From Planctomycetaceae bacterium (GTDB lineage Bacteria > Planctomycetota > Phycisphaerae > Phycisphaerales > SM1A02), in the NCBI GenBank assembly GCA_947490615.1, contig CANLHK010000003.1, positions 1 through 64,000 on the forward strand: a DNA stretch of 64,000 bases, in the 5' to 3' direction. Positions 1-64,000 of this stretch are shown here, one piece after another (the first letter of the stretch is position 1; each line of letters starts with the position of its first letter). The notes below the pieces were generated by a model. The model saw nothing but the letters and a program-made list of their open reading frames with translations, was not told the origin of the DNA and searched no databases. A program made the translations under genes and the position numbers.

Positions 1-42
1 AACCCCGTAAATCACGGGGAAAAGACATGTCCGAGCACCAAA

Positions 43-64
43 GCCCGCTGCCGCAGCAGCGGGC
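43..64 (-). terminator. Possible terminator after tRNA-Val
   Basis: An 8-bp GC-rich stem (43-50 with 57-64) with a six-base loop lies just downstream of the tRNA-Val gene on the minus strand and is followed there by TTT. A second small hairpin (3-8 with 14-19) follows at the window edge. The T-run is short, so the call is tentative. Confidence 0.35.
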
Positions 65-74
65 GCTCGAATAA

Positions 75-148
75 TGGGCGATATAGGATTCGAACCTACG
101 ACCCCACGCGTGTGATGCGTGTGCTCTAGCCAGCTGAGCTAATCGCCC
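75..148 (-). tRNA. tRNA-Val (anticodon CAC)
   Basis: Read on the minus strand this folds into a full cloverleaf. The acceptor arm pairs GGGCGAT with ATCGCCC, the D arm is GCTC/GAGC, the anticodon stem is CACGC/GCGTG around the seven-base loop ATCACAC, and the T arm holds TTCGAAT. Loop positions 34-36 read CAC, which decodes GUG valine codons. The 3' CCA is not encoded. Confidence 0.95.
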
Positions 149-170
149 GACGAACGAGGCAGTGTATAGC

Positions 171-201
171 GAAATCGGGCCCCTTGCGAGGGCCCGATTT
201 C
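171..201 (-). terminator. Inverted repeat downstream of the MFS gene
   Basis: A perfect 12-bp stem (171-182 with 190-201) with a seven-base loop lies 70 bp beyond the stop codon of the MFS transporter. The descending arm ends in GATTTC, so the T residues are inside the stem rather than behind it. It probably ends MFS transcription before the tRNA, or insulates the two genes. Confidence 0.45.
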
Positions 202-269
202 TTGTCTTGAGTTCTCGCCGAGATGCGGTGCATTCCTCGGCGCAGCGTACGGATTGTCGCGCCCGACGC

Positions 270-1532
270 TTAGTGCGCCGACGCTGGCTTTCGCGAGGTG
301 ACCAGCAGCAGGGCGAAGATGACCGTCAACACGACGGGCAGGATCGCGACCTGTCCGAGCGCTTCGAGGCCAGCGCCCGCTTGAATCGTAATCCATTGCG
401 CTGCGAGCTCTGACCCCTTGCCGGCGGCCTTCAGGCTCTCTTGGGTGACTCCCTCAGTGAGGCGTGCTGTGATTCCTTGGTCGTAGAACCGACCGATGAG
501 CGGGAGCGCGAATGCCGCGCTCAGCATTCCAGCGCCTCCCATGATCGCCAACCCGAGGGCTCCCGTGCGCGGGAAGCGTTCGTTGGTGTACCCGAGCATG
601 GTGGGCCAGAAGAAGCAGACGCCGAATGCGAACACGGTTGCCGAGGCGAAGAGCATCGGTCCATGGGTCCGACTCATCAAGAAGAGTCCAGCGGCGCTGA
701 GGATTGCGCTTACGAGAAGCATTCCCATCGGCTGAAGACGATGGACAAACGGCCCCGCGAATTGCCGGCCAACAGCCATCAAGCCGGTGATCCAGACCAG
801 CACGAGAATGCCGTTCACGCCCGCGTTCTCAAGGATGTTCGGGATCCACTGAGTCGGCCCAAGCTCCGTGGCGGCAGTCATCAACATGCAGAGAACCATG
901 ACGAGGAAGATCGGGTTGAGGCAGGCTGCAAACATGCCGCCCGTCGAAACGCCCATCGACACGCGCTCGGTGCGCGGCATCGGCTGGTTCATGAACATCA
1001 TGCCGTACGCGGCCAGCGGCACCAGCATCGTGGCAAACTGCACCTGCCAGCCATATCCCGCCGCGCCCAGCCCGAAGGCGAGCAGGCCGCCGATCACGAT
1101 GCCGCCAGGGAACCAGACATGGAACTGGTTGAGTCGAGTCGTCTTGTTGTCGGGGTAGAGCGCGGCAACCAGCGGATTGCAGGCGGCCTCGACGCCACCG
1201 TTGGCGATGCCGAAGATGAGCGTTCCACCGAAGAGGCTCCAGTAGTCCCACGCGAAGATCGTGAGAAGGATTCCGATGAGGTGTCCGACGAAGGCCAGCC
1301 GCATGATGCGCGCCATTCCCAGCGCGTCGCAGAGCGGTCCGCCGAAGATCATGGCGAGAGTGAATCCCCAGAAGGCGGTGCCATTGATCCATCCCGCCTG
1401 CTCGTTGGTCAGGTGGAATTGTTCGATCCACGCGGTCATCGAGCCGCCTCGCAGCGCGAAGCTCATGGCGGTCACGATCAGGGCCAGACAGCTGGCGTTG
1501 AACAAGCGTGATGGATTCGGTGCGCCGGACAT
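270..1532 (-). CDS. MFS transporter
   Basis: A 420-residue integral membrane protein with about twelve hydrophobic segments and a cytoplasmic loop resembling MFS motif A, GGPLCDALGMARIMR at residues 64-78. It should act in the inner membrane as a secondary transporter of a small solute. The overall look, including LRGG near the first helix, resembles the sugar/nucleoside-type MFS permeases, but the substrate cannot be read from the sequence. An upstream GTG in frame would add 14 residues. The ATG at 1532 is preferred because GAGG lies about eight bases before it. It is transcribed away from tatA and toward tRNA-Val, apparently alone. Confidence 0.85.
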   Translation of the reverse strand: MSGAPNPSRLFNASCLALIVTAMSFALRGGSMTAWIEQFHLTNEQAGWINGTAFWGFTLAMIFGGPLCDALGMARIMRLAFVGHLIGILLTIFAWDYWSLFGGTLIFGIANGGVEAACNPLVAALYPDNKTTRLNQFHVWFPGGIVIGGLLAFGLGAAGYGWQVQFATMLVPLAAYGMMFMNQPMPRTERVSMGVSTGGMFAACLNPIFLVMVLCMLMTAATELGPTQWIPNILENAGVNGILVLVWITGLMAVGRQFAGPFVHRLQPMGMLLVSAILSAAGLFLMSRTHGPMLFASATVFAFGVCFFWPTMLGYTNERFPRTGALGLAIMGGAGMLSAAFALPLIGRFYDQGITARLTEGVTQESLKAAGKGSELAAQWITIQAGAGLEALGQVAILPVVLTVIFALLLVTSRKPASAH

Positions 1533-1704
1533 TCGGGATCCTCGGGGTGCTCTCAGAAAGAAGCAGGGGGACACACTGCAGAGACCTGCCTATCGGTCGC
1601 TCGAATCAAGGTCGATGAATCCGTGATCGATTTCGTGTCTTCGCGGTCGGCGCACTGGGGCGTGACGGTGGGCGCGGCGCACGGGCGAGATTGCCAGTTG
1701 CACC

Positions 1705-1745
1705 GAGAAAAAGAGCAGCGGACGCCTTCGAAGAGCGTCCGCTGC
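1705..1745 (-). terminator. Rho-independent terminator of tatA
   Basis: An 11-bp GC-rich stem (1715-1725 with 1735-1745) is followed on the minus strand by TCTTTTTCTC. It lies 27 bp past the tatA stop codon and reads in the tatA direction. Confidence 0.75.
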
Positions 1746-1771
1746 GGGTGATTCAATGTGTTGTCCGCGAC

Positions 1772-2068
1772 TCAGCGAGTCTGCGAGCGCTCAGTCGTCG
1801 CTTCAGGCGTCGGGAGCGACTGCTCGTGCCCGAGCGAAGCGCGATGCGACGCGGTTTCCTCGCGCCTCATGTCCTGCTTCACATCGTCCTCAGTTTCCTT
1901 GAGTCCCTTCTTGAACTCCTTGATTCCTTGGCCAATCGACTTGCCGACTTCTGGAAGTCTGCGGCCGAAGAGCAAGAGACCGATGACGAGGATGACGACC
2001 CACTCCATTCCGCCTGGAAGGCTGAAGGCGAGCGTCGAAGGAAGGGCAGCGGTGGTGTACGCAAGCAT
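1772..2068 (-). CDS. tatA: Sec-independent protein translocase TatA
   Basis: A 98-residue protein of the TatA/E family, the subunit that forms the protein-conducting assembly of the twin-arginine pathway in the inner membrane. One short N-terminal membrane helix (residues about 21-33) ends in the hallmark FG at 34-35. An amphipathic helix with LPEVGKSIGQGIKEFKKG follows, then a charged, disordered tail. The ATG at 2068 has AGGAG six bases upstream. tatC is not in the window. Likely clients nearby are the multicopper oxidase and SCO1 protein at 46-48 kb, both with RR signal peptides. The gene is divergent from mltA and has its own terminator. Confidence 0.93.
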   Translation of the reverse strand: MLAYTTAALPSTLAFSLPGGMEWVVILVIGLLLFGRRLPEVGKSIGQGIKEFKKGLKETEDDVKQDMRREETASHRASLGHEQSLPTPEATTERSQTR

Positions 2069-2203
2069 GGTTGGCTCCTGAAGTAGCGAGTATACCCCGC
2101 TCTTGCGCCAAGGTCGGAGGCGCGTGAATGCGCGAAAGAATTGTCGGATGCGTCGGTCCAACTGTGCGGCAAGGTCCAAGTTTTTCCCGATACAGTCCCA
2201 ATC

Positions 2204-3565
2204 ATGATGGATCGCACCTCTCTTGGCGGCATGCTTCGCGCTGCCGCCGTCGCCGCGATGGCGATGATCGTTCTGGCAGGATGCCGCACCAATAAGGAGG
2301 TCCCTGGTGACCCCTTCACCCCGACCACAGGTCCGGGACTCGTGAAGTTGGGACCTGGAGATGCGATGCCGGATGTCTCGGCAGCGTTTGCGCGCAAGAC
2401 TTTCTACCTCGAGCGCGCCGCCGACGAGAGCCTGGGTTGGTTCCAAAAGCCCTCGAGTAAGCAATGGTTCCCCTTCAAGAACCAAGGCACGCAGGAGCAG
2501 GTTTGCACGCATGAGCAGGCCGCCTCGAGCGTGGTGGCGTTTCGTGAGCTCTTGACCAACTCGGCCAACGCAGCGGACTTCAGCACCAAGTTCTTCGAGA
2601 TGTTTGAGGTGTGGCAGTCGGTGGGCTACACGGCGCAAAGAGAAGTGCTCTTCACTGGCTACTACTCGCCGATCTTCCAGGCGAGCCGCGAGCCTGACGC
2701 GCGCTTCCAGTTCCCTCTCTACACGCGTCCGACCGATCTCGTCTCTGATCCAGTGACGGGGCAACCACTCGGCCGCAAGATGGCGGACGGCTCGACGCAG
2801 CCGTGGCCAGCGCGCACCGAGATTGAGAAGAGCGGCATGCTCAAGGGCACCGAGCTCGTCTACCTCGAGAGCCAACTCGATGTCTACATCATCCATGTGA
2901 ACGGCAGCGCCAAGCTCATCATGCCCGATCAGTCGGTCATGTTTGTGGGCTATGCGGGCAAGACTGATCGTCCGTACTTCGGGCTCGGTGCAGCGCTCGT
3001 CGAGGCGAAGGCGATTCCCAAGAACCAGCTTTCGCTCTCGGCGATTCGTCGGCTCTATCGCACGCAGCCTGACCTCGTGAACCAGTACATCGAGAAGAAC
3101 GAGTCGTATGTGTTCTTCACCGAGTACCCAGGCGATCGCTGGCCCGCGGGTTCGCTTGGCACGCGCGTGAATGAAGACGCGACGATCGCCACCGACAAGA
3201 CCATCTTCCCGCGTGGCGGACTCACCATGGTCGACACGCGCGCGAACACCTTCACGCGCGGACTCGTCGAGTACAAGAACTTCATGTTCGATCAGGACAC
3301 AGGCGGCGCGATTCGCGCTGCTGGCCGCGCCGATCTCTACATGGGTAACGGTGCAGCCGCAGAGTTGCTCGCGGGCGGACAGGTCGCCAACGGCACGATG
3401 TACTACTTCTTCCTGAAGCCTGAGTTTGTCGCGCAATTCCCGTTGCCCGCGCCGAAGGCTCTGAAGCCACGGCCCGTGACCGCGGATGGAACCACGCCGA
3501 GTAAGGCGAACACCGCGAAGGTCAAGACCAAGACCGCCGCGGTGAGCGACTCCAACGAGAAGTGA
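2204..3565 (+). CDS. mltA: Membrane-bound lytic murein transglycosylase A (lipoprotein)
   Basis: A 453-residue MltA-family enzyme that cleaves the beta-1,4 bond between N-acetylmuramic acid and N-acetylglucosamine and leaves 1,6-anhydro ends. The lipoprotein signal peptide ends in the lipobox LAGC with Cys27, so it should be anchored facing the periplasm. The MltA domain starts with FTGYYSP at 150-156. The C-terminal 3D domain contains FDQDTGGAIRAAGRADLY at about 362-379, with the DTGGA motif that supplies the catalytic aspartate. Two ATGs lie in tandem at 2204 and 2207, and neither has a strong Shine-Dalgarno. The Lys/Ala/Thr-rich last 30 residues are beyond the usual domain end. Active peptidoglycan remodelling fits a planctomycete that keeps a cell wall. 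Confidence 0.93.
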   Translation: MMDRTSLGGMLRAAAVAAMAMIVLAGCRTNKEVPGDPFTPTTGPGLVKLGPGDAMPDVSAAFARKTFYLERAADESLGWFQKPSSKQWFPFKNQGTQEQVCTHEQAASSVVAFRELLTNSANAADFSTKFFEMFEVWQSVGYTAQREVLFTGYYSPIFQASREPDARFQFPLYTRPTDLVSDPVTGQPLGRKMADGSTQPWPARTEIEKSGMLKGTELVYLESQLDVYIIHVNGSAKLIMPDQSVMFVGYAGKTDRPYFGLGAALVEAKAIPKNQLSLSAIRRLYRTQPDLVNQYIEKNESYVFFTEYPGDRWPAGSLGTRVNEDATIATDKTIFPRGGLTMVDTRANTFTRGLVEYKNFMFDQDTGGAIRAAGRADLYMGNGAAAELLAGGQVANGTMYYFFLKPEFVAQFPLPAPKALKPRPVTADGTTPSKANTAKVKTKTAAVSDSNEK

Positions 3566-3592
3566 GCGCTTGAGAGACACCTCTGATTGAAT

Positions 3593-3641
3593 CGCGCGGC
3601 GCGCACGGTGCGGAAGCATCCTGCGCGCCGCGTGTGTTTTT
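3593..3641 (+). terminator. Rho-independent terminator of mltA
   Basis: An 11-bp GC-rich stem (3595-3605 with 3622-3632) is followed by GTGTTTTTC. It sits 30 bp after the mltA stop codon and before the ABC transporter genes. Confidence 0.85.
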
Positions 3642-3664
3642 CGCTGGTCCGTACACTTCGCGCC

Positions 3665-4690
3665 ATGGTTGCTCACGCAGTGTTGCCTTCTCCTCACGCG
3701 CACTCGTCTTCGCAGGGACTCGCGATCGATCTCGTCGATGTGACGAAGACCTACGCGGGTCGCGTGCACGCGCTGCAAGGCGTTTCGATGCAGGTGCGAC
3801 GCGGTGAGATCTTCGGATTGCTCGGCCCTAACGGCGCAGGCAAGTCGACGCTCGTCAAGATCATGACCACGATCGTGCGCGCGACCACCGCCAATGGCAC
3901 GGTGCTCGGCGCGCCTGTGGGACATCGACCAACGCTCGCGCGCGTTGGCTATCTGCCTGAGCACCATCGCTTCCCGCAGTACCTCACAGGTCGACAGTGC
4001 GTCGAGTTCTTCGGCGCGATGAGTCTGATGCGCCGCGCTGCGCGTCGCACGCGCGCGGCGGAGATGCTCGAAGTCGTGGGCATGTCCGCGTGGGCCGATC
4101 GACGCGTGGGTACCTATTCCAAAGGCATGCAGCAGCGCACGGGACTCGCAGCGGCGTTGGTGAACGACCCCGAACTCGTCATCCTCGATGAGCCCACGGA
4201 TGGCGTGGATCCCGTGGGACGACGCGAGATTCGCGATGTGCTCTTGGCGATGCGCGAGCAAGGGCGCACGGTGTTTCTCAACAGCCACCTCCTTGGCGAG
4301 GTCGAGCAACTCAGCGATCGCGTCGCCATCATGCTCAAGGGCAAAGTGGTGAGACAAGGATCCACCAGCGAGCTCACGCACGAGAGCAGGATGTGGCGCG
4401 TGATCATTGATCGTGCGGCACCTGCGTGGGCATCTGAGTTTGGTGTGGTGTCGCTGCTGGCCGACGATGGGCGAACGCCGCTTGCGGATGGGCGCGTGGT
4501 CATTGAGTTCAAGAGCGACGCGGTCGAGCGCGTGCAGGAACTCATCGATCGACTGCGCGCCGAGCGCATTGCGATTCTCGGCGTACGCGAAGCGCGCGAG
4601 TCACTCGAGGATCTCTTCATGCGACTGGTGCGCGATGTCGACGGACGCGCGAAAGCCGTCGGCGCCGAACGCCCCGCGGGAGGACGCTGA
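3665..4690 (+). CDS. ABC transporter ATP-binding protein
   Basis: A 341-residue ATPase subunit of an ABC exporter of the ABC-2 type. Walker A is GPNGAGKST at 54-62. The signature is degenerate (YSKGMQQ at about 151). Walker B is LVILDEP at about 171, followed by the D-loop DGVDP, and the switch histidine is in NSHLLGE near 207. The C-terminal 100 residues form the accessory region seen in antibiotic, Na+ and gliding-type exporters. The ATG at 3665 gives the natural N-terminus. The frame extends upstream to 3587, but that part lies in the mltA terminator. The permease gene starts 2 bp downstream. Substrate unknown. Confidence 0.92.
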   Translation: MVAHAVLPSPHAHSSSQGLAIDLVDVTKTYAGRVHALQGVSMQVRRGEIFGLLGPNGAGKSTLVKIMTTIVRATTANGTVLGAPVGHRPTLARVGYLPEHHRFPQYLTGRQCVEFFGAMSLMRRAARRTRAAEMLEVVGMSAWADRRVGTYSKGMQQRTGLAAALVNDPELVILDEPTDGVDPVGRREIRDVLLAMREQGRTVFLNSHLLGEVEQLSDRVAIMLKGKVVRQGSTSELTHESRMWRVIIDRAAPAWASEFGVVSLLADDGRTPLADGRVVIEFKSDAVERVQELIDRLRAERIAILGVREARESLEDLFMRLVRDVDGRAKAVGAERPAGGR

Positions 4691-4691
4691 C

Positions 4692-5810
4692 ATGGAGCGT
4701 CACGACTTGTATCGCGAGCACCTCACGCTCAAAGACATCGCCATCCAAACGGGCGCGCTCTTCCTGTCGGCCTATCGCGAACTCAATGCGCGCAAACTCT
4801 TTTGGGTCGCGCTCGCACTCAACGCTTTGGTGGTCGGCGCGATCGCTGCGATCGGCATCGACGAGGTCGGCATCTCCGTGTTCGGCTATCGCCTGGGTAT
4901 GCCCGGCGTGAACACGAAGCTGTTTCCCGATGGTGCGCTGCACAAACTCATCATCGACTTCGTCGGCGTTGGATTCTGGCTCTCGTGGCTCTCGACGATC
5001 CTAGCGCTGCTTTCGACGGCCTCGATGTTCCCTGATCTCGCGACGGGTGGCGTCGACACGCTGCTCTCGCGGCCCGTTGGTCGCGGGCGCCTGTTGCTCA
5101 CCAAGTTCGCGACGGGTCTGCTCTTCACGGCGTTACAGGTGACCGTGTTTGCGTTCCTCGCGTTTCTGGTGTTGGGCATTCGCGGCGGCGCGTGGGAGTT
5201 TGGGATCTTCGTCGTGGTCCCCCTGATGGTGATCTTCTTCAGCTACCTCTTCGCCGTGCAAGCGGTAGTGGGATTGATCACGCGCTCGCCGATCGCCTCA
5301 GTGATCGTGGCCTTACTCTTCTGGATCTTCATCTTCCTCATCCACGCAGGAGAGCAGTTCACGCTGCACGGTCGGACCTACTCGCGACTGGAAATCGCTG
5401 CCATCGAGCAGAAGATCGAGACGCTGCAAACCGAAACCGCAAAGTCGGGATTGGTGGCGATGGTCGAATCGCAGCGCGCTGACGCCGACAACTGGTGGCT
5501 GGCGCACACCGTGTTCTTCAGCATCAAGACGCTGGTTCCCAAGACCACCGAGACTGCCGCGCTGGTGTCGCGCGCGTTGGCGGTGAGTGCCAACATCGGA
5601 TCCGAAGAGGACGATGCACAGGACGACACGGAGGCTCGACGGCAGCGCGGGTTCTTCCGCTCGCAGTTCTTCAACGAGCGGAAACTCAAGGCGGCCATCG
5701 AAGAAGAGATGTCGCATCGCCCAGTGTGGTGGGTCGTCGGCACGAGCTTCGCGTTTGAGTGCGTGGTGCTCGTCGTGGGAGTCTGGTACTTCCGCCGACG
5801 CGACTTCTGA
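4692..5810 (+). CDS. ABC-2 type transporter permease
   Basis: A 372-residue membrane protein with about six hydrophobic helices. The first is near residues 35-52, and a group of further helices covers about 90-220. A long soluble loop of roughly 130 residues (about 225-340) lies before the last helix near the C-terminus, ending in YFRRRDF. This is the permease of the exporter whose ATPase is encoded immediately upstream. GGAGGA before the ATG at 4692 overlaps the end of the ATPase gene, so the two are translated together. The loop has no recognised domain and could be periplasmic. The substrate is unknown. Confidence 0.88.
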   Translation: MERHDLYREHLTLKDIAIQTGALFLSAYRELNARKLFWVALALNALVVGAIAAIGIDEVGISVFGYRLGMPGVNTKLFPDGALHKLIIDFVGVGFWLSWLSTILALLSTASMFPDLATGGVDTLLSRPVGRGRLLLTKFATGLLFTALQVTVFAFLAFLVLGIRGGAWEFGIFVVVPLMVIFFSYLFAVQAVVGLITRSPIASVIVALLFWIFIFLIHAGEQFTLHGRTYSRLEIAAIEQKIETLQTETAKSGLVAMVESQRADADNWWLAHTVFFSIKTLVPKTTETAALVSRALAVSANIGSEEDDAQDDTEARRQRGFFRSQFFNERKLKAAIEEEMSHRPVWWVVGTSFAFECVVLVVGVWYFRRRDF

Positions 5811-5817
5811 GCGTGAC

Positions 5818-6630
5818 TTACTTGCCGAGTTCCGCGCCGCGATCGCGGGCAGCGCGCAGTGTTTCCACCATGAGCACATCAAGTCCGCCCGCGCGCGAGG
5901 TCGCGTCGTCGAGTCGCGTCATGCCTGCAGCGGTGGTGCCGCCCTTACTGGTGACCTTGGCGCGAAGCACTTCGGGTGCTTCGCGGGTTTCGGCAAGAAG
6001 CGTCGCAGCGCCGACGAGTGTTTCGCGCGCGAGGACTCGCGCTGTTTCTGGTGGCAGACCAATTTCTTCGGCTGCGAAAGTCCACGCTTCGAGGAAGCGA
6101 TAGAGGAACGCTGGACCTGATGCGCTCACCGCAGTGACCGCATCAAAGAGCTTCTCGGGCACACGGGCGGTTTGGCCGACGGAACTGAAGAGTTGCTCGG
6201 CGCGGACGATGTCGGCTTCGGACACCGCCGCGTCCGACGCAATGGCGGTGATGCCGCGACGAACCGCCGCAGGAGTGTTTGGCATGGCGCGCACTACGCG
6301 CGCAGAACCGCCGAGTGCATCGCGGATCGAGTGACTTCGCACGCCCGCCATGACCGACACGACGAGAGGCCCTTGCGCGGGAATCGCGCCAATCTGCGCG
6401 GCAGCAGCAGCAAAGTTCTGTGGTTTCACAGCAAGGACCACCAGCTCCGCGGACGCGATAGCGCTCGCATCGACCTTGCGAAGCCCCATCGCGTTCGCCT
6501 CTGTCAACCGCGCAGCGTCGGTGTCGAGCGCGCCGATCTCACTTGGTGCTGCGATACCCGAGGCGATGGCACCACGCACGAGCGCATGGCCGACATTGCC
6601 GAATCCAACGATGACAAGGCGTGGCTGCAT
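5818..6630 (-). CDS. proC: Pyrroline-5-carboxylate reductase
   Basis: A 270-residue ProC, of normal length, which reduces 1-pyrroline-5-carboxylate to L-proline with NAD(P)H in the cytoplasm as the last step of proline synthesis. The N-terminus holds the Rossmann motif VIVGFGNVGHA. VLAVKPQ and VRAMPNTPA are the family's cofactor and substrate loops, and the C-terminal half has the helical dimer domain with SGPAFLYRFLEAW and TSKGGTTAAGM. The start at 6630 begins one residue before the Rossmann strand. The upstream in-frame extension is rejected. Its stop is 8 bp from the convergent ABC permease stop. Confidence 0.95.
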   Translation of the reverse strand: MQPRLVIVGFGNVGHALVRGAIASGIAAPSEIGALDTDAARLTEANAMGLRKVDASAIASAELVVLAVKPQNFAAAAAQIGAIPAQGPLVVSVMAGVRSHSIRDALGGSARVVRAMPNTPAAVRRGITAIASDAAVSEADIVRAEQLFSSVGQTARVPEKLFDAVTAVSASGPAFLYRFLEAWTFAAEEIGLPPETARVLARETLVGAATLLAETREAPEVLRAKVTSKGGTTAAGMTRLDDATSRAGGLDVLMVETLRAARDRGAELGK

Positions 6631-6739
6631 CGCCGCAAAGTAGCGAGTTTCTGCCAACGCGCGCAGCCGCAAGGTGCCGCGCCCGCGCACTCTGTGTGCG
6701 TATCGGCGACTGCGGCTTCTCTCGGTACACTGCCTGCTT

Positions 6740-7735
6740 ATGCCACGACCAGGCTTCAGCCCGCTCTATCAGCTGGATTTTGAGAACCCAATTCTCGAAA
6801 TCGAGCGCCAAATCGATGCGATGGAAGAGCGACCCGACGCCGAGCGCTACGCCACCGAACTCGGTCAGCTCTACGAAACGCGCGAAGGTCTGCTGCGGAA
6901 GATTTACCAAAACCTCACACCGTGGCAGACGGTGCGCATCGCGCGTCATCCGTTGCGTCCGCAGACGAGCGACTATGTCTCAATGCTCTGCCGCGATTTC
7001 TGCGAGCTCCACGGCGATCGCTGCTTCGGCGACGATCCCGCCATCCTCACGGGCTTCGCGCGCATCGGTTCGATGAAGTGCATGTTCATCGGGCATCACA
7101 AGGGGCGCACCGTGGCTGAGAAAGTCTCGGCGCACTTTGGCTGCGCGCACCCCGAGGGCTATCGCAAGGCGATGCTCAAGATGAAGCTTGCGGAGAAGCT
7201 CGGGCTTCCCATTGTGACCCTCGTGGATACTCCTGGCGCGTATCCAGGCGTTGGCAGCGAGCAGCGCGGCCAGGCTCAGGCCATCGCGGTGAACCTCATG
7301 GAAATGAGTCGGCTTCGAACGCCGATCGTTTCGGTCGTCATCGGTGAAGGCGGTTCGGGCGGCGCGCTGGGCATCGCGGTCGCGGATCGCGTGGGCATGC
7401 TCGAACACGCGTGGTACTCGGTGATTTCGCCTGAAGGTTGCGCGGCCATCCTCTGGAAAGAGGCGAATGAAGAGACCAACAACCGCGCCGCCGAGTGCCT
7501 TGCGCTCACGGCGCGGCGCAATCTTGAGAACGGTCTCGTCGACGGTGTCATCGCCGAGCCGCTTGGGGGCGCCCATCGTGACGCGCAGCGCGCCGCCGAG
7601 GGATTGCAGACTTGGATCGTCGATCGCCTGCGGGAGTTGTCGCGGGTGAACCCCGAAACACTGGTTCGGCAGCGATTCGAGAAGTTCCGCAAGATGGGCG
7701 CGTTCAGGGACGAGCTCGCGGTTGGCGCCTCCTGA
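6740..7735 (+). CDS. accA: Acetyl-CoA carboxylase carboxyltransferase subunit alpha
   Basis: A 331-residue AccA, which with AccD transfers the carboxyl group from carboxybiotin to acetyl-CoA to give malonyl-CoA, the first committed step of fatty acid synthesis. Family marks include LDFENPILEIERQID at the N-terminus, TPWQTVRIARHPLRPQ, the oxyanion-hole segments VDTPGAYPGVGSEQRGQ and VIGEGGSGGALGI, and SVISPEGCAAILWK. The start at 6740 matches the usual N-terminus. It is divergent from proC with about 110 bp between them, and accD is not in the window. The gene stands alone. Confidence 0.97.
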   Translation: MPRPGFSPLYQLDFENPILEIERQIDAMEERPDAERYATELGQLYETREGLLRKIYQNLTPWQTVRIARHPLRPQTSDYVSMLCRDFCELHGDRCFGDDPAILTGFARIGSMKCMFIGHHKGRTVAEKVSAHFGCAHPEGYRKAMLKMKLAEKLGLPIVTLVDTPGAYPGVGSEQRGQAQAIAVNLMEMSRLRTPIVSVVIGEGGSGGALGIAVADRVGMLEHAWYSVISPEGCAAILWKEANEETNNRAAECLALTARRNLENGLVDGVIAEPLGGAHRDAQRAAEGLQTWIVDRLRELSRVNPETLVRQRFEKFRKMGAFRDELAVGAS

Positions 7736-7879
7736 GTCGCTCGGAAGCACCCGAAAGCGAACGGGTTTGGAGCCGCTGATTCTTCGGCGTTTTTGACGGT
7801 TCCCTCGCGCGCTGCTACGCTCCCGCCCCCCGAGTAGCCGCCGAGCTGGCGGCCTCATCGAGGGAGAGAGCGATACTTC

Positions 7880-8941
7880 GTGGCGAGCAAAAAAGAACCG
7901 ACCAAGAAGGTCTCGGGTAAGGGCGCTGCCAAGGCTGCGACCGCCGCTGCCTCGCCTGCGAAGTCGGGTTCCAAGCCTGCACCCAAGCCTGCACTCAAGA
8001 CTGCTCCTGCGAAGGCTCCAGCGAAGTCCGCGCCGAGCGCGACTGCGAAGACGACCGCGAAGGCTCCTGCGAAACCAGTCGCGAAGCAACCGAGCAAGCC
8101 CGCAGCGAAGGTTGTGGCAAAGGCTCCCGCGAAACCGCTCCCAAAGGCTGGCGCGAGGGTCGCCGCTGCACCTGTTGTCGTTGCGAAGAACGGTGGGAAG
8201 GACGCTGGGAAAAACGGCGCGAAGGTCGCCGCGAAAGTCGAATCGAAGGCTTCGACGAAGCCCGCTGCTGCTCCAAGCAAGGTCGCTCCGAAGGTTGACG
8301 CCAAGCCAGCGAAGGCCAAGCCCGCACCCAACGATCCGCCGCAGATCCCCAAGAAGGGGCCCATTGATTTGTCGCAGCACAAGTCGGTCGCTGAGGCGGC
8401 CGCTGCTGTGGCAATCTCTCGCGGCGGGATCACTGAGCACATCATGATCAACGGCCGGCGCGTGCGGGTGATCTCGACCAAGACCATCACGGTCCCGAAG
8501 AAGTCAAAGTCTGCAGCGGCCGCAGTCGTCATCCCACCCAACGAGAACGAGATTCGGCTGATCAAGACCAAGCTTGGAAAGAAGGAGCTCGATGAGTATC
8601 GCGTGCTCCTGCACACCAAGCGTCGGCAGCTCATCGGCATGCTCAATGGCATGGAAGATGAAGCGCTGCGCTCGTCGGGCGGCAATCTCTCGAACATGCC
8701 TGTGCACATGGCCGACATGGGTTCGGATGTGTACGAGCAGGACTTCACGCTCGGCATGGCTGAGACTGAGCGCGCGATCATCACCGAGATCGACGCGGCG
8801 CTGCAGCGCATCGAAGACAAGGCGTTTGGCGTCTGCCAGATGACAGGCAAGCCGATCGCGAAGGCACGCCTCGACGCCAAGCCGTGGGCGAAGTACACGA
8901 TCGAAGCCGAGCGAATCGCTGAATCCAGCGGCTCGCGCTGA
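7880..8941 (+). CDS. DksA/TraR-like protein with a Lys/Ala/Pro-rich N-terminal tail
   Basis: A 353-residue fusion-like protein. Residues 1-150 are made almost wholly of Ala, Lys, Pro and Ser in short AKAP-type repeats, like histone H1 or the tails of some bacterial nucleoid proteins. After a linker (about 150-230) comes a DksA/TraR-like domain: an acidic coiled-coil hairpin and a C-terminal zinc-finger-like end. Only one of the four expected cysteines remains (FGVCQMTGKPI near 319), while the RLDAKPWA segment is kept. The basic tail suggests binding to DNA or RNA; the other half could contact the secondary channel of RNA polymerase. Both roles are inferred. The start is a GTG with GGGAGAG upstream. 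Confidence 0.8.
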   Translation: MASKKEPTKKVSGKGAAKAATAAASPAKSGSKPAPKPALKTAPAKAPAKSAPSATAKTTAKAPAKPVAKQPSKPAAKVVAKAPAKPLPKAGARVAAAPVVVAKNGGKDAGKNGAKVAAKVESKASTKPAAAPSKVAPKVDAKPAKAKPAPNDPPQIPKKGPIDLSQHKSVAEAAAAVAISRGGITEHIMINGRRVRVISTKTITVPKKSKSAAAAVVIPPNENEIRLIKTKLGKKELDEYRVLLHTKRRQLIGMLNGMEDEALRSSGGNLSNMPVHMADMGSDVYEQDFTLGMAETERAIITEIDAALQRIEDKAFGVCQMTGKPIAKARLDAKPWAKYTIEAERIAESSGSR

Positions 8942-8967
8942 CCCAACGCCACCCTCCATGACCATCC

Positions 8968-9672
8968 ATGTCGGCTGACGAGCCTGCTCCGACTTCCGCG
9001 CGCGCCAACGAGGCTTGCGTTGCTTCGCGCCCGAACGATCCGTTCGAACGGGCCGCCTGGCATTCGCCCGCCGCATGGGCGCGACTCATCGGTGTCTTTG
9101 TCGCGGGCTTGCTTCTCGATCTCTGGTCGAAGTCGTGGGCCTTCACCCATGTCGCAGGATTTCCCGTCGAGCTGACGCGCGATCGTGTGCTCGATGATCC
9201 AACCTTCATGCTGCCGCGTCACGCGCGCGTCGAGGCGCTGCCGTGGGACCTCCTCGACTTTCGACTGGTGTTGAACTACGGCGCGGTGTTTGGCATTGGC
9301 CAGCATCGTCGCGAGCTCTTCATCGCGTTCACCGTGCTCGCGACGGCGTGCGCGGTCGGACTCTTCGCGCGAGGCACGCGCGTGCGCATGCGTGCCTCAC
9401 ATGTCGCGATCGGCATGATCCTCGCGGGGGGATTGGGCAATCTCTACGACCGCATCCTCTACGGCGCCGTGCGCGACTTCATGCACATGCTTCCTGGATG
9501 GAGCCTTCCCAATGGTTGGCAGTGGCCTGGCAACGCGACCACGGATGTCTTTCCGTGGGTCTTCAATGTTGCCGATGTGCTGCTGCTTGCGGGGATGGCG
9601 CTCTTCGTGGTGATGAGCTTTATCGAGGATCGACGGGCGAAGCGGTTGGCGTCGGCTGCGTCGCAGTCGTAA
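8968..9672 (+). CDS. lspA: Lipoprotein signal peptidase (signal peptidase II)
   Basis: A 234-residue LspA, an inner-membrane aspartyl protease that removes the signal peptide of prolipoproteins after diacylglyceryl transfer. It is longer than the usual 160-170 residues because of a soluble N-terminal stretch of about 35 residues and an extra periplasmic loop. Signature parts are LNYGAVFGIG, GGLGNLYDRILYGAVRDF with the first catalytic Asp, and FPWVFNVADVLLLAG with the second. Its likely substrates in this window are the MltA, SYLF and TPR lipoproteins. The last 53 bases overlap the 3' end of truB on the opposite strand. Confidence 0.93.
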   Translation: MSADEPAPTSARANEACVASRPNDPFERAAWHSPAAWARLIGVFVAGLLLDLWSKSWAFTHVAGFPVELTRDRVLDDPTFMLPRHARVEALPWDLLDFRLVLNYGAVFGIGQHRRELFIAFTVLATACAVGLFARGTRVRMRASHVAIGMILAGGLGNLYDRILYGAVRDFMHMLPGWSLPNGWQWPGNATTDVFPWVFNVADVLLLAGMALFVVMSFIEDRRAKRLASAASQS

Positions 9673-10387
9673 GAAGTGCCAACGCGGCGTCAAGAGGAAT
9701 CACGCACGACGCATCAATGACTTCGGGAAGATCTTCGAGGCGCTTTGCCATGGAGGCACCGAAGGGCCCGACGGCCAATCGCCGCAGCGTCGCGCAGTGT
9801 CCACCGGTGCCAAGTGCGAGGCCGAGGTCGCGCGCGAGGCTGCGCACATAGAAGCCCTTGCCGCTGCGAATGGCCACGCGCGCCATCGGCCACTCGTAGT
9901 GCGTGAGGGCGATCTCGTGCACGAGCACGGTCCGCGCGGGGATCACCAACGGCGCTTCGTCGGGCGCGGCCTTCCGCGCCACCGCATACGCGCGCTTGCC
10001 ATCGATGTGAATGGCGCTGAAGGCAGGCGGCCGCTGCTCGATCGCGCCGCGAAACGCTGTGAGCGCCGCCTCGATCGCGGCGCGTGTCGGAGGCGTGTCG
10101 ACCGCGACTTCGCGTCGCTCACCCTCGAGGTCATCGGTCGCCGTGAACGCGGAGAGATCGATGTCAGTTTCGTAGCGCTTCTCGGTGGCCATGAGCGCGT
10201 CGATACTCTTGGTCGCGCGCCCGAAGGCGACGACCAGGACGCCCGTCGCCAACGGATCGAGCGTTCCCGCGTGGCCCGCCTTGGCGCGTCCTGCACGGCG
10301 GCGCGCGATCTCCACCGCGCGCATGGAACTCATGCCGCGCTCCTTGTCGAGCACGAGAATTCCTGTGAGATCACTCAGAATGCGCAT
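9620..10387 (-). CDS. truB: tRNA pseudouridine-55 synthase
   Basis: A 255-residue TruB, which isomerises U55 in the T arm of tRNAs to pseudouridine. The catalytic aspartate is Asp44 in GHAGTLDPLATGVL. KRYE, RPPAFSAIHIDGKRAY and SGKGFYVRSLARDLG are the other family motifs. The C-terminal PUA-like domain is short or missing, as in many bacterial TruB proteins. The start MRILSDLTGILVLDK matches family N-termini. Its 3' end overlaps lspA convergently. In many bacteria truB sits with rbfA/infB; here it stands alone between lspA and rmuC. Confidence 0.95.
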   Translation of the reverse strand: MRILSDLTGILVLDKERGMSSMRAVEIARRRAGRAKAGHAGTLDPLATGVLVVAFGRATKSIDALMATEKRYETDIDLSAFTATDDLEGERREVAVDTPPTRAAIEAALTAFRGAIEQRPPAFSAIHIDGKRAYAVARKAAPDEAPLVIPARTVLVHEIALTHYEWPMARVAIRSGKGFYVRSLARDLGLALGTGGHCATLRRLAVGPFGASMAKRLEDLPEVIDASCVIPLDAALALLTTATQPTPTASPVDPR

Positions 10388-10446
10388 CGGCGCAGTGTCG
10401 CGAAATCCTTTGCGCGCGGGAGACGCTTCGATACGATGCGACCCTT

Positions 10447-11943
10447 ATGGATGGAATCTCAATCTTGGTGGGAACCGGTTTCGGCTGCCTCCTTGGAGCA
10501 GCAGCAGGAATACTCATCTCCAACTTGCTCGCGCGTTCGCGCACAGCGGCGGAGGTCGCAGCGGCCGATGCGGCGCGGGCGGAACTAGCCACAGCGCGCG
10601 CGGAGCGTGACGCGTCACGCGCACAGGCGTCGTCCGCCATGCAAGCGGAGTCCGCAGCCAAAGCGACACTCGCGGCAACGCAACAGACGGTGAGCGAACT
10701 CCGCGACGCCACGAGCGCGGAGCGTGCGCGCGCCGACGAGGAATCAGCGCGTCGTGCCGCAGCCGACAACGACCTCTCGGCGATGCGAACCCAACTTGTG
10801 GAGCGGCAGCGCAACCTCGAGGAGCAGCGGGAGACCCTCGCGCGCGCCGAGCAAACCCTCAAGGATGTCTTCAAGGCCACCGGCGCAGATGTGCTGCGAA
10901 CCACCGCGGAATCGCTGGTCAAGCAGGCGAAGGAGCAGTTCGAAGGACAGCGCACGCTTTCGTCGCAGGATCTTGAGGCACGGCAGAAGGCCATCGACGC
11001 CACCATCACGCCGCTGCGGGAACAACTCGCCAAACAGGAAGAGCTCGTCAAGAGTCTTGCCGTAAAGAGCGAAGGCGACAGCAAGACGCTCGGCGAACAG
11101 CTGCGCGCCATTGCCGAGTTGCAGCAGAAGGCGTCGAGCGCGGCGCAGACGCTTTCAAGCGCGCTGCGTGACAACCGCCAACGCGGGCGCTGGGGTGAAG
11201 TGTCGTTGCGCAACATCGCGGAGATGGCGGGCCTTGTTGAGAATGTCGACTTCTCCGAGCAGAGCACGGTGGCGGGCGACGATGGTCGCCTGCGTCCTGA
11301 CATGATCGTGCGTCTGCCCGGTGCGCGCTTCGTGCCGATTGACGCGAAGGTGCCGATGAATGCGTATCTCGACTCGCTCGATCCCGCGTTGTCCGATGCG
11401 GAGCGCGTCGTTCGTCGCACGGCTCACGCGCAGGCGCTGCGCACCCATGTGCGAACGCTTGCCTCGCGTGAGTACGCCAAGGCTGTGGGCGAGGGCGTCG
11501 AGATCACGGTGCTCTTTGTGCCACTGGAGAGCGGCCTCATTGCCGCGCTCGAGTCGGACGCCGATCTCTACATCGAAGCGCTCGACAAGCGGGTCATCAT
11601 CACCACCGCTTCGACGCTGCTCGCCTTGTTGCGCACCTGTGCCTTGCAGTGGCAGCAGGCCAAACTCAACGAGAATGCGCGTCGTATCGGCGTGCAGGCC
11701 AAAGAGCTGCTCGATCGCATTCAGACCTTCGCGGAACATCTCGATAAGGTGGGCAGCGGCCTCACTTCTGCCTCCAAGGGCTACAACGCTGCGATGGCGA
11801 GCTTCAATGCGCGGCTCTTGCCCAGTGCACGCAAGACGGCGGAACTCGCAGGCGAACTGAACCTCGCTCCCGACGAACTCGAAGCCGCCGACGAGCCGAA
11901 CCCACCGACGCTGCGCGATTCGCCAGCGCGATTGGGTTCTTGA
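10447..11943 (+). CDS. rmuC: DNA recombination protein RmuC
   Basis: A 498-residue RmuC-family protein, thought to be a nuclease that limits recombination between inverted repeats. An N-terminal membrane helix (about residues 5-25, ILVGTGFGCLLGAAAGILIS) is followed by a long Ala/Arg/Glu-rich coiled coil (30-240). The conserved RmuC core begins at RGRWGEVSLRNIAEMAGL and includes DMIVRLPGARFVPIDAKVP, a PD-(D/E)XK-like segment, then FVPLESGLIAAL and the LLALLRTCALQWQQ helix. Length and order fit the family. It is monocistronic and divergent from truB with a gap of about 60 bp. Confidence 0.93.
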   Translation: MDGISILVGTGFGCLLGAAAGILISNLLARSRTAAEVAAADAARAELATARAERDASRAQASSAMQAESAAKATLAATQQTVSELRDATSAERARADEESARRAAADNDLSAMRTQLVERQRNLEEQRETLARAEQTLKDVFKATGADVLRTTAESLVKQAKEQFEGQRTLSSQDLEARQKAIDATITPLREQLAKQEELVKSLAVKSEGDSKTLGEQLRAIAELQQKASSAAQTLSSALRDNRQRGRWGEVSLRNIAEMAGLVENVDFSEQSTVAGDDGRLRPDMIVRLPGARFVPIDAKVPMNAYLDSLDPALSDAERVVRRTAHAQALRTHVRTLASREYAKAVGEGVEITVLFVPLESGLIAALESDADLYIEALDKRVIITTASTLLALLRTCALQWQQAKLNENARRIGVQAKELLDRIQTFAEHLDKVGSGLTSASKGYNAAMASFNARLLPSARKTAELAGELNLAPDELEAADEPNPPTLRDSPARLGS

Positions 11944-12081
11944 GTTCTGGAGTCGCGGTCGGTCGCGGTGAGTCGTGACCGATCGGCCGAACCCGCACGC
12001 TTGCACCATGCAGGAGCGCAGGGGACTCGCGCGCGACGCGCTCTGCGAGGGCGCAAGCAGGAGAGAAGCAGACGCTTCGAT

Positions 12082-13431
12082 TCAACGGCGCTGTCCAAGC
12101 GTCAGGAGTGGACGAAGCACGAGCAACGCAGCGACGGTTGCCAGTGACGCGTAGACCGCGCTCCAACCAGTTTCCATCGCGCTGGCGATCACGCTCCATC
12201 CCGCCAGCACGAGGTAGACGATCGGCGTGACTGGATAGAACGGCACGCGAAACGGCCGCGGCGCGTCGGGCATGGTGCGGCGTAACACGATCACGGCCGC
12301 GACCGAGAGCGAACTGAAGATGTTGATGAGGACCGTGATGAGACTGAGGAGCGAATCGAGATTGCCCAGCGCGAGCGACACCAAGCTCGCAGCGACGGTG
12401 ACGATCAATGCGCGCAACGGCACGCCGTTGTCACGCCGAACACCAGTCCACGCGGGGATCTCTGCCGAGTGCGCCATCGACTCGAGAATGCGAGACGCCG
12501 TGATGACGCCCGACACCATCGTCGAGAAGAACAACAGCGCAATGATCGCTGCCATCGCGGTGCCGATGGCCTCGCCAAAGAGGAGCGTCGCCGCGACGAA
12601 GCCAATCGCTTCCAGCGGTCTGCCGTCACTCTCCAGCATCGCGCCAGGATCAATCACGCGCAGGTAGACCAGATTGACTCCGACATAGAGCAGGAACACC
12701 AGACCAATCGCGCCCGTGATCGCCAACGGAACATTGCGTCCTGGCCGCTTGATGTCGCCCGCGATGTCGGCGCCCGTCGACCAACCGAGATAGGCGAAGC
12801 TCACCGAGAGTGTCGCGCTGGCAACCGCCGCAGAGAGGAGCCCTGGATGCGCGACAGCGTCCTCGGTCAGCGCGGGCGCCACGCGTCGTGCTACGACGGG
12901 CCAGAGCATTCCAACGATGACGAACGCCGCGACGAATCCGATCTTGGCAATCGAGAGCGCGGTGCTCACGGCGAATCCTGCGCGCAGGCCTGGGAGCTGC
13001 GAGACGAACGCGAGCACGATCATCACCACGGCGATCGCGTGCTCGTTCATCGGTGTCGGGAGCAACTGGTTGGCGTACTGCGCGAGCATCAAGCCGACCG
13101 CTGCGATCGAGAGAAAGTAGCCCGAGATGATGGTGACCATCGCCACGAGGTAACCCGTGGTGCGGCCAAACGCGCGTCGCGTGAACTCGATGCTCCCGCC
13201 TGAGCAGGGGCTCATCGCGCCCAGTTCAGCCAGCGAAAGTCCGCCGCACAGCGCCAACACGCCGCCGATCACCCACGCCGCGATGATGTTCTCTTCGGTC
13301 CCGACCTTGGCGCCGAATTGCCCAGTGAGCGAGAAGATCCCGCTTCCAACCATCGACGCAACGACGATGCCGGTGGCACCGATGGCGCCGACAACACGGA
13401 AGCGATCCGCAGAAGACGCGTGCGTCGTCAC
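12082..13431 (-). CDS. APC-superfamily amino acid permease
   Basis: A 449-residue transporter with twelve hydrophobic helices and the LeuT-type fold of the amino acid-polyamine-organocation family. The first helix carries the unwound motif VASMVGSGIFSLTG, where the substrate carboxyl and amino groups bind. FAYLGWSTGADIAGDIKRP is the conserved helix-6 and loop region. Its ATG overlaps the stop of the upstream carbonic anhydrase gene by four bases (13428-13431), so the two are translationally coupled. The partner makes a role in moving bicarbonate, or an amine whose metabolism releases or uses CO2, worth considering; the sequence alone does not show which. Confidence 0.88.
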   Translation of the reverse strand: MTTHASSADRFRVVGAIGATGIVVASMVGSGIFSLTGQFGAKVGTEENIIAAWVIGGVLALCGGLSLAELGAMSPCSGGSIEFTRRAFGRTTGYLVAMVTIISGYFLSIAAVGLMLAQYANQLLPTPMNEHAIAVVMIVLAFVSQLPGLRAGFAVSTALSIAKIGFVAAFVIVGMLWPVVARRVAPALTEDAVAHPGLLSAAVASATLSVSFAYLGWSTGADIAGDIKRPGRNVPLAITGAIGLVFLLYVGVNLVYLRVIDPGAMLESDGRPLEAIGFVAATLLFGEAIGTAMAAIIALLFFSTMVSGVITASRILESMAHSAEIPAWTGVRRDNGVPLRALIVTVAASLVSLALGNLDSLLSLITVLINIFSSLSVAAVIVLRRTMPDAPRPFRVPFYPVTPIVYLVLAGWSVIASAMETGWSAVYASLATVAALLVLRPLLTLGQRR

Positions 13432-14051
13432 GCGGGAAGCCTGCAGGAAGGCTCAAGTGCGCGGATCTCGTCGACCATCGGGCCGAGGTCGTTCAATCGA
13501 CCGTCGCCGACGTCGTAGATCCAGCCGTGGACCTTCACCATCTCGCGTGCGGAAAGAAGCACGGGACTCTCACGCACATGGACGACCTGCACGGCGACAT
13601 TGAGTTCGCAGAGGCGGCGCGCTTGCTCCGTGGGCGAATTCGCGCGCTCCAGATCGTCCTTGTAGAACTTCGCGATGTCGCGGACATGGCGGATCCAGTG
13701 ATCGACCACGCGACCCTCGCTTGGCGCGAGCGCGGCGTTGATGCCGCCGCATCCGTAGTGACCGCAGACGATGATGTCCTCGACCTTGAGCACATTGACC
13801 GCGAAATCAAGCACTGCGAGGCAATTGAGATCGCTGTGCACCACGAGGTTGGCCACATTGCGGTGAACGAACACCTCGCCTGGAGGAAGGTCAATGATTT
13901 CGTTGGCGGGAACGCGGCTGTCGGCGCAGCCAATCCACAGATAGCGCGGTCGTTGTTGCGCGGCGAGCGCCTGGAAAAACCCAGGGCGCTCCTGCTCCAT
14001 GCGCTCGGCCCATCGGCGGTTGTTGTCGAGGAGTCGCGAGAGATCGGACAT
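13428..14051 (-). CDS. can: Beta-class carbonic anhydrase
   Basis: A 207-residue beta-carbonic anhydrase that interconverts CO2 and bicarbonate. The zinc ligands Cys42, His98 and Cys101 and the catalytic Asp44-Arg46 pair (IGCADSRVP and CGHYGCGG) fall at the same residue numbers as in E. coli Can. GEVFVHRNVANLV is also kept. It is the first gene of a two-gene operon with the APC transporter and overlaps it by four bases. Its start lies 36 bp from the divergent rhamnose isomerase start, so the two promoters must be very close or overlap. Confidence 0.96.
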   Translation of the reverse strand: MSDLSRLLDNNRRWAERMEQERPGFFQALAAQQRPRYLWIGCADSRVPANEIIDLPPGEVFVHRNVANLVVHSDLNCLAVLDFAVNVLKVEDIIVCGHYGCGGINAALAPSEGRVVDHWIRHVRDIAKFYKDDLERANSPTEQARRLCELNVAVQVVHVRESPVLLSAREMVKVHGWIYDVGDGRLNDLGPMVDEIRALEPSCRLPA

Positions 14052-14087
14052 GGGTGCATCCTAGTGGGAATTTCGTAGGCTGCGCGC

Positions 14088-15293
14088 ATGAACGCCATGT
14101 ACGCCATGACGCCATGCACGCTCGACGCGCCACGCCTCGCGAGGCTTGGTCGGTTGGCGATTGAGTTGCCGTCGTGGGGTTTTGCAGACACGGGAACGCG
14201 CTTTGGCAAGTTTCTCCAGCCCGCAGCGGCGCTCACGCTCGAAGACAAGCTCGACGACGCGCAGCAAGTGCATCGATTGACGGGCGCGTGTCCCAGTGTG
14301 GCCATTCATGTCCTCTGGGATCTCGTCGAAGGCGACGCTGCGCCCTTGTTGAACGCTGCAAAGACGCGCGGGCTTCGCATCGGATCGATCAATCCCAATG
14401 TGTTCCAAGACCAGTGTTACAAGCACGGATCGATCACCAACGAAGATGCGTCGGTCCGTCGGCGTGCCATCGATCATCTGCTTGCGTCGGTTGAGATCGG
14501 TCGCGCGGTTGGCTCGACAGCACTCGCTCCATGGATCGCGGACGGAACCAACTATCCAGGGCAGGGCAGCATCGTGCGTCGCAAGCGTTGGATCATGGAG
14601 GCGCTGCGCACGGTGCACGACGCGATGCCCGCAAGCATGCAGTTGCTCATCGAATACAAGCCCTTCGAGCCGTTCTTCTATCACACCGACATTGCCGACT
14701 GGGGCATGGCTGCAGCGTTCGCGCGTCATGCTGGTCCGCGCGCCAAGGTCCTCGTCGATACAGGGCATCATCTGCTTGGCCAGAACATCGAGCATGTCGT
14801 GGCGTTTCTCGCCGACGAGTCGATGCTCGGCGGATTTCACTTCAACGATCGTCACTACGCCGACGACGACCTCACGCTGGGTTCGATCGATCCTGCGCGG
14901 ACCTTCCGAATCTTCCTTGCGCTGTGTGAAGCGGAGCGCGCGTCGGGCCGCGACCTGCCCATCGAGTTCATGATCGATCAGTCGCACAATCTCAAGCCCA
15001 AGGTCGAGGCGATGGTGCAGAGCGTCGTGACGGCGCAAGAACTCTTTGCCAAGGCGCTCTTGGTGGATCTCGATGCGCTTGATGCTGCGCGCGCGCGTCA
15101 GGACATCGTGGGCGCCGAAGAGTGCCTCAAGCGCGCGTTTGCCACCGATGTCCGTGCGGCACTGGCGTCGTGGCGCGTGAGTCGCGGGCTTCCCGCGGAT
15201 CCGTTGGAGGCGCACCGCGAGAGTGGATACGAGTCGCGCATGGCCGCGACGCGCTTGCCGCGCAAGGTTTCAGCTGGAGGTTCGTACGCATGA
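14088..15293 (+). CDS. rhaI: L-rhamnose isomerase (RhaI type)
   Basis: A 401-residue TIM-barrel isomerase of the xylose-isomerase-like superfamily, of the RhaI type known from Pseudomonas stutzeri and Streptomyces rather than the E. coli RhaA type. It converts L-rhamnose to L-rhamnulose. Metal-site segments are LLIEYKPFEPFFYH (Glu), VLVDTGHHLLGQN (Asp, His), GGFHFNDRHYADDDL (His) and LPIEFMIDQSHNLKPK (Asp, His). It heads a four-gene operon with rhamnulokinase, rhamnulose-1-phosphate aldolase and rhamnose mutarotase, which supports the call. The stop codon overlaps the kinase ATG by four bases. Three ATGs near the N-terminus leave the exact start open within 18 bases. Confidence 0.93.
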   Translation: MNAMYAMTPCTLDAPRLARLGRLAIELPSWGFADTGTRFGKFLQPAAALTLEDKLDDAQQVHRLTGACPSVAIHVLWDLVEGDAAPLLNAAKTRGLRIGSINPNVFQDQCYKHGSITNEDASVRRRAIDHLLASVEIGRAVGSTALAPWIADGTNYPGQGSIVRRKRWIMEALRTVHDAMPASMQLLIEYKPFEPFFYHTDIADWGMAAAFARHAGPRAKVLVDTGHHLLGQNIEHVVAFLADESMLGGFHFNDRHYADDDLTLGSIDPARTFRIFLALCEAERASGRDLPIEFMIDQSHNLKPKVEAMVQSVVTAQELFAKALLVDLDALDAARARQDIVGAEECLKRAFATDVRAALASWRVSRGLPADPLEAHRESGYESRMAATRLPRKVSAGGSYA

Positions 15294-16777
15294 GTCGGCG
15301 TCGTCATCTTGCCATTGATCTCGGAGCGTCGAGTGGTCGCGTCGTGTTGGTCACGATCGATGAGGGCGCGATTGAAGTGCGCGAGCTGCATCGCTTCAAC
15401 AACGCGCCGGTCGCGGCGCATCGAGCGGGCAGTCTCCATTGGTGTTGGCCGTTTGAGACGATGATGGAGTCGATCATGGAAGGTCTTCGTCTTGCCGCGC
15501 AGGACGAGGGCGGTCCGATCGATTCGATCGGCGTCGACTCGTGGGCGGTGGACTATGGTCTTCTCGACGACGCCAACGAATTGGTGCGACCTGTCGCGGC
15601 GTATCGGGATCCGCGTACCCAGGAGCCGTTCGCTCGGCTGCGTGCCACGGTTGGCGATGAGTCGATCTATCGCACCACAGGGATCGCCTTCCAACCATTC
15701 AACACGCTCTACCAATTGGCGGCCGATGCAGCGGACGCGTTGCAGCCACTCGATCGCGCGCGGGTGATGCTCTTGGTGCCTGATCTCGTGGCGAATCGGT
15801 TGTGCGGATCGACCGTGTGTGAGCGCACCAACGCCAGCACCACGCAGCTTCTTGATGCACGCACGGGCCGCTGGAGCCACACGCTTGCCGACGCTGCGGG
15901 CGCGCACCTTCGCGTGCTGCCGCCGGTCGTTGAGCCCGGAACGCGACTGGGTGAACTCCTGCCTGAGATCGCTGACGAGACGGGACTCGACGCGTCGACG
16001 CCGATCATCGCGGTGGCGACGCACGACACGGCCTCGGCGGTGCTCGCTGCGCCGATTGATCCAGCACACGATCTCTATGTCTCAAGCGGAACTTGGTCGC
16101 TCGTCGGTGCGGAGTTGAGCGAGCCGATCAACTCCGACGAAGCGCGTCACGCCAACCTGACCAATGAGCTTGGCGCGTTTGGAAGCGTGCGCTTTCTGCG
16201 CAATGTCGCGGGACTCTGGTTGGTGCAGCAGTTGGAACAGTCGTTTGAAGCGTCGGGCCGAAAGCGATCGTGGCAGGAGCTCGAAACGCTCGCGGGTTCT
16301 GCAGAGTCGTTGCGCAGTCTGGTCGATCCCAACGACCCCTCGCTCTTTGAACCTGGAGACATGGCTTCGCGACTGCGCGCCTGTTGTGTCGCGCGTGGCG
16401 AACCCTCGCCGCGTGACGATGGAGAACTCGTGCGCTGTGCCCTCGAAAGCATCGCCTTGGCGACGGCACGCGCGGCTGCGGAAGTCGCGCGCCTTGCGGG
16501 CATCGACGCGCGGCGCATCGTGATCGTCGGTGGTGGAAGCGCCAACACGCTGTTGAACCAAGCCATCGCCGATGCCAGCGGACTTGTGGTCGAGGCGGGT
16601 CCGTTGGAATGCACCGCCATCGGCAACGCGCTCATGCAATATGCAGCACTGGAGGGGATCGACTCTGCAGCACCCTTGCGTGCTCTGGTCCGCCGATCCA
16701 CGCCAAGTCGCCGATTCGACCCTGATTTCGGGCAATCTGCGCGGATGCGCTCGGCAGCAACACGCGTGGCGCGGTAG
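15290..16777 (+). CDS. rhaB: Rhamnulokinase
   Basis: A 495-residue FGGY-family carbohydrate kinase that phosphorylates L-rhamnulose at O-1 with ATP. The N-terminal ATPase-fold strand LAIDLGASSGRVVL, the substrate region VDSWAVDYGLLD, the TNAS segment, the second domain's YVSSGTWSLVGAEL and the adenosine-binding IVIVGGGSANTLLNQ are all present. The frame is open upstream to 15122, but the ATG at 15290 has GGAGG nine bases before it and overlaps the rhaI stop as ATGA. That is taken as the true start. Second gene of the rhamnose operon. Confidence 0.95.
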   Translation: MSRRRHLAIDLGASSGRVVLVTIDEGAIEVRELHRFNNAPVAAHRAGSLHWCWPFETMMESIMEGLRLAAQDEGGPIDSIGVDSWAVDYGLLDDANELVRPVAAYRDPRTQEPFARLRATVGDESIYRTTGIAFQPFNTLYQLAADAADALQPLDRARVMLLVPDLVANRLCGSTVCERTNASTTQLLDARTGRWSHTLADAAGAHLRVLPPVVEPGTRLGELLPEIADETGLDASTPIIAVATHDTASAVLAAPIDPAHDLYVSSGTWSLVGAELSEPINSDEARHANLTNELGAFGSVRFLRNVAGLWLVQQLEQSFEASGRKRSWQELETLAGSAESLRSLVDPNDPSLFEPGDMASRLRACCVARGEPSPRDDGELVRCALESIALATARAAAEVARLAGIDARRIVIVGGGSANTLLNQAIADASGLVVEAGPLECTAIGNALMQYAALEGIDSAAPLRALVRRSTPSRRFDPDFGQSARMRSAATRVAR

Positions 16778-16813
16778 CCTCTGCGTTTCCACTTTTTCCA
16801 TTGCGAGTCTGCC

Positions 16814-19015
16814 ATGTCGAGCGCCACCATCACTCCCGCCAAGCCCTCCTTTGTCACCCGCACCTGGAACGACGCCGACGCTGCGAAGCTCGACCTCGTT
16901 GCTCGATTGGTCTATCGCTCCAACCGACTCGGTGATGATCAGCGCGTGACCAACACGGGTGGCGGCAACACTTCGAGCAAGGTCGATGAGCGCGACCCGC
17001 TCACAGGCAAGGTCGAGCGCGTGCTCTGGGTCAAGGGCTCAGGCGGCGATCTGCGCACGGCGGGGCGCGAGTTCTTCTCATCGCTCTCGATGGCGAAACT
17101 CGAGCAGTTGAAGAGCGTCTACGCGGCGCGCACGCCCAATGGCATCAAGACGCAGGCTGAAGACGACATGGTCGATCTCTATCGGCACTGCACCTGGAAT
17201 CTCAATCCGCGCGCGACTTCGATCGACACGCCGCTTCACGCGTTCGTGCCGCGCGCGCATGTCGACCACACCCATCCCAACGCGCTCATCGCGATTGCCG
17301 CCTGCACCCGCGGTCAAGAGGTCATGCGCGAGGTCTACGGCACAGAACTTCAATGGCTGCCGTGGATGCGCCCTGGCTTTGAGCTCGGTCTCGCGTTGGA
17401 GAAGCTCTGCAAGGACCATCCCAACGCCATCGGCGCGATCATGGGTCAGCACGGTCTCATCAATTGGGCCGATGACCCGCGCGAGTGTTACGACCTCACG
17501 CTCTCACTGATCTCGCGCGCTGCGGAGTACCTCGCTGCGCACGATCGTGGAGCCAAGACCTTTGGCGGACAAAAAGTCGCGCACGCGTCCGACGAAGTGC
17601 GTCGCGCACTCCTGGTGAAGTTCCTGCCCTTCCTGCGCGGCAAGGTCTCGACGCGTCGTCGCCTCATCGGCACGGTGCAACACGACGCCGCGATGTTGCA
17701 GTTCGTGTCGAGCCACGATGCTGCGCGGCTTGCTGAACTTGGCACCTCATGCCCCGATCACTTCTTGCGTACCAAGATCAAGCCGCTGTTCATCGACTTC
17801 GATCCCAACACGGGCTCGTTTGCAGATCTCTGCGCCAAGACCGAAGCGGGCCTCGCGCAGTATGTGAAGGACTACGCGGCCTACTACGAGGCGTGCAAGC
17901 ATGCGGACAGCCCTGCGATGCGCGCGCCTGAGCCGACCGTCGTGCTGATTCCTGGCGTTGGCATGATCGCGTGGGGCTCGTCGAAGTCCGAGTCGCGCAC
18001 GACTGCGGAGTTCTACCGCTGCGCTGTCGAAGTCATGAGGGGCGCCGAGAGTATTGGTGGCTATCGCGCGTTGCCGCGGCAAGAGGCGTTTGACATTGAG
18101 TACTGGCGTCTCGAAGAAGCCAAGTTGCAGCGCATGCCCAAGCCCAAGCCGCTCGCTGGCCATGTGAGTGTCATCGTCGGAGCGGGCAGCGGCATCGGCC
18201 GCGTGACCGCGTCGTCGTTTACGGCTGACGATGCATGTGTGGCGTGTGTCGACCTCGACGCCAAGAGCGCCGAGAGCGCTGCAAAGGAACTCGAGAAGTC
18301 GATCGGCACAGGCATCGGTGTCGCAGGCAGCGGCATCTCGGCGTGTGGTCCAGCGATCGCACTCTCGTGTGACGCCACGGACCGCACGGCAGTGCGTCAG
18401 ATGCTTGAGGAAGTGACACTCGCCTACGGTGGCATCGACGAAATCGTCGTGACCGCGGGCTTGTTTCCAACGCCAGGAGCTGATGGCAAGACCAGCGATG
18501 TCGATTTCATGCGGGCGATGCAGGTCAATGTGCTCGCGCCCGCGGTCCTCGTCGAAGAAGCAGCAGTCGTGATGACGGCGCAGAAACTCCCGTGCTCGGC
18601 CGTCGTCACAACCAGTGTGAACGCGGTGGTCTCGAAGAAGGGCTCAAGCGCCTACGACGCCTCCAAGGCCGCCGCGAATCACTTGGTTCGCTCACTGGCG
18701 GTGACCTATGCGCCGTTCGTGCGCGTGAACGCCGTCGCGCCCGCCACGGTGATTGAGGGCAGCACGATGTTCCCTCGTCCGCGTGTCATCGCGAGCCTGA
18801 AGAAGTACGCCATCGCTCACGACGAGTCGATGTCGGACGCGCAACTTGTCGAGTGTCTTGGGCGTTTCTACGCCGAGCGCACGCTGCTCAAGACCACCAT
18901 CACGCCGCGCGACCAAGCGGCGGCGATTCGCTTCCTCGCAGGCCCCGAGAGCTCGCGCACGACAGGGCAGGTGCTCCATGTCGACGGCGGCCTCGCCGAT
19001 GCGTTTGTCCGCTGA
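16814..19015 (+). CDS. rhaD: Bifunctional rhamnulose-1-phosphate aldolase/short-chain dehydrogenase
   Basis: A 733-residue two-domain enzyme. Residues 1 to about 450 form a class II aldolase of the rhamnulose-1-phosphate type, which yields dihydroxyacetone phosphate and L-lactaldehyde. Metal ligands are in HAFVPRAHVDHTHPNAL, and GQHGLINWADD follows. The C-terminal domain is a short-chain dehydrogenase with VIVGAGSGIGRVTASS and the YDASKAAANHL catalytic pair, and is expected to oxidise lactaldehyde to lactate. The fused family is known from other bacteria. The fusion lets a toxic aldehyde pass directly to the second active site (inference). Third gene of the rhamnose operon, 36 bp after rhaB. 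Confidence 0.95.
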   Translation: MSSATITPAKPSFVTRTWNDADAAKLDLVARLVYRSNRLGDDQRVTNTGGGNTSSKVDERDPLTGKVERVLWVKGSGGDLRTAGREFFSSLSMAKLEQLKSVYAARTPNGIKTQAEDDMVDLYRHCTWNLNPRATSIDTPLHAFVPRAHVDHTHPNALIAIAACTRGQEVMREVYGTELQWLPWMRPGFELGLALEKLCKDHPNAIGAIMGQHGLINWADDPRECYDLTLSLISRAAEYLAAHDRGAKTFGGQKVAHASDEVRRALLVKFLPFLRGKVSTRRRLIGTVQHDAAMLQFVSSHDAARLAELGTSCPDHFLRTKIKPLFIDFDPNTGSFADLCAKTEAGLAQYVKDYAAYYEACKHADSPAMRAPEPTVVLIPGVGMIAWGSSKSESRTTAEFYRCAVEVMRGAESIGGYRALPRQEAFDIEYWRLEEAKLQRMPKPKPLAGHVSVIVGAGSGIGRVTASSFTADDACVACVDLDAKSAESAAKELEKSIGTGIGVAGSGISACGPAIALSCDATDRTAVRQMLEEVTLAYGGIDEIVVTAGLFPTPGADGKTSDVDFMRAMQVNVLAPAVLVEEAAVVMTAQKLPCSAVVTTSVNAVVSKKGSSAYDASKAAANHLVRSLAVTYAPFVRVNAVAPATVIEGSTMFPRPRVIASLKKYAIAHDESMSDAQLVECLGRFYAERTLLKTTITPRDQAAAIRFLAGPESSRTTGQVLHVDGGLADAFVR

Positions 19016-19042
19016 GTGCACCGATCAAGAACGGAGAACCGC

Positions 19043-19363
19043 ATGCAACGAGTCTGCTTCACGCTGCAAGTCAAACGCGATCGTCTGAAGGAGTACCGCG
19101 AGAGTCACAAGGCCGTCTGGCCCGAGATGCTCGCAGCGCTCTCGCGTCACGGCTGGACGAACTACTCGATCTTCCTGCGCGACGACGGCCTCTTGATCGG
19201 CTACCTCGAAACACCCGACTTCAAGAAGGCCGTTGCTGGCATGCAAAGCGAAGAAGTGAACGCGCGTTGGCAGCAGTCGATGGTGCCGTACTTCGAAGCA
19301 CTCCCGGGCGGACGAGCCGACACCTCCATCGTGCCACTGGAAGAAGTGTTTCGGCTGGCGTGA
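19043..19363 (+). CDS. rhaM: L-rhamnose mutarotase
   Basis: A 106-residue ferredoxin-like-fold protein of the RhaM (DUF718) family, which interconverts the alpha and beta anomers of L-rhamnose so that the isomerase is supplied. Family marks are QRVCFTLQVKRDRLKEYRE, HKAVWPEMLAAL, NYSIFLRDDGLLIGYLE and the W-Q motif near the C-terminus. The ATG at 19043 has GGAG upstream. The earlier in-frame start at 19016 is less likely. It ends the rhamnose operon, 27 bp after rhaD, and converges on the kinase gene. Confidence 0.95.
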   Translation: MQRVCFTLQVKRDRLKEYRESHKAVWPEMLAALSRHGWTNYSIFLRDDGLLIGYLETPDFKKAVAGMQSEEVNARWQQSMVPYFEALPGGRADTSIVPLEEVFRLA

Positions 19364-19390
19364 GTGGTGGGACGTTCCTGTCCCTCACTC
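19362..19390. terminator. Bidirectional hairpin between rhaM and the kinase gene
   Basis: An imperfect stem (19362-19373 with 19380-19390, with a small internal loop) spans the 21 bp between two convergent genes and touches both stop codons. There is no T-run of note on either side. Confidence 0.4.
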
Positions 19391-21745
19391 CGCATTCGGG
19401 CCAAAATCAGCCTTGAACACTCGGGCCGCACCCGGCGAGAGGATGTCGGCGTAGTCGGCGAATGGTGCGCCCGCAAGGACATACGCCCGACCGCGGAGGT
19501 ACCAGACGGCGAGTGACTGGCCGAGGAGTTCGAGCCGTTGTTCACCGTCGAGCGCTCGTTCTTGTCCTGGGGGTCCGAGCCAGATGCGACCGGCGTTGCT
19601 GCCGCCCTCATCGTTGCGGGGGAGCGCGACGCACCAGCCGCCTGGAACGAGGGCCGCGCGAGAGCCACAGAGGTCGCCCTTGCCGTTGGCGTCCACTGGC
19701 GGTGATTGGAGGTGCGCGAGGCGGTAGCGCGCGTCGGCGTCGTCGTCGAGGTCAATCGCTGGATGGCTGCCGTCGAGTTCGGTGAGTGGGATCTCAAACA
19801 AGTCCGCGCGTCCGCTGTCGTCCTTGGCGTGGGCGATGGCACACGCGCCCGAAGCGATGCGCAGCGTGTCGCCGATGATGGCGGCGTCGAGATCGCGGCC
19901 GAACCAGTCGTGGTCGCGCCCCGCCGTGATCGCCCGCAGGACGCGCGGCGTGTCGCTCGCGAGGAGATCCTTGGCGTCGATGACGAGAATCTGGCCGCGA
20001 AACGCTTGCGCTGTTGGCGTGCCGTTCGGAGAAAGCACCGATATTCCAAGCGGCGCGCCGATGATCGCCAGCACGCGCGCTGCGGAACCGTCCTTTGCTT
20101 CCGTCGCCACGAACTGCACGCAACACCCAAAGCCGCGCACATTCGGTGGCGGCGGGACGGTGTGGGACTCGGGCGTCTTCTCGAAGAAGTCGCGCGCGCC
20201 ATGCACAATGAGCAGGCGGCCTTCGCGATCCTCTCCCGCATTTGTTTCGCCGACGATGATCTCGTTCAGGCCGTCACCGTCGAGATCTCTTCCGACGATG
20301 GTGCTCAACGGTCCGAGCTTGACATCGATGGGGATGGAAACGGTCGCGTGCTGACGGAGGTCGGTGGGTCCGCTGTTCGCGAAGTTTTTCGAGCCGCGGA
20401 TCACCAGCAGCGTTTGCGTGAGGTTGTCAGGCGCCGACACCACCGTCGCGAGTTCGGGGAGCCCGTCGCTGTCGCCGTCGACATTGCCCGGTGCGCCGAT
20501 CCACCGACCCATGTGCCCGAGTTCGGTTGTTCCCCTGAGTTCGTGGTGCAGTGGAGCAGTGTGGCCTCCCTGCGCGGCGGTCTCGAGCGTGGTGCCGCTG
20601 AGAATGTAGATGGAACCTGCCTCACGAATCCACTCGCCCGTGTTGCGCGCTGGGCAACCTGGCGCACCGAACGCGACTTCATCGATCCCGTCGGCGTCAA
20701 AGTCGCCGAGCGTCACGATCGACTGTGCGAATTCCGCCGCTGGGTAGTCACCACCGACTGGAAGAGGAGTGACGCCCCAAAGCCACGAGGGAACAAAGAG
20801 GTGCAGGGACAATCCGCCGCCGAGGATCAGCGCAGCACTGACTGCGTAGAGCATCGGGAGGTGTCGTTCAATCGCACGACGGAAGGTCGCGCCCGCATCT
20901 GCATCGCGCAGCGCCGTCGCAAACGCTGCGCAGCTGGAATATCGGCGGCGTGGGTTTGGAGCAAGTGCTCGGTCGAGCACGCGGGCGATGGCCTTGGGCA
21001 GCGTGGGGTCGATCGATTGTGCAGGGCGCGGTGCGGCCGTGCGTGCGAGCGCGAGTTGCGCGTCGCTGTTGGCGGCACTCGGATGCGGCGTGGTGTCGAG
21101 CAACATCAAGAACGCCGTGGCGGCGAGACTCCACTGGTCACTCGCTGCGGTGGCGCTCAAACCGCGCGCTTGCTCAGGTGAGAGGTACCCAGGCGTGCCG
21201 ACGGTCGCAGCGGTGGCGTCGTCCGTCTTGGCGCGACTGCTCAGGCGACGGCTGAGTCCGAAGTCGACGATGAACACAGCGCCGTCACGGTTTCTCACCA
21301 TGATGTTGTTGGGCTTGATGTCGCGGTGGACATAGCCCGCGCGATGGATCTCGCTGAGTGCGTCGCCTGCGCGCGCGAGAATGGCGATGAGTTCCGAACG
21401 GGTCGTTTCGCTCGGGAGCTCCGCGACACTCAAGCCGTCGATCAGTTCCGAGGCAAACCATGGATGTCCTTCACTGATTCCCGAATCGAGAATGCGCGGC
21501 ATGCATTCGAGATGCAGGTTCTTGAGCGCTTCGAGTTCCGACCAATAGTGCTGCGGAAAGCCGTGCATCGAATAGCGCAGCACCTTGACGGCGACGCGCG
21601 CCTCACCGATGCGCGCCTCTTCGCGCTCCGCAAGCCAAGTCGTGCCTTGTCCACCAACGCCGAGTGGTTCGAGCAGTCGATAGCCGCGAATGATGGGCGG
21701 CGGCGAGGGAGCCTCCTCGTCGGTTCTGAGGAGTTCACGAAACAC
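19385..21745 (-). CDS. Ser/Thr protein kinase with an FG-GAP beta-propeller domain
   Basis: A 786-residue transmembrane Hanks-type kinase. The N-terminal kinase domain has the Gly-rich loop GVGGQGTTWLA (29-39), the ATP lysine Lys54, the catalytic loop HRDIKPNN (140-147), DFG (161-163) and the activation segment TVGTPGYLSPEQARG, so it looks active. One membrane helix (about 298-320) separates it from a 460-residue outer region. That region has FG-GAP/integrin-alpha-like repeats with calcium-binding loops such as GDFDADGIDE and GRDLDGDGLNE. FG-GAP propellers bind proteins or carbohydrates, so it may sense a surface ligand (inference). The GTG start at 21745 is preceded in frame by a TAG. The sigma factor gene starts divergently 200 bp away. 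Confidence 0.9.
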   Translation of the reverse strand: MFRELLRTDEEAPSPPPIIRGYRLLEPLGVGGQGTTWLAEREEARIGEARVAVKVLRYSMHGFPQHYWSELEALKNLHLECMPRILDSGISEGHPWFASELIDGLSVAELPSETTRSELIAILARAGDALSEIHRAGYVHRDIKPNNIMVRNRDGAVFIVDFGLSRRLSSRAKTDDATAATVGTPGYLSPEQARGLSATAASDQWSLAATAFLMLLDTTPHPSAANSDAQLALARTAAPRPAQSIDPTLPKAIARVLDRALAPNPRRRYSSCAAFATALRDADAGATFRRAIERHLPMLYAVSAALILGGGLSLHLFVPSWLWGVTPLPVGGDYPAAEFAQSIVTLGDFDADGIDEVAFGAPGCPARNTGEWIREAGSIYILSGTTLETAAQGGHTAPLHHELRGTTELGHMGRWIGAPGNVDGDSDGLPELATVVSAPDNLTQTLLVIRGSKNFANSGPTDLRQHATVSIPIDVKLGPLSTIVGRDLDGDGLNEIIVGETNAGEDREGRLLIVHGARDFFEKTPESHTVPPPPNVRGFGCCVQFVATEAKDGSAARVLAIIGAPLGISVLSPNGTPTAQAFRGQILVIDAKDLLASDTPRVLRAITAGRDHDWFGRDLDAAIIGDTLRIASGACAIAHAKDDSGRADLFEIPLTELDGSHPAIDLDDDADARYRLAHLQSPPVDANGKGDLCGSRAALVPGGWCVALPRNDEGGSNAGRIWLGPPGQERALDGEQRLELLGQSLAVWYLRGRAYVLAGAPFADYADILSPGAARVFKADFGPNAE

Positions 21746-21772
21746 GCGGCCCGCGGCATCGTCGGAGCCAAA

Positions 21773-21859
21773 CTACATCGCGTCGCGCGCCTGAGAGGGA
21801 GTCTCCCCCATGGGCTGCGCGGGCTGGTCGCCATCGGGGATGTCGCTTTGCTCACTCAC
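21773..21859 (-). CDS. Small ORF, or lost N-terminus of the kinase, ending in an in-frame TAG
   Basis: Twenty-eight codons from a GTG at 21857-21859 to a TAG at 21773-21775, in the same frame as the kinase. Nine sense codons (FGSDDAAGR) then lead to the kinase GTG. The peptide is hydrophilic and acidic (Ser, Gln, Asp and Pro rich), like a normal kinase N-terminal leader, and codon use matches the kinase. It may be a short upstream ORF, a nonsense-mutated first exon-like segment of the kinase gene, or chance. No strong Shine-Dalgarno is seen before its GTG. Confidence 0.3.
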   Translation of the reverse strand: MSEQSDIPDGDQPAQPMGETPSQARDAM

Positions 21860-21945
21860 CGTTGGGAGAACCGTATCGGGAGGACCGTAGGGTTGGCGGA
21901 AGTGTCGCTTCGGCTGGCTGGGCACGCAAGGTAGACTTGAGCGGT

Positions 21946-22698
21946 ATGCCACGCAGCAAGGGGTTTGTCACCACGCGTTGGTCGCTCGTTGAGGCAGCGA
22001 CGGGGAGCGATCCTGTCGCGAGCCGTGAAGCGCTCGACAAGATCGTGCGGCTGTACCAAATCCCTTGTGAAGAGTGGCTGCGCTCCAAGGGATTCGGCGC
22101 CGAGCAGGCCGAAGAGATCTGCCAGAGTTTCATGTGCGATGTCGTGCTCCAGCGCGAGTTACTTTCAGGCGCGGGGCAGAGTGGCGTGCCGTTACGAGCT
22201 CGCGTGAAGCGCGCGCTGGGCAACCACGCGACTGATTGCGCGCGACGCAGCGGAGCGCGGGATCGCCATGAGACACGCGCAGCACAGGAAGCAACGCAGA
22301 GTGGCCCTGCGACACGGAACGGCACCGCAACGCGGAGCAACGGCACCGTCGACGCGGAACGGAGCTTCGACAAAGGCTGGGCGCGCGCGCAGCTTGCCGA
22401 AGCAATCGCACGCTTGCGCGCGAGCTCACTGGAATCGCGGCACACCGTCGCGTGGCGCGCGTTTGAACTGCGCGTGTTGATTCCCGCGATGCATGGACGC
22501 ATGGCGCCGGCGTATGAGGTCATCGCGCGCGAGATCGGCGTGGTGGACGCCGCGCGTGCGGCGGTGCTCGTCCAAGAGATGCGCATGCGCGCGCTGCGCT
22601 CACTCGACCAAGTCATCAGCGAGACCGCAAGCGATCCCGCCGAAGTCAAAGCTGAGCTCGAGTGGATCACGGAGTGCCTGGAGGAGGGTGTTCGGTAG
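21946..22698 (+). CDS. ECF-like RNA polymerase sigma factor, TTRWSLV type
   Basis: A 250-residue protein that begins GFVTTRWSLVEAAT, the N-terminal signature of a sigma-70-like family common in planctomycetes, acidobacteria and verrucomicrobia. Residues about 25-75 match a sigma region 2-like helical segment (LDKIVRLYQIPCEEWLRS, EEICQSFMCDVV). The C-terminal 100 residues look like a region 4 helix-turn-helix (AYEVIAREIGVVDAARAAVLVQEMRMRALRSL). A Thr/Arg/Gly-rich linker of about 40 residues lies between. The start at 21946 fits the family N-terminus; the frame is open 84 bases further upstream. It is divergent from the kinase gene and its last 32 bases overlap the three-gene membrane-protein operon. 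Confidence 0.75.
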   Translation: MPRSKGFVTTRWSLVEAATGSDPVASREALDKIVRLYQIPCEEWLRSKGFGAEQAEEICQSFMCDVVLQRELLSGAGQSGVPLRARVKRALGNHATDCARRSGARDRHETRAAQEATQSGPATRNGTATRSNGTVDAERSFDKGWARAQLAEAIARLRASSLESRHTVAWRAFELRVLIPAMHGRMAPAYEVIAREIGVVDAARAAVLVQEMRMRALRSLDQVISETASDPAEVKAELEWITECLEEGVR

Positions 22699-23242
22699 TG
22701 GAGGAGGGGGTGGTGGGGGAATGAAGCGGCGAGACCGTCGCGGGTGGTGATTGGTGAGCGTTGGCACGGGCTCGGAGCATGGTCCACGCGACGGTCGTCA
22801 AGACGAGCGTGCTGAGCAGCACACCGACCACGAACACGTTGCGAGTGGACCTCTTCCAAGCACGCGCAGAAGAGCACTCTTCGTCTAGACAGCACTGGCC
22901 GGCCGCACCGCTTTCAACCGCTTGTTCGAAGGCATCCCACAGTGGCATCGCTCCACCGATGACGACCTCACTTTTTCGCTTTGCGTCGATGCGCCTGCGG
23001 GCGCGCCAGTCTTCCTCGAGAAGTGGGGCAATCGGTGCAGCCATCTCCAGCGGTGGCACATTGACATCCACCGAATCTTCCAACGCGTGCAAGACCTCTT
23101 CGGCTTGAACCGCCAAGGACTGCTCTGTCACATCGTTCACCAACGACTGCTTCCGAGCGAGCAGGAAGTTCTCAAGCGCCTGCCGCTCCGTCTGCATCTG
23201 CTCGAGAAACGCGTTGAGCGCATGGAGTTCAATCTCGGTCAT
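22667..23242 (-). CDS. Small single-pass membrane protein (third of three)
   Basis: A 191-residue protein without a recognised domain. Residues 1-50 form a heptad-like helix (FLEQMQTERQALENFLLARK). An acidic middle follows, including MPLWDAFEQAVESG and a Cys-rich GQCCLDEECS. One membrane helix lies at about 138-158 (VFVVGVLLSTLVLTTVAWTML), then a Pro/Ser/Thr-rich tail of about 30 residues. The ATG at 23242 overlaps the previous gene's stop as ATGA and has GGAG before it. A GTG four codons earlier is the alternative. The 3' end overlaps the sigma factor gene in antisense. The layout, with a cytoplasmic helical part and a membrane anchor, would suit an anti-sigma or scaffold role, but that is only an idea. 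Confidence 0.7.
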   Translation of the reverse strand: MTEIELHALNAFLEQMQTERQALENFLLARKQSLVNDVTEQSLAVQAEEVLHALEDSVDVNVPPLEMAAPIAPLLEEDWRARRRIDAKRKSEVVIGGAMPLWDAFEQAVESGAAGQCCLDEECSSARAWKRSTRNVFVVGVLLSTLVLTTVAWTMLRARANAHQSPPATVSPLHSPTTPSSTTEHPPPGTP

Positions 23243-23553
23243 GAACCGCTCCACCCACGAATGGTGGCCGACAGGAGTGTGATGATCGCGGCGGTGAAGC
23301 CTGCGACTCCGACGATGAGACCCGCGAGGGCGGAGAGGTTTTTTCGGCGGGTTTCTGCGCGATCGGCACGCATCTCATCGTTGTACTCGTCGTCCCACTT
23401 GTCGTGGTCACTGCTGGTCTCCGATGATGGATCGGCTCGTTGTTGTCGCTCCCACGCGAGTTGTTTCTCAATGCTCTGCCGAAGTGCGCAGGATTGCTCA
23501 CGCATCGCAGAGATCCGCCCAAGTGCGGCCTCGACAGCCGTGGAGTCAGTCAT
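23239..23553 (-). CDS. Small single-pass membrane protein (second of three)
   Basis: A 104-residue protein with a charged N-terminal helix (VEAALGRISAMREQSCALRQ), an acidic middle rich in Asp (SSDHDKWDDEYNDEMRAD) and one C-terminal membrane helix (about 73-97, LSALAGLIVGVAGFTAAIITLL). No family is recognised. The chosen ATG at 23553 lies inside the end of the upstream gene, with an eight-base overlap. The longer frame back to 23673 would run antiparallel to nothing but through the coding end of its neighbour, so it is rejected. Part of a tightly overlapping three-gene operon. Confidence 0.68.
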   Translation of the reverse strand: MTDSTAVEAALGRISAMREQSCALRQSIEKQLAWERQQRADPSSETSSDHDKWDDEYNDEMRADRAETRRKNLSALAGLIVGVAGFTAAIITLLSATIRGWSGS

Positions 23554-23917
23554 TGGACTCACCTGCGCCGCTCGGCGATTCGGCCATTGTGGTGGTCGTG
23601 ACTTGCGGTGGGGCGTCGAGGAGGCAACGAGCGATTCCGACAACGGAAAGCAAGAGCAGTGTGGCAAGCGCAACGGTACAGACCCATAGCTTCGTTAGCA
23701 GGAGCAAGTAGGGGAGCTCGTAGGACTCAAGTCGGGTTCGTGGCGGGAGTGCCTTCAGCGCGTACCGCGCATCCTCTTCAGCGCTCCGTTCGGCGAACTC
23801 TGAATAGCGCGCTCGCCATGCCTCCTGCAGCAGCACCTCCTCAGCGTGCCACTCTTCCAACGCCTTCAGGAGACGGCGTTCGTCGGCGGGATCAAGCAAC
23901 TGCGTGGCGTCATCCAT
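23546..23917 (-). CDS. Small single-pass membrane protein (first of three)
   Basis: A 123-residue protein of unknown family. An acidic and basic amphipathic N-terminal helix (LLDPADERRLLKALEEWHAE, then about 35 more helical residues) leads to a hydrophobic helix at about 70-98 (YLLLLTKLWVCTVALATLLL) and a short Pro/Thr/Ser tail. It is the first gene of the operon that converges on the sigma factor. Its stop overlaps the next start. All three products share one plan: a helical soluble N-terminus and a C-terminal membrane anchor. Confidence 0.68.
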   Translation of the reverse strand: MDDATQLLDPADERRLLKALEEWHAEEVLLQEAWRARYSEFAERSAEEDARYALKALPPRTRLESYELPYLLLLTKLWVCTVALATLLLLSVVGIARCLLDAPPQVTTTTMAESPSGAGESND

Positions 23918-24013
23918 AGTGCGTCCTTCGCGTGGGAGGTCACGCGCCGTGGTGCATCAGCGGCGCATCAGAGGTGCTTGCGCGCTTCTCGCACTCGCTC
24001 GATTTCCCCGGGG

Positions 24014-24049
24014 CGCCCGCTCCCCGCGCCGATTGGCGGGGAGCGGGCG
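24014..24049. repeat. Perfect 14-bp inverted repeat in a divergent intergenic region
   Basis: Bases 24014-24027 and 24036-24049 are perfect reverse complements, with an eight-base loop. The repeat lies between the divergent starts of the small membrane-protein operon (23917) and the DUF3142 gene (24201). It has no T-run on either strand and follows no gene end, so it is more likely an operator-like or mRNA 5' structure than a terminator. The rest of this 283-bp gap shows no gene. Confidence 0.5.
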
Positions 24050-24200
24050 TCACTGCGAGACGCACCGCGCGGAGTGATCGTGGAGCGCGGGGCGGTGAAA
24101 TCAGAGAATCACTCAGCTGACTCAGCTCACCAACGAAAGTGAGTTCCTCCCATCCGCCACCTTCCACAGCGCTTGATCGCGGTTACAATCTCGCATCCCC

Positions 24201-25550
24201 ATGCAACGCACCATGCGACGGATCGCACGCGCGTTGGCGGGCCCATCGGCCGCGCTTGTGTTGTTGCCAGTGGTGGCCATCGGGTTGGCGCTCGCACTCG
24301 CGTGGAACTTCGGTTGGATTCGTCCCGCTGCGCCGCGCGCGGTGATGCCGATGAGGCAGTCGGTCTATCTCTGGCAGCGTGCGTGGAACGAACCTGTTCG
24401 CACTGCTGTTGAACAACGCGCGCCACAGTTTGGCGGCGGCATGGTGGTGCTCGGCGCCGAGATCGGTTGGACTGATGGCGCTCCAACACAGGTGGTGGTG
24501 GAACTCGACCACGCGCTCTTGGCACGCACGGCGCTTCCAACCGGTCTTGCACTTCGGATTGGTCCGTGTCCGAAGGAGCTTCTGAGCGAAGCCGCCACCA
24601 TCGAGTACATCGCAAAGGTCGCTCGCGACATGCTCGCCTCGGCACGCAGTGGAGGGTGGGAACCGACGGAACTGCAACTCGACTTTGACAGCGCGACGAG
24701 TCGGCTCGATGGCTACCGCCGTTGGATCGAAGTTCTTTCCGCAGAGTTCAAGCCGCTTCGGCTGACCATCACCGTGCTGCCGACTTGGATGTCGAGCAGT
24801 GCGTTTGGTCCGCTCGTGCGCGCGACCGATGGATTCGTCTTGCAAGTGCACAGCGTCGAGAAGGCGTCGCTTGAAGCCGCTGCGCCGAGTTTGTGCGACG
24901 CGCGGTCGGCGCTTTCTTGGGTTGAGCACGCCGCACACTTTGGTGTGCCGTTTCGCGTGGCACTTCCTTCGTATGGCTACCTCGCGTTTCTCAACAATGC
25001 TGGTGCGCTCACGGGGCTCGTCGCGGAAGGTCGCCCGCACGGGGAGGCTGACGGCGCGCGCGTGCGCGAGGTGCGCGCCGATCCAACGGCGATGGCCACG
25101 CTTGTCGCGCGTTGGATGCAGACACGACCTGCGGCCATGCAGGGGATCGTGTGGTATCGCCTCCCCGTTGACGGCGATCGTCTGAATTGGAGTTGGCCGA
25201 CACTCTCGCGTGTTGTGCGCGGCGAAGTGCCCATGGCGCAGCTCGTGTTGGTCGCGCGGGCTGGTGACGGCGCGCTTGTCGAAGTTGTCGCGGAAAACCA
25301 CGGTGATCTCGAGGCGGAGCTTCCTCGCGCCATCGATGCGCGCTGGACGGGCGCCGCCGAGATCGTCGGTGCCGACGCACTGGCAGGAATGGAATGGCAA
25401 CGAGATGTGCGCGGTGACTTGCACCACGAAGTGCGTTTCACGCGCGCCGCAGCGCTGAGCGAAGGTCGCGTGCAGCCTGGAGAGGCGCGCGCGCTTGGAT
25501 GGATCCGCCTGACTCATGCCACAGAGGTTGAACTTCATGCTCTCGACTGA
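24201..25550 (+). CDS. DUF3142 family membrane-anchored protein
   Basis: A 449-residue protein with an N-terminal membrane helix (about 15-37, ending AWNFGWI) and a TIM-barrel-like body of the DUF3142 family. Recognisable parts are SVYLWQRAWNEPV, the core LQLDFDSATSRLDGYRRW with conserved Asp residues at a beta-strand end, TITVLPTWM and PFRVALPSYGYLAFL, followed by a C-terminal beta-rich region. The fold resembles glycoside hydrolases, but no catalytic function has been shown for this family to my knowledge. The next gene, a TPR lipoprotein, overlaps its end, and both should sit at the inner membrane facing the periplasm. Confidence 0.8.
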   Translation: MQRTMRRIARALAGPSAALVLLPVVAIGLALALAWNFGWIRPAAPRAVMPMRQSVYLWQRAWNEPVRTAVEQRAPQFGGGMVVLGAEIGWTDGAPTQVVVELDHALLARTALPTGLALRIGPCPKELLSEAATIEYIAKVARDMLASARSGGWEPTELQLDFDSATSRLDGYRRWIEVLSAEFKPLRLTITVLPTWMSSSAFGPLVRATDGFVLQVHSVEKASLEAAAPSLCDARSALSWVEHAAHFGVPFRVALPSYGYLAFLNNAGALTGLVAEGRPHGEADGARVREVRADPTAMATLVARWMQTRPAAMQGIVWYRLPVDGDRLNWSWPTLSRVVRGEVPMAQLVLVARAGDGALVEVVAENHGDLEAELPRAIDARWTGAAEIVGADALAGMEWQRDVRGDLHHEVRFTRAAALSEGRVQPGEARALGWIRLTHATEVELHALD

Positions 25551-27546
25551 ACACCCTGTCGGACACGGCCGTTTCTATCGCACGCGCCGCATCATGGCTC
25601 GCGCAGGACTTGCCACAGCCATCGTCGTCGGCGCGCTCGCGTGCGGGGAGTACTTCCCCAACATGTTCCTGCTTCGCGGTGATGAGGTGGTGCTGAGCGC
25701 GTCGCGATTCGGGTTTCGTCCACTCGTGGAGCCACTGGTCCCCAAGACGGTTGGAACGATCGTCGCGCTGCCGAAAGCGAACTACACCTACATCGCAGCC
25801 AAGGATGACGGTGGCAAAGATCTCGCCGCCGCGCGCGCTGCGGGTGCGACTTCGATGGCCGAGTTCGAGCTGTACACCAAGGGCCGTGAGTGTTTCGCGC
25901 GCGGCGATCACGCTGGCGCCCGTGCCGCGTGGGAGCAAGTGCTCGCGCTTCCCGTTGCGCAGCGACATTGGCGCAGCGTGTGGGCGGCCTACATGCTTGG
26001 ACGCACATGGCATGCGCAGGACGCCAAGCGCGCAGCACGCTGCTACGCGCAGGTGCGCGAACTCGCGGCGGCAGGCTTTGCGGACTCCATCGGCCTTGCG
26101 ACGGCGAGTATCGGATGGGATGCACGACTCGCCTACGAGCAACGCGATCTCATGCGGGCGATCCATCTCTACCTTGAGCAAGCGGCCGCGAAGGATCCAA
26201 CGGCGATGGTTTCGTTGTGGCGCTGCGGGAACAAGGTGAGCGCGCTCCATGAGGGATCTCTCGACCAACTCGCGCAGGATGAGCGCGTGCGGCGCGTGGT
26301 GACGGCGTGGTTGGTCTCCTCGAATGCGTTCGAGTTGGCGGGCGTTGACGAGGCGGTCGTCCGCGGCCCCGCGTTTGTCGCGCGATGGCTGTCGGCCGTC
26401 GAACGCGCTGGCGCGAATGAGATGGCGTTTGCCGACATCATCGCGTGGGCCGCCTACCAGCATGGACAGTTCGACATGTCCAAGCGTTGGGCGATGCGCG
26501 CTGGTGATGGCGCACCGCGCGCGGTTTGGATCCGCGCGAAACTCGCGTTGCGCGCGGGCAATGTCCAGGAATCCACGACGCTCCTTGCGAGGGCCGTGCG
26601 CGCGATGCCTCCTGACATGATCGACGGCGAGTCGGGGTGGAACTGGGGCGCTGAGTCTGTACCGAACCGCGAACTCGCAGCAGGCGAGGCTGGCGTGCTG
26701 CTGCTGACAAGCAAGCAGTACGAGGAGGCGATGGACTCGTTTCTCATCAGTGACGACTGGGGTTCAGCCGCGTATGTGGCTGAGCGACTGCTCACGATCG
26801 ACGAACTCCGGAAGTACATCGAACGAGTCTGGCCAGCACCCGCGGGTGTTCAGTCTGCGCGCGCGAACTACTCGGGTCGTGAGGATGGGCGTGCGCTCCG
26901 TGATCTGTACGCTCGGAGACTCGTGCGTTTGGGCGAGTACCAAGCGGCGCGACCGTACTTCCCGACGGCGTTGCAAACGACGCTCGATCGGCTCAGCATC
27001 TGTCTCATCGAAGGTCGCGACGCCACGCGAACCAAAGACGCACGCGCCCGCGCACTCATGGAAGCTGCGCGCATCACGCGGCATCGGGGACTCGAGCTCA
27101 TGGGTACAGAACTCGGGCCTGATAGTGCGTGGAACGATGGAGGGACGGCAGCCCCCGATCTGCTCGTGGACCGCCAACGGCTTCCTGAGACGCGGCTTCT
27201 TGCTGTGCAGCCCGAAGAGGAGCGCCGCGCCAAGGCGACCGCGCTCACTCCTTGGAAGAGGTTTCACTATCGCTCGCTCGGCTGCGATCTCGCGTGGGAA
27301 GCTTCGTTGCTCATGCCCGACGGGTCGCCAACCACCGCTGCGGTGTTGTGCGAGGCGGGTTCTTGGATCAAGGTTCTTGAGAAGGATGCCGCCGACCGCT
27401 TCTACAAGGCGATGGTGACGCGCTGTGGCAATACGCCATTGGGTAAGGCCGCTGCAGCGAAGCACTGGTTCCCTGATCTTCCGATCTCAAAACGCGCGTT
27501 TGCTGACGCGATGCCTCCGTCGCGTGGCGGCAACGATCCTGAGTGA
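25537..27546 (+). CDS. Large helical-repeat lipoprotein linked to DUF3142
   Basis: A 669-residue protein with a lipoprotein-like signal (ATAIVVGALACGEYFP, lipid Cys at about residue 36) followed by repeated helical pairs of TPR/Sel1 style, for example ARAAWEQVLALPVAQRHWRS and AARCYAQVRELAAAGFADS. No catalytic motif is seen. It probably works as a scaffold at the outer face of the membrane with the DUF3142 protein. The ATG at 25537 overlaps the upstream gene by 14 bases. A later ATG at 25594 would give a shorter signal peptide and is possible. The stop lies 3 bp from the convergent M48 gene. Confidence 0.72.
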   Translation: MLSTEHPVGHGRFYRTRRIMARAGLATAIVVGALACGEYFPNMFLLRGDEVVLSASRFGFRPLVEPLVPKTVGTIVALPKANYTYIAAKDDGGKDLAAARAAGATSMAEFELYTKGRECFARGDHAGARAAWEQVLALPVAQRHWRSVWAAYMLGRTWHAQDAKRAARCYAQVRELAAAGFADSIGLATASIGWDARLAYEQRDLMRAIHLYLEQAAAKDPTAMVSLWRCGNKVSALHEGSLDQLAQDERVRRVVTAWLVSSNAFELAGVDEAVVRGPAFVARWLSAVERAGANEMAFADIIAWAAYQHGQFDMSKRWAMRAGDGAPRAVWIRAKLALRAGNVQESTTLLARAVRAMPPDMIDGESGWNWGAESVPNRELAAGEAGVLLLTSKQYEEAMDSFLISDDWGSAAYVAERLLTIDELRKYIERVWPAPAGVQSARANYSGREDGRALRDLYARRLVRLGEYQAARPYFPTALQTTLDRLSICLIEGRDATRTKDARARALMEAARITRHRGLELMGTELGPDSAWNDGGTAAPDLLVDRQRLPETRLLAVQPEEERRAKATALTPWKRFHYRSLGCDLAWEASLLMPDGSPTTAAVLCEAGSWIKVLEKDAADRFYKAMVTRCGNTPLGKAAAAKHWFPDLPISKRAFADAMPPSRGGNDPE

Positions 27547-27549
27547 CGG

Positions 27550-29493
27550 TCACTCGCTGAGAAGCGCAGGAATCGGCACATCAAGCGCGTCAGCGACGGC
27601 GCGCACGAGAAGGTGTTCTTCGACCGAGATGCGACCATCGTGGGCCGCAGCGGCGGCGCACGCTTCAAGCAAGCGCGCGCGGGCAGTGAAGTTGATGGTG
27701 CTCAGCACACCAACCGCGTTGTTCAAGCGGTCAAGCGTGCACTCGGACGCGGCGGGCCGATCGGTGGGCTCAAGTCCCGCAGTCAGAGCAGCGTGCGCGT
27801 AGGCCGAGGCGGCTTGGTCTGCGCCATGCGTGGCACTCGCGATGACGGCAAGCACGATGCGCGCTTCAGCAGGATGCGACCCGATGGCGCCGCGCGCAGG
27901 CAATGGGCCTTTCACAAATCGACGCTCGATGTTGCGTTCAAGGCACTTCACGAGCGACCACTCGCGCAGGTCGACGCTCGAGTCACTGCGAATCGCCTTG
28001 GAGAGCGTCTCGCGAAACTCCTTGTAGCGCGCTGGACCCAGAGCACGCAGCGTTGGCGCAGCCAGTTCTGCGAGGGCAAGCTGGGTATCGCCGCGCAACT
28101 GCCCGACCTTGACCGCGAGCGCGCCATAGACCGCTGCGGCATCAGGATCCGAACTCTGCACGATCGCATCGCAGGCTTCGTGCCCAACGGTGCGCCGCGC
28201 GATCGCATAGCAGAGGGCGCGCGCGCCTTCAGGTGTGCGACACGCTTCGACCAAGTCCTGAGGAAGTCGCGCCATCCATGCGTGGGTCTGCGCGATGGCG
28301 TCGGCGTCGAGGGTTCCTGCGCGTGCGACGGCTTGCTGCGCGGGGGCAAATCCCGCCGTGGCAGACATGGCAGACGTGGCAGTCATGGCAGACATGGCAG
28401 CGCTCGGCGCGTGCATGGAAGTCGCTGCCCTCACCGATGAGTTCGCCCTTGTGGCTTCCGCTGCACCAACGCGCATCGCACCCATGCCCACGATGCGCTT
28501 GATGCGCTCATCGAGGGGCGGATGCGACGCGAACATGGTGTTGAGCGAGCTGCAGAAGAAGAAGTGATTGAGCTCGCTTGCCGCAGGACTCTCGATGCGC
28601 GAGGTGGCGACATGGTCGCGAATCTTCGCGAGCGCACCAGCGATGCCATCAGGATTGCGCGTGTACTGCACCGCCGAGGCGTCAGCCAGAAACTCGCGCT
28701 GACGACTGATCGCAGCCTGAATGAGACGGCCGAAGATCATGCCGATCGAACCGATCGCCCAGATCGCCAGGCCCGCGAGGATGATGCCGAAGCCAATCGC
28801 GGGTCCTGGATTGTTCTTGCCGCGTCCACTCGAGCGCGCGATGGTCGGGCCGATGAAGCGGAACATGATGTAGCCGATCATGCCGACGGCCATGATTCCT
28901 GCGATCACCGCCGTGGTGCGCGCATTGATCCGCGTGTCGCCATGAAAGATGTGGCTGTACTCGTGGGCGATGACGCCTTGGAGTTCATCGCGCGAGAGAA
29001 GTTCCATGCAGCCGCGCGTGACACCGATCACGGAGCGCGAAGGATCGGGTCCCGCCGCAAACGCATTGACCGAGTGGTCGTCCATCACATAGACAGGCGG
29101 CACGGGCACACCCGAGGCGATCGACATCTCTTCCACGAGATTCAGCAACTGACGCTCGTTGCGATCGTGCGTGCTTGGATCGAGGGGACGACCGCCGAGC
29201 ATCTCGGCGATCTTGGCGCCACCCTGCGAAAGCTGGCCGAGCTTCACGAGTGTCGCAATGCCCACGACCGCGCCGACGACCGCCATCACTCCGAGGAGCA
29301 CCTGCCAATTGGAAAACGCGCCTGCCCAGTCGGGATGTCCGTTGTTCTTCTTCGCGCCCGCCATGGCCAGCGGCACCACGGCGACAAGCCACACCGAGAG
29401 CATCGTGCCCACGACGCCAAAGATGAACAGCGCGATGAGTCGCCCCGTCTGCTGACGCGCGCGGTCCTGGCTGGTGAAGAAGTCGGTGGACAT
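27550..29493 (-). CDS. M48 family metalloprotease (HtpX-like)
   Basis: A 647-residue inner-membrane zinc protease. Two N-terminal membrane helices (about 19-42 and 64-83) precede the catalytic HEYSH (177-181) and a further helix pair. The third zinc ligand Glu267 is in SRQREFLADASAVQYTRNP. After the protease domain, at about 350, comes a Met/Ala/Ser/Thr-rich linker encoded by 9-bp DNA repeats. It is followed by a 260-residue helical region that ends in a TerB-like AAHDGRISVEEHLLVRAVAD. HtpX itself is about 290 residues, so this is a long form. It follows the LemA gene by 16 bp; LemA-HtpX pairs are common. Confidence 0.9.
   Translation of the reverse strand: MSTDFFTSQDRARQQTGRLIALFIFGVVGTMLSVWLVAVVPLAMAGAKKNNGHPDWAGAFSNWQVLLGVMAVVGAVVGIATLVKLGQLSQGGAKIAEMLGGRPLDPSTHDRNERQLLNLVEEMSIASGVPVPPVYVMDDHSVNAFAAGPDPSRSVIGVTRGCMELLSRDELQGVIAHEYSHIFHGDTRINARTTAVIAGIMAVGMIGYIMFRFIGPTIARSSGRGKNNPGPAIGFGIILAGLAIWAIGSIGMIFGRLIQAAISRQREFLADASAVQYTRNPDGIAGALAKIRDHVATSRIESPAASELNHFFFCSSLNTMFASHPPLDERIKRIVGMGAMRVGAAEATRANSSVRAATSMHAPSAAMSAMTATSAMSATAGFAPAQQAVARAGTLDADAIAQTHAWMARLPQDLVEACRTPEGARALCYAIARRTVGHEACDAIVQSSDPDAAAVYGALAVKVGQLRGDTQLALAELAAPTLRALGPARYKEFRETLSKAIRSDSSVDLREWSLVKCLERNIERRFVKGPLPARGAIGSHPAEARIVLAVIASATHGADQAASAYAHAALTAGLEPTDRPAASECTLDRLNNAVGVLSTINFTARARLLEACAAAAAHDGRISVEEHLLVRAVADALDVPIPALLSE
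28359..28400. repeat. 9-bp tandem repeat inside the M48 protease gene
   Basis: About 4.7 imperfect copies of TGGCAGACA (plus strand) encode the Ser/Ala/Met/Thr-rich linker of the protease. Because the unit is nine bases, copy-number changes would alter linker length without a frameshift. Confidence 0.75.
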
Positions 29494-29509
29494 GGTTCCG
29501 TTCCCTTGC

Positions 29510-30139
29510 TCAGTTGCTTGAGAACTTCACTCCCACCACCTCGCGCTCGTTCGCGTTTGCTTCAAACATGCCCATCGGTTCGATGTGGAAGAGTCCTGCG
29601 ACGAGGCTTGACGGAAACACCACGATCGATTCGTTGAGTCGCATCACGGCGTCGTTGTAGGCCTGCCGCGCGAAGGCGATCCGATTCTCGGTGCTCGCGA
29701 GTTCTTCCTGCAATTGCAGTGCGTTGGTGTTGGCCTTGAGTTCGGGGTAGCGCTCGACGAGACCCATGAGTCGGTTGAGCGCGCCGTCGAGTGCGCCTGA
29801 GGCGTTGGCGAGTGCGCCGATGCTGGCCACTCCAAACGCGCCGCCGTGCACGCTGCCCAGTGCGCCCGCTGCTTGCGCGCGCGCTGCGATGACAGCTTCA
29901 AGTGTGCCGCGCTCGTGGGCCATGTAGCCCTTCACGGTCTCAACGAGATTGGGGATGAGGTCGAAGCGCCGCTTGAGCTGCACATCGATTTGGCTGAAGG
30001 CGTTCTTGGCGCGGACTTCGGCGCGCTTGAGGTTGTTGTAGAGCACGACGGTCCAGAAGCAGGGGACCGCGACGACCAGCGCCGCAACGACCGCGCCTCC
30101 GCCTGCGCCGAGAGCCAGAGTGTGAGGGTTCGCGAGCAT
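29510..30139 (-). CDS. lemA: LemA family protein
   Basis: A 209-residue LemA-family membrane protein. It has a single N-terminal membrane helix (about 8-32) followed by the family helical bundle with VLYNNLKRAEVRAKNAFSQI, VQLKRRFDLIPNLVETVKGY and ENRIAFARQAYNDAVMRLN. The cellular role of LemA is not settled; its frequent pairing with M48 proteases suggests work on membrane-protein quality control. The start at 30139 (MLANPHTLALG) puts the membrane helix at the N-terminus; the longer frame to 30196 is less likely. First gene of a two-gene operon with the HtpX-like protease. Confidence 0.93.
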   Translation of the reverse strand: MLANPHTLALGAGGGAVVAALVVAVPCFWTVVLYNNLKRAEVRAKNAFSQIDVQLKRRFDLIPNLVETVKGYMAHERGTLEAVIAARAQAAGALGSVHGGAFGVASIGALANASGALDGALNRLMGLVERYPELKANTNALQLQEELASTENRIAFARQAYNDAVMRLNESIVVFPSSLVAGLFHIEPMGMFEANANEREVVGVKFSSN

Positions 30140-30170
30140 GGGCGGAAGTGTACTCGGCTGCGCGCGCGGT

Positions 30171-31601
30171 TCACGCGTCGTACTTCGGCCAGTCAATCCC
30201 CGTCAATGGCGCTGCGTAGGAACGCGCGCGACCGATCGAGCCCGCGTAGAGCGGACGGCTCACTTGGTCGTAGCTCAGCGTGCGCACAGTGCGGCGCGTC
30301 TCATGAAAGCGCAGGACCTTCTCGTCCCACGGAAGTTCAAGAAACTCCACGATGCGTCGCACCTCTGGCTCGCCTTCCGTGGCGAGCTTCTCGTAGCGGA
30401 CTTCAAGGATCGGAACCTCCAGTGTCTCAGACCAGTGTTGCATGAGTCGCCGTGTTTGCAGCCACACCGCAGCGACCCACTCGGGACGCGTCGTCCATGG
30501 ATAGCGCGTCGAACCAAACGCTCCCATGAAGCAGGAGACCGCGACATCGCGCGGATCGCGCGTGATGTGCACGATGCGGGTCTTTGGGAAGAGTCGCGCG
30601 AGGCGATGGAGAATGCGCGCGTTGCCGAGTGCCTTGTTCACGATGCGTGTCGCGTTGGGCGCGAGTCGACGAATCTCTTCGAGGTATTGCCGCGCCACGC
30701 GTGCGTGGTCGCTGGTTCCGACCACTTCGGCCTGCTCGGACCAACGCTCGACACTTTCAAGTTCGCCGACGCCCGCTGCCTGCGGATGCGCATCGATGAT
30801 CTGATCGACGAGGCTCGTGCCACTGCGGGGCATGCCTGCGATGAAGACTGGTGTCGGGTCGTTGAGTCCTGAGTCGGCGAGCGCGCGCACACGATCGCGC
30901 GTCCAGTGTGCGATGAGTGCGTCGGTCTCGCGCGCGTAGAGAGCGGGATCGAACACGATGCGTCGTGACTCCTGCGCCTTGCGCGCGCTCTCCCACGCCA
31001 AGGCGAAATCGCCCGCGCGATCAAGCGCCTTGGCTCGCAGAAAGAGCAGCATGAGAAACGGCAGCGAACCTGCTGCGGTGCGCGGGACCGCCGCGTCAAT
31101 CACCGTCACGGCGTCGGTGAGACTGCCTTCGCGCACCAAGAGTTTCGCGTGCTCGTAGGCCATGCGTGGAGGAAGCGGCTGTCCTCCTTTGGCGCTCTCA
31201 GTCAGAGCAGGCGCCAGTTCGGCGCGCGCTTCGTCAGCGCGGCCAGCTTCTTCGAGCGTCGCGACGAGAGCGACGCGAAGATCAGGACTGCTCGGAGCAA
31301 GAGCCAAGGCGCGGCGAAGATCAGCGATCGCTTCATCGGTTCGTCCCACTGCGCGCAACGCATCGCCGCGCGTCATCAGCGCCTCAGGATGATCGAGCAC
31401 CGCCAACGAGCGCGTGGCCAACGCGATGGCTTGGGTGTGACGGAGCGCCGCGTTGTGAGCGCGCGCCGCCAACGAGAGCAACTCAGGATTGCGCGGATCA
31501 AGCTTGAGCAGCGGTTCAACGGCTGCGAGCGCCTCGTCGACGCGGCCCGCGCGAATGGACTCGCGCGCGCCTTCGACAAGTGCGGCTCGTCGCGGATTCA
31601 T
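30171..31601 (-). CDS. TPR-containing sulfotransferase
   Basis: A 476-residue cytoplasmic protein with N-terminal tetratricopeptide repeats (about 1-215, for example LMTRGDALRAVGRTDEAIAD) and a C-terminal sulfotransferase domain. The PAPS 5'-phosphosulfate loop is IAGMPRSGTSLVDQII and the 3'-phosphate site is RIVHITRDPRDVAVSCF. It should transfer sulfate from PAPS to a hydroxyl group of a glycan, peptide or small molecule. The acceptor is unknown. The ATG at 31601 overlaps the prfC stop by four bases, an odd but clear coupling with a translation factor. The longer in-frame start at 31694 lies inside prfC and is rejected. Confidence 0.9.
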   Translation of the reverse strand: MNPRRAALVEGARESIRAGRVDEALAAVEPLLKLDPRNPELLSLAARAHNAALRHTQAIALATRSLAVLDHPEALMTRGDALRAVGRTDEAIADLRRALALAPSSPDLRVALVATLEEAGRADEARAELAPALTESAKGGQPLPPRMAYEHAKLLVREGSLTDAVTVIDAAVPRTAAGSLPFLMLLFLRAKALDRAGDFALAWESARKAQESRRIVFDPALYARETDALIAHWTRDRVRALADSGLNDPTPVFIAGMPRSGTSLVDQIIDAHPQAAGVGELESVERWSEQAEVVGTSDHARVARQYLEEIRRLAPNATRIVNKALGNARILHRLARLFPKTRIVHITRDPRDVAVSCFMGAFGSTRYPWTTRPEWVAAVWLQTRRLMQHWSETLEVPILEVRYEKLATEGEPEVRRIVEFLELPWDEKVLRFHETRRTVRTLSYDQVSRPLYAGSIGRARSYAAPLTGIDWPKYDA

Positions 31602-33205
31602 CGCGCCTGCGCCGCGGGATCCGCGGTTTCTCCAAAGGGCAGCAGCGAGAGTTCCACATCGGGAAGCCGCTTCTGGAAGTTGCGCACGCTCCACTCATCA
31701 AGGAAGAAGATCACCCGTCGTCCATCTTGATCGACGCCATGGGTGGAGTCGCTCAGAAGGTCAGGCAGCCACTCTTCCGAAACGCCCGCGCGCCGCCACC
31801 AGCGCACCAACTTCCAACGCGCGGGTTCGAGTCGCGACTCCGCGCCGTACTCACTCTTGAGGCGGTACTGGACGACTTCAAACTGCAGCGGACCAACCGC
31901 AGCGAGCACCGCGGTCTTCACCTGACCCGTGCCGATCTCCATCTGCTGCACGACGCCTTCCTTGAGGAGTTGGTCGACGCCGAGTCGGTACTTCTTCGAG
32001 TTGCCCGCCTGCGGATTGGTGAGATACGCAAAGACCTCGGGCGTGAAGCGAGGGATCTCACTGAAGCGGATGGTGCGATCTTCCGCGAGGGTGTCGCCGA
32101 TCTGCAGCACATCGTGACCGATGATGCCGATGACATCACCCGCTTCGCCTTCTTCAACGGTCTCTCGTTGCTGACCGAAGAGTTTCTGCGCGCCCGAGAG
32201 TCGAATGCGCTTGCCGCTCTGCACATGGACCACGGTCATCTCGCGTTCGAATCGCCCGCTTACCACGCGGATGAAGGCGATGCGGTCGCGGTGCTTGGGA
32301 TCCATGTTCGCTTGGATCTTGAAGACGAACCCACTGAAGCCTTCGTCGGTGGGCGCGATGAGACGCGTGCCGCTCCGACGCGGCCCTGGATCGGCGGAAT
32401 GCTCGAGAAAGCCGTCAAGCAGCAGCTGCACGCCGAAGTTGTTGGCGGCGCTGCCGAAGTAGACGGGCGTGATCTGGCCAGCCAGCACGCGCTCGCGATC
32501 AAAGCTCTCACCAGCGCCCGAGAGCATGTCGAGTTCGTCGCGTCCTCGCGTGTAGACATCGCTATCCATGCGCTCGATGAGCGCGGGGTCATCGAGACCG
32601 ACGACCTCGACGGGCGCTTCGCGCATGCCGCCCTTGGTGCGCTCAAAGAGATGGAGCCGATGCTCAAGTCGGTCGTAGACGCCGCGAAACTCGGAACCGT
32701 TTCCAAACGGCCAGTTCACTGGAAACGCGCCGATGCCGAGCACGCTCTCGAGTTCATCAAGGAGCGCGATGGGGTCCTTGGTCGGACGATCGCACTTGTT
32801 CATGAAGGTGAAGATGGGAACGCCGCGACGCTTGCAGACCTCGAAGAGCTTGCGCGTCTGCGGCTCGATGCCCTTACCTGCGTCGATGACCATGATCGCC
32901 GCGTCCACGGCGGTGAGCACGCGGTAGGTGTCTTCGCTGAAGTCCTTGTGGCCTGGCGTGTCGAGCAGGTTGACGCGATAGCCGTTGTAGTCGAACTGCA
33001 AGACTGTCGAGGAGATCGAGATGCCGCGCTGCTTCTCCAACTCCATCCAGTCCGAGGCCGTGGCGCGCTGATCCTTGCGCGCAGTGACCGAGCCAGCGAG
33101 CCCGACCGCGCCGCCATAGAGAAGGAATTTCTCGGTGAGCGTGGTCTTACCCGCGTCGGGGTGCGAGATGATCGCGAAGGTTCGGCGGGGCAGATGCAAA
33201 GGCAT
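31598..33205 (-). CDS. prfC: Peptide chain release factor 3
   Basis: A 535-residue translational GTPase, of normal RF3 length (E. coli 529), which recycles RF1 and RF2 from the ribosome after peptide release. G1 is SHPDAGKTTL (14-23), G3 is LDTPGHKDFSEDT and G4 is FMNKCDRPTKDP. RF3-specific parts include SASDWMELEKQRGISI-like text (here ATASDWMELEKQRGISISS) and PVNWPFGNGSEFRGVYD. The start MPLHLPRRTFAIISH at 33205 sits just before the first strand. A GTG or ATG further upstream would add a basic stretch not seen in the family. It is divergent from the GH13 gene and coupled to the sulfotransferase. Confidence 0.96.
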   Translation of the reverse strand: MPLHLPRRTFAIISHPDAGKTTLTEKFLLYGGAVGLAGSVTARKDQRATASDWMELEKQRGISISSTVLQFDYNGYRVNLLDTPGHKDFSEDTYRVLTAVDAAIMVIDAGKGIEPQTRKLFEVCKRRGVPIFTFMNKCDRPTKDPIALLDELESVLGIGAFPVNWPFGNGSEFRGVYDRLEHRLHLFERTKGGMREAPVEVVGLDDPALIERMDSDVYTRGRDELDMLSGAGESFDRERVLAGQITPVYFGSAANNFGVQLLLDGFLEHSADPGPRRSGTRLIAPTDEGFSGFVFKIQANMDPKHRDRIAFIRVVSGRFEREMTVVHVQSGKRIRLSGAQKLFGQQRETVEEGEAGDVIGIIGHDVLQIGDTLAEDRTIRFSEIPRFTPEVFAYLTNPQAGNSKKYRLGVDQLLKEGVVQQMEIGTGQVKTAVLAAVGPLQFEVVQYRLKSEYGAESRLEPARWKLVRWWRRAGVSEEWLPDLLSDSTHGVDQDGRRVIFFLDEWSVRNFQKRLPDVELSLLPFGETADPAAQAR

Positions 33206-33341
33206 GGAGGCGCGGGAGTGTCGCAGATTTTGCGTCGTGCTTCCCGCGGCGCGTCGCAACGGATTCGGCGCGTTCAGGCGCGTTGCGACGCGGGGAAGTC
33301 GCCGTGGTTTCCGCGCAGGCACGCGACGCTATCCTCCGATT

Positions 33342-34871
33342 GTGATCCTTCTGCATCTCAAAGACCTGCGTGATCGCATCGCTGCTCGCGACGCCGATTG
33401 GCGCGCGGGCGCGGTCGTCTACCAGGTGTTCGTTGATCGCTTTGCGCCAAGTGCGACACTCGAAGCCAAGCGCCATCTCTACGCCGAGCCGCGCCGACTG
33501 CGCGAGTGGCATGAGCTGCCGACCAAAGGGCACTTCGTCGAGAGCGCGGGCGTGTGGAGTCACGAGATCGACTTCTGGGGCGGCGACCTTGCGAGCGTGC
33601 GCGGACATCTTGGTCACTTGCAGGCCATCAGTGCTGATGTGCTCTACCTCAATCCGATTCATCTCGCCTACACCAACCACAAGTACGACGCTGCGGACTA
33701 CCTCGAGATCAGTCCCGAGTATGGCACCCGTGCCGATCTGCGCATGCTCGTGGGTGATGCCCACGCCCGCGGCATGAAGGTGGTCCTTGATGGCGTGTTC
33801 AACCATGTGGGTCGTCGGCATCGCTTCTTCGAGGCCGCGTTGCGCGATCCAACCAGCGAGTACCGCTCGTGGTTCTTCATCGGCAGCGAGTACGCCAACG
33901 GCTATCGCGGTTGGGCCGATGTGCCGAATCTCCCCGACCTCCATGTCGAGCGCGATGAGGTGCGTCAGCATCTCTGGCTTGATCCCGAGAGCGCGGTGCG
34001 TTCGTATCTGCGCGATGGCATCGATGGTTGGCGGCTCGATGTGGCGTGCGATCTTGGCCCGCATTTCCTGCGCGAACTCACCGAAAGCGCGCACGCCGAG
34101 AAGCCAGGCTGCGCGACCATCGGCGAAATCTGGAATGCGCCGTCGGGCTGGGATCGCTCGCTTGACGGCATCCTCAACATGCACGCGCGGATGATCTTGC
34201 TCGACTACTGCGCGGGCCGCGTTGATGCTGCGATTACCAGCGAACGGCTGCGTGACATGATCGACGACGCGGGCATTGAGTTCATCCTCCGTTGCTGGAC
34301 CACGCTGGAAAACCACGACACCGAGCGGCTCGCACGACTGGTTCCTGATCTGGCAGCGCGACGCGTGGCGCACACCTTGCAAGCAGCGCTGCCTGGTTCG
34401 CCCAACCTTTACTTCGGTCAGGAAGTCGGTGCGCATGGTGCGGCGGATCCTGCGAACCGCGCGCCGATGCGTTGGGAGTTGGTCCACGACGGCAATGAAG
34501 AGTGGACCTACCTTCGACATCTCTACGCGACGCGTCGCTCGCTGCGCGCGGTGATGAAGGGCGATGTGCTCTTTCTTCGCGCGAAACGATTGATCGCGTT
34601 TCTGCGCACGACTGACCGCGCGCTTGAGACGGTCCTGGTGCTCGCGAACATGGAACACACCGAAGTCACCGAGACCATTGCGTTGCGTGACGGACGCATC
34701 ATGGCGGGCACCGACTTCAGAGATGCGCTGGCGTTTGATCATCATCACGCTGCGCAATTCCAGGCGCAGATGGGCTTCGTGACGGTGACGGTGCCGCCGA
34801 TGTCGACGCGCATTCTCAAGGTCGTTCCGCCGCGTGCAGGCCAGCACTCGCCCTACAAGCGCATGGCGTAA
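33342..34871 (+). CDS. GH13 family alpha-glucan-acting enzyme
   Basis: A 509-residue alpha-amylase-superfamily protein of the neopullulanase/maltogenic kind. All four conserved GH13 regions are intact: DGVFNHVG (I), GWRLDVACDL with the nucleophile Asp (II), IGEIWN with the acid Glu (III) and LENHDTERL with the third Asp (IV). A C-terminal beta domain follows. No signal peptide is seen, so it probably acts on maltodextrins or glycogen fragments in the cytoplasm. The GTG at 33342 is the best start; upstream sequence in the same frame is antisense to prfC. The next gene starts 52 bp later. Confidence 0.88.
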   Translation: MILLHLKDLRDRIAARDADWRAGAVVYQVFVDRFAPSATLEAKRHLYAEPRRLREWHELPTKGHFVESAGVWSHEIDFWGGDLASVRGHLGHLQAISADVLYLNPIHLAYTNHKYDAADYLEISPEYGTRADLRMLVGDAHARGMKVVLDGVFNHVGRRHRFFEAALRDPTSEYRSWFFIGSEYANGYRGWADVPNLPDLHVERDEVRQHLWLDPESAVRSYLRDGIDGWRLDVACDLGPHFLRELTESAHAEKPGCATIGEIWNAPSGWDRSLDGILNMHARMILLDYCAGRVDAAITSERLRDMIDDAGIEFILRCWTTLENHDTERLARLVPDLAARRVAHTLQAALPGSPNLYFGQEVGAHGAADPANRAPMRWELVHDGNEEWTYLRHLYATRRSLRAVMKGDVLFLRAKRLIAFLRTTDRALETVLVLANMEHTEVTETIALRDGRIMAGTDFRDALAFDHHHAAQFQAQMGFVTVTVPPMSTRILKVVPPRAGQHSPYKRMA

Positions 34872-34923
34872 CGCGCTGAATCGGCGAGGCGCCGTGCGCG
34901 CAAGAAATCGCGATACTGCCCCG

Positions 34924-36159
34924 ATGCTCTCTGATGCGCTTGCACTCCAGACCAAGGTTGACGGCGTCCACGCGGCCACCACGCGCGAACTTGCGCGCAC
35001 GCAGGGTCTCCTGCGTCTCGCACCCTGTTGGGTGCCGCGCTCCTTCCTGCAACCAGGCCTTCGCATCAAGTTGCATCCAGCGGACACCTACGCATTTGGT
35101 CTGCATCGCGGCGGTATCGACGAGCGTTGGTTTAGCTCGACGACCGAAGCCGCGAACGACAACCGCACCGCCGATGAAGGCCTCTCCTACTGCGTCGTCG
35201 GTGGCGAGCGCTTCACGCTGCGTCAAGCGGTGGCTGAGTGCGGAGCGGCGATCATCGGTGAACGACTTTGGGCCAAGTACGGCAAGTGGCCCGTCTACTC
35301 CAAGTTCTTCGACAACATGGGGCCGATCCCGCACCACATGCACCAAGACGATGCGCAGGCTGCGCTGGTTGGTCGTGAGGGAAAGCCCGAGGCGTACTAC
35401 TTCCCGCCGCAGCACAATCCTGTTGGCAACAACTTTCCGCACACCTTCATGGGACTGGTTCCTGGCACGACGAAGAACGATGTGCGTCGCTGCCTCGAGA
35501 ATTGGAACAGCGGCGACAACGGCATGCTTGATCTTTCGCAGGCGTATCGCCTGAAGGTCGGCACGGGTTGGTTGATGGAGCCGCGCGTGCTTCACGCACC
35601 AGGATCCTTCTGCACCTACGAGCCGCAGTGGGGCAGCGATGTGTTTGCGATGTACCAGTCTCTGGTCGAAGGTCGCATGGTTCCGTGGGAATTGCTGGTC
35701 AAAGACATGCCCGCCGCCAAGCACCGCGACCTCGACTTCATCGTGGACCAACTCGACTGGGCGAAGAATGTCGACCCGAACTTCAAGGCGAATCACTACC
35801 TCGAGCCGCGCACGGCAGCGGTCGGACCAGGTTGGCATGACCGCTGGGTCATCTACGGCAAGATGAATGGATTCGAGTACTTCACGGCGAAGGAACTCAC
35901 CGTGGAGCCTGGCGCGTCCTGCACCATCGCCGACAACGGCGCCTTCGGACTGACCTGCGTGCAAGGCACGGGCACGATGAACGGCGAGCCACTCTCGAGT
36001 CCGCGGCTCATTCGTTTCCGCGAACTCACCAACGACGAGTACTTCTGCACCGAAGCGGGTGCGCGTCGTGGAGTCACTTTCGTGAACACCTCGACCACCG
36101 AGCCGCTGGTGTCGCTGCGATACTTTGGACCAGAAACCAGTGGCGCTGTGCGGGCTTGA
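34924..36159 (+). CDS. Class I phosphomannose-isomerase-like cupin protein
   Basis: A 411-residue protein with the parts of a type I phosphomannose isomerase-like cupin. PIPHHMHQDDAQAAL would give two metal-binding His residues, GKPEAYYFPP the Glu, and WLMEPRVLHAPGSF the last His. GLVPGTTKNDVRRCLEN matches the helical insert after the first cupin half, and the C-terminus has a second beta-rich domain. It likely isomerises a sugar or sugar derivative, but overall similarity to true ManA looks low and the substrate is not clear. The ATG at 34924 is chosen over 34834, which lies inside the GH13 gene. First of three genes with a TIM-barrel isomerase and a Gfo/Idh dehydrogenase. Confidence 0.6.
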   Translation: MLSDALALQTKVDGVHAATTRELARTQGLLRLAPCWVPRSFLQPGLRIKLHPADTYAFGLHRGGIDERWFSSTTEAANDNRTADEGLSYCVVGGERFTLRQAVAECGAAIIGERLWAKYGKWPVYSKFFDNMGPIPHHMHQDDAQAALVGREGKPEAYYFPPQHNPVGNNFPHTFMGLVPGTTKNDVRRCLENWNSGDNGMLDLSQAYRLKVGTGWLMEPRVLHAPGSFCTYEPQWGSDVFAMYQSLVEGRMVPWELLVKDMPAAKHRDLDFIVDQLDWAKNVDPNFKANHYLEPRTAAVGPGWHDRWVIYGKMNGFEYFTAKELTVEPGASCTIADNGAFGLTCVQGTGTMNGEPLSSPRLIRFRELTNDEYFCTEAGARRGVTFVNTSTTEPLVSLRYFGPETSGAVRA

Positions 36160-36213
36160 CACGCTTGACGGTGCCGCGAACTCTCACGCTCTTCTCTGCG
36201 CAAGGAACTCATC

Positions 36214-37218
36214 ATGAAGTTGCACAACGCGATGTGGCCAGGACTCGTCGGTAAAGAACCAGGCACCGATCATCCGCCGATCTCACTCGAGCGCATGCTC
36301 GAGCTCACCGCCAAGGCCTCGGTCGAAGGACAGAAGTTCGACGGCGTCGATCTCTTCCTCTTTCATTCGCACCTTGATCCTGACGCGAGCGAGTCGGACA
36401 TCCGCCGCATGGCTGACCTCATCGCCAAGAAAGGCCTCGCCGTTGGCTCGCTCGTCGCTCCCGTCTGGCCAGGCACGGTGGGCGACAGCGCGATGGGTTC
36501 GGTCGAGCAGCGCAGGAAGTTCATCGACGCCGTGCGTAAGGCCTGTCGCATTGCACGCATTCTCAACGAACACGGCGTGCGCAAGTACGGCGTGATTCGC
36601 ATCGACAGCGCCACAGGAACCAAAGCCGCCGCGAAAGACCCGAAGAAGGCGATCAAGCAGATCGCAGCGACCTTCCGCGAAGCAGGCATGGTGGCCGCAG
36701 GTCATGGCGAGCGTCTCGCTGCAGAAGGCGAAGTCTGCTGGGCGGGCATGCACTCGTGGAAGGCGATGCTCGCAGTGCTGGAGGCCGTCGACCTGCCCGG
36801 AACCGTGGGTTTTCAGGCGGATCTCGCGCATACCTATCTCTACCTCCTTGGCGTGAACGCGCCGAAGGACGCGCTCTTACCGAAGAAGCACACGCCCAAG
36901 CAATTCGACAAGGCCTACGAGAAACTCGTCGGCGCGCTGCGTCCGTGGACGATCGACTTTCATGTCGCACAGAATGATGGCACCGTGCACGGCACGGGTT
37001 CGCACGACAAGACGGGTCGTCATTGCCAAGCCGATGACCCCAAGGGCAAGCTCGATATCGCTGAGTGCTCCAAGCTCTGGCTTGAGGGCGCAGCGGGACG
37101 CGGCATGAAGCATGTCTGCTGGGACGGATGCATGTTCCCCAACGCGGTGTTGGAGAAGCAAGAGACTTGGAACACCGTGCTGCGCGCGATGCTCTCGGTG
37201 CGCCAAGCGATCGCGTGA
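36214..37218 (+). CDS. Sugar phosphate isomerase/epimerase family protein (xylose-isomerase-like TIM barrel)
   Basis: A 334-residue TIM-barrel protein of the xylose isomerase-like superfamily. Candidate metal ligands are in [20 protein letters not shown] (Glu/His), [16 protein letters not shown] (Asp, His) and [19 protein letters not shown] (His, Asp). No signal peptide is seen, so it should be cytoplasmic. These enzymes isomerise or epimerise sugars or keto-inositols. The stop codon overlaps the ATG of the following Gfo/Idh dehydrogenase by one base, so the two are coupled. The pairing suggests one oxidises a sugar to a keto form that the other rearranges (inference). Confidence 0.83.
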
Positions 37219-38447
37219 TGGACGAGTTCAGACCTATGGCCAAGAAGACCACCAAATCCGCCGCGGCAACCATCAGCACGACTTCACCTGCCAAGGCGAA
37301 GGCCGAACTTCGCATCGGACTCATCGGCTACGGCTTCATGGGCCGTGCTCATGCCAACGCGGTGCGTCAGCAACCGCACTTTTTCAAGGACACGACACGG
37401 AAACCCGTGCTCCAAGCGGTCTGTGGTCGCGACGAAGTCAAGGTCCGCGAGTTCGCAGCGACTTGGGACGCGCGTTCAGTCGAGACCGATTGGCGAAAGC
37501 TCGTCGCGCGTGAGGACATCGACGCCATCGACATCTGCACGCCCAACGACTCGCACATGGAGATCGCTCTCGCCTGCATCAAGCACGGCAAGATGATCCT
37601 CTGCGAGAAGCCGCTCGCGCTCGACGGGAAGCAAGGCGAGAAGATGGTTGCTGCTGTCGAGAAGGCGAAGTTGCCAAATCTCGTCTGGTACAACTATCGA
37701 TTCCTTCCCGCCGTCACGCTCGCGAAGAACATCGTCGATGCGGGTGAGCTTGGCAAGATCTTCCACTACCGCGCCAATTTCCTGCAGGACTGGACGATTT
37801 CCGCGGATCTTCCGCAGGGCGGCACGGGACTGTGGCGTCTCGATGCAGCAGTCGCTGGATCAGGTGTGACGGGCGATCTCTTGGCGCACTGCATCGATAC
37901 CGCGCGCTGGATCAACGGCGACATCGTGTCGGTCAGCGCGATGACTGAGACCTTCATCAAGGAACGCGTCCACACGGGAACGGGCAAGAAGCAGCCCGTC
38001 ACCATCGACGATGCCTGCGCGTTTCTCGCGCGCTTTGAGAATGGTTCGCTCGCGGTGTTTGAGTCGACCCGCTACGCGCGCGGCCACAAGGCGCTCTACA
38101 CCTTTGAGATCAACGGTGCGAACAAGAGTCTTGCCTGGGATCTCCACGATCTCAATCGACTCTCCTACTTCGATCACGCCGTGCCTGGTGATCGTCGCGG
38201 TTGGTCGAGCGTGCATTGCACCGACGGCGATCATCCCTACGCGGGCAACTGGTGGGTGCCAGGCCTGTGTCTCGGCTACGAGCATTCGTTTGTCCATGCG
38301 CTGCATGAGTTCCTGCGCAGCCTCGACGCGCCGAAAGCCACGAAGCGCTATCCCGATTTCCGCCACGCGCTTGGCACGCAGTATGTCTGCGACGCCGTTC
38401 TTGCAGCGGCGCGCACGCAGAAGTGGGTCACCGTCAAGCGCGCGTGA
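37218..38447 (+). CDS. Gfo/Idh/MocA family NAD(P)-dependent oxidoreductase
   Basis: A 409-residue dehydrogenase. After a Lys/Thr/Ser/Ala-rich leader of about 28 residues comes the Rossmann motif [16 protein letters not shown], then [17 protein letters not shown] and the family's [10 protein letters not shown] with the active-site Lys. The C-terminal alpha/beta domain has [13 protein letters not shown] with the catalytic Asp/His pair. Such enzymes oxidise or reduce a hydroxyl of sugars or inositols. The ATG at 37218 overlaps the previous stop as TGATG; an in-frame ATG at 37236 is equally plausible. Last gene of the three-gene set, with no regulator or transporter beside it. Confidence 0.92.
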
Positions 38448-38606
38448 TGTGTGATTGCGCATCGTTCCCGCGGGAGCGCTCCCTGAACGGAACTTCCCTT
38501 CGGCAACGGCCGTCGCAGCGGCATCGTGATTTCTTCCAACGCCTAGCGTTCGATCGCGCAGGACTCTCCTGCGGCTGACTGTTCGCTGTACTCGAAGGAG
38601 TTCACC

Positions 38607-39197
38607 ATGCGTTCCATTCGCCAGTTTGTAGCCTCGTATTGCCTGCTTCCCATGCTGTTGGTGGTTGGGTTCGTCTTCGTCTCCTGCACGACCGCGCCGC
38701 AGTCGCAGGCGGAGCAGCGCGCGCTGACCACGGACACCGCTGCGTTCCTCGTGCGTGCGAAGGAGACTGATCCATCGCTCGGGAACTTCTTCGAGAACAG
38801 TGTTGGATACGCGGCCATTCCTGAGATTGGCAAGGGTGGCATGGTGCTCGGTGCCGCGTATGGACAAGGCCAGCTCTTCAACGGCGACGGATCGCTCATC
38901 GGTTACTGCGATGTGCGCCAGGGCTCGGTCGGCGCGCAGATCGGCGGTCAGATCTACGGCGAGCTGATCTTCTTCGAGACCCAAGCTGCGATGGACAAGT
39001 TCCAGAAGGGGCAGTACGCGCTTGCTGCGCATCTCTCGGCGGTGGCGTTGACGGCTGGCGCGGGTGGAGCGGGCAAGTACCAAGATGGCGTGGCGCTCTT
39101 CATCGTGCGCCCGAGAGGATTGATGGCGGAAGCATCCGTGGGTGGACAACGCTTCAGCTACCAGTCTCTGGCCGATGCGTCCAAGATCGCACGCTGA
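38607..39197 (+). CDS. SYLF-domain (YSC84-like) lipoprotein
   Basis: A 196-residue protein with a lipoprotein signal (lipobox VFVSC, lipid Cys27) and a SYLF/YSC84 domain, a family that binds phosphoinositide-type lipids in eukaryotes and is of unclear role in bacteria. Family segments are NSVGYAAIPEIGKGGMVLG, GAAYGQGQLF, VGAQIGGQIYGELIFF and GVALFIVRPRGLMAEASVGG. It likely sits in the periplasm or outer membrane. AAGGAG before the ATG at 38607 supports the start. A 13-bp hairpin at 39224-39253, inside the end of the convergent gene, may halt its transcript. Confidence 0.9.
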   Translation: MRSIRQFVASYCLLPMLLVVGFVFVSCTTAPQSQAEQRALTTDTAAFLVRAKETDPSLGNFFENSVGYAAIPEIGKGGMVLGAAYGQGQLFNGDGSLIGYCDVRQGSVGAQIGGQIYGELIFFETQAAMDKFQKGQYALAAHLSAVALTAGAGGAGKYQDGVALFIVRPRGLMAEASVGGQRFSYQSLADASKIAR

Positions 39198-39212
39198 GTG
39201 CGGGCGCCAACC

Positions 39213-40877
39213 TCAGTGCTGCGTGCGCGCCGAGCCAACGGGCTCGGCGTGCACGATGGAAGTCGCCACAGCTTCCGCGACCTTGATGCCATCAATCGAT
39301 GCCGACAAGATGCCGCCCGCATAGCCAGCGCCTTCACCACTGGGATAGAGCCCGAGTGTGTTGCGGCTGGTCAGCGTGAGATCGTCGCGGGTGATGCGCA
39401 CTGGTGAACTGGTGCGCGTCTCAACGGCAGTAAGCACCGCGTCGGCGAGATTGAACGCCTTGATTTCGCGGGCAAACGCAGGGATCGCCTCGCGAATCGC
39501 TTCAACGGCGTAGTCGGGCAGCGCCGTCGAGAGATCGCAAGGACGCACGCTTGGTGTGTACGAAGGCACCACCGAACCAAACGCAGTCGACGGACGCTGG
39601 GCAAGAAAGTCACCGACGCGTTGCCCTGGCGCTGCGTAGTTGCCGCCGCCAAGTTCAAACGCACGCGTCTCCCAAACGCGTTGCAGCGCGATACCCGCGA
39701 GCGGTCCATCGGGATAGTCGACCTCGGGCGTGATGCCGACCACGATGCCCGAGTTCGCGTTGCGTTCGTTGCGCGAGTACTGACTCATGCCATTGGTCAC
39801 GACGCGACCTGGTTCCGACGCCGCCGCGACCACGGTTCCACCAGGACACATGCAGAAGCTGTAGACCGAGCGGCCGTTCTTGGCGTGGTGCACCAACTTG
39901 TAGTCGGCGGCGCCGAGCAGGGGATTGTCAGCCTTGTCGCCATGACGACAGGTGTTGATGAGCGACTGCGGATGCTCAATGCGAAAGCCAATCGAGAAGG
40001 GCTTGGCCTCGAGGAACACCCCGTGCGCGTGGAGCATCTCGAAAGTGTCGCGCGCGCTGTGTCCGATGGCGAGGACGACATGATCGGCCTCAAGGCGTTC
40101 GCCCGTCGAGAGGATCACACCGCGGACACACTGGGTCAGAGTTCCATCGTTGATCGGTTGGAGGTCGAGCGCGTCGACGCGGCTTTCAAAGCGAATCTCA
40201 CCACCAAGCGCGATGATCTGTTCGCGCATGCGCTCGATCATCGCGACGAGCTTGAAGGTGCCGATGTGCGGCTTACTCGTGAAGAGGATCTCGTCAGGCG
40301 CACCCGCTGCGACAAACTCGCGCAGCACGGTGCGACCGTAGTGCTTGGGATCTTTGATCTGGCTGAAGAGCTTGCCATCGGAGAAGGTTCCCGCGCCGCC
40401 CTCTCCAAACTGCGTGTTGCTCTCAGGATTGAGCGCGCCCTCGCGCCACATCCTGAAGGTGTCTTTGGTTCGCTCGCGCACGGCCTTGCCGCGCTCAAGG
40501 ACGATGGGACGAAATCCAGTGCGCGCGAGGATCAGCGCGGCAAACAAGCCAGCGGGACCGAAGCCCACGATGATCGGACGCTTGCGCTTGGCGGGTGCAT
40601 CTTCGGCGCGCGCGACAAAGTGGTAGCGCGTGTCAGGAGACGGCGTGACTCTCGAGTCGCTCTTGACGCGCTTGTAGACCTTGTCCTCATCGCGCACCGC
40701 GACATCGACGGTGTAGATGAACTTGATCGCGTCGCGCTTGCGCGCATCGACGGCGCGGCGCGTCACCTCAAGTTCGAGCAGATGCGTCAGCGGGATCCCC
40801 AATTGCGCGACCACGCGCGCAGGGAGCGCATCGTCGGCGTGGTCGATGGGAAGACGGATCTCAGTGAAGCGCAGCAT
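39213..40877 (-). CDS. Uncharacterised FAD-dependent dehydrogenase
   Basis: A 554-residue flavoprotein of the large family often listed as NAD(P)/FAD-dependent oxidoreductase (COG2509 type). It has an N-terminal 90-residue RNA-binding-like beta domain (RKRDAIKFIYTVDVAV), then the dinucleotide-binding motif PIIVGFGPAGLFAALILARTG, followed by ESNTQFGEGGAGTFSDGKL, VVLAIGHSARDTFEMLHAHG and, near the end, GLYPSGEGAGYAGGI. The physiological substrate of the family is not known. The ATG at 40877 is chosen over a GTG four codons earlier. It is transcribed after the frameshifted alcohol dehydrogenase, with 48 bp between them. Confidence 0.85.
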   Translation of the reverse strand: MLRFTEIRLPIDHADDALPARVVAQLGIPLTHLLELEVTRRAVDARKRDAIKFIYTVDVAVRDEDKVYKRVKSDSRVTPSPDTRYHFVARAEDAPAKRKRPIIVGFGPAGLFAALILARTGFRPIVLERGKAVRERTKDTFRMWREGALNPESNTQFGEGGAGTFSDGKLFSQIKDPKHYGRTVLREFVAAGAPDEILFTSKPHIGTFKLVAMIERMREQIIALGGEIRFESRVDALDLQPINDGTLTQCVRGVILSTGERLEADHVVLAIGHSARDTFEMLHAHGVFLEAKPFSIGFRIEHPQSLINTCRHGDKADNPLLGAADYKLVHHAKNGRSVYSFCMCPGGTVVAAASEPGRVVTNGMSQYSRNERNANSGIVVGITPEVDYPDGPLAGIALQRVWETRAFELGGGNYAAPGQRVGDFLAQRPSTAFGSVVPSYTPSVRPCDLSTALPDYAVEAIREAIPAFAREIKAFNLADAVLTAVETRTSSPVRITRDDLTLTSRNTLGLYPSGEGAGYAGGILSASIDGIKVAEAVATSIVHAEPVGSARTQH

Positions 40878-40925
40878 GGAAGGCGCCACTTTACCGCAGG
40901 CCGCACCGTCAAGTGTGATGCGTGG

Positions 40926-41961
40926 TCAGCCCTTGAGGCTCGCCATGTCGATCACGAATCGATACCGCACATCGCTCTTGAGCATGCGCTCGTAGGCGGT
41001 GTTGATCTCGGACATGCGAATGGTCTCGACCTCACAGGCAATCCCGTGCTTTCCGCAGAACTCAAGCATTTCTTGGGTCTCGGCGATGCCGCCGATGCAG
41101 GAGCCCGCGAGGTTCTTGCGCGGAAGGATCAGACTGAACGCTGCGACTTGCTGGGGATTGGGCGGCACGCCGACCATGCACATCGTGCCGTCGAGCTTGA
41201 CGAGCGCCATGAGAGCGTCGAGCGAATGGTCAGCCGACACGGTGTCAATGATGAGGTCGAACGACTTCGCGTGCTTCGCCATCGCGGCGGTGTCAGCTGA
41301 GATCACCACCTCGTGCGCGCCGAGGCGCAGCCCATCGGCGACCTTTCGTGACGAGGTCGTGAAGAGCACCGTGTGCCCGCGCGAACTTCACACCCATGTG
41401 CCCGAGTCCACCGAGTCCAACAATGCCGACCTTCTTGCCAGGCCCCGCGTTCCAATGCTTGAGCGGTGACCATGTCGTGATACCCGCACACAGCAGCGGA
41501 GCGGCCGCCGCGGGGTCGAGGTTGGCAGGCACCTTGAGCGTGTACGCCTCGTCGACGACGACCTTCTCCGAGTAGCCGCCATATGTCATGCCGCCGAGGT
41601 GCTTATCCTCGCCGTTGTAGGTAAAGATCGGTCCACCGAGGCAGTATTGCTCAAGACCTTGCGTGCAGTGGGCGCAGGTGCGGCACGAGTCGACAAGGCA
41701 TCCGACCGACGCAAGGTCGCCGACTTTGAACTTCGAAACCTTCGCACCAACCCGCGTCACCCGACCAAGGATTTCGTGACCTGGAACCACCGGGTATTGC
41801 GTGAACCCCCACTCATTGCGTGCGAAGTGCAGATCGCTGTGGCAGACGCCGCAGTAGAGGATGTCGATCTCGACATCACTCGCCGTTGGTTCACGACGCT
41901 CGATGGTGTGAGGGGCGAGAGTGGAGGTAGGAGACTGGGCTGCGTACGCGCGCGTTGACAT
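40926..41961 (-). pseudogene. Zinc-dependent alcohol dehydrogenase (YahK/cinnamyl-alcohol type), frameshifted
   Basis: Together two frames give a full MDR-family alcohol dehydrogenase. Frame one (41961 down to about 41380) has the catalytic-zinc GVCHSDLHFARNEW and GHEILGRV, the four structural-zinc cysteines in CRTCAHCTQGLEQYC, and the NAD(P) motif GLGGLGHMGVKFA. Frame two (about 41384 down to 40926) continues with VLFTTSSRKVADGLRLGA, VGVPPNPQQVAAFSLILPRK and the normal C-terminus. The switch falls at about 41371-41385 in a G/C-rich run, where one or a few bases appear lost. Elsewhere the sequence looks well kept, so a recent mutation or an assembly error are both possible. Expected role: reduction of aldehydes with NADPH. 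Confidence 0.85.
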
Positions 41962-42259
41962 GAGTGTGGCTCCGGAGAGGCGGAGAGTCTAGTGGGCTGT
42001 GCGGTGGAGCCGTCGCTAGAGAACCGCGGCACGCGGAAGATCGGTTGCGTGAGACACCACGGAACGCAGACAGAGCAGTAGGTATTCGCCTCGCATGTCG
42101 GTGGACTGGTCGCGCGTTCGGCGAGGACGCTTGACACACAGCGAACCCACAGTACAGTTCCGCCTCCTCATGGCTTTCGCCCGCGCATCTCTCGCCACCA
42201 CACCACGACATCGTGACTCGCGTCCGATGGGCGGTTTGGCGCGTTTCGTGCTGGTTTCC

Positions 42260-42334
42260 ATGCAGATGCCGATGCACATGCGATCTGGCATGGGCGCGCT
42301 GATGCCCATGCGCAGCCCGATCGCGGTTGCCTGA
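42260..42334 (+). CDS. Candidate Met-rich leader peptide
   Basis: A 24-residue ORF with seven methionines, four of them in the first seven residues (MQMPMHM) and three more at 11, 15 and 17. It ends 164 bp before a cystathionine synthase/lyase-type gene that is coupled to homoserine dehydrogenase, both methionine-pathway functions. A run of codons for the pathway's end product is the hallmark of attenuator leader peptides, such as the His, Thr or Leu leaders of enteric bacteria. There is no clear Shine-Dalgarno, and the frame is open upstream with ATGs at 42171 and 42228, so the true start is uncertain. A chance Met-rich frame or a small metal-binding peptide are alternatives. Confidence 0.4.
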   Translation: MQMPMHMRSGMGALMPMRSPIAVA

Positions 42335-42399
42335 CGGCGGATTGCTTCCTCGCACAACGCGAGCTTCCGACAACCAGTGCACCTTCGATCGGGCAAGTC

Positions 42400-42447
42400 C
42401 TGCGCGACGCTTCTGCGCGACGAATCTCGTCGCCGCGGTTGACGACG
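42400..42447 (+). promoter_or_regulatory. Competing hairpin arms between leader ORF and PLP-enzyme gene
   Basis: A 10-bp direct repeat (42400-42409 and 42413-42422) carries GCGACG twice. Either copy can pair with the single CGTCGC at 42428-42433; the second copy makes a perfect 7-bp stem (42417-42423 with 42427-42433). CGACG at 42443-42447 can also pair with CGTCG at 42428-42432. Such mutually exclusive pairings are expected of an attenuator, but no poly-T follows, so control by Rho or at translation would be needed. Confidence 0.3.
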
Positions 42448-42498
42448 CTTCCTCGAACGCATCACACCCAAACACCTCACGCTCAATTGGAGCTCGCT

Positions 42499-43701
42499 AT
42501 GACTCACTCTCGAAATCTCGCCACCACCTGCGTGCGCGCGGGCGGTCAGCCCGAAGCGCACAGCAACGCCCTCGTTCCATCGATCTGCACCTCGACCACC
42601 TTCGCGCAGGTCTCCCCGGGACAATCACCAACCTACTGCTACGGCCGCACGGGAAATCCCACGCGTTCGCGACTCGAAGAAGCGCTCGCTGAACTTGAAG
42701 GAGCGCGCTACGCGTCGACCTTCTCCAGTGGACTCGCCGCCGTCGACGCACTCATCCACACGCTCGACCAGGACGCGCACATCGTTGCGAGTCAGGATCT
42801 CTATGGCGGCTGCTATCGACAGTTCACCAAGCTGTGGAGTCGCTTTGGACTGCAAGTAACGTTCGTCGACGCCACCGATGTCGAAGCGGTGCGCAGTGCG
42901 TTCCAGCCCAACACGCGCTTACTCTGGCTGGAAACGCCGTCGAATCCGCTGCTTCGCATTACGCCCATCGCTGCGCTCTGCGCCTTGGCGCGCGAGCGTG
43001 GTGTGGCGAGCGTCGTCGACAACACCTTTGCGACGCCGATCCTGCAGCGTCCACTGGAGCTTGGCGCGGACATCGTTCTGCACAGCACCACCAAGTATGT
43101 GAGTGGTCACTGCGATGTCCTTGGTGGAGCCTTGGTGTGTGACGATCCGCAACTCGCCGAGCGCATTCGCTTCGTGCAGAACGCGGCGGGCGCGGTGCCG
43201 AGTCCTGCGGATGCGTCGTTGTTGCTTCGTGGAATTCGCACGCTGCATTTGCGCGTGGAACGACATTGCCAATCGGCGGCCTTCATCGCGTCAACACTCG
43301 AGAGTGAAGCGGAAGGCGTCGAGGTGATCTACCCAGGATTGCGGAGCCACCCGCACCATGAAGTCGCGCGCTCGCAGATGAGCGCGTTCGGTGGACTGGT
43401 GACGATTCGCATTCCTGGTGCCCGCGCGGAGGTCGATCGCTTCGCGCGCGCCACGCAGTTGTGGACGCTCGCCGAGAGTCTGGGCGGGTTCAAGAGTCTC
43501 TGGTGTCACCCGCCGACGATGACGCACGCGTCGGTCGACGCCGCGGAGCGTGAACGGATCGGGATCACCGAAGGAACGATTCGGCTCTCGGTTGGGCTTG
43601 AAGATGCTGGTGACCTTGCGACAGACTTGCTGGAAGCGATCGCAGCAATCGCAGCGACGCACTCGACTCCACGCGCAACTAACAAGGCGGTGCTCGCATG
43701 A
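42499..43701 (+). CDS. Cys/Met metabolism PLP-dependent enzyme (cystathionine gamma-synthase/lyase type)
   Basis: A 400-residue trans-sulfuration enzyme. PLP-binding Lys199 is in HSTTKYVSGHCDVLGG. The other family motifs are YGRTGNPTRSRLEEALAELE, FSSGLAAVDA, SQDLYGGCYR, LLWLETPSNPLLRI and VVDNTFATP. Whether it is MetB, MetC, a gamma-lyase or an O-acyl-homoserine sulfhydrylase cannot be decided from the sequence. Its coupling to homoserine dehydrogenase (ATGA overlap at 43698-43701) favours a biosynthetic role that makes cystathionine or homocysteine from activated homoserine. GGAG seven bases before the ATG at 42499 fixes the start. A Met-rich leader candidate lies upstream. Confidence 0.92.
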   Translation: MTHSRNLATTCVRAGGQPEAHSNALVPSICTSTTFAQVSPGQSPTYCYGRTGNPTRSRLEEALAELEGARYASTFSSGLAAVDALIHTLDQDAHIVASQDLYGGCYRQFTKLWSRFGLQVTFVDATDVEAVRSAFQPNTRLLWLETPSNPLLRITPIAALCALARERGVASVVDNTFATPILQRPLELGADIVLHSTTKYVSGHCDVLGGALVCDDPQLAERIRFVQNAAGAVPSPADASLLLRGIRTLHLRVERHCQSAAFIASTLESEAEGVEVIYPGLRSHPHHEVARSQMSAFGGLVTIRIPGARAEVDRFARATQLWTLAESLGGFKSLWCHPPTMTHASVDAAERERIGITEGTIRLSVGLEDAGDLATDLLEAIAAIAATHSTPRATNKAVLA

Positions 43702-44627
43702 CGCTCGCAGCTTCAACGACACCACCAATCATTTCAACGCCACCACGGACGACGCGCATCGCGCTCTTGGGTTGCGGCGGGATCGGTACCGCGCTCGCAC
43801 AGGCGCTGGCCGAACACGATGGCTATGAACTCACGGGCGCATTGGTGCGCAGCGTCGAAGGGCGCAAGCGGCCCGCGGCGGTTCCGCGACTGACCAATTC
43901 CTTTGACGAGATCCTCGCGCAACGCCCCGATGTTGTGGTCGAGTGTCTCGGCGGCATCGAGCCCGCTGCAAGCTGGTGTGAGCGACTTCTCGAAAGCGGC
44001 GTGAGTGTGGTGAGCGCCAACAAACTCATGGCCGCCGAGTCGCTGGATCGGCTTGCACGCGCTGCGTTGCGCGGCGGCGCGCAGATCCGTTTCGATGCGG
44101 CCGTCTGTGCGGGCGTTCCTGTGCTCGATGCGGTCGCGCGGCTGCGTTCTGCAGGAATCACTGCCGTGCGTGGCGTGGTGAACGGCACGACCCAATGGAT
44201 GCTCGATGAGGTCACGGAGCGCAAGGTCACCGTCGAGGCGGCGCTGTTCGAGGCGATTCGTCTTGGCTACGCCGAACCCGATCCAAGCGCGGATCTCTCG
44301 GGGCGTGACAGCGCCGACAAGTTGTCGTTGCTTTCCGCGGCGGCGGGATTTGGACTCGTGCCCATCGCTGCGATTGCGGTGGCGGGACTTGCCGACGCGC
44401 GTGGAAGTCTGATCAGCGACGACATCCTCGACTTCCAGCGTTGGGGCGCGTTACGACTCGTGGCAGAAGTCACGCGTGAGGAAGTGGGCGCGCCGATTTC
44501 TGCGTCGGTGACTCCCACGCTCGTCGCGCGCACCGACGCGCTGGATTCGATCCAGAGACGCGGCAAGCGTCTCGCTCTTGCCGTCGTAGAGCTGGATGTA
44601 GTCGCTCGCGGCAGAGCCTGTCTCTAG
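43698..44627 (+). pseudogene. hom: Homoserine dehydrogenase, 3' end replaced
   Basis: The first 280 or so codons are a clear homoserine dehydrogenase, which reduces aspartate semialdehyde to homoserine. It has the NAD(P) motif ALLGCGGIGTALAQAL (22-37), VSANKLMAA, VNGTTQWMLDEV and GYAEPDPSADLSGRDSADKL with the catalytic region. At PTLVARTDAL the family would continue for another 40 residues to its NAD-domain return helix. Instead, from about 44541, the frame runs into antisense sequence of an ardC-like gene and stops at 44627. The C-terminal helix and any ACT domain are missing. Unless an intact copy exists elsewhere, function is doubtful. It overlaps the upstream PLP-enzyme gene by four bases. 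Confidence 0.85.
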
Positions 44628-45302
44628 CCCGATAGCCTGGCAGACAACGAAAGCGACTGCTTCGGCTTCGGTCTCCCGCACGGTCTTGCTGGTGGGGCGC
44701 TGGTCACCACGATGCAGAAGCTCGTGGGCGAGTTCATGGACGATGACTGAGAACTCGTTGGCCGGCTCCAGGCCGGGCCGGATGCTGATCCGTCCGCCGC
44801 GTGAGACGCCGTCGGCTCCTGGCGGCAAGTCGTCGTAGTCGAGCTTGATGCCTCGCTCCGCGACCTGCTCTTTGATCTTGGTGAGGTGATGCTGAGGATC
44901 GCCACCGACTCGCGACGGCTCCGGGAGCTCTTGGCCGTCGGTCTGGGTCACGTCAAAGACGTACACGCCGCGGAATCGGAGGATGGGCTTGGCTCGGTCG
45001 GACTGCTCGGAACCCTCGGGCTTGTCTTCCTTCGGGCGGATGCTCATCGGGGCGATGATCACGATTCCCTTCTCGCCCTTCTTGACGAACCGGCCCATCT
45101 GCTTCCACGTGCCGAACCCGGCGACGTGGGTCGCCGCGGGCATCTGCGAGAGGATGAGGAGGACGTTCCCGAAGCTGTACCGGTGGAACTTGGCGAGCAT
45201 CGCGAGGTATTGCGTGATTTGCTCGCTCTTTCCGCTCTTGAGAGCGTCGGTGAGGTTCTGGAGGGCTTGGTCGGCGATCTTCTTGGCTTCTTCGGCTTTC
45301 AT
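44451..45302 (-). pseudogene. ArdC-like antirestriction/zincin protein, 3' end truncated
   Basis: Residues 1-254 match the ArdC/DUF1738 type found on plasmids and integrative elements. An N-terminal ssDNA-binding-like domain (KFHRYSFGNVLLILSQMP, GFGTWKQMGRFVKKGEKG) is followed by a metallopeptidase domain with HELAHELLHRG (189-199). RETEAEAVAFVVCQAIGLETG supplies the third ligand region, then YIQLYDGKSETLAASLDRIQ. After DRIQ at about 44545 the frame enters the reverse strand of homoserine dehydrogenase, adding about 30 foreign Arg-rich residues. The intact part ends where the family normally is almost complete, so activity may survive. ArdC proteins protect incoming DNA. No other mobility gene except a recombinase remnant is near. 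Confidence 0.8.
44541..44555. other. Junction between homoserine dehydrogenase and the element remnant
   Basis: CTGGATTCGATCCAG, a 6-bp inverted repeat around TCG, lies where the plus-strand homoserine dehydrogenase and the minus-strand ardC-like gene both lose family similarity. It is read in frame by both genes as their last native residues. Confidence 0.6.
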
Positions 45303-45540
45303 GTCTTTGCTCCATTGCGGGTCCCGCGGAGTGCGGTCCCTTCACAAGGAACGGGACCCATCCGGGGGTGCAACGGAGCGAGCGGAGCGAAGCCGGCGGG
45401 AGGTTGGAGGGCCAGCGAAGCTGCACAAACGAATGACAGACCTTCCCGCCAGCCTTCAAGGTGGCGGCGCCGGCCTCGGCGGGTCTGGCGTGATGTGTGC
45501 AAGGCCCGGAGACCGGAAGCGCAGCGGTGACGGCGCGGCC
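45303..45540. other. Element spacer with inverted repeat
   Basis: Sequence between the ardC-like start and the recombinase remnant. It holds an inverted repeat GGGTCCCG...CGGGACCC near 45319-45360 and shows no credible gene. It is likely decayed element DNA and the promoter of the ardC-like gene. Confidence 0.5.
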
Positions 45541-45735
45541 AAGGTGTTTGAACTCTCGCAAACACTGCAAAACACGTGGGTTTCTGCGGATTACGCCACG
45601 AAGCGGCGAATCCTCGAAATCGTCTGTTTGAACTGCACCCTCGATGGCGCAAGTGCCGTGTTTACAACGAGAAAGCCCTTCGATGTGCTCATCGAAGGGC
45701 TTTACTCTCAAACAAGTCGGGCTGGCGGGATTTGA
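45541..45735 (+). pseudogene. C-terminal remnant of a large serine recombinase
   Basis: About 64 codons resemble the extreme C-terminus of large serine site-specific recombinases, with FELSQTLQNTWVSADYATKR, RILEIVCLNCTLDGASAV and RKPFDVLIEGL in the family order. The frame is open back to 44983, but that upstream part is antisense to the ardC-like gene and bears no recombinase motif. The resolvase catalytic domain is missing. The stop lies inside the antisense strand of tRNA-Pro. The remnant marks this as the end of a former integrative element. Confidence 0.65.
45672..45703 (-). terminator. Terminator downstream of tRNA-Pro
   Basis: A perfect 14-bp stem (45672-45685 with 45690-45703) with a four-base loop; on the minus strand the stem ends in GGGCTTT followed by CTCG. 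It begins 14 bp past the tRNA-Pro 3' end. The same DNA codes for the last residues of the recombinase remnant on the plus strand. Confidence 0.65.
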
Positions 45736-45790
45736 ACCCACGACCTTTTGACCCCCAGTCAAACGCGCTACCAAACTGCGCTACAACCCG
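45717..45790 (-). tRNA. tRNA-Pro (anticodon GGG)
   Basis: The minus strand folds into a cloverleaf with acceptor CGGGTTG/CAGCCCG (one G-U pair), anticodon stem TTTGA/TCAAA and loop CTGGGGG, which gives anticodon GGG for CCC codons. The T loop is TTCAAAT. The 3' CCA is not encoded. A recombinase remnant abuts its 3' end. Confidence 0.95.
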
Positions 45791-45904
45791 ATGGAGGGAG
45801 GGGAGTGTAGCAATTGCCCTCGGCGGCGCGGCTGCGTGCGCGCGGCGGTTCGCGGGTTATCCGTGCTCGTCGCGGCGGTGTGTGGGCGAGGATCATCGTC
45901 GTAG

Positions 45905-45941
45905 AAAAGACATCCCCCGCGCGGAGTCCGCGCAGGGGATG
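45905..45941 (-). terminator. Terminator of the multicopper oxidase/SCO1 operon
   Basis: A 14-bp stem with one mismatch (45911-45924 with 45928-45941) and a three-base loop, followed on the minus strand by TCTTTTC. It lies 63 bp past the SCO1 gene stop. Confidence 0.75.
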
Positions 45942-46003
45942 GGTGTTGATGAAGATGAGGCGCTGCAGCTTCGCGCGGCATGAGCCAAGCGTGCGGCAGT
46001 GTG

Positions 46004-46774
46004 TCAGGTCGCAGGCTTCGCAGTCGGGATCCGTCGTGCTGGATGGTCGGACTCGCGAATGATGCCCGCGAGTTGCGGTCGCTCATTCACGGGCATGACC
46101 CCGAGGATGCCGCGGGCAATGACCTGCGGACTTCCAAGTGCGGGACACGCACTCCACTTGTCGGTCTTCTGATTTCCAAACCGCGCCATCCCTGTGTGGC
46201 CGTTGAGGTCTTGATCGATCTCTTCATTCGGATCAAAGAACCCAAAGCCCCAGCGGATGTCGCGGACCACTTCGCGTGGTGCCGTCAGCATGAGCCAGCC
46301 TGGTCGCCCGTAGATGCCGCGGGCGATCATGTACTCCTTCATGTCTTCTGGAGAATCCTCCGCCAACGAGAAGGAGTAGAACCGCGCTGGATTGCCCATG
46401 ATCGGCTGCAGCAGGTCATACGCCAACGACATCTGCGTGGTCATGTTCTGGCAGATGCCCTTGCAGTGCACATACATGAAGTTGGCGGCAAAGATGTGCC
46501 CCTTCATGAGATCGCTCTGAAAGCGCAGCGTGTTGCCATCCTGATCGCGCAGCACATGATCCTTGAAGGATCGCGTGCCATCGGGATTCATGACGAAGGT
46601 GCCGAGACCTTCAGGAATCTCAACGCTCGACGCACTCGCGGTGATGTCGGTGCGCGACTTCTGACCAGCGGCGCAACCGCCGATCAGTCCCGCTGCGGGA
46701 AGCAGAAGACCGCGCAACGCATGGCGTCGAGTCAAGCTCGCGTCGCCTTCAGGCCGTGGTGCGTGCGCGCTCAC
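46004..46774 (-). CDS. SCO1/SenC-type copper chaperone, Tat-exported lipoprotein
   Basis: A 256-residue thioredoxin-fold protein of the SCO1/SenC family, which delivers copper to periplasmic or membrane copper enzymes. The copper ligands are Cys104 and Cys108 in VHCKGICQN and His193 in LNGHTGM. The N-terminus has a twin-arginine lipoprotein signal (RR at 16-17, lipobox IGGC with Cys34). The GTG at 46774 overlaps the stop of the upstream multicopper oxidase as GTGA. The earlier TTG at 46789 is less likely. No cytochrome oxidase gene is nearby, so its client is probably the oxidase encoded next to it (inference). Confidence 0.88.
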   Translation of the reverse strand: MSAHAPRPEGDASLTRRHALRGLLLPAAGLIGGCAAGQKSRTDITASASSVEIPEGLGTFVMNPDGTRSFKDHVLRDQDGNTLRFQSDLMKGHIFAANFMYVHCKGICQNMTTQMSLAYDLLQPIMGNPARFYSFSLAEDSPEDMKEYMIARGIYGRPGWLMLTAPREVVRDIRWGFGFFDPNEEIDQDLNGHTGMARFGNQKTDKWSACPALGSPQVIARGILGVMPVNERPQLAGIIRESDHPARRIPTAKPAT

Positions 46775-48414
46775 GGGACGATGTCCCAACGGATCATCAT
46801 CGCGTGATCTTCGTGCACGATATTGTGGCAGTGCATGACATACTTGCCCAGCCAGTCGCGGAACTTCATGTAGATGCGCATCTCATCTCCCGGGTACAGC
46901 GAAAAGACATCCTTGCGCCCACCGAGACCAGTGCCTTCCACAGACTTTCCGTTGTAGGAGAGAATGTGGTACTCCTCGAGGTGCATATGCACTGGGTGCG
47001 CCCATCCGCCCGCCGTGCTGATGTTCCAGATTTCTGCGGTGCCCTGCGTGATTTGCGCGTCGCAGCGATTCAGGTCGACGAGCTGCCCGTTCACGACCCA
47101 CATGCCGTTGGAGCGGCCGAAGTGCCAGTTGCGCTCACGCACGACTGGAAGATCCATGGCGGGCTTTGGCTTGAGGATCGATGGAACCCGGCTGTTGTCC
47201 AACACCGCGCCTGGCTTGATGACGAGCTTCAGCAACTTTGGCGAAGAGCCCATCGGCAGCGTGTTGCCAGTTGGACCGCGGCCGTTGGTCTGCTCGGCAC
47301 GGTTGACGAGGTAGATCTCGGTGGTCGTGACGGGGAGCTGGCTGAAGTCGACGATGATGTCGGCGCGCTCAGCAACACCAAGCTTGACATGGTTCACTTC
47401 GATCGGCGCTGGGAGCAGGTTGCCGTCGTTGGCGATGTGCTGGAATGACATCCCGTTGGAGAGCCAGAGGTCGTAGAAGCGCGATGGACCCACATTAAGA
47501 ATGCGGAAGCGATACTTGCGGCGCTCCACATGGAAGTACGGCTGAATCGCGCCGTTCACCTGGTACTTGTCGCCAAGGTGGCCGTCCATGTTCATGACAT
47601 CCATGATCTGGAAACCGTTGGGGTCGTAGCGCGCGTCCATGAGCGCGAGTGGAATGTCGTAGCGAGCGCGGACGCGCTTACCGTCGGGCACGCCGCTCGG
47701 CAGGCGGAACGCATCGGGGTTCGTGTCGTTCTCGTTGCCGCTGTCGGTGTTGTTGAACAGCAGGAAGAACCCTGTCAAGCCGCGGTACACATTCTGGCTT
47801 GTGAAGTCCATGCAGTGATCGTGGTACCAAAGCGTCGACTTCGACTCGAGCGGATCTCCGCCAGCGAGCATGTTCGGATAGTGGTGGTCGTTGTAGTAGC
47901 CAGGACCGTAGAGGTAGCCTGGATAGCCGTCGGACTCCGAAGGATGGTGTCCGTTGTGCACATGGGTCGTGATGTCGCAGCTGCCGAAGCCAGTCATGAC
48001 CGATGGAAGCTGGTTCTTGATTCGCACCAGCGCAGGCCGGTCGTACCGCATCATGAGCGTCGGACCAGGAGTGCATCCGCAGTAGGTTGTGCGTGGCGAG
48101 TAGGCCAACTGTGGGTGCGGGCAGACGGTTGTTTCGAAGACCGGGTACTCGTAGAAGTACTGCGGCGCGAACTCTTCGTAGCGCTGGTGCATCGCAGGAT
48201 CAACAGCGGGGAAGAGCGGCTCGAACGATGGCAGCGGCGTCGCGTAGGGCGCGAACGGCAGCGGCTGCACCCACGGCGTGGTGAACGGGCTCGACGGCTC
48301 ATCTGCGAGCCTCTGCGTCGTGAACTTTGAGTTGATGAAGAAGGCGCCCGTGGTGAGGGCCGTGCCTTTCACGAAGGTTCGACGGTCAACGGCAGGAGTG
48401 ATGGGGGTACGCAC
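46771..48414 (-). CDS. Multicopper oxidase (CotA/laccase-like), Tat-exported
   Basis: A 547-residue three-cupredoxin oxidase. All four copper-binding motifs are present: THVHNGHH, LWYHDHCMD, HPVHMHLEEYHI and VMHCHNIVHEDHAMM, the last with the type 1 Met axial ligand. A Tat signal (DRRTFVKGTALTTGAFF, RR at 11-12) exports the folded protein. It should oxidise phenols, Mn(II), Cu(I) or bilirubin-like compounds while reducing O2 to water. The spacing is closest to the CotA/bilirubin oxidase group. The GTG at 48414 with GGAG eight bases before it is preferred over the longer GTG start at 48498. It is the first gene of an operon with a SCO1-type chaperone. Confidence 0.92.
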   Translation of the reverse strand: MRTPITPAVDRRTFVKGTALTTGAFFINSKFTTQRLADEPSSPFTTPWVQPLPFAPYATPLPSFEPLFPAVDPAMHQRYEEFAPQYFYEYPVFETTVCPHPQLAYSPRTTYCGCTPGPTLMMRYDRPALVRIKNQLPSVMTGFGSCDITTHVHNGHHPSESDGYPGYLYGPGYYNDHHYPNMLAGGDPLESKSTLWYHDHCMDFTSQNVYRGLTGFFLLFNNTDSGNENDTNPDAFRLPSGVPDGKRVRARYDIPLALMDARYDPNGFQIMDVMNMDGHLGDKYQVNGAIQPYFHVERRKYRFRILNVGPSRFYDLWLSNGMSFQHIANDGNLLPAPIEVNHVKLGVAERADIIVDFSQLPVTTTEIYLVNRAEQTNGRGPTGNTLPMGSSPKLLKLVIKPGAVLDNSRVPSILKPKPAMDLPVVRERNWHFGRSNGMWVVNGQLVDLNRCDAQITQGTAEIWNISTAGGWAHPVHMHLEEYHILSYNGKSVEGTGLGGRKDVFSLYPGDEMRIYMKFRDWLGKYVMHCHNIVHEDHAMMIRWDIVP

Positions 48415-48815
48415 GAAACAACTCCGCAGCCTGGCTGCGACGGTTGTGAACCTCGCGCGGGCGGAAGGAGACCGCGCGATCCTTCCCGGAGACAACACAG
48501 CAAGCGTGTGGATCCGGAAGCCATCCCATTACTGGGCGCATTGCTCTATGTCGGGACGACCGCAACAGAGCGAGGAAGCAGAACTTCCAATGCGAAGACA
48601 CCGAGATTGTGGCTCGGGACTCCGTCGCGGCAAGTGGTATGCAGCGAGAAACCTTCGAAAGAGGGCCGTGATACAAACAAACCCTTCGGAGCTGATTCTG
48701 CGAAGAAGGATGGGATTCCAACGGCGCTCGGTGGCGAAAATATCGCCCCCCCTCCGACGGTCCGACCTCGCTCCCGACGGAGTGGCGATCGAAATCGAGT
48801 CTAATCGTCGGCGCG
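48415..48815. other. 401-bp divergent intergenic region
   Basis: The gap between the multicopper oxidase and fucosidase starts. It appears less GC-rich than the flanking genes, holds a run of seven C at about 48746-48752 and shows no convincing small ORF, tRNA or strong hairpin. It must carry both promoters. Confidence 0.55.
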
Positions 48816-50333
48816 ATGACCTTCTTGAACCTCACTGTCGCTCTGCTCATGTCCGTAACTCAACCGATGCTGCATCGTCCCGTCACGCCGCCCGAGCCCA
48901 TCGCGCCGCTACCCCACGCGCGCCAGTTGGCGTGGAAGGAGTTGGAGTGGACGGGGTTCATCCACTTCGGTCCCAATACCTTCACCGACAAGGAGTGGGG
49001 GCACGGCGATGAGCCCGAGGACGCGTTTCAGCCAACGGCACTCGACGCGCGGCAATGGGTGAAGGTCATGAAGGAGGCAGGCATGCGTGGCGTGGTGCTG
49101 ACGGCGAAGCACCACGACGGCTACTGCAACTGGCCAACGAAACTCAGCACGCATTCCGTAGCGAGCAGTCCGTGGAAGGCGGGCAACGGCGATGTCCTGC
49201 GCGAACTCAGCGATGCTTGCCGCGAGAGTGGCTTGAAGTTCGGCGTCTATCTCTCGCCGTGGGATCGCAACAACCCGAAGTACGGTTCGGGCGAGGAATA
49301 CAACGAGTATTTCCGCCAGCAACTGCGCGAGGTCCTGAGCAACTACGGACCGATCTTTGAAGTGTGGTTTGACGGCGCATGCGGCGAAGGTCCCAACGGC
49401 AAACGCCAGGTCTACGACTTTCCGAGCTTCCGCGCCGTCGTGCGTGAGCTCCAACCGAACGCCGTGATGTTCAGCGATGTCGGACCCGACATTCGCTGGG
49501 TTGGTAATGAGCAAGGCTGGGCTGGCGAGACCTGCTGGTCGATGCTCAAGGCCGAGGGACACGGCATCGGCGACGATCGTCCTCCGTCCACGAAGTCACT
49601 CAACGAAGGCGATATCGATGGCGAGTCGTGGATTCCCGCGGAGTGCGATGTCTCGATTCGTCCTGGTTGGTTCTATCACGCGCACGAAGACGACAAGGTC
49701 AAGACGCCCGCGCAGTTGTTTGACTTGTTGGAGCGCAGCGTCGGGCACAACGCGAACTTCCACTTGAACTTCCCCGTTGATCGCCGCGGACTCATTCATG
49801 AGAACGACGCAGCGGCCGTGCTTGGATTGCGGCGGCTCATCGATGCCGCGTATGGCGATGGGACGGATCTTGCGCGCGGTCGGGCGACGACGGCCTCGAA
49901 TGTGCGCGGCGCAGGCAAGGACGAGTCCTTTGCGAGTGCTTGCATTGTCGACGGCGATGCGGCGACCTATTGGGCGACTGACGACGACAAGCGTGTGGCA
50001 AAGATTGAGATCACGCTCGATGGAACGAAGCCGTTTGATCGCGTGGTGTTGGCGGAACCCACTTGGCTCGGACAGCGCGTGGCGCGGTTTCGGATTCAAG
50101 CTGCGAGCCCTGCCGATGGATCGGAGCGAGTCTGGCGCACGCTCGCGGAGGGGACGACCATTGGACACAAACGAATCGTCCGTGTTGTTCCGACGACGGC
50201 GACGCATCTGCGGGTTGAACTCCTCGAATCGCGCGCCTGCCCTTGTTTGAGCGGTGTTTCGGTGCATGCGACTGCAGGCGCGACTGCAGCGCAGACCGAC
50301 CAAACGGCACAGCCATCACAGACCAAACCGTAG
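48816..50333 (+). CDS. Alpha-L-fucosidase (GH29) with a discoidin-like C-terminal domain
   Basis: A 505-residue GH29 retaining fucosidase. The nucleophile is Asp186 in FEVWFDGACG. GFIHFGPNTFTDKEWG, the GVVLTAKHHDGYCNWPT segment and FGVYLSPWDRN line the active site. The acid/base residue in this family varies and is not assigned here. Residues about 375-480 look like an F5/8 type C (CBM32-like) carbohydrate-binding domain (FASACIVDGDAATYWATDDD). A weak signal peptide (residues 1-16) suggests export. It would release L-fucose from fucoidan-like or host glycans. A sulfotransferase follows 140 bp downstream. The C-terminal Thr/Gln/Ala tail is low complexity. Confidence 0.92.
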   Translation: MTFLNLTVALLMSVTQPMLHRPVTPPEPIAPLPHARQLAWKELEWTGFIHFGPNTFTDKEWGHGDEPEDAFQPTALDARQWVKVMKEAGMRGVVLTAKHHDGYCNWPTKLSTHSVASSPWKAGNGDVLRELSDACRESGLKFGVYLSPWDRNNPKYGSGEEYNEYFRQQLREVLSNYGPIFEVWFDGACGEGPNGKRQVYDFPSFRAVVRELQPNAVMFSDVGPDIRWVGNEQGWAGETCWSMLKAEGHGIGDDRPPSTKSLNEGDIDGESWIPAECDVSIRPGWFYHAHEDDKVKTPAQLFDLLERSVGHNANFHLNFPVDRRGLIHENDAAAVLGLRRLIDAAYGDGTDLARGRATTASNVRGAGKDESFASACIVDGDAATYWATDDDKRVAKIEITLDGTKPFDRVVLAEPTWLGQRVARFRIQAASPADGSERVWRTLAEGTTIGHKRIVRVVPTTATHLRVELLESRACPCLSGVSVHATAGATAAQTDQTAQPSQTKP

Positions 50334-50473
50334 CGTTTGATGTCTCTTGATTCGCATGGAGGTCGACTGGCGCTGTTGCGCACAGCCGATAGGATCTTCG
50401 CGCGCATCGGGTGTTCGGCACCGATTGCGGCGCAGCGTCCCTGCACCGCAACGCTGAGTTGCTATTTCACCCA

Positions 50474-51487
50474 ATGCCTCTCAAGCAATCCATTGCTCGC
50501 ACGCTTCCACCGTCTGCGCTCCTCGTGGCGCGCACGGTTCGTTGGCGATTGGCGAGAGCTCGCAGTGAGTTCTTGGCTTCGATTCCAAGCGCGCTTGACG
50601 CTCGACTCCCAGAGCGCGCGCCAGCGTTTGTCGTCGGCGCAGGTCGCTCGGGGACGACGGCACTCGGTCGGGCACTGGGGTGCTCGCCGTCGCTGCACTA
50701 TTACTTCGAACCCATCGACCGTTGGTATGCAGTGAATCCAGCCACCGATTACGGCGGCATGTTCACCGCCTCGGGACAGCATTGCGCGCTCTCGGCCAAC
50801 GATGTGGATGACGCGGCGCGCGTTCGCTTCCGCCGCGTCTTTCGCAGCGCGTTCATGGGCGAACGGCAGATGCTCGAGAAGACGCCGATCAACGCGTTTC
50901 GTATCCCGTTCCTCGAAGCGCTTGATCCTCGCGCGCGCTTTGTGGAGATCCGCCGTGATGGCGTCGATGTGGTTCGTTCGATCATCCAGATCTCCCGCAA
51001 GAGCGACTATCAGGTCGCGGGTCGCGAGCGGGCGAATCGTTGGTGGGGACCTCGTGATTGCAAGTGGCGTTCGATGATGCAAGATGTTCGCGCGGTAGAG
51101 ATCGAACCCGAGTACCTCGTGCCCGAGGCGGAGTTCGCGACCCGCGCAGCCATCGAGTGGATCGCCAGTCTGAAGTTTGTCGACCGTGCCTCGGAGCGCC
51201 TCGGCGATCGGCTTCTGCGCATCGATTACTCCGACCTCGTGGCGCATCCCGCGGCAACGCTCGAGCGCATCGCTGCGTTTCTACAGGTTCACAGTGGAAG
51301 TTGGATTCGTCAGGCCAGTTCCGAATTGGAAGCCACGCGTCGTCGGCAACTGCTCCCCCTCGTCTTGCCAGGACCGATTGCTCGCCGCCTGAACACTTGG
51401 AACGAGCGTCTTGGATTTGCTGGACGCGCGGTCGAGGGTGCCCATCTTGTGGGCTTTACCACCGAGTGCCAGACCACGAGCGACTGA
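50474..51487 (+). CDS. PAPS-dependent sulfotransferase
   Basis: A 337-residue protein of the sulfotransferase superfamily. The phosphosulfate loop is FVVGAGRSGTTALGRAL and the 3'-phosphate site is ARFVEIRRDGVDVVRS. EKTPINAFRIPFLEAL and LRIDYSDLVAHPAATLERIA are further family segments. It lacks a membrane segment and the TPR region of the sulfotransferase at 30171. The acceptor may be a glycan of the cell surface, but this is not shown by the sequence. The ATG at 50474 gives the natural length; the frame reaches upstream to 50411. It ends before tRNA-Ser. Confidence 0.87.
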   Translation: MPLKQSIARTLPPSALLVARTVRWRLARARSEFLASIPSALDARLPERAPAFVVGAGRSGTTALGRALGCSPSLHYYFEPIDRWYAVNPATDYGGMFTASGQHCALSANDVDDAARVRFRRVFRSAFMGERQMLEKTPINAFRIPFLEALDPRARFVEIRRDGVDVVRSIIQISRKSDYQVAGRERANRWWGPRDCKWRSMMQDVRAVEIEPEYLVPEAEFATRAAIEWIASLKFVDRASERLGDRLLRIDYSDLVAHPAATLERIAAFLQVHSGSWIRQASSELEATRRRQLLPLVLPGPIARRLNTWNERLGFAGRAVEGAHLVGFTTECQTTSD

Positions 51488-51526
51488 GTCGAGGCACCTG
51501 TTTCCGCTCAGCTCTACGAAAACGCA

Positions 51527-51554
51527 ACGACGCCCGCGCAGGCGCGGGCGTCGT
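51527..51554 (-). terminator. Terminator downstream of tRNA-Ser
   Basis: A 13-bp perfect inverted repeat (51527-51539 with 51542-51554) followed on the minus strand by TGCGTTTTCG, six bases beyond the tRNA-Ser 3' end. The plus strand shows no T-run, so it mainly serves the tRNA. Confidence 0.65.
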
Positions 51555-51559
51555 CGGTA

Positions 51560-51648
51560 CGGACAGGGGGAGATTCGAACTCCCGATACAGGTTGCCCCG
51601 TATACAGCATTTCCAATGCTGCTCCTTCAACCGCTCGGACACCTGTCC
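51560..51648 (-). tRNA. tRNA-Ser (anticodon GGA)
   Basis: An 89-base class II tRNA with a long variable arm. The acceptor is GGACAGG/CCTGTCC, the anticodon stem is CAGCA/TGCTG and the loop TTGGAAA gives anticodon GGA for UCC and UCU codons. The variable arm is about 18 bases, and the T loop holds TTCGAAT. The 3' CCA is not encoded. Confidence 0.95.
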
Positions 51649-51682
51649 AGGTGGAGGTTGGGGCGATAGTGTAGCGGCTGTG

Positions 51683-52453
51683 ATGCGCGCCGCGAATGCA
51701 ACGAACGCTCGAAGAAACACGGTGAAAGCGGCACCGACGGCCGAACTCGTGCGCCTCTCGCGCACGCTGGCGCGCGCGACATCACGCTTGCACTTCGCCA
51801 AGCCCGTCACTCATGTCTACGCGCCGTTGTCGTACGCGCGTGAGCCCCATGAGCGTTACCTCGCACTGGCACGCGCTGGCATCGACGCGCTCTTCGTGGG
51901 CATGAATCCTGGTCCATTCGGCATGGCACAGACGGGCGTGCCCTTTGGTGAAGTTGAAGCGGTGCGAAACTTCCTTGCTCTCGATGGGCGAGTGCGCGTT
52001 CCAAAGGACACGCATCCGAAGCGTCCCGTCGAGGGACTCGACTGCACGCGCAGCGAAGTCAGCGGACAGCGTTTCTGGGGACTGCTCTCTCGCGCCTTCA
52101 AGACGCGAGACGCCTGCTTTCGCAGGGTCTTCGTGTGGAACCATTGCCCGCTCGCGTTTGTCGCGGAGAGCGGCGCGAACATCACTCCTGACAAACTCCC
52201 TCGTGACGAACGCGACGCCCTCTTCGCGCCCTGCGATCGCGCGCTTCAAGAGATGGTGGAGTTGCTGCGCCCGCGGATCATCATTGGCGTCGGGGCCTTT
52301 GCGCGCGCGGCCGCGGAGCGCGCACTCGCATCGAGCGTTCATAAGGCGTCCATCGCTCAGATTCTCCATCCATCACCCGCGAGTCCTGCTGCAAATCGCG
52401 GTTGGGAACCTGTGGTGCGTCTTGAGCTCGAGCGCCTCGGAGTCCTCGAATGA
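51683..52453 (+). CDS. SMUG1-type single-strand-selective uracil-DNA glycosylase
   Basis: A 256-residue family 3 uracil-DNA glycosylase, which removes uracil and some oxidised pyrimidines to start base excision repair. Motif 1 is FVGMNPGPFGMAQTGVPFGEV, with the catalytic Asn in GMNPGP. The second motif is LHPSPASPAANRGWEP, whose His and inserted loop mark SMUG1. FVWNHCPLAFV and ITPDKLP are also typical. The N-terminal 30 residues are basic and not conserved. The ATG at 51683 clears the tRNA; the longer frame from 51593 runs through tRNA-Ser and is rejected. The MFS gene follows 24 bp later. Confidence 0.93.
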   Translation: MRAANATNARRNTVKAAPTAELVRLSRTLARATSRLHFAKPVTHVYAPLSYAREPHERYLALARAGIDALFVGMNPGPFGMAQTGVPFGEVEAVRNFLALDGRVRVPKDTHPKRPVEGLDCTRSEVSGQRFWGLLSRAFKTRDACFRRVFVWNHCPLAFVAESGANITPDKLPRDERDALFAPCDRALQEMVELLRPRIIIGVGAFARAAAERALASSVHKASIAQILHPSPASPAANRGWEPVVRLELERLGVLE

Positions 52454-52477
52454 AGGCGCTCGCAGTAGACTGCGTCG

Positions 52478-53728
52478 ATGCATGACGCGTCCGCGGCGAA
52501 CAACGCCGCACCCATTGATCGGAAGACCTTCATCGCGATCACCGTCGCGGCGCTCGGCTACTTCGTCGATCTCTTTGATCTCGTGCTCTTCTCGATCTTG
52601 CGGGTACCGAGCCTCAACGCGCTTGGCGTGACTGATCCCGCAGAGGTCACCCGCGTGGGCAAGCATCTGCTCGATATCCAGCTCATCGGCATGCTGCTCG
52701 GCGGCATCGTGTTTGGTGTACTTGGCGATCGCCTCGGCCGCCTCAAGACGCTGTACGGATCCATCCTGCTCTATTCGGTGGCGAACATCCTCAACGGATT
52801 CATCACCGATGTCTGGCAGTACGAAGTGCTGCGTTTCGTTGCGGGCTTTGGACTTGCGGGTGAGCTCGGCGCAGGGATCACGCTCGTCGCCGAGCTTCTC
52901 CCGACGCGCAAGCGCGGCATCGGTACCACGATCGTGGCCTCGATTGGTCTCGCGGGCGCTGTCGCTGCGGGAATCGTCGGTGGATTGATGCAGTGGAACC
53001 ACTGCTACATCCTCGGCGGTGTGCTCGGTCTTGCGTTGCTCGCGCTGCGCCTCGGTGCGTCAGAGAGCGTGCTCTTTGAACAGACGCGCACCAAAGGAAC
53101 CGCGCCGCGCGGCAATCCGCTGCAACTGCTCTGGCCTCCACGACGCTTTGCACGGTTCGCACTCGTCGTGCTTTGCGCGATGCCGATCTGGTTTGTCGGT
53201 GGCGTGATGTTCATCTTTGCGCCTGAGATCGGCAAGGCCATGGGGATCGTCGAACCGATTCAACCAGCGAAGGTGATCTTCTGGGCATACCTCGGTGTCG
53301 TCGTGGGCGATGTCGCAAGCGGAACGATCTCGCAGCTCGTGCAGAGCCGAACCCGCACCATCATCGGGTTTCTCGCGCTTCTTGCCGCTTCGCTCGCGTT
53401 GTTCATGGCCATCGCTCCCCGCGGCGCAAGCGAGTTCTACTGGATGATGTGCCTCGTCGGAGCCGCGACGGGCTACTGGGCGATCTTCATCACCACGGCG
53501 TCGGAGCAGTTTGGCACCAACCTTCGCGCCACCGCCGCGACGAGCGCACCCAACTTCGTGCGCGCCATGGCGGTGCCGATCACTTCGATCTGGTTTGCGA
53601 TGAAGCCGGGGCTCGGCGCCGTCGAGGCCACTTGGGTGCTGGGTATTTGCTGCATCGCCATCGGGATCATCGCGGCGTTGGCGCTCGATGAGACCTTCCA
53701 CCGCGACCTCGACTATCTCGAACATTGA
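52478..53728 (+). CDS. MFS transporter (sugar/metabolite:proton symporter type)
   Basis: A 416-residue membrane protein with about twelve helices. Signature A is GVLGDRLGRLKTLYGSI after helix 2. The helix 4-5 segment VLRFVAGFGLAGELGAGITLVAELLPTRKRG is typical of the MHS/SHS metabolite symporters for organic acids and sugars. A second weaker copy (ASGTISQLVQSRTRT) follows helix 8. The substrate is unknown. The M28 peptidase gene starts 12 bp downstream, so peptide-derived acids are a fair guess. GCAGTAGACTGCGTCG before the ATG holds no strong Shine-Dalgarno. Confidence 0.88.
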   Translation: MHDASAANNAAPIDRKTFIAITVAALGYFVDLFDLVLFSILRVPSLNALGVTDPAEVTRVGKHLLDIQLIGMLLGGIVFGVLGDRLGRLKTLYGSILLYSVANILNGFITDVWQYEVLRFVAGFGLAGELGAGITLVAELLPTRKRGIGTTIVASIGLAGAVAAGIVGGLMQWNHCYILGGVLGLALLALRLGASESVLFEQTRTKGTAPRGNPLQLLWPPRRFARFALVVLCAMPIWFVGGVMFIFAPEIGKAMGIVEPIQPAKVIFWAYLGVVVGDVASGTISQLVQSRTRTIIGFLALLAASLALFMAIAPRGASEFYWMMCLVGAATGYWAIFITTASEQFGTNLRATAATSAPNFVRAMAVPITSIWFAMKPGLGAVEATWVLGICCIAIGIIAALALDETFHRDLDYLEH

Positions 53729-53740
53729 CCACGACTCACC

Positions 53741-55846
53741 ATGCTGTTCCCACTGCTCACCTCCGTACTCTTGGCGCAAGACCTCGATCCCGCGGTCGTC
53801 TCGCGCATGCCCGATGCGCAACGACTTGCCGCGACGCATGCGCTGCTCGCGAGTGAGCCGCATGTCGCGGGAACTCCTGGCGACTTGCGCACCATCGAAC
53901 GCCTCGCCGCCGAGTTTCGCGCGATGGGCACGGGCATCGACGGGTGGGAGGTTGAGATCCAGGAGTTCTTTCCGCTCTTGACTCGGCCCGTGAAGGCGAG
54001 CTTGGAAATCGTCGGAGTCGAGTCGCCGAAGCCTGGCGAGCGCCGCGGCGTGCTGGCGTTGGGTGTGACGGAACCCAACCTCGCCATCGATGCGCAGACG
54101 GCGCATCCTGATCTCGACATCGCGTGGAATGCGTGGAGCGGTTCGGGCGTGGCTGAGGCGAGTGTGATCTATGTGAATTACGGTCGTCGCGAAGACTTCG
54201 CCAAGTTGGCGACGCTCGGGATCGATCCGCGCGGCAAGATCGCACTGGCGCGGTACGGCGGGAATTTTCGCGGCTACAAAGCGAAATTCGCGCAGGACGC
54301 GGGCTGCGTCGGCTTGGTGATCTTCACCGATCCCGCCGACTCAGGCTTCACCAGGGGGAAGACCTGGCCTGAAGGTGGCAGCAGTACCACGGGAACGATG
54401 GGGACATGGGCCAACGCAGAGTGCGTGCAGCGCGGATCACTCATCACGCTTCCGTACATCGGTGATCCACTCACTCCAGGTCGCGCTGCGACGAAGGACG
54501 CGCAGCGCCTCGATCTTGCTGCGGTCGACCTGCCGCGCATTCCTGTGCAGCCGATCGGCTACGGCGCTGCGCAGCAGATCTTCATGCGCATGAAGGGCAC
54601 CGACTGTCCGTCAGAGTGGAAGGGTGGCATGCCCTGCGCGTATCCACTCGAAGACTCCACGCTCAAGCTCCGCATGGAGGTTGAGCAGACCCGCGCGATC
54701 GCACGCACGGCCAACATCGTGGCGCGACTGCGAGGATCGCGGCACCCCGAGGAGCAAGTCATCGTTGGTGCGCATCACGATGCGTGGTGCTTTGGTGCGG
54801 CGGACCCGTTGGCGGGAACTATCTGCATGCTTGAGAGCGCGCACAATTTCTGCGAACTCGCGCGCGCGGGTGTGCGGCCTGAACGCTCGGTGCTGTTTTG
54901 TGCTTGGGGAGCCGAGGAATACGGCATCTTTGGTTCGAGCGAGTTCGTGGAGCGCGACGCCGCGGGACTCGCTGCGCACACGATCGCCTACCTCAATCTC
55001 GACATGGCAGCGATGGGACTCAAGCCTGGCGGCGCCGTCTCACCGACGCTTCGCACCAGTGTGAGTGCGGCGCTCGCCAAGGCGCCAGGACCGCGCGGTG
55101 TCGGCAACGCGCTCGAGGCATGGCCGCGCAACAAGGATGCGGCGCGTGCTGGAACCCCTGCATATGGAGACCTCGGTGGCGGCAGCGATCATGTCGCGTT
55201 CTGGTGCCACGCGGGTGTGCCATCGATCTCGCTCTCGACTGGTGGCAGCGAGGGAACCAGCTACCACTCGAACTACGACACCGTCGCGTGGTATCGCGCG
55301 ACTGTTGGTGAGGATTACGCTGGCGCGCAGTTGGTCACGGCGATGGCCAGCGCGATCCTCGCGCAACTGTCTGATGTCGATGGCGCGCACATCTCAGCGA
55401 CCGCACTTGCAGAGGATTGCATCCATCAGGCGGAGAGTTTGCGAACGCTTGCGCGTGAGCGCGAACTCCCAACCGAGGGCTTTGACGCGTTGCAGAACGA
55501 ACTGCGCGCGGCGCTGCCGTTGGCCAAGGCCTTCGATGCACGGATTGCCGCATCCGAGGGGAATGCGGACTCGGTTCTTCTCCAGAGGCTCGTCACCATG
55601 TGGATGTCCAACGAGGGTCTCCCTGCGCGGCCTTGGTTTCGCAACCTCTACGCTGCGACCGACCGCTACTCGGGCTACGCCACAGAGCCGTGGCCCTTAT
55701 TGCGTGAGGCGGTGGAGGATGCCACGGTGGGGGATGCTCACTCCGAAGCACACCTTTCTCAGGCACTTACAACGTATCGACAACTGGGTCACACGCTGGT
55801 GAAGCACCTCCAAGAGTCGATGCCGGCGACACCGCCATCCCGCTGA
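53741..55846 (+). CDS. M28 family zinc peptidase (glutamate carboxypeptidase II-like)
   Basis: A 701-residue exopeptidase with the layout of PSMA/NAALADase. There is a short signal peptide (residues 1-12), a protease-associated domain insert (IALARYGGNFRGYKAKFAQDAGCVG), the M28 catalytic domain and a C-terminal helical dimer domain. Dizinc ligands are the His in GAHHDAWCFG, the Asp in GAADPLAGT, the Glu pair in WGAEEYGIFG, the Asp in YLNLDMA and the His in TSYHSNYDT. It would cleave C-terminal or N-terminal residues from small acidic peptides in the periplasm. It is likely co-transcribed with the upstream MFS transporter, which may import the products. Confidence 0.93.
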   Translation: MLFPLLTSVLLAQDLDPAVVSRMPDAQRLAATHALLASEPHVAGTPGDLRTIERLAAEFRAMGTGIDGWEVEIQEFFPLLTRPVKASLEIVGVESPKPGERRGVLALGVTEPNLAIDAQTAHPDLDIAWNAWSGSGVAEASVIYVNYGRREDFAKLATLGIDPRGKIALARYGGNFRGYKAKFAQDAGCVGLVIFTDPADSGFTRGKTWPEGGSSTTGTMGTWANAECVQRGSLITLPYIGDPLTPGRAATKDAQRLDLAAVDLPRIPVQPIGYGAAQQIFMRMKGTDCPSEWKGGMPCAYPLEDSTLKLRMEVEQTRAIARTANIVARLRGSRHPEEQVIVGAHHDAWCFGAADPLAGTICMLESAHNFCELARAGVRPERSVLFCAWGAEEYGIFGSSEFVERDAAGLAAHTIAYLNLDMAAMGLKPGGAVSPTLRTSVSAALAKAPGPRGVGNALEAWPRNKDAARAGTPAYGDLGGGSDHVAFWCHAGVPSISLSTGGSEGTSYHSNYDTVAWYRATVGEDYAGAQLVTAMASAILAQLSDVDGAHISATALAEDCIHQAESLRTLARERELPTEGFDALQNELRAALPLAKAFDARIAASEGNADSVLLQRLVTMWMSNEGLPARPWFRNLYAATDRYSGYATEPWPLLREAVEDATVGDAHSEAHLSQALTTYRQLGHTLVKHLQESMPATPPSR

Positions 55847-56072
55847 TTCGAACGAAGCGTCATGGCGGCGCGGTAGGTCTTTCCCGCATGAACTGCTCCG
55901 GGCTTTCGCAACCTCGCTGCATCACCGCGCTTGTTTCGCCGATTCTGAGAAGGCGCGGGGCCCATTTCGCAAGGCCGCTCGTACTCTCTCGAAAGCTCCG
56001 CAGCGCATTTCGGGCGCGCGTTCTGTCAGACAGACGCGGAACCAATTCGAATGGCACTCTCGTAGAACTCCC

Positions 56073-57482
56073 ATGCTCAAGTCGCTTTCCCGCACTTCCG
56101 CCATTGCTCTCGCTCTTGCCGCTTCTGCGCTCGCGTTCACCGCTCCTGCCGCCGCGCAGGTGGTGAATGTCCGCACCGACCAGATCGTGACTGGCCTGTC
56201 GTTCCCCGTCTTCGTGACTCACGCGCCTGGCGATACCTCTCGACTCTTCATCGTGCAGAAGGGCGGAACCATCCGCATCCTCGACACGGCGTCGAACACG
56301 CTGCTTGCGACGCCGTTCCTCACGGTGACGGTCGCAGGTGGCACGAGTGAGAGCGATGAGCGAGGCCTGCTCGGGCTCGCGTTCGATCCTGGCTACACCA
56401 AGAACGGACAGTTCTACATCTACTACACCGGTACGGGCACCAATGTGCTCGCGCGGTACACGCGGTCGACCGCGAACCCCAATGTGGCCAACGCCGCGGG
56501 CGTGGTCATGTGGTCCTTCGCCGATCCCTTCACCAACCACAACGGCGGTTGGATCGGATTCGGACCCGATGGAAATCTCTATGTCGCGATGGGTGACGGT
56601 GGCTCGGCCAACGATCCCAATGCCAACGCTCAGAACCTCGCGAGTCGGCTGGGCAAGATGCACCGCATCAAGCCCACGATCGGCGGCACCTCGCCGTACT
56701 ACACCGTTCCAGCGAGCAATCCCTTCGTTGGTGGCGTGGCCACCGACGACGATGTGTGGGCCTACGGTCTGCGCAATCCATGGCGCAGTTCCTTCGACCG
56801 CGAGACGGGCGATCTCTGGATTGGCGATGTCGGCCAGAACGCTGTCGAAGAGATCGACTTCCAGAAATTCGATGCCGCGGGCGGCCGCAACTACGGTTGG
56901 CGCTGCATGGAAGGCACGAGCTGCACGGGTCTGACTGGTTGCACCTGCAACGCCGCGGCGCTGACCAATCCGATCAAGACCTATGGCCACGCAGCGGGTA
57001 CGGCTGGCGGCTTCTCGCTCACGGGTGGCTATGTCTACCGCGGCTGCGCGATACCCGACCTGCAAGGCACCTACTTCTACGCCGACTATGTGAACAACAA
57101 TGTCTGGAGCTTCCGCCTCAACAGCGCGACGGGCGTGCAGACGGAGTTCACCGTTCGCAACACGCAGATCACGCCGTCACTCGATGGATTCGCGGTGAAT
57201 CAGATCTCTTCGTTTGGTGAAGACGCCAACGGTGAGATCTACATCGTCGACCAAGGCGCGCTCGGTGGGCAGGGCGCGCTCTACAAGATCGTGCCAACCA
57301 CGGGCAACACTCCCTGTGCGCCGCCGTGCGCACTCGCCGACGTCAATTGCGATGGCGTCGTGAACGCAGGCGACCTCGCGATCCTTCTGAACAACTGGAA
57401 TGGCATCGGCGCAGGCGACCTCAACGATGATGGCGGCGTGGACGCAGGCGACCTCGCGATCCTCCTCAACAACTGGAGCTGA
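56073..57482 (+). CDS. Secreted PQQ-dependent sugar dehydrogenase-like protein with dockerin-type tail
   Basis: A 469-residue secreted protein. The Sec signal peptide is residues 1-29 (cut after APAAAQ). A six-bladed beta-propeller of the soluble glucose/sorbosone dehydrogenase family follows, with SESDERGLLGLAFDPGY, NHNGGWIGFGPDGNLYVAMG, DVWAYGLRNPWRSSFD and EEIDF. The C-terminus (about 416-469) has two calcium-loop repeats, DVNCDGVVNAGDLAILLNNW and DLNDDGGVDAGDLAILLNNW. These resemble type I dockerins and are a common C-terminal feature of secreted planctomycete proteins. It may oxidise sugars using PQQ, although no PQQ synthesis gene is in view. The tail may serve sorting or attachment (inference). 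Confidence 0.88.
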   Translation: MLKSLSRTSAIALALAASALAFTAPAAAQVVNVRTDQIVTGLSFPVFVTHAPGDTSRLFIVQKGGTIRILDTASNTLLATPFLTVTVAGGTSESDERGLLGLAFDPGYTKNGQFYIYYTGTGTNVLARYTRSTANPNVANAAGVVMWSFADPFTNHNGGWIGFGPDGNLYVAMGDGGSANDPNANAQNLASRLGKMHRIKPTIGGTSPYYTVPASNPFVGGVATDDDVWAYGLRNPWRSSFDRETGDLWIGDVGQNAVEEIDFQKFDAAGGRNYGWRCMEGTSCTGLTGCTCNAAALTNPIKTYGHAAGTAGGFSLTGGYVYRGCAIPDLQGTYFYADYVNNNVWSFRLNSATGVQTEFTVRNTQITPSLDGFAVNQISSFGEDANGEIYIVDQGALGGQGALYKIVPTTGNTPCAPPCALADVNCDGVVNAGDLAILLNNWNGIGAGDLNDDGGVDAGDLAILLNNWS

Positions 57483-57508
57483 TCGCTCCGTTCAACTCGA
57501 CTGAACCC

Positions 57509-57534
57509 GCGGCCCTGCGTTCACGCAGGGCCGC
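57509..57534 (+). terminator. Terminator of the dehydrogenase gene
   Basis: An 11-bp GC-rich stem (57509-57519 with 57524-57534) with the loop TTCA, 27 bp past the stop codon. It is followed by GTCGTTCCTGCTT, a weak T-rich stretch. Confidence 0.65.
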
Positions 57535-57563
57535 GTCGTTCCTGCTTCGGATACGCTGTCTCT

Positions 57564-58349
57564 GTGGAAGCCGTCCTCTCGATCCTTACACCAGAAAACC
57601 TGCTCGCACTCCTCACGCTGACGGCGCTGGAAATCGTCCTCGGCGTGGACAATGTGGTGTTCATCGCGGTGCTTTCAGCCCGCCTGCCACCTGAGAAGCA
57701 GCGCGCGGCGCGACGCGTGGGGCTGATCGGCGCGATGTTCATGCGCATTGGTCTGCTCCTGGCGATCAACTGGGTGAAGAACCTCACGGGTGAGGTCTTC
57801 AGCTTCAATCTCAGCAGGCTCTCCGAGCAGGCCATCAGCATTTCGTGGCGCGACATGATCCTGATCGTGGGTGGAATCGTGCTCCTCTACAAGAGTGTGA
57901 CTGAGATCCACCATGTCAGCTCAGGGCCACAACACGAGTCGCGCAAAGGCAAGGTCACGGTCGCGGGCGTCATCGCCCAGATCATGGTGATGGACTTGGT
58001 CTTCTCCCTTGACAGTGTGATTACCGCGATCGGTATGGCGGAGCACCTTCCAACCATGATCGTGGCGGTCGTCGCGTCGGTGGCGGTCATGATGTTCGCC
58101 GCCGAACCGATCTCGCGCTTTGTCGAAGAGCGCCGATCGGTCAAGGTGTTGGCGCTCTCCTTCCTCATGCTCATCGGCGTGATGCTGGTGGCCGAAGGCT
58201 TTCATGCCCATGTTTCCAAGGGCTACATCTACTTCGCCATGGCGTTTGCGCTGGGCGTCGAGGCCGTGAACTTCCGCGCTGATTACAAGATGAAGCGTGC
58301 AGCCGAGGCCGCGCTGGAGCGGAACGAGCTGGATGGCACCGCGCCCTGA
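57564..58349 (+). CDS. TerC family membrane protein
   Basis: A 261-residue integral membrane protein of the TerC family (YceF/YoaE group), with seven or eight helices. The paired motifs LEIVLGVDNVVFIAVLS and MDLVFSLDSVITAIGM carry the conserved intramembrane aspartates. RLPPEKQRAARRVGLIGAM is the typical loop between helices 1 and 2. Some members export manganese or help insert metalloproteins; others were linked to tellurite resistance. The start is a GTG at 57564. It likely opens an operon with the DUF1573 gene (25 bp later), the phosphoesterase and tsaB. Confidence 0.92.
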   Translation: MEAVLSILTPENLLALLTLTALEIVLGVDNVVFIAVLSARLPPEKQRAARRVGLIGAMFMRIGLLLAINWVKNLTGEVFSFNLSRLSEQAISISWRDMILIVGGIVLLYKSVTEIHHVSSGPQHESRKGKVTVAGVIAQIMVMDLVFSLDSVITAIGMAEHLPTMIVAVVASVAVMMFAAEPISRFVEERRSVKVLALSFLMLIGVMLVAEGFHAHVSKGYIYFAMAFALGVEAVNFRADYKMKRAAEAALERNELDGTAP

Positions 58350-58374
58350 ACTGGATCGCTCTCGAAAGTCTCCC

Positions 58375-59442
58375 ATGCTTGGAAAGCCCGCACTTCTCAC
58401 CGTCGCCCTTCTTGCCACGGTCTTGCTCGACGCCCCGTGGCAGCGATCGGCCGATGCTCAGCAGCCCGCGCAACAGCAAACGCCGCAAGCACCCGCCATC
58501 GTGATCGCGCCACCGATCGTGGATCTCGGCATCGTGAAGCCCGGCTCCACGAGCCCCGCGAAGTTCACGCTCATCAACAGCACGGCGCGCGAGGTCACGG
58601 TGCTTACCGCGACGCCCAATTGCAAGTGCACCGCGATCAGTCCGATCGCAGGCAAGAAGATCCCGCCCGGTGGGACACTCGAACTCTCGGCATCGCTCTC
58701 TGCTCCGCGCGCACCAGGCGTCAAAGAAGCCGTCGTGTTCCTGACCTTCGACGGGTTGCCTCCCGCAAAGGCGACGATCAAAGGCGATGTGCATCTCTCG
58801 GTCGTCGCGGATCCCCCTTATGTCGATGCGCTGAAGGAAGTCGTCGCGGGCACGGTGAAGTTGCGCTCCGCCGATGGCAAGCCGTTTTCGATCACACGCT
58901 CGGGTCTCGCAGCGCCTGTGTTCGTTGGGTTTGACGCAGCGAAAGACCCGCCGCGCGCCGAGTACGAGGTGCAATGGAATCTCGCGGGTCGATCGTGTGA
59001 GCAGATGCCGCTTTGGTGGTTCGTGTGGACCGATCGCGCCGACTGTCCCGTGATTCCTCTGCGCGTGCGTGACGAGTGCACGGGTTCCAAGAACGACATG
59101 GCTCGCTTCGCGCGATTCTGGATCGTGAAGGAGCAGTTCATCGACGCAGGCGTCGGCACTAAGGGAAGCGCGAGTCGTGTTGAGGTCGAGCTCGAGCATT
59201 ACAACCCGCCAAAGAAGGGCGCCGTGGAGCGCGTCGACTGGAGCACGGTCGTGGCGGTTCGCTCGCTGATTCCTGAACTCACGGTGCAGTCGCTTTCCAA
59301 GCGCGATGTTCCAGGAGATGCCGCGCTTCTGCTGCTCGAAGTCACGCCTGCGCGTGCGGGTGCCTTCGAGGGCGAGATCGAGATTCAGACCGCGACAGGC
59401 ACGGGTCGCGTGCCGTTCGTGTTCTTTGCCAAAGGAGCATGA
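58375..59442 (+). CDS. Secreted DUF1573 domain protein
   Basis: A 355-residue exported protein. Its signal peptide (1-29) is followed by a Gln/Pro/Ala-rich linker and an Ig-like DUF1573 domain (about 42-135) with VDLGIVKPGSTSPAKFTLIN and the Cys pair PNCKCTAIS. A second beta-rich part lies at about 140-355. DUF1573 proteins are abundant in planctomycetes and Bacteroidetes and are thought to act in the periplasm; no activity is known. The ATG at 58375 is chosen over an earlier in-frame start at 58297 that lies inside terC. Confidence 0.85.
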   Translation: MLGKPALLTVALLATVLLDAPWQRSADAQQPAQQQTPQAPAIVIAPPIVDLGIVKPGSTSPAKFTLINSTAREVTVLTATPNCKCTAISPIAGKKIPPGGTLELSASLSAPRAPGVKEAVVFLTFDGLPPAKATIKGDVHLSVVADPPYVDALKEVVAGTVKLRSADGKPFSITRSGLAAPVFVGFDAAKDPPRAEYEVQWNLAGRSCEQMPLWWFVWTDRADCPVIPLRVRDECTGSKNDMARFARFWIVKEQFIDAGVGTKGSASRVEVELEHYNPPKKGAVERVDWSTVVAVRSLIPELTVQSLSKRDVPGDAALLLLEVTPARAGAFEGEIEIQTATGTGRVPFVFFAKGA

Positions 59443-59502
59443 CCCGCCCATGTCTGGCGTCCACTCTCCAACCGCGTTGCGCGTGGATCGCTTGCGATCT
59501 CG

Positions 59503-60390
59503 ATGATCCACTGGCGATCCAACGCTTCCGCGTTTGCTGAACTTCTCGGCAGCGCTGCGGCTTCACTCGTGGTTTCACCATGGAGAGCGCAAAGTTGTGT
59601 GCGACTGCCCGCGCGAGGTCGCGCGCTGCTCACGGGCGATCTGCATGGTCATAGTGAGATATTCGAGGCCGTTGTCTCCCGCGCTCAACTCGAACTCTCA
59701 CGCGATCACCACCTCGTGCTTCAGGAGATCATTCACGATGGTGCGCTCGTCGATGGAGTCGACTTCAGCCACCGTCTGCTTGGACGGCTTGCCGAGTTGG
59801 TGCTGGCGCATCCTGGGCAAGTTCATCCGATTCTCGCCAACCATGAGATCGCGCAGTATCGCGGTCATCCCATCGCCAAAGCTGGTGTGCACTGCACCGT
59901 TGCGTTTGATGAAGGCCTTGACGCTGCGTTTGGTGAGGAAGCGGATCTTGCTGCCTCGGCGGTGCGCGCGTTCATCACCGCGATGCCGCTGGCAGTCGTG
60001 TGTGCCAACGGTGTCGTGGTCACGCATTCCCTTCCCAACGCGGGCGCGATGCGGCATTTTGATGCGCGCGTGCTTGAGCGCCCGTTGGTCGTGGACGACT
60101 TTGATCCACCCTACGGCGCGGCGTATCTGCTGACCTGGGGCCGCACGCAAACTGTCGAGCAACTCGAAGCTCTTGCGCGCGAGTGGAACGCCAGCGCATT
60201 TGTCGTCGGTCACGCACCCGCGCCTGAAGGTGTCGAGTATCGCCCGCCCAACATGGTGGTGCTCAATACTGGGCACGATCGCGGCCGCGTGATCGAATTG
60301 GATCTCGCCACGACACGACCGAGTGCATCGCAACTGGTCGATGCGTCGGTCGCGGTGTCGGCGCTGCTCGGTCAGGGAGAGAAGGCATGA
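59503..60390 (+). CDS. Metallophosphoesterase
   Basis: A 295-residue calcineurin-like phosphoesterase. The dimetal motifs are GDLHGH (45-50), PILANHEIAQ with Asn and His, VVVTHSLPN and FVVGHAPAPEG; the family's usual GD-x-VD motif between the first two is relaxed. It should hydrolyse a phosphomonoester or phosphoprotein in the cytoplasm, close to the PPP-type phosphatases. With a Ser/Thr kinase encoded in the same window a protein phosphatase role is possible but unproven. Its stop overlaps the tsaB ATG by four bases. Confidence 0.85.
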   Translation: MIHWRSNASAFAELLGSAAASLVVSPWRAQSCVRLPARGRALLTGDLHGHSEIFEAVVSRAQLELSRDHHLVLQEIIHDGALVDGVDFSHRLLGRLAELVLAHPGQVHPILANHEIAQYRGHPIAKAGVHCTVAFDEGLDAAFGEEADLAASAVRAFITAMPLAVVCANGVVVTHSLPNAGAMRHFDARVLERPLVVDDFDPPYGAAYLLTWGRTQTVEQLEALAREWNASAFVVGHAPAPEGVEYRPPNMVVLNTGHDRGRVIELDLATTRPSASQLVDASVAVSALLGQGEKA

Positions 60391-61100
60391 CGCGCACCAT
60401 CCTCGCCGTCGATTGCTCGCAGCGAGAGGCGTCCATCGTGCTCTCACGCGGACCGCTGGTGTACGCGCGTTCGTTCGAGCCACTCAAGGACTCGACGCGC
60501 GAACAGTTTTGGGATGTCTTGCGCGAGCTCTGCCTCGAAGCGTGCGTCGAACCGTGGGAGCTCGAGGCGGTCGCGGTGGCCGTCGGCCCTGGCGGATTCA
60601 CAGGACTTCGCGTGTCGATTGCGTTTGCAAAGGCCGTGGCACTTGCGCGGGAGATCCCCGCGTTGGCACTCGGGTCTGCGTCGGTCTTTGCTGCGTCTGA
60701 CGCAGCGCGCGGTGGACGCGGCCCGTGGTTGGTGGCGTTGGCATCCAAGAGTGGAAGCGCGTGGTGTGCGCGAGTCACGCGTGGCGACGATGGTTCGTTT
60801 GTCGAAGAAGCGGGCGCGGTCGTCGACGCGGCCGCGTTTCTTCCGCGTGTGAGCAGCGTGACGGCGCTGCGCGGAGTCGTCCTCACCGATGAGCACTTCG
60901 ATCCTGCGTTGACGCTCGTCGCCGCGCAGACGCAGGCGATGGTTCGCGTTCTGTCAGTTGATCCATGTGCGCTGGCTGCGCTGGCCCAGCAGGCACTTTC
61001 GCGCGGAGCCGAGTCGCACGCGTCTGCGTTGAGTCCCATCTACGCCCGTGAGCCCGAAGCCGTGACGAAGTGGCGCGAGCTCCATAAGCCTAAGTCCTGA
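60387..61100 (+). CDS. tsaB: tRNA threonylcarbamoyladenosine biosynthesis protein TsaB
   Basis: A 237-residue TsaB, the partner of TsaD in making t6A37 in ANN-decoding tRNAs. The N-terminal ASKHA strand is ILAVDCSQREASIVL, and the family motif AVAVGPGGFTGLRVSIAFAKAVA is intact. The C-terminal domain is degenerate, as normal for TsaB. SALSPIYAREPEAVTKW is the typical end. The ATG overlaps the phosphoesterase stop. tsaD and tsaE are not in the window. A 14-base perfect palindrome (CGGCTTGCAAGCCG, about 61109-61122) follows the stop. Confidence 0.95.
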   Translation: MTRTILAVDCSQREASIVLSRGPLVYARSFEPLKDSTREQFWDVLRELCLEACVEPWELEAVAVAVGPGGFTGLRVSIAFAKAVALAREIPALALGSASVFAASDAARGGRGPWLVALASKSGSAWCARVTRGDDGSFVEEAGAVVDAAAFLPRVSSVTALRGVVLTDEHFDPALTLVAAQTQAMVRVLSVDPCALAALAQQALSRGAESHASALSPIYAREPEAVTKWRELHKPKS

Positions 61101-61379
61101 AGACCGAGCGGCTTGCAAGCCGTGATATCGCGGGAAAGATCTCCAAACCTCCGCAGGATTTGCCTTCGCAGAGGCCGAAGACTGCGCCGCGACACGCGCG
61201 AGTTTCCGTGCGTTTGTTACAGACGGACTTGAGTCACGGAGTCCTCCGACTTCGCGCGACTCCCACTGCATGACGCAGGGAAACAGGCCGATCCTTGTCC
61301 CGCACCTGAGGAGGTGCGTCCCACGCGAAGCGATTCGCAGGCGCATTCTGGAGTGCTCGTGAGAGGAGGCGGTGTCAGC

Positions 61380-62585
61380 ATGCAGGGTCCCTACAACGAC
61401 TATCCATCCGACGAGCGAGCTCGACTCGACGCGGACGCGCAGGACGGTGCTCAGCCCATGAGTTCGGACGGACACGAGGTTCAACCTGCAGCGCTCTGTG
61501 TCGGATTCGACGCCGTAGCGATCGCGCGCGTCTCGAGTGTGCTCGCCGCAGCGGGCATCTCCTGCGAACAAGCGGACTCGGCCGACGCAGCCGTCGCACA
61601 CCTCGTCAGTGGTGCCACCGACATCATCCTCATCGCCGATCGCATTCCCGCAGCAGCGTTCGCTCCGATCGCAGCGCAGGCTCGCCGCATCAGCGGTTCC
61701 ACCAAGATCATTGTCGCGGGCGCTCCGCCGCGCGGAACGCGGCTGCTTGACGCGGTGCGCGCAGGCGCGGTTGATTGGCTCGATCTCTCGCACGACGATC
61801 GTGACCTCCAGTTCCGACTGCAGACCGCGCTCGAACTCGGCAACGAGGATCGTCGCCGCGACGAGCGCATCGCGCGCCTCAAGGGAATCTGCCGCAAGCT
61901 CACCATCACCCGCAGCGAGTTCTCTAAGCAGATCGACTCGCTCTCGGAAGGGCTCAACGACTTTCGCGGTCGCGTGGATGAAGCGGGCATCGTGGGCGAG
62001 TTCCGCGGCTTGATCTCGCAGGAACTCGATGTCGAGGATCTCCTGCGCACTTCGATGCAGTACATGCTGACTAAGACGGGCGCCACGAACGCGGCGGTCT
62101 TCTTGCCAGGCTCGAAGCCGACGCAGTTTGGACTCGGCGCGTATGTGAACTACGACTGCCCGCGCACGACGGCGGAGCCTTTGCTCTCGCGTCTGGCCGA
62201 AGAAATCTGCCCACGGCTTGCCGAGGATGAGGACATCGTGCGCTTCGCGGACACCGCGGAGTTTGTCGACTCGATCGGACTCGAGGCCTCAGTGCTCGAC
62301 GACTGCGAGTTGGTCGCGTGGCCTGCGCATCACGGCGACGAGTGCATGGGCGTGTTCTTCCTCTTCCGCAATCGCTCTGAGCCGTTCAAGGATGAACTCG
62401 CTGGCCTGATCGATGCACTGCGCCCTGTCTTTGCCGCGCAGATGGCCAAGCTTGTCCGTGTGCATCACCGTTCGAAGTTCTCCTGGCCCGACTCGCGCAG
62501 CAGTGCGACCGAGGGCGATGAGAGCGGCGAAGATGATGAAGACAAGGGCTTCGGCGACGGCGAAAGCTGGCGTCGCGCTGCCTGA
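61380..62585 (+). CDS. Pseudo-receiver and GAF-like regulatory protein
   Basis: A 401-residue cytoplasmic protein. Residues about 35-150 have the alpha/beta pattern of a response-regulator receiver (AALCVGFDAVAIARVSSVLA, then TDIILIADRIP and KIIVAGAPPRG), but alanine sits where the phosphoacceptor Asp is expected, so it should not be phosphorylated there. A coiled coil (about 160-215) joins it to a GAF-like domain (about 222-365, LDVEDLLRTSMQYMLTKTG). The C-terminus is acidic and disordered. It has no DNA-binding or enzymatic output domain. AGGAGG lies 11 bases before the ATG at 61380. It has a 279-bp upstream gap and appears to be a single gene. Confidence 0.72.
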   Translation: MQGPYNDYPSDERARLDADAQDGAQPMSSDGHEVQPAALCVGFDAVAIARVSSVLAAAGISCEQADSADAAVAHLVSGATDIILIADRIPAAAFAPIAAQARRISGSTKIIVAGAPPRGTRLLDAVRAGAVDWLDLSHDDRDLQFRLQTALELGNEDRRRDERIARLKGICRKLTITRSEFSKQIDSLSEGLNDFRGRVDEAGIVGEFRGLISQELDVEDLLRTSMQYMLTKTGATNAAVFLPGSKPTQFGLGAYVNYDCPRTTAEPLLSRLAEEICPRLAEDEDIVRFADTAEFVDSIGLEASVLDDCELVAWPAHHGDECMGVFFLFRNRSEPFKDELAGLIDALRPVFAAQMAKLVRVHHRSKFSWPDSRSSATEGDESGEDDEDKGFGDGESWRRAA

Positions 62586-62600
62586 CCGTGCGAGCGCGTT

Positions 62601-62678
62601 GACTCAGACGCGCCGCAGGCGCGCGTGGACTTAGACGCGCCGAAGGCGCGCGTGGACTTAGACGCGCCGAAGCCGAGC
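62601..62678. repeat. 27-bp tandem repeat with GC hairpins at the psd 3' end
   Basis: Two full copies (62601-62627, 62628-62654) and a partial third copy of GACTTAGACGCGCCGAAGGC followed by GCGCGTG. Each copy contains a GCGCC/GGCGC hairpin. The third copy carries the psd stop codon and last codons. Lying between convergent genes, it may stop transcription from both sides. Confidence 0.8.
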
Positions 62679-63317
62679 GAGCACGGTCACTCCGCCTGTC
62701 ACGCGATCACCGCGCGAGACGCAGACTTTCTCGACTTCCGCCGTGGGCACGACGAGTTCCGTCGTCGATCCAAACTTGATCATCCCGTAGCGCTCGCCGC
62801 GCGCAAACTTCTGACCCGTCACGATGGGACAGACAATGTGCCGCGCGATCTTGCCAGAGATCTGCTTCACGCCGAGAAGCACTCCGCCCACCGAGCGCAG
62901 CCGCGTGACCATCGACTCGTTGACCTTCGCGCTCTCTTCGATGCGGACATCGAGGTACTTGCCGGGCGTGTGCACCGTCGCCAAGACTTCGGCGTCGCAG
63001 GGCATGCGGTTGATGTGCACATCAAACACCGAGAGGTAGATGCGCACGATCGTCGCGGGACCGTCGGTGGCGATGTGCTGCGAGACTTCGAGGACGGCGC
63101 TGACGAGTCCGTCGGCGGGACTCACGAGGTCACGCGGATCGCTGCTCGCAGGACGGCGGAACAAGGGGTCGCGGAAGAAGGACGCCAGCGCGAGCCAGAC
63201 GACGACCGCGATCGCTACCAACCACCAGAGGTCAAAGAACACACCCGCCGCTGCGGGAATCGCAGCGGCGAGCGTCAAGATCATCCATTCACGAAGGCCG
63301 TATCGGGTCAGGAGCAT
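62658..63317 (-). CDS. psd: Phosphatidylserine decarboxylase
   Basis: A 219-residue PSD of the short, single-membrane-domain class. It decarboxylates phosphatidylserine to phosphatidylethanolamine at the inner membrane. N-terminal hydrophobic helices (about 12-47) precede the catalytic domain. The self-cleavage site that makes the pyruvoyl group is the GST at 183-185 in IKFGSTTELVV, splitting the protein into beta and alpha chains. YLSVFDVHINRMP carries the conserved His. The start at 63317 is chosen by family length. The preceding gene ends 7 bp upstream, so they are co-transcribed. Its 3' end lies in a 27-bp tandem repeat. Confidence 0.93.
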   Translation of the reverse strand: MLLTRYGLREWMILTLAAAIPAAAGVFFDLWWLVAIAVVVWLALASFFRDPLFRRPASSDPRDLVSPADGLVSAVLEVSQHIATDGPATIVRIYLSVFDVHINRMPCDAEVLATVHTPGKYLDVRIEESAKVNESMVTRLRSVGGVLLGVKQISGKIARHIVCPIVTGQKFARGERYGMIKFGSTTELVVPTAEVEKVCVSRGDRVTGGVTVLARLRRV

Positions 63318-63324
63318 CGGCCGA

Positions 63325-64000
63325 TTACTCGGTCGCGCGCCCGATGAAGAAGCCGAGGAGGCCGAACACCGCGACGATGCCCGCAAGGCTTCCAGCCCAC
63401 GCCATCAAGTTGCCCGTGAAGTTGCTGGCCACGATCGAGCCCGAGCCCATGCCCGCAGACACGATGATGAGGGCTGCCACGACGAGCGCCGCGACTGCAG
63501 CGACCATCATGCCAAGACCCGCACCTGACCACGCTCCGTCGTAGGCCTCAGCGACCATCATGCCCGTCGCGATTGGCGCGCGAGCTTCAGGAGTCTCCAT
63601 CGCTGCGGCGGCAAAGATGCCGCTCGAAGCCTGCGAGCCACCCGCGTCGTTGGAGTAGACCTGGTCCATGAGCTCCGCGCCGAGCGCGGTTTCGTCGCTG
63701 TCGCGGGTCAGGTCGAGAAGACCAGAGCCCGAGCCGACGGTCTCAAGACCGATTTCCACATTGTCGCCGCCCTTACCCTTGCCGCGACCACCGAGCGCGC
63801 TGATTCCAGTGCGCTCGCCCGAGTCGCCGCCACGGACGCCTGCTGCGCTGCCAGTTCCCGCAAGGCCCAAAGCCGAGTCGCCCAAGATGGGCGCGCTCTT
63901 CTTGGTGGGTGACGACTTGATCGGCGCAGCGGAACCGCTGTCAGCCAGACCAATCGGTCCCATTTCATCGTTCAGATCGACGGCATCGTCATCGCTGGCG
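63325..64000 (-). CDS. Membrane protein with long disordered Gly/Ser/Asp region, 5' end beyond the window
   Basis: The frame is open to the right edge, so the N-terminus lies outside. The visible 225 residues comprise an acidic start, a low-complexity Gly/Ser/Ala/Asp stretch, the segment GSGSGLLDLTRDSDETALG and three hydrophobic segments near the C-terminus (MMVAAVAALVVAALIIVSAG, then LMAWAGSLAGIVAVFGLLGF). The GLLDLTR segment recalls a planctomycete family whose N-terminus is a helix-turn-helix domain, but that part cannot be seen here. It is upstream of and likely co-transcribed with psd. Confidence 0.7.
   Translation of the reverse strand, partial: ASDDDAVDLNDEMGPIGLADSGSAAPIKSSPTKKSAPILGDSALGLAGTGSAAGVRGGDSGERTGISALGGRGKGKGGDNVEIGLETVGSGSGLLDLTRDSDETALGAELMDQVYSNDAGGSQASSGIFAAAAMETPEARAPIATGMMVAEAYDGAWSGAGLGMMVAAVAALVVAALIIVSAGMGSGSIVASNFTGNLMAWAGSLAGIVAVFGLLGFFIGRATE

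Follow-up and report, generated by a model that had tools for sequence, protein, structure and literature searches.

Within the 64,000-nucleotide stretch of DNA analysed here (termed the window), a Met-rich reading frame ahead of a metB-like gene and hom very probably represents a conserved Met leader peptide that is accompanied by a switchable RNA. Conserved between genera are the leader, its frame, an M-x-M motif and two covarying pairings of a single RNA arm (A:B and A:C); most leaders also share a promoter geometry, and in part of the clade an anti-Shine-Dalgarno (anti-SD) arm covaries with the metB Shine-Dalgarno (SD). The reading favoured here, which is considered probable for the group and less so for the window by itself, is that metB-hom would be controlled through ribosome-mediated attenuation in response to methionine shortage, with metB translation as the read-out.

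The Met-rich frame at the center of this analysis comprises 24 codons, seven of which encode Met, with four of these falling within codons 1-7; as the original prediction held, it forms a short Met-rich frame ahead of metB, from whose ATG at 42499 it is separated by 164 nt. It is the single stretch in all six frames of the 64 kb with at least six Met in 18 stop-free codons (maximum 7), and thirty Markov-simulated 64-kb sequences contain no such stretch (maximum 5). The predicted extent of 24 codons, however, is the 3' portion of a frame that stays open further upstream, through in-frame ATGs at 42227, 42170 and 42095. The sole promoter-like site within 41900-42600 (shuffle mean 0.1) ends 11 nt ahead of the ATG at 42170, and, because the promoter points to this ATG, the leader probably starts there and thus probably is leaderless, with 54 codons and 9 Met counting the start. 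The original prediction had remarked on the lack of a clear SD; none is found, but with the start moved to 42170 a leaderless mode of initiation would explain a Met-rich frame without one. A transcription start downstream of 42334, which the original prediction had named as evidence against a leader, is made unlikely by the upstream promoter, although the start position is a predicted one. Coordinates of these and other features are given in Table 1.

Table 1. Features of the Met leader region and of the metB-hom operon within the window.
Feature	Coordinates	Strand	Basis or remark
Sigma-70-type promoter, TTGACA-16-TACAGT	42131..42158	+	sole promoter-like site in the scanned region
Leader ORF, 54 codons, probably leaderless	42170..42334	+	open frame, promoter position, 19 other Met-leader loci
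Met-rich ORF MQMPMHMRSGMGALMPMRSPIAVA	42260 (ATG)..42334 (TGA)	+	read from sequence
Met cluster, ending in ATG-CCC-ATG (42302-42310), the conserved M-x-M	42260..42310	+	sequence, simulation, motif count
Local alternative hairpin inside the leader	42280..42324	+	sequence and coordinates; putative role
Match to covariance model R1	42299..42356	+	E = 0.0015
Arm A core GCCCGATCG	42315..42323	+	complementarity, covariation tests
Small hairpin CTCGC-ACAAC-GCGAG	42349..42363	+	could hide the anti-SD arm; putative role
Anti-SD arm GCGAGCTTCC	42359..42368	+	pairs with SD, P = 0.014 versus shuffles
Arm C core CGATCGGGC, complementary to arm A	42386..42394	+	compensated relative to other genera
metB SD (GGAG 42489-42492) and flank, complementary to the anti-SD arm	42489..42497	+	
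metB-like gene, Cys/Met metabolism PLP enzyme	42499..43701	+	Pfam PF01053, E 9.3e-130
hom, homoserine dehydrogenase, C-terminal end missing	43698..44627	+	PF00742 positions 3-138 of 173

A Met leader precedes members of the same metB clade at 19 loci besides that of the window, 18 of which belong to 12 other genera of the same phylum and one to the Acidobacteriota. Those ahead of metB include L002, L003, L004, L006 and L007 (all from one genus), L005, L008, L009, L135, L136 and L138, together with L139, L140, L141 and L148 from other classes of the phylum; L240-L242 were detected by covariance model R1 alone. The Acidobacteriota leader, L047, is on the named Thermoanaerobaculia contig JADGNZ010000071.1 and is the one Met leader identified by Met count among the best 80 of at least 598 matches in named genomes. 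In most relatives a promoter is similarly placed ahead of the leader, and 14 of 17 leaders have an in-frame ATG of the leader at a distance of 8-11 nt past the -10 element; in L003 and L004 the well-spaced ATG is the second of two in-frame ATGs. The corresponding distance is 7 nt in L138 if TTGACT is read as the -35 element (the script placed it elsewhere) and about 13-14 nt in L240 and L242, and neither L140 (17 nt) nor L141 (38 nt) has a close promoter-ATG spacing. L240 and L242 (genus g116) have a leader containing MAMRRPG and an anti-SD arm (in L242, GCTTCGTCC with GGACGAAGC), with C about 175-190 nt ahead of the assumed metB start.

The pattern ATG-NNN-ATG-N4-GCCCG occurs exactly once per locus, at the leader, in 20/20 fetched loci. 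Between the last two Met the codon differs among loci (TCC, GCC, ACC, GTC, GCG, GTG, ATC or CCC), an argument for selection acting on the Met codons themselves. Of 194 regions upstream of metB, a regular expression devised after the leaders were known, M.M[RPS][RSP]P, matches 27, each of them a leader locus or a duplicate fetch, and none of the other 167 (a count that omits loci L205 onward and ten loci with no anchor or too little upstream sequence). In a further 40 upstream regions of metB-family genes from the phylum there is no M-x-M motif and at most 3 Met per 14 codons, and none of 28 pattern matches in viral contigs is a relative. Judged by sequence signature, hom follows metB in all 17 loci with enough sequence (L240-L242 not included), as Pfam confirms for the window, L004, L009, L139 and L148. 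Within a tree of 53 metB proteins (from which L004 was left out and six non-leader rows without the anchor motif were skipped), 18 of 19 leader-bearing genes form part of one clade with support 100/93, and that of L148 falls just outside across weakly supported branches; the window and L138, which belong to the same family, group together on long branches. The leader label requires 2 changes on this tree versus 15.8 in shuffles, a kind of count that near-copies favour.

Arm A (GCCCG) directly follows the last Met, and its partner is either arm B, within the next ~30 nt, or arm C, further on. When the partners of 14 leaders (two of one genus) were compared with partners swapped between leaders, not one of 20000 permutations was as good as the true assignment for either A:C or A:B, and for SD:anti-SD P was 0.00025 over 14 leaders; a leader's own partner was the single best of 14 in 5 leaders for A:C, in 3 for A:B and in 3 for SD. 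Shuffles equalled the A:C duplex in at most 5 of 200 cases in 14 of 17 leaders, with weaker duplexes in the window (16/200), L047 (23/200) and L140 (132/200). Across the A:C core (L140 and L141 left out), 95.8% of cells are paired, a value reached in 1 of 500 shuffles over 9 distinct cores. One pair of this core appears as GC, GU, UA or AU and the next as GC, AU or GU, and two pairs are changed on both sides, a number equalled in 76 of 500 shuffles; the window's GCCCGATCG / CGATCGGGC constitutes one compensated version. RNAalifold, applied to a plain sequence alignment, assigned almost no covariation credit (-0.15) because the distant arms misalign, and the own-versus-swapped tests were therefore used.

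Mutually exclusive covarying pairings characterize the group, and the window has A:C without a strong downstream B arm (-12.1 kcal/mol versus -13.7 to -35.7 in other leaders). Instead, a local hairpin inside its leader may substitute for the A:B hairpin of the relatives; here GCGATC (42280-42285) pairs with GATCGC (42319-42324), and GCATGGGC (42288-42295) with GCCCATGC (42304-42311). Alternative hairpins had been predicted within the gap; the conserved switch is A:B versus A:C. A predicted 10-bp direct repeat is likewise present (CTGCGCGACG at 42400-42409 and 42413-42422) but gives no sign of a role in the element.

Pairing between the anti-SD arm and the SD reaches P ≤ 0.02 against shuffles in 7 of 13 clade representatives, namely the window (0.014), L006 and L005 (0.002), L009 and L242 (0.004), L008 (0.008) and L135 (0.020), and is not significant in the other six (L138, L136, L139, L141, L148 and L047); Fisher's method gives 1.7e-7 over all 13 (L140 had no C core). 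Within L005, L006, L009, L135 and L242 the anti-SD arm overlaps the C arm, so that A:C and SD occlusion are mutually exclusive there. The anti-SD arm of the window is situated between A and C and ends, without overlap, 17 nt before the C core, so that the two pairings would cross. A scan of 41900-42600 yields no terminator-like site, in line with the earlier view that classical termination is not evident, and the likely read-out would be occlusion of the metB SD rather than termination.

The leader is also recognized by covariance model R1, which was built from 12 relatives with the window left out: its match there is the only one with E ≤ 0.5 in the window's 3.26-Mb genome (G000; best 150 of 3248 candidates scored). 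At E ≤ 0.003 the model matched 10 of 392 genomes of the phylum, 7 of them at metB leaders, and at E ≤ 0.002 it matched 10 of 397 genomes of the class, 9 of them at metB leaders, three of which were new. These two samples overlap, and stricter filters, with 13 candidates scored per genome, were applied to them, so that divergent leaders can be missed; going by these results, a detectable copy is absent from most genomes of the phylum. Judged by eye, 18 extra R1 matches in 12 genomes (besides 12 leaders) and the matches in G715, G751, G148 and G368 correspond to no such Met leader. A search of the 397 class genomes with a 21-mer of arm A (at most 2 mismatches), which misses the window's own arm, matched 14 genomes: known leaders in G024, G039, G043 and G047 (no mismatch) and in G327 (2 mismatches), and nine others that, again by eye, lie in different reading frames and have no Met run. 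At gathering scores Rfam reports two tRNAs over the whole window and no family at the leader; at E ≤ 5 it reports three weak unrelated matches on nine loci, with no SAM riboswitch, T-box or other leader family; and the SAM-I riboswitch model has no match across the whole genome.

The metB-like and hom genes are coupled as predicted, with the metB stop (43701) overlapping the hom ATG (43698). Among the 25 NCBIfam models listed, the one nearest to the metB-like product is a cystathionine gamma-synthase model, and none of the 25 attains its cut-off. The Homoserine_dh domain of hom stops early and is whole in relatives; the 3' end of the gene overlaps an ArdC-like ORF on the opposite strand (44451-45302), and a tRNA is located nearby at 45717-45790 (-). 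The truncation site is possibly a mobile-element junction or a sequence error. Divergent from the leader, a zinc alcohol dehydrogenase gene at 40926-41961 (-) is broken into two frames (41293-41961 and 40926-41369), reflecting a frameshift or sequence error. The original prediction had proposed that relatives be searched for a conserved in-frame Met cluster with covarying hairpins; both are found in other genera, and the same-genus genomes searched (G001-G015, 15 in all, some incomplete) contain no ortholog of the window's metB. Long metB matches within the genus are at most 48% identical versus 55-59% for eight orthologs from other genera, and the metB-hom pair and its leader may have been acquired by transfer, or may have disappeared from the same-genus relatives.

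From a mechanistic perspective, transcription would start at about the leader AUG, so that ribosomes would load straight onto the leader. When charged Met-tRNA is scarce, ribosomes would stall within the Met run, at whose end M-x-M lies, and a ribosome stalled there would cover the 5' foot of the local hairpin (A:B, or in the window perhaps 42280-42324). With A:B blocked, arm A would pair with the distant arm C, and A:C would compete with pairing of the anti-SD arm (beside C) to the metB SD, thereby allowing translation of metB and hom. When Met is sufficient, ribosomes would run through, the local hairpin would re-form and the anti-SD arm would mask the SD. Here we infer the stalling itself, the direction of the response and, for the window, a read-out in translation rather than termination.

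Folding models in which a ribosome is placed at defined codons bear upon this order of events. A masked ribosome at the penultimate Met leaves A:C as the dominant pairing in 12 of 13 leaders, L047 being the exception; with no ribosome, A:B dominates in six of 13 and A:C in seven, including the window. A:B stays ahead in L005, L006 and L141 when the ribosome sits at the last Met, and a ribosome at the stop codon yields A:C in L003, L139 and L148; both results weaken a simple on/off picture. Placing a ribosome at Met codons lowers the SD opening energy in L002, L004, L006, L007, L136 and L047 and slightly in L148, hardly alters it in L003, L008, L135, L138 and the window (6.1-6.9 with a ribosome at a Met, 6.6 without), has mixed effects in L005, L009, L139 and L141 and raises it in L140; in many leaders it also goes up when arm A is covered. 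SD pairing with a ribosome at the penultimate Met rises slightly in L005, L141 and L047 and stays at 0.60 in the window. Equilibrium folding with 9 nt of metB is a poor proxy for folding during transcription; as modelled in this way, the proposed order of events is supported in some relatives, and the outcome for the window is neutral.

The closest alternative retains the leader and its sensing of Met but replaces the read-out by premature termination (intrinsic or Rho-dependent), C and a downstream arm D forming a terminator when A:B forms. Classical amino-acid attenuators act by premature transcription termination, and candidate structures exist: arm C forms GTCCGG...CCGGAC with a U-containing tail in L002, L003, L004, L006 and L007, a terminator-like 9-bp hairpin followed by TTTTCCC occurs in L135, and weaker or other hairpins with T-rich tails occur in L139, L148, L240 and L242. 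The tails in the five genomes are, however, interrupted (e.g., CGCGTTGTGCTTTT), no terminator-like site is found in the window or in L005, L008, L009, L047, L136, L138, L140 and L141 by a scan that allows no bulges, and SD:anti-SD pairing covaries; termination is accordingly regarded as unlikely, if the strongest of the alternatives. More doubtful is that the nascent chain would stall the ribosome through M-x-M-[R/P/S]-[R/S]-P, with Met or SAM as the possible signal instead of empty Met codons, much as plant cystathionine gamma-synthase mRNA undergoes SAM-dependent nascent-chain arrest. Residues past the last Met are conserved across distant genomes (RRPG, PSPG, SSPG, RSPG), but this can be attributed to arm A, which the same codons encode: the window and L138 have lost the Gly (SPI, SPV) but maintain the RNA pairing by compensation. 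The variable codon between the last two Met also argues against a role of the chain.

It is very improbable that the leader is a small Met-rich protein acting in trans (e.g., in metal binding) and unrelated to metB control. Although 54 amino acids could be read in the window, and the leader peptide peTrpL acts in trans according to PMC7298713, the peptides (21-54 aa) have little in common beyond the Met run and the segment covering the RNA arm, and all loci found sit before metB. Least credible of all is a chance Met cluster in GC-rich intergenic DNA: the absence of this metB from the 15 same-genus genomes searched leaves no close comparison, but conservation is found in other genera (in the motif, the metB clade and the R1 match), and the Met density is unmatched in the six frames and the simulations. 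Starvation-dependent attenuation of metB-hom remains the preferred reading, and a broader version of it can tentatively be envisaged: an old and hitherto undescribed family of leaderless Met leaders (M-x-M-[RPS]-[RS]-P) that has accompanied one metB-hom clade across several classes of the window's phylum, and into or from the Acidobacteriota, and that controls translation of the operon, possibly combining the sensing of Met-codon starvation with a nascent-chain component.

Known regulators of methionine pathways include SAM riboswitches, T-boxes and repressors, for example MetJ. Attenuators with a Met leader peptide have hardly been reported, perhaps because AUG doubles as the start codon; one earlier proposal was found (in Streptomyces, before metNIQ), and none for the window's phylum in the open-access literature searched. 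The comparative case is strong enough for direct testing, in phyla with poorly understood gene regulation, and the leaderless start together with possible SD occlusion suggests how attenuators can work without a terminator.

Like the trpL, hisL, leuL, thrL and ilvL attenuators, the element described here places a short ORF, enriched in the amino acid that the pathway makes, between the promoter and the operon and has mutually exclusive pairings positioned for choice by a stalled ribosome. Unlike in them, the amino acid is Met, the leader is probably leaderless and the window has no intrinsic terminator, and in part of its clade an anti-SD arm pairs with the first gene. In ermC-type systems, stalling of a leader ribosome frees the SD of the downstream gene, as is proposed here, but control occurs without amino-acid specificity; translational attenuators of this type are named in PMC2965389. 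The metL leader of Streptomyces lividans, which precedes metNIQ, is described in PMC8079986 as a proposed leaderless Met leader peptide for which termination is unclear, and in both respects, Met and leaderless, it resembles the leader here. It precedes a Met importer, however, and its peptide MSTTSDRTPATEATTTPGARCMCRRMCAF (the comparison being by peptide) has three Met including the start and no M-x-M-[RPS]-[RS]-P. The SAM-I riboswitch of the Xanthomonas campestris met operon acts, according to PMC7270179, mainly on translation via an anti-SD and responds in addition to uncharged initiator tRNA; it differs in using a metabolite aptamer and direct tRNA binding, and the term 'leader peptide' is absent from the text of that paper. 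The Sinorhizobium meliloti trpL transcript, according to PMC7298713, is leaderless in that it begins at the ATG of the leader ORF, as is probable in the window, but it precedes a Trp operon, and both its peptide and its RNA also act in trans.
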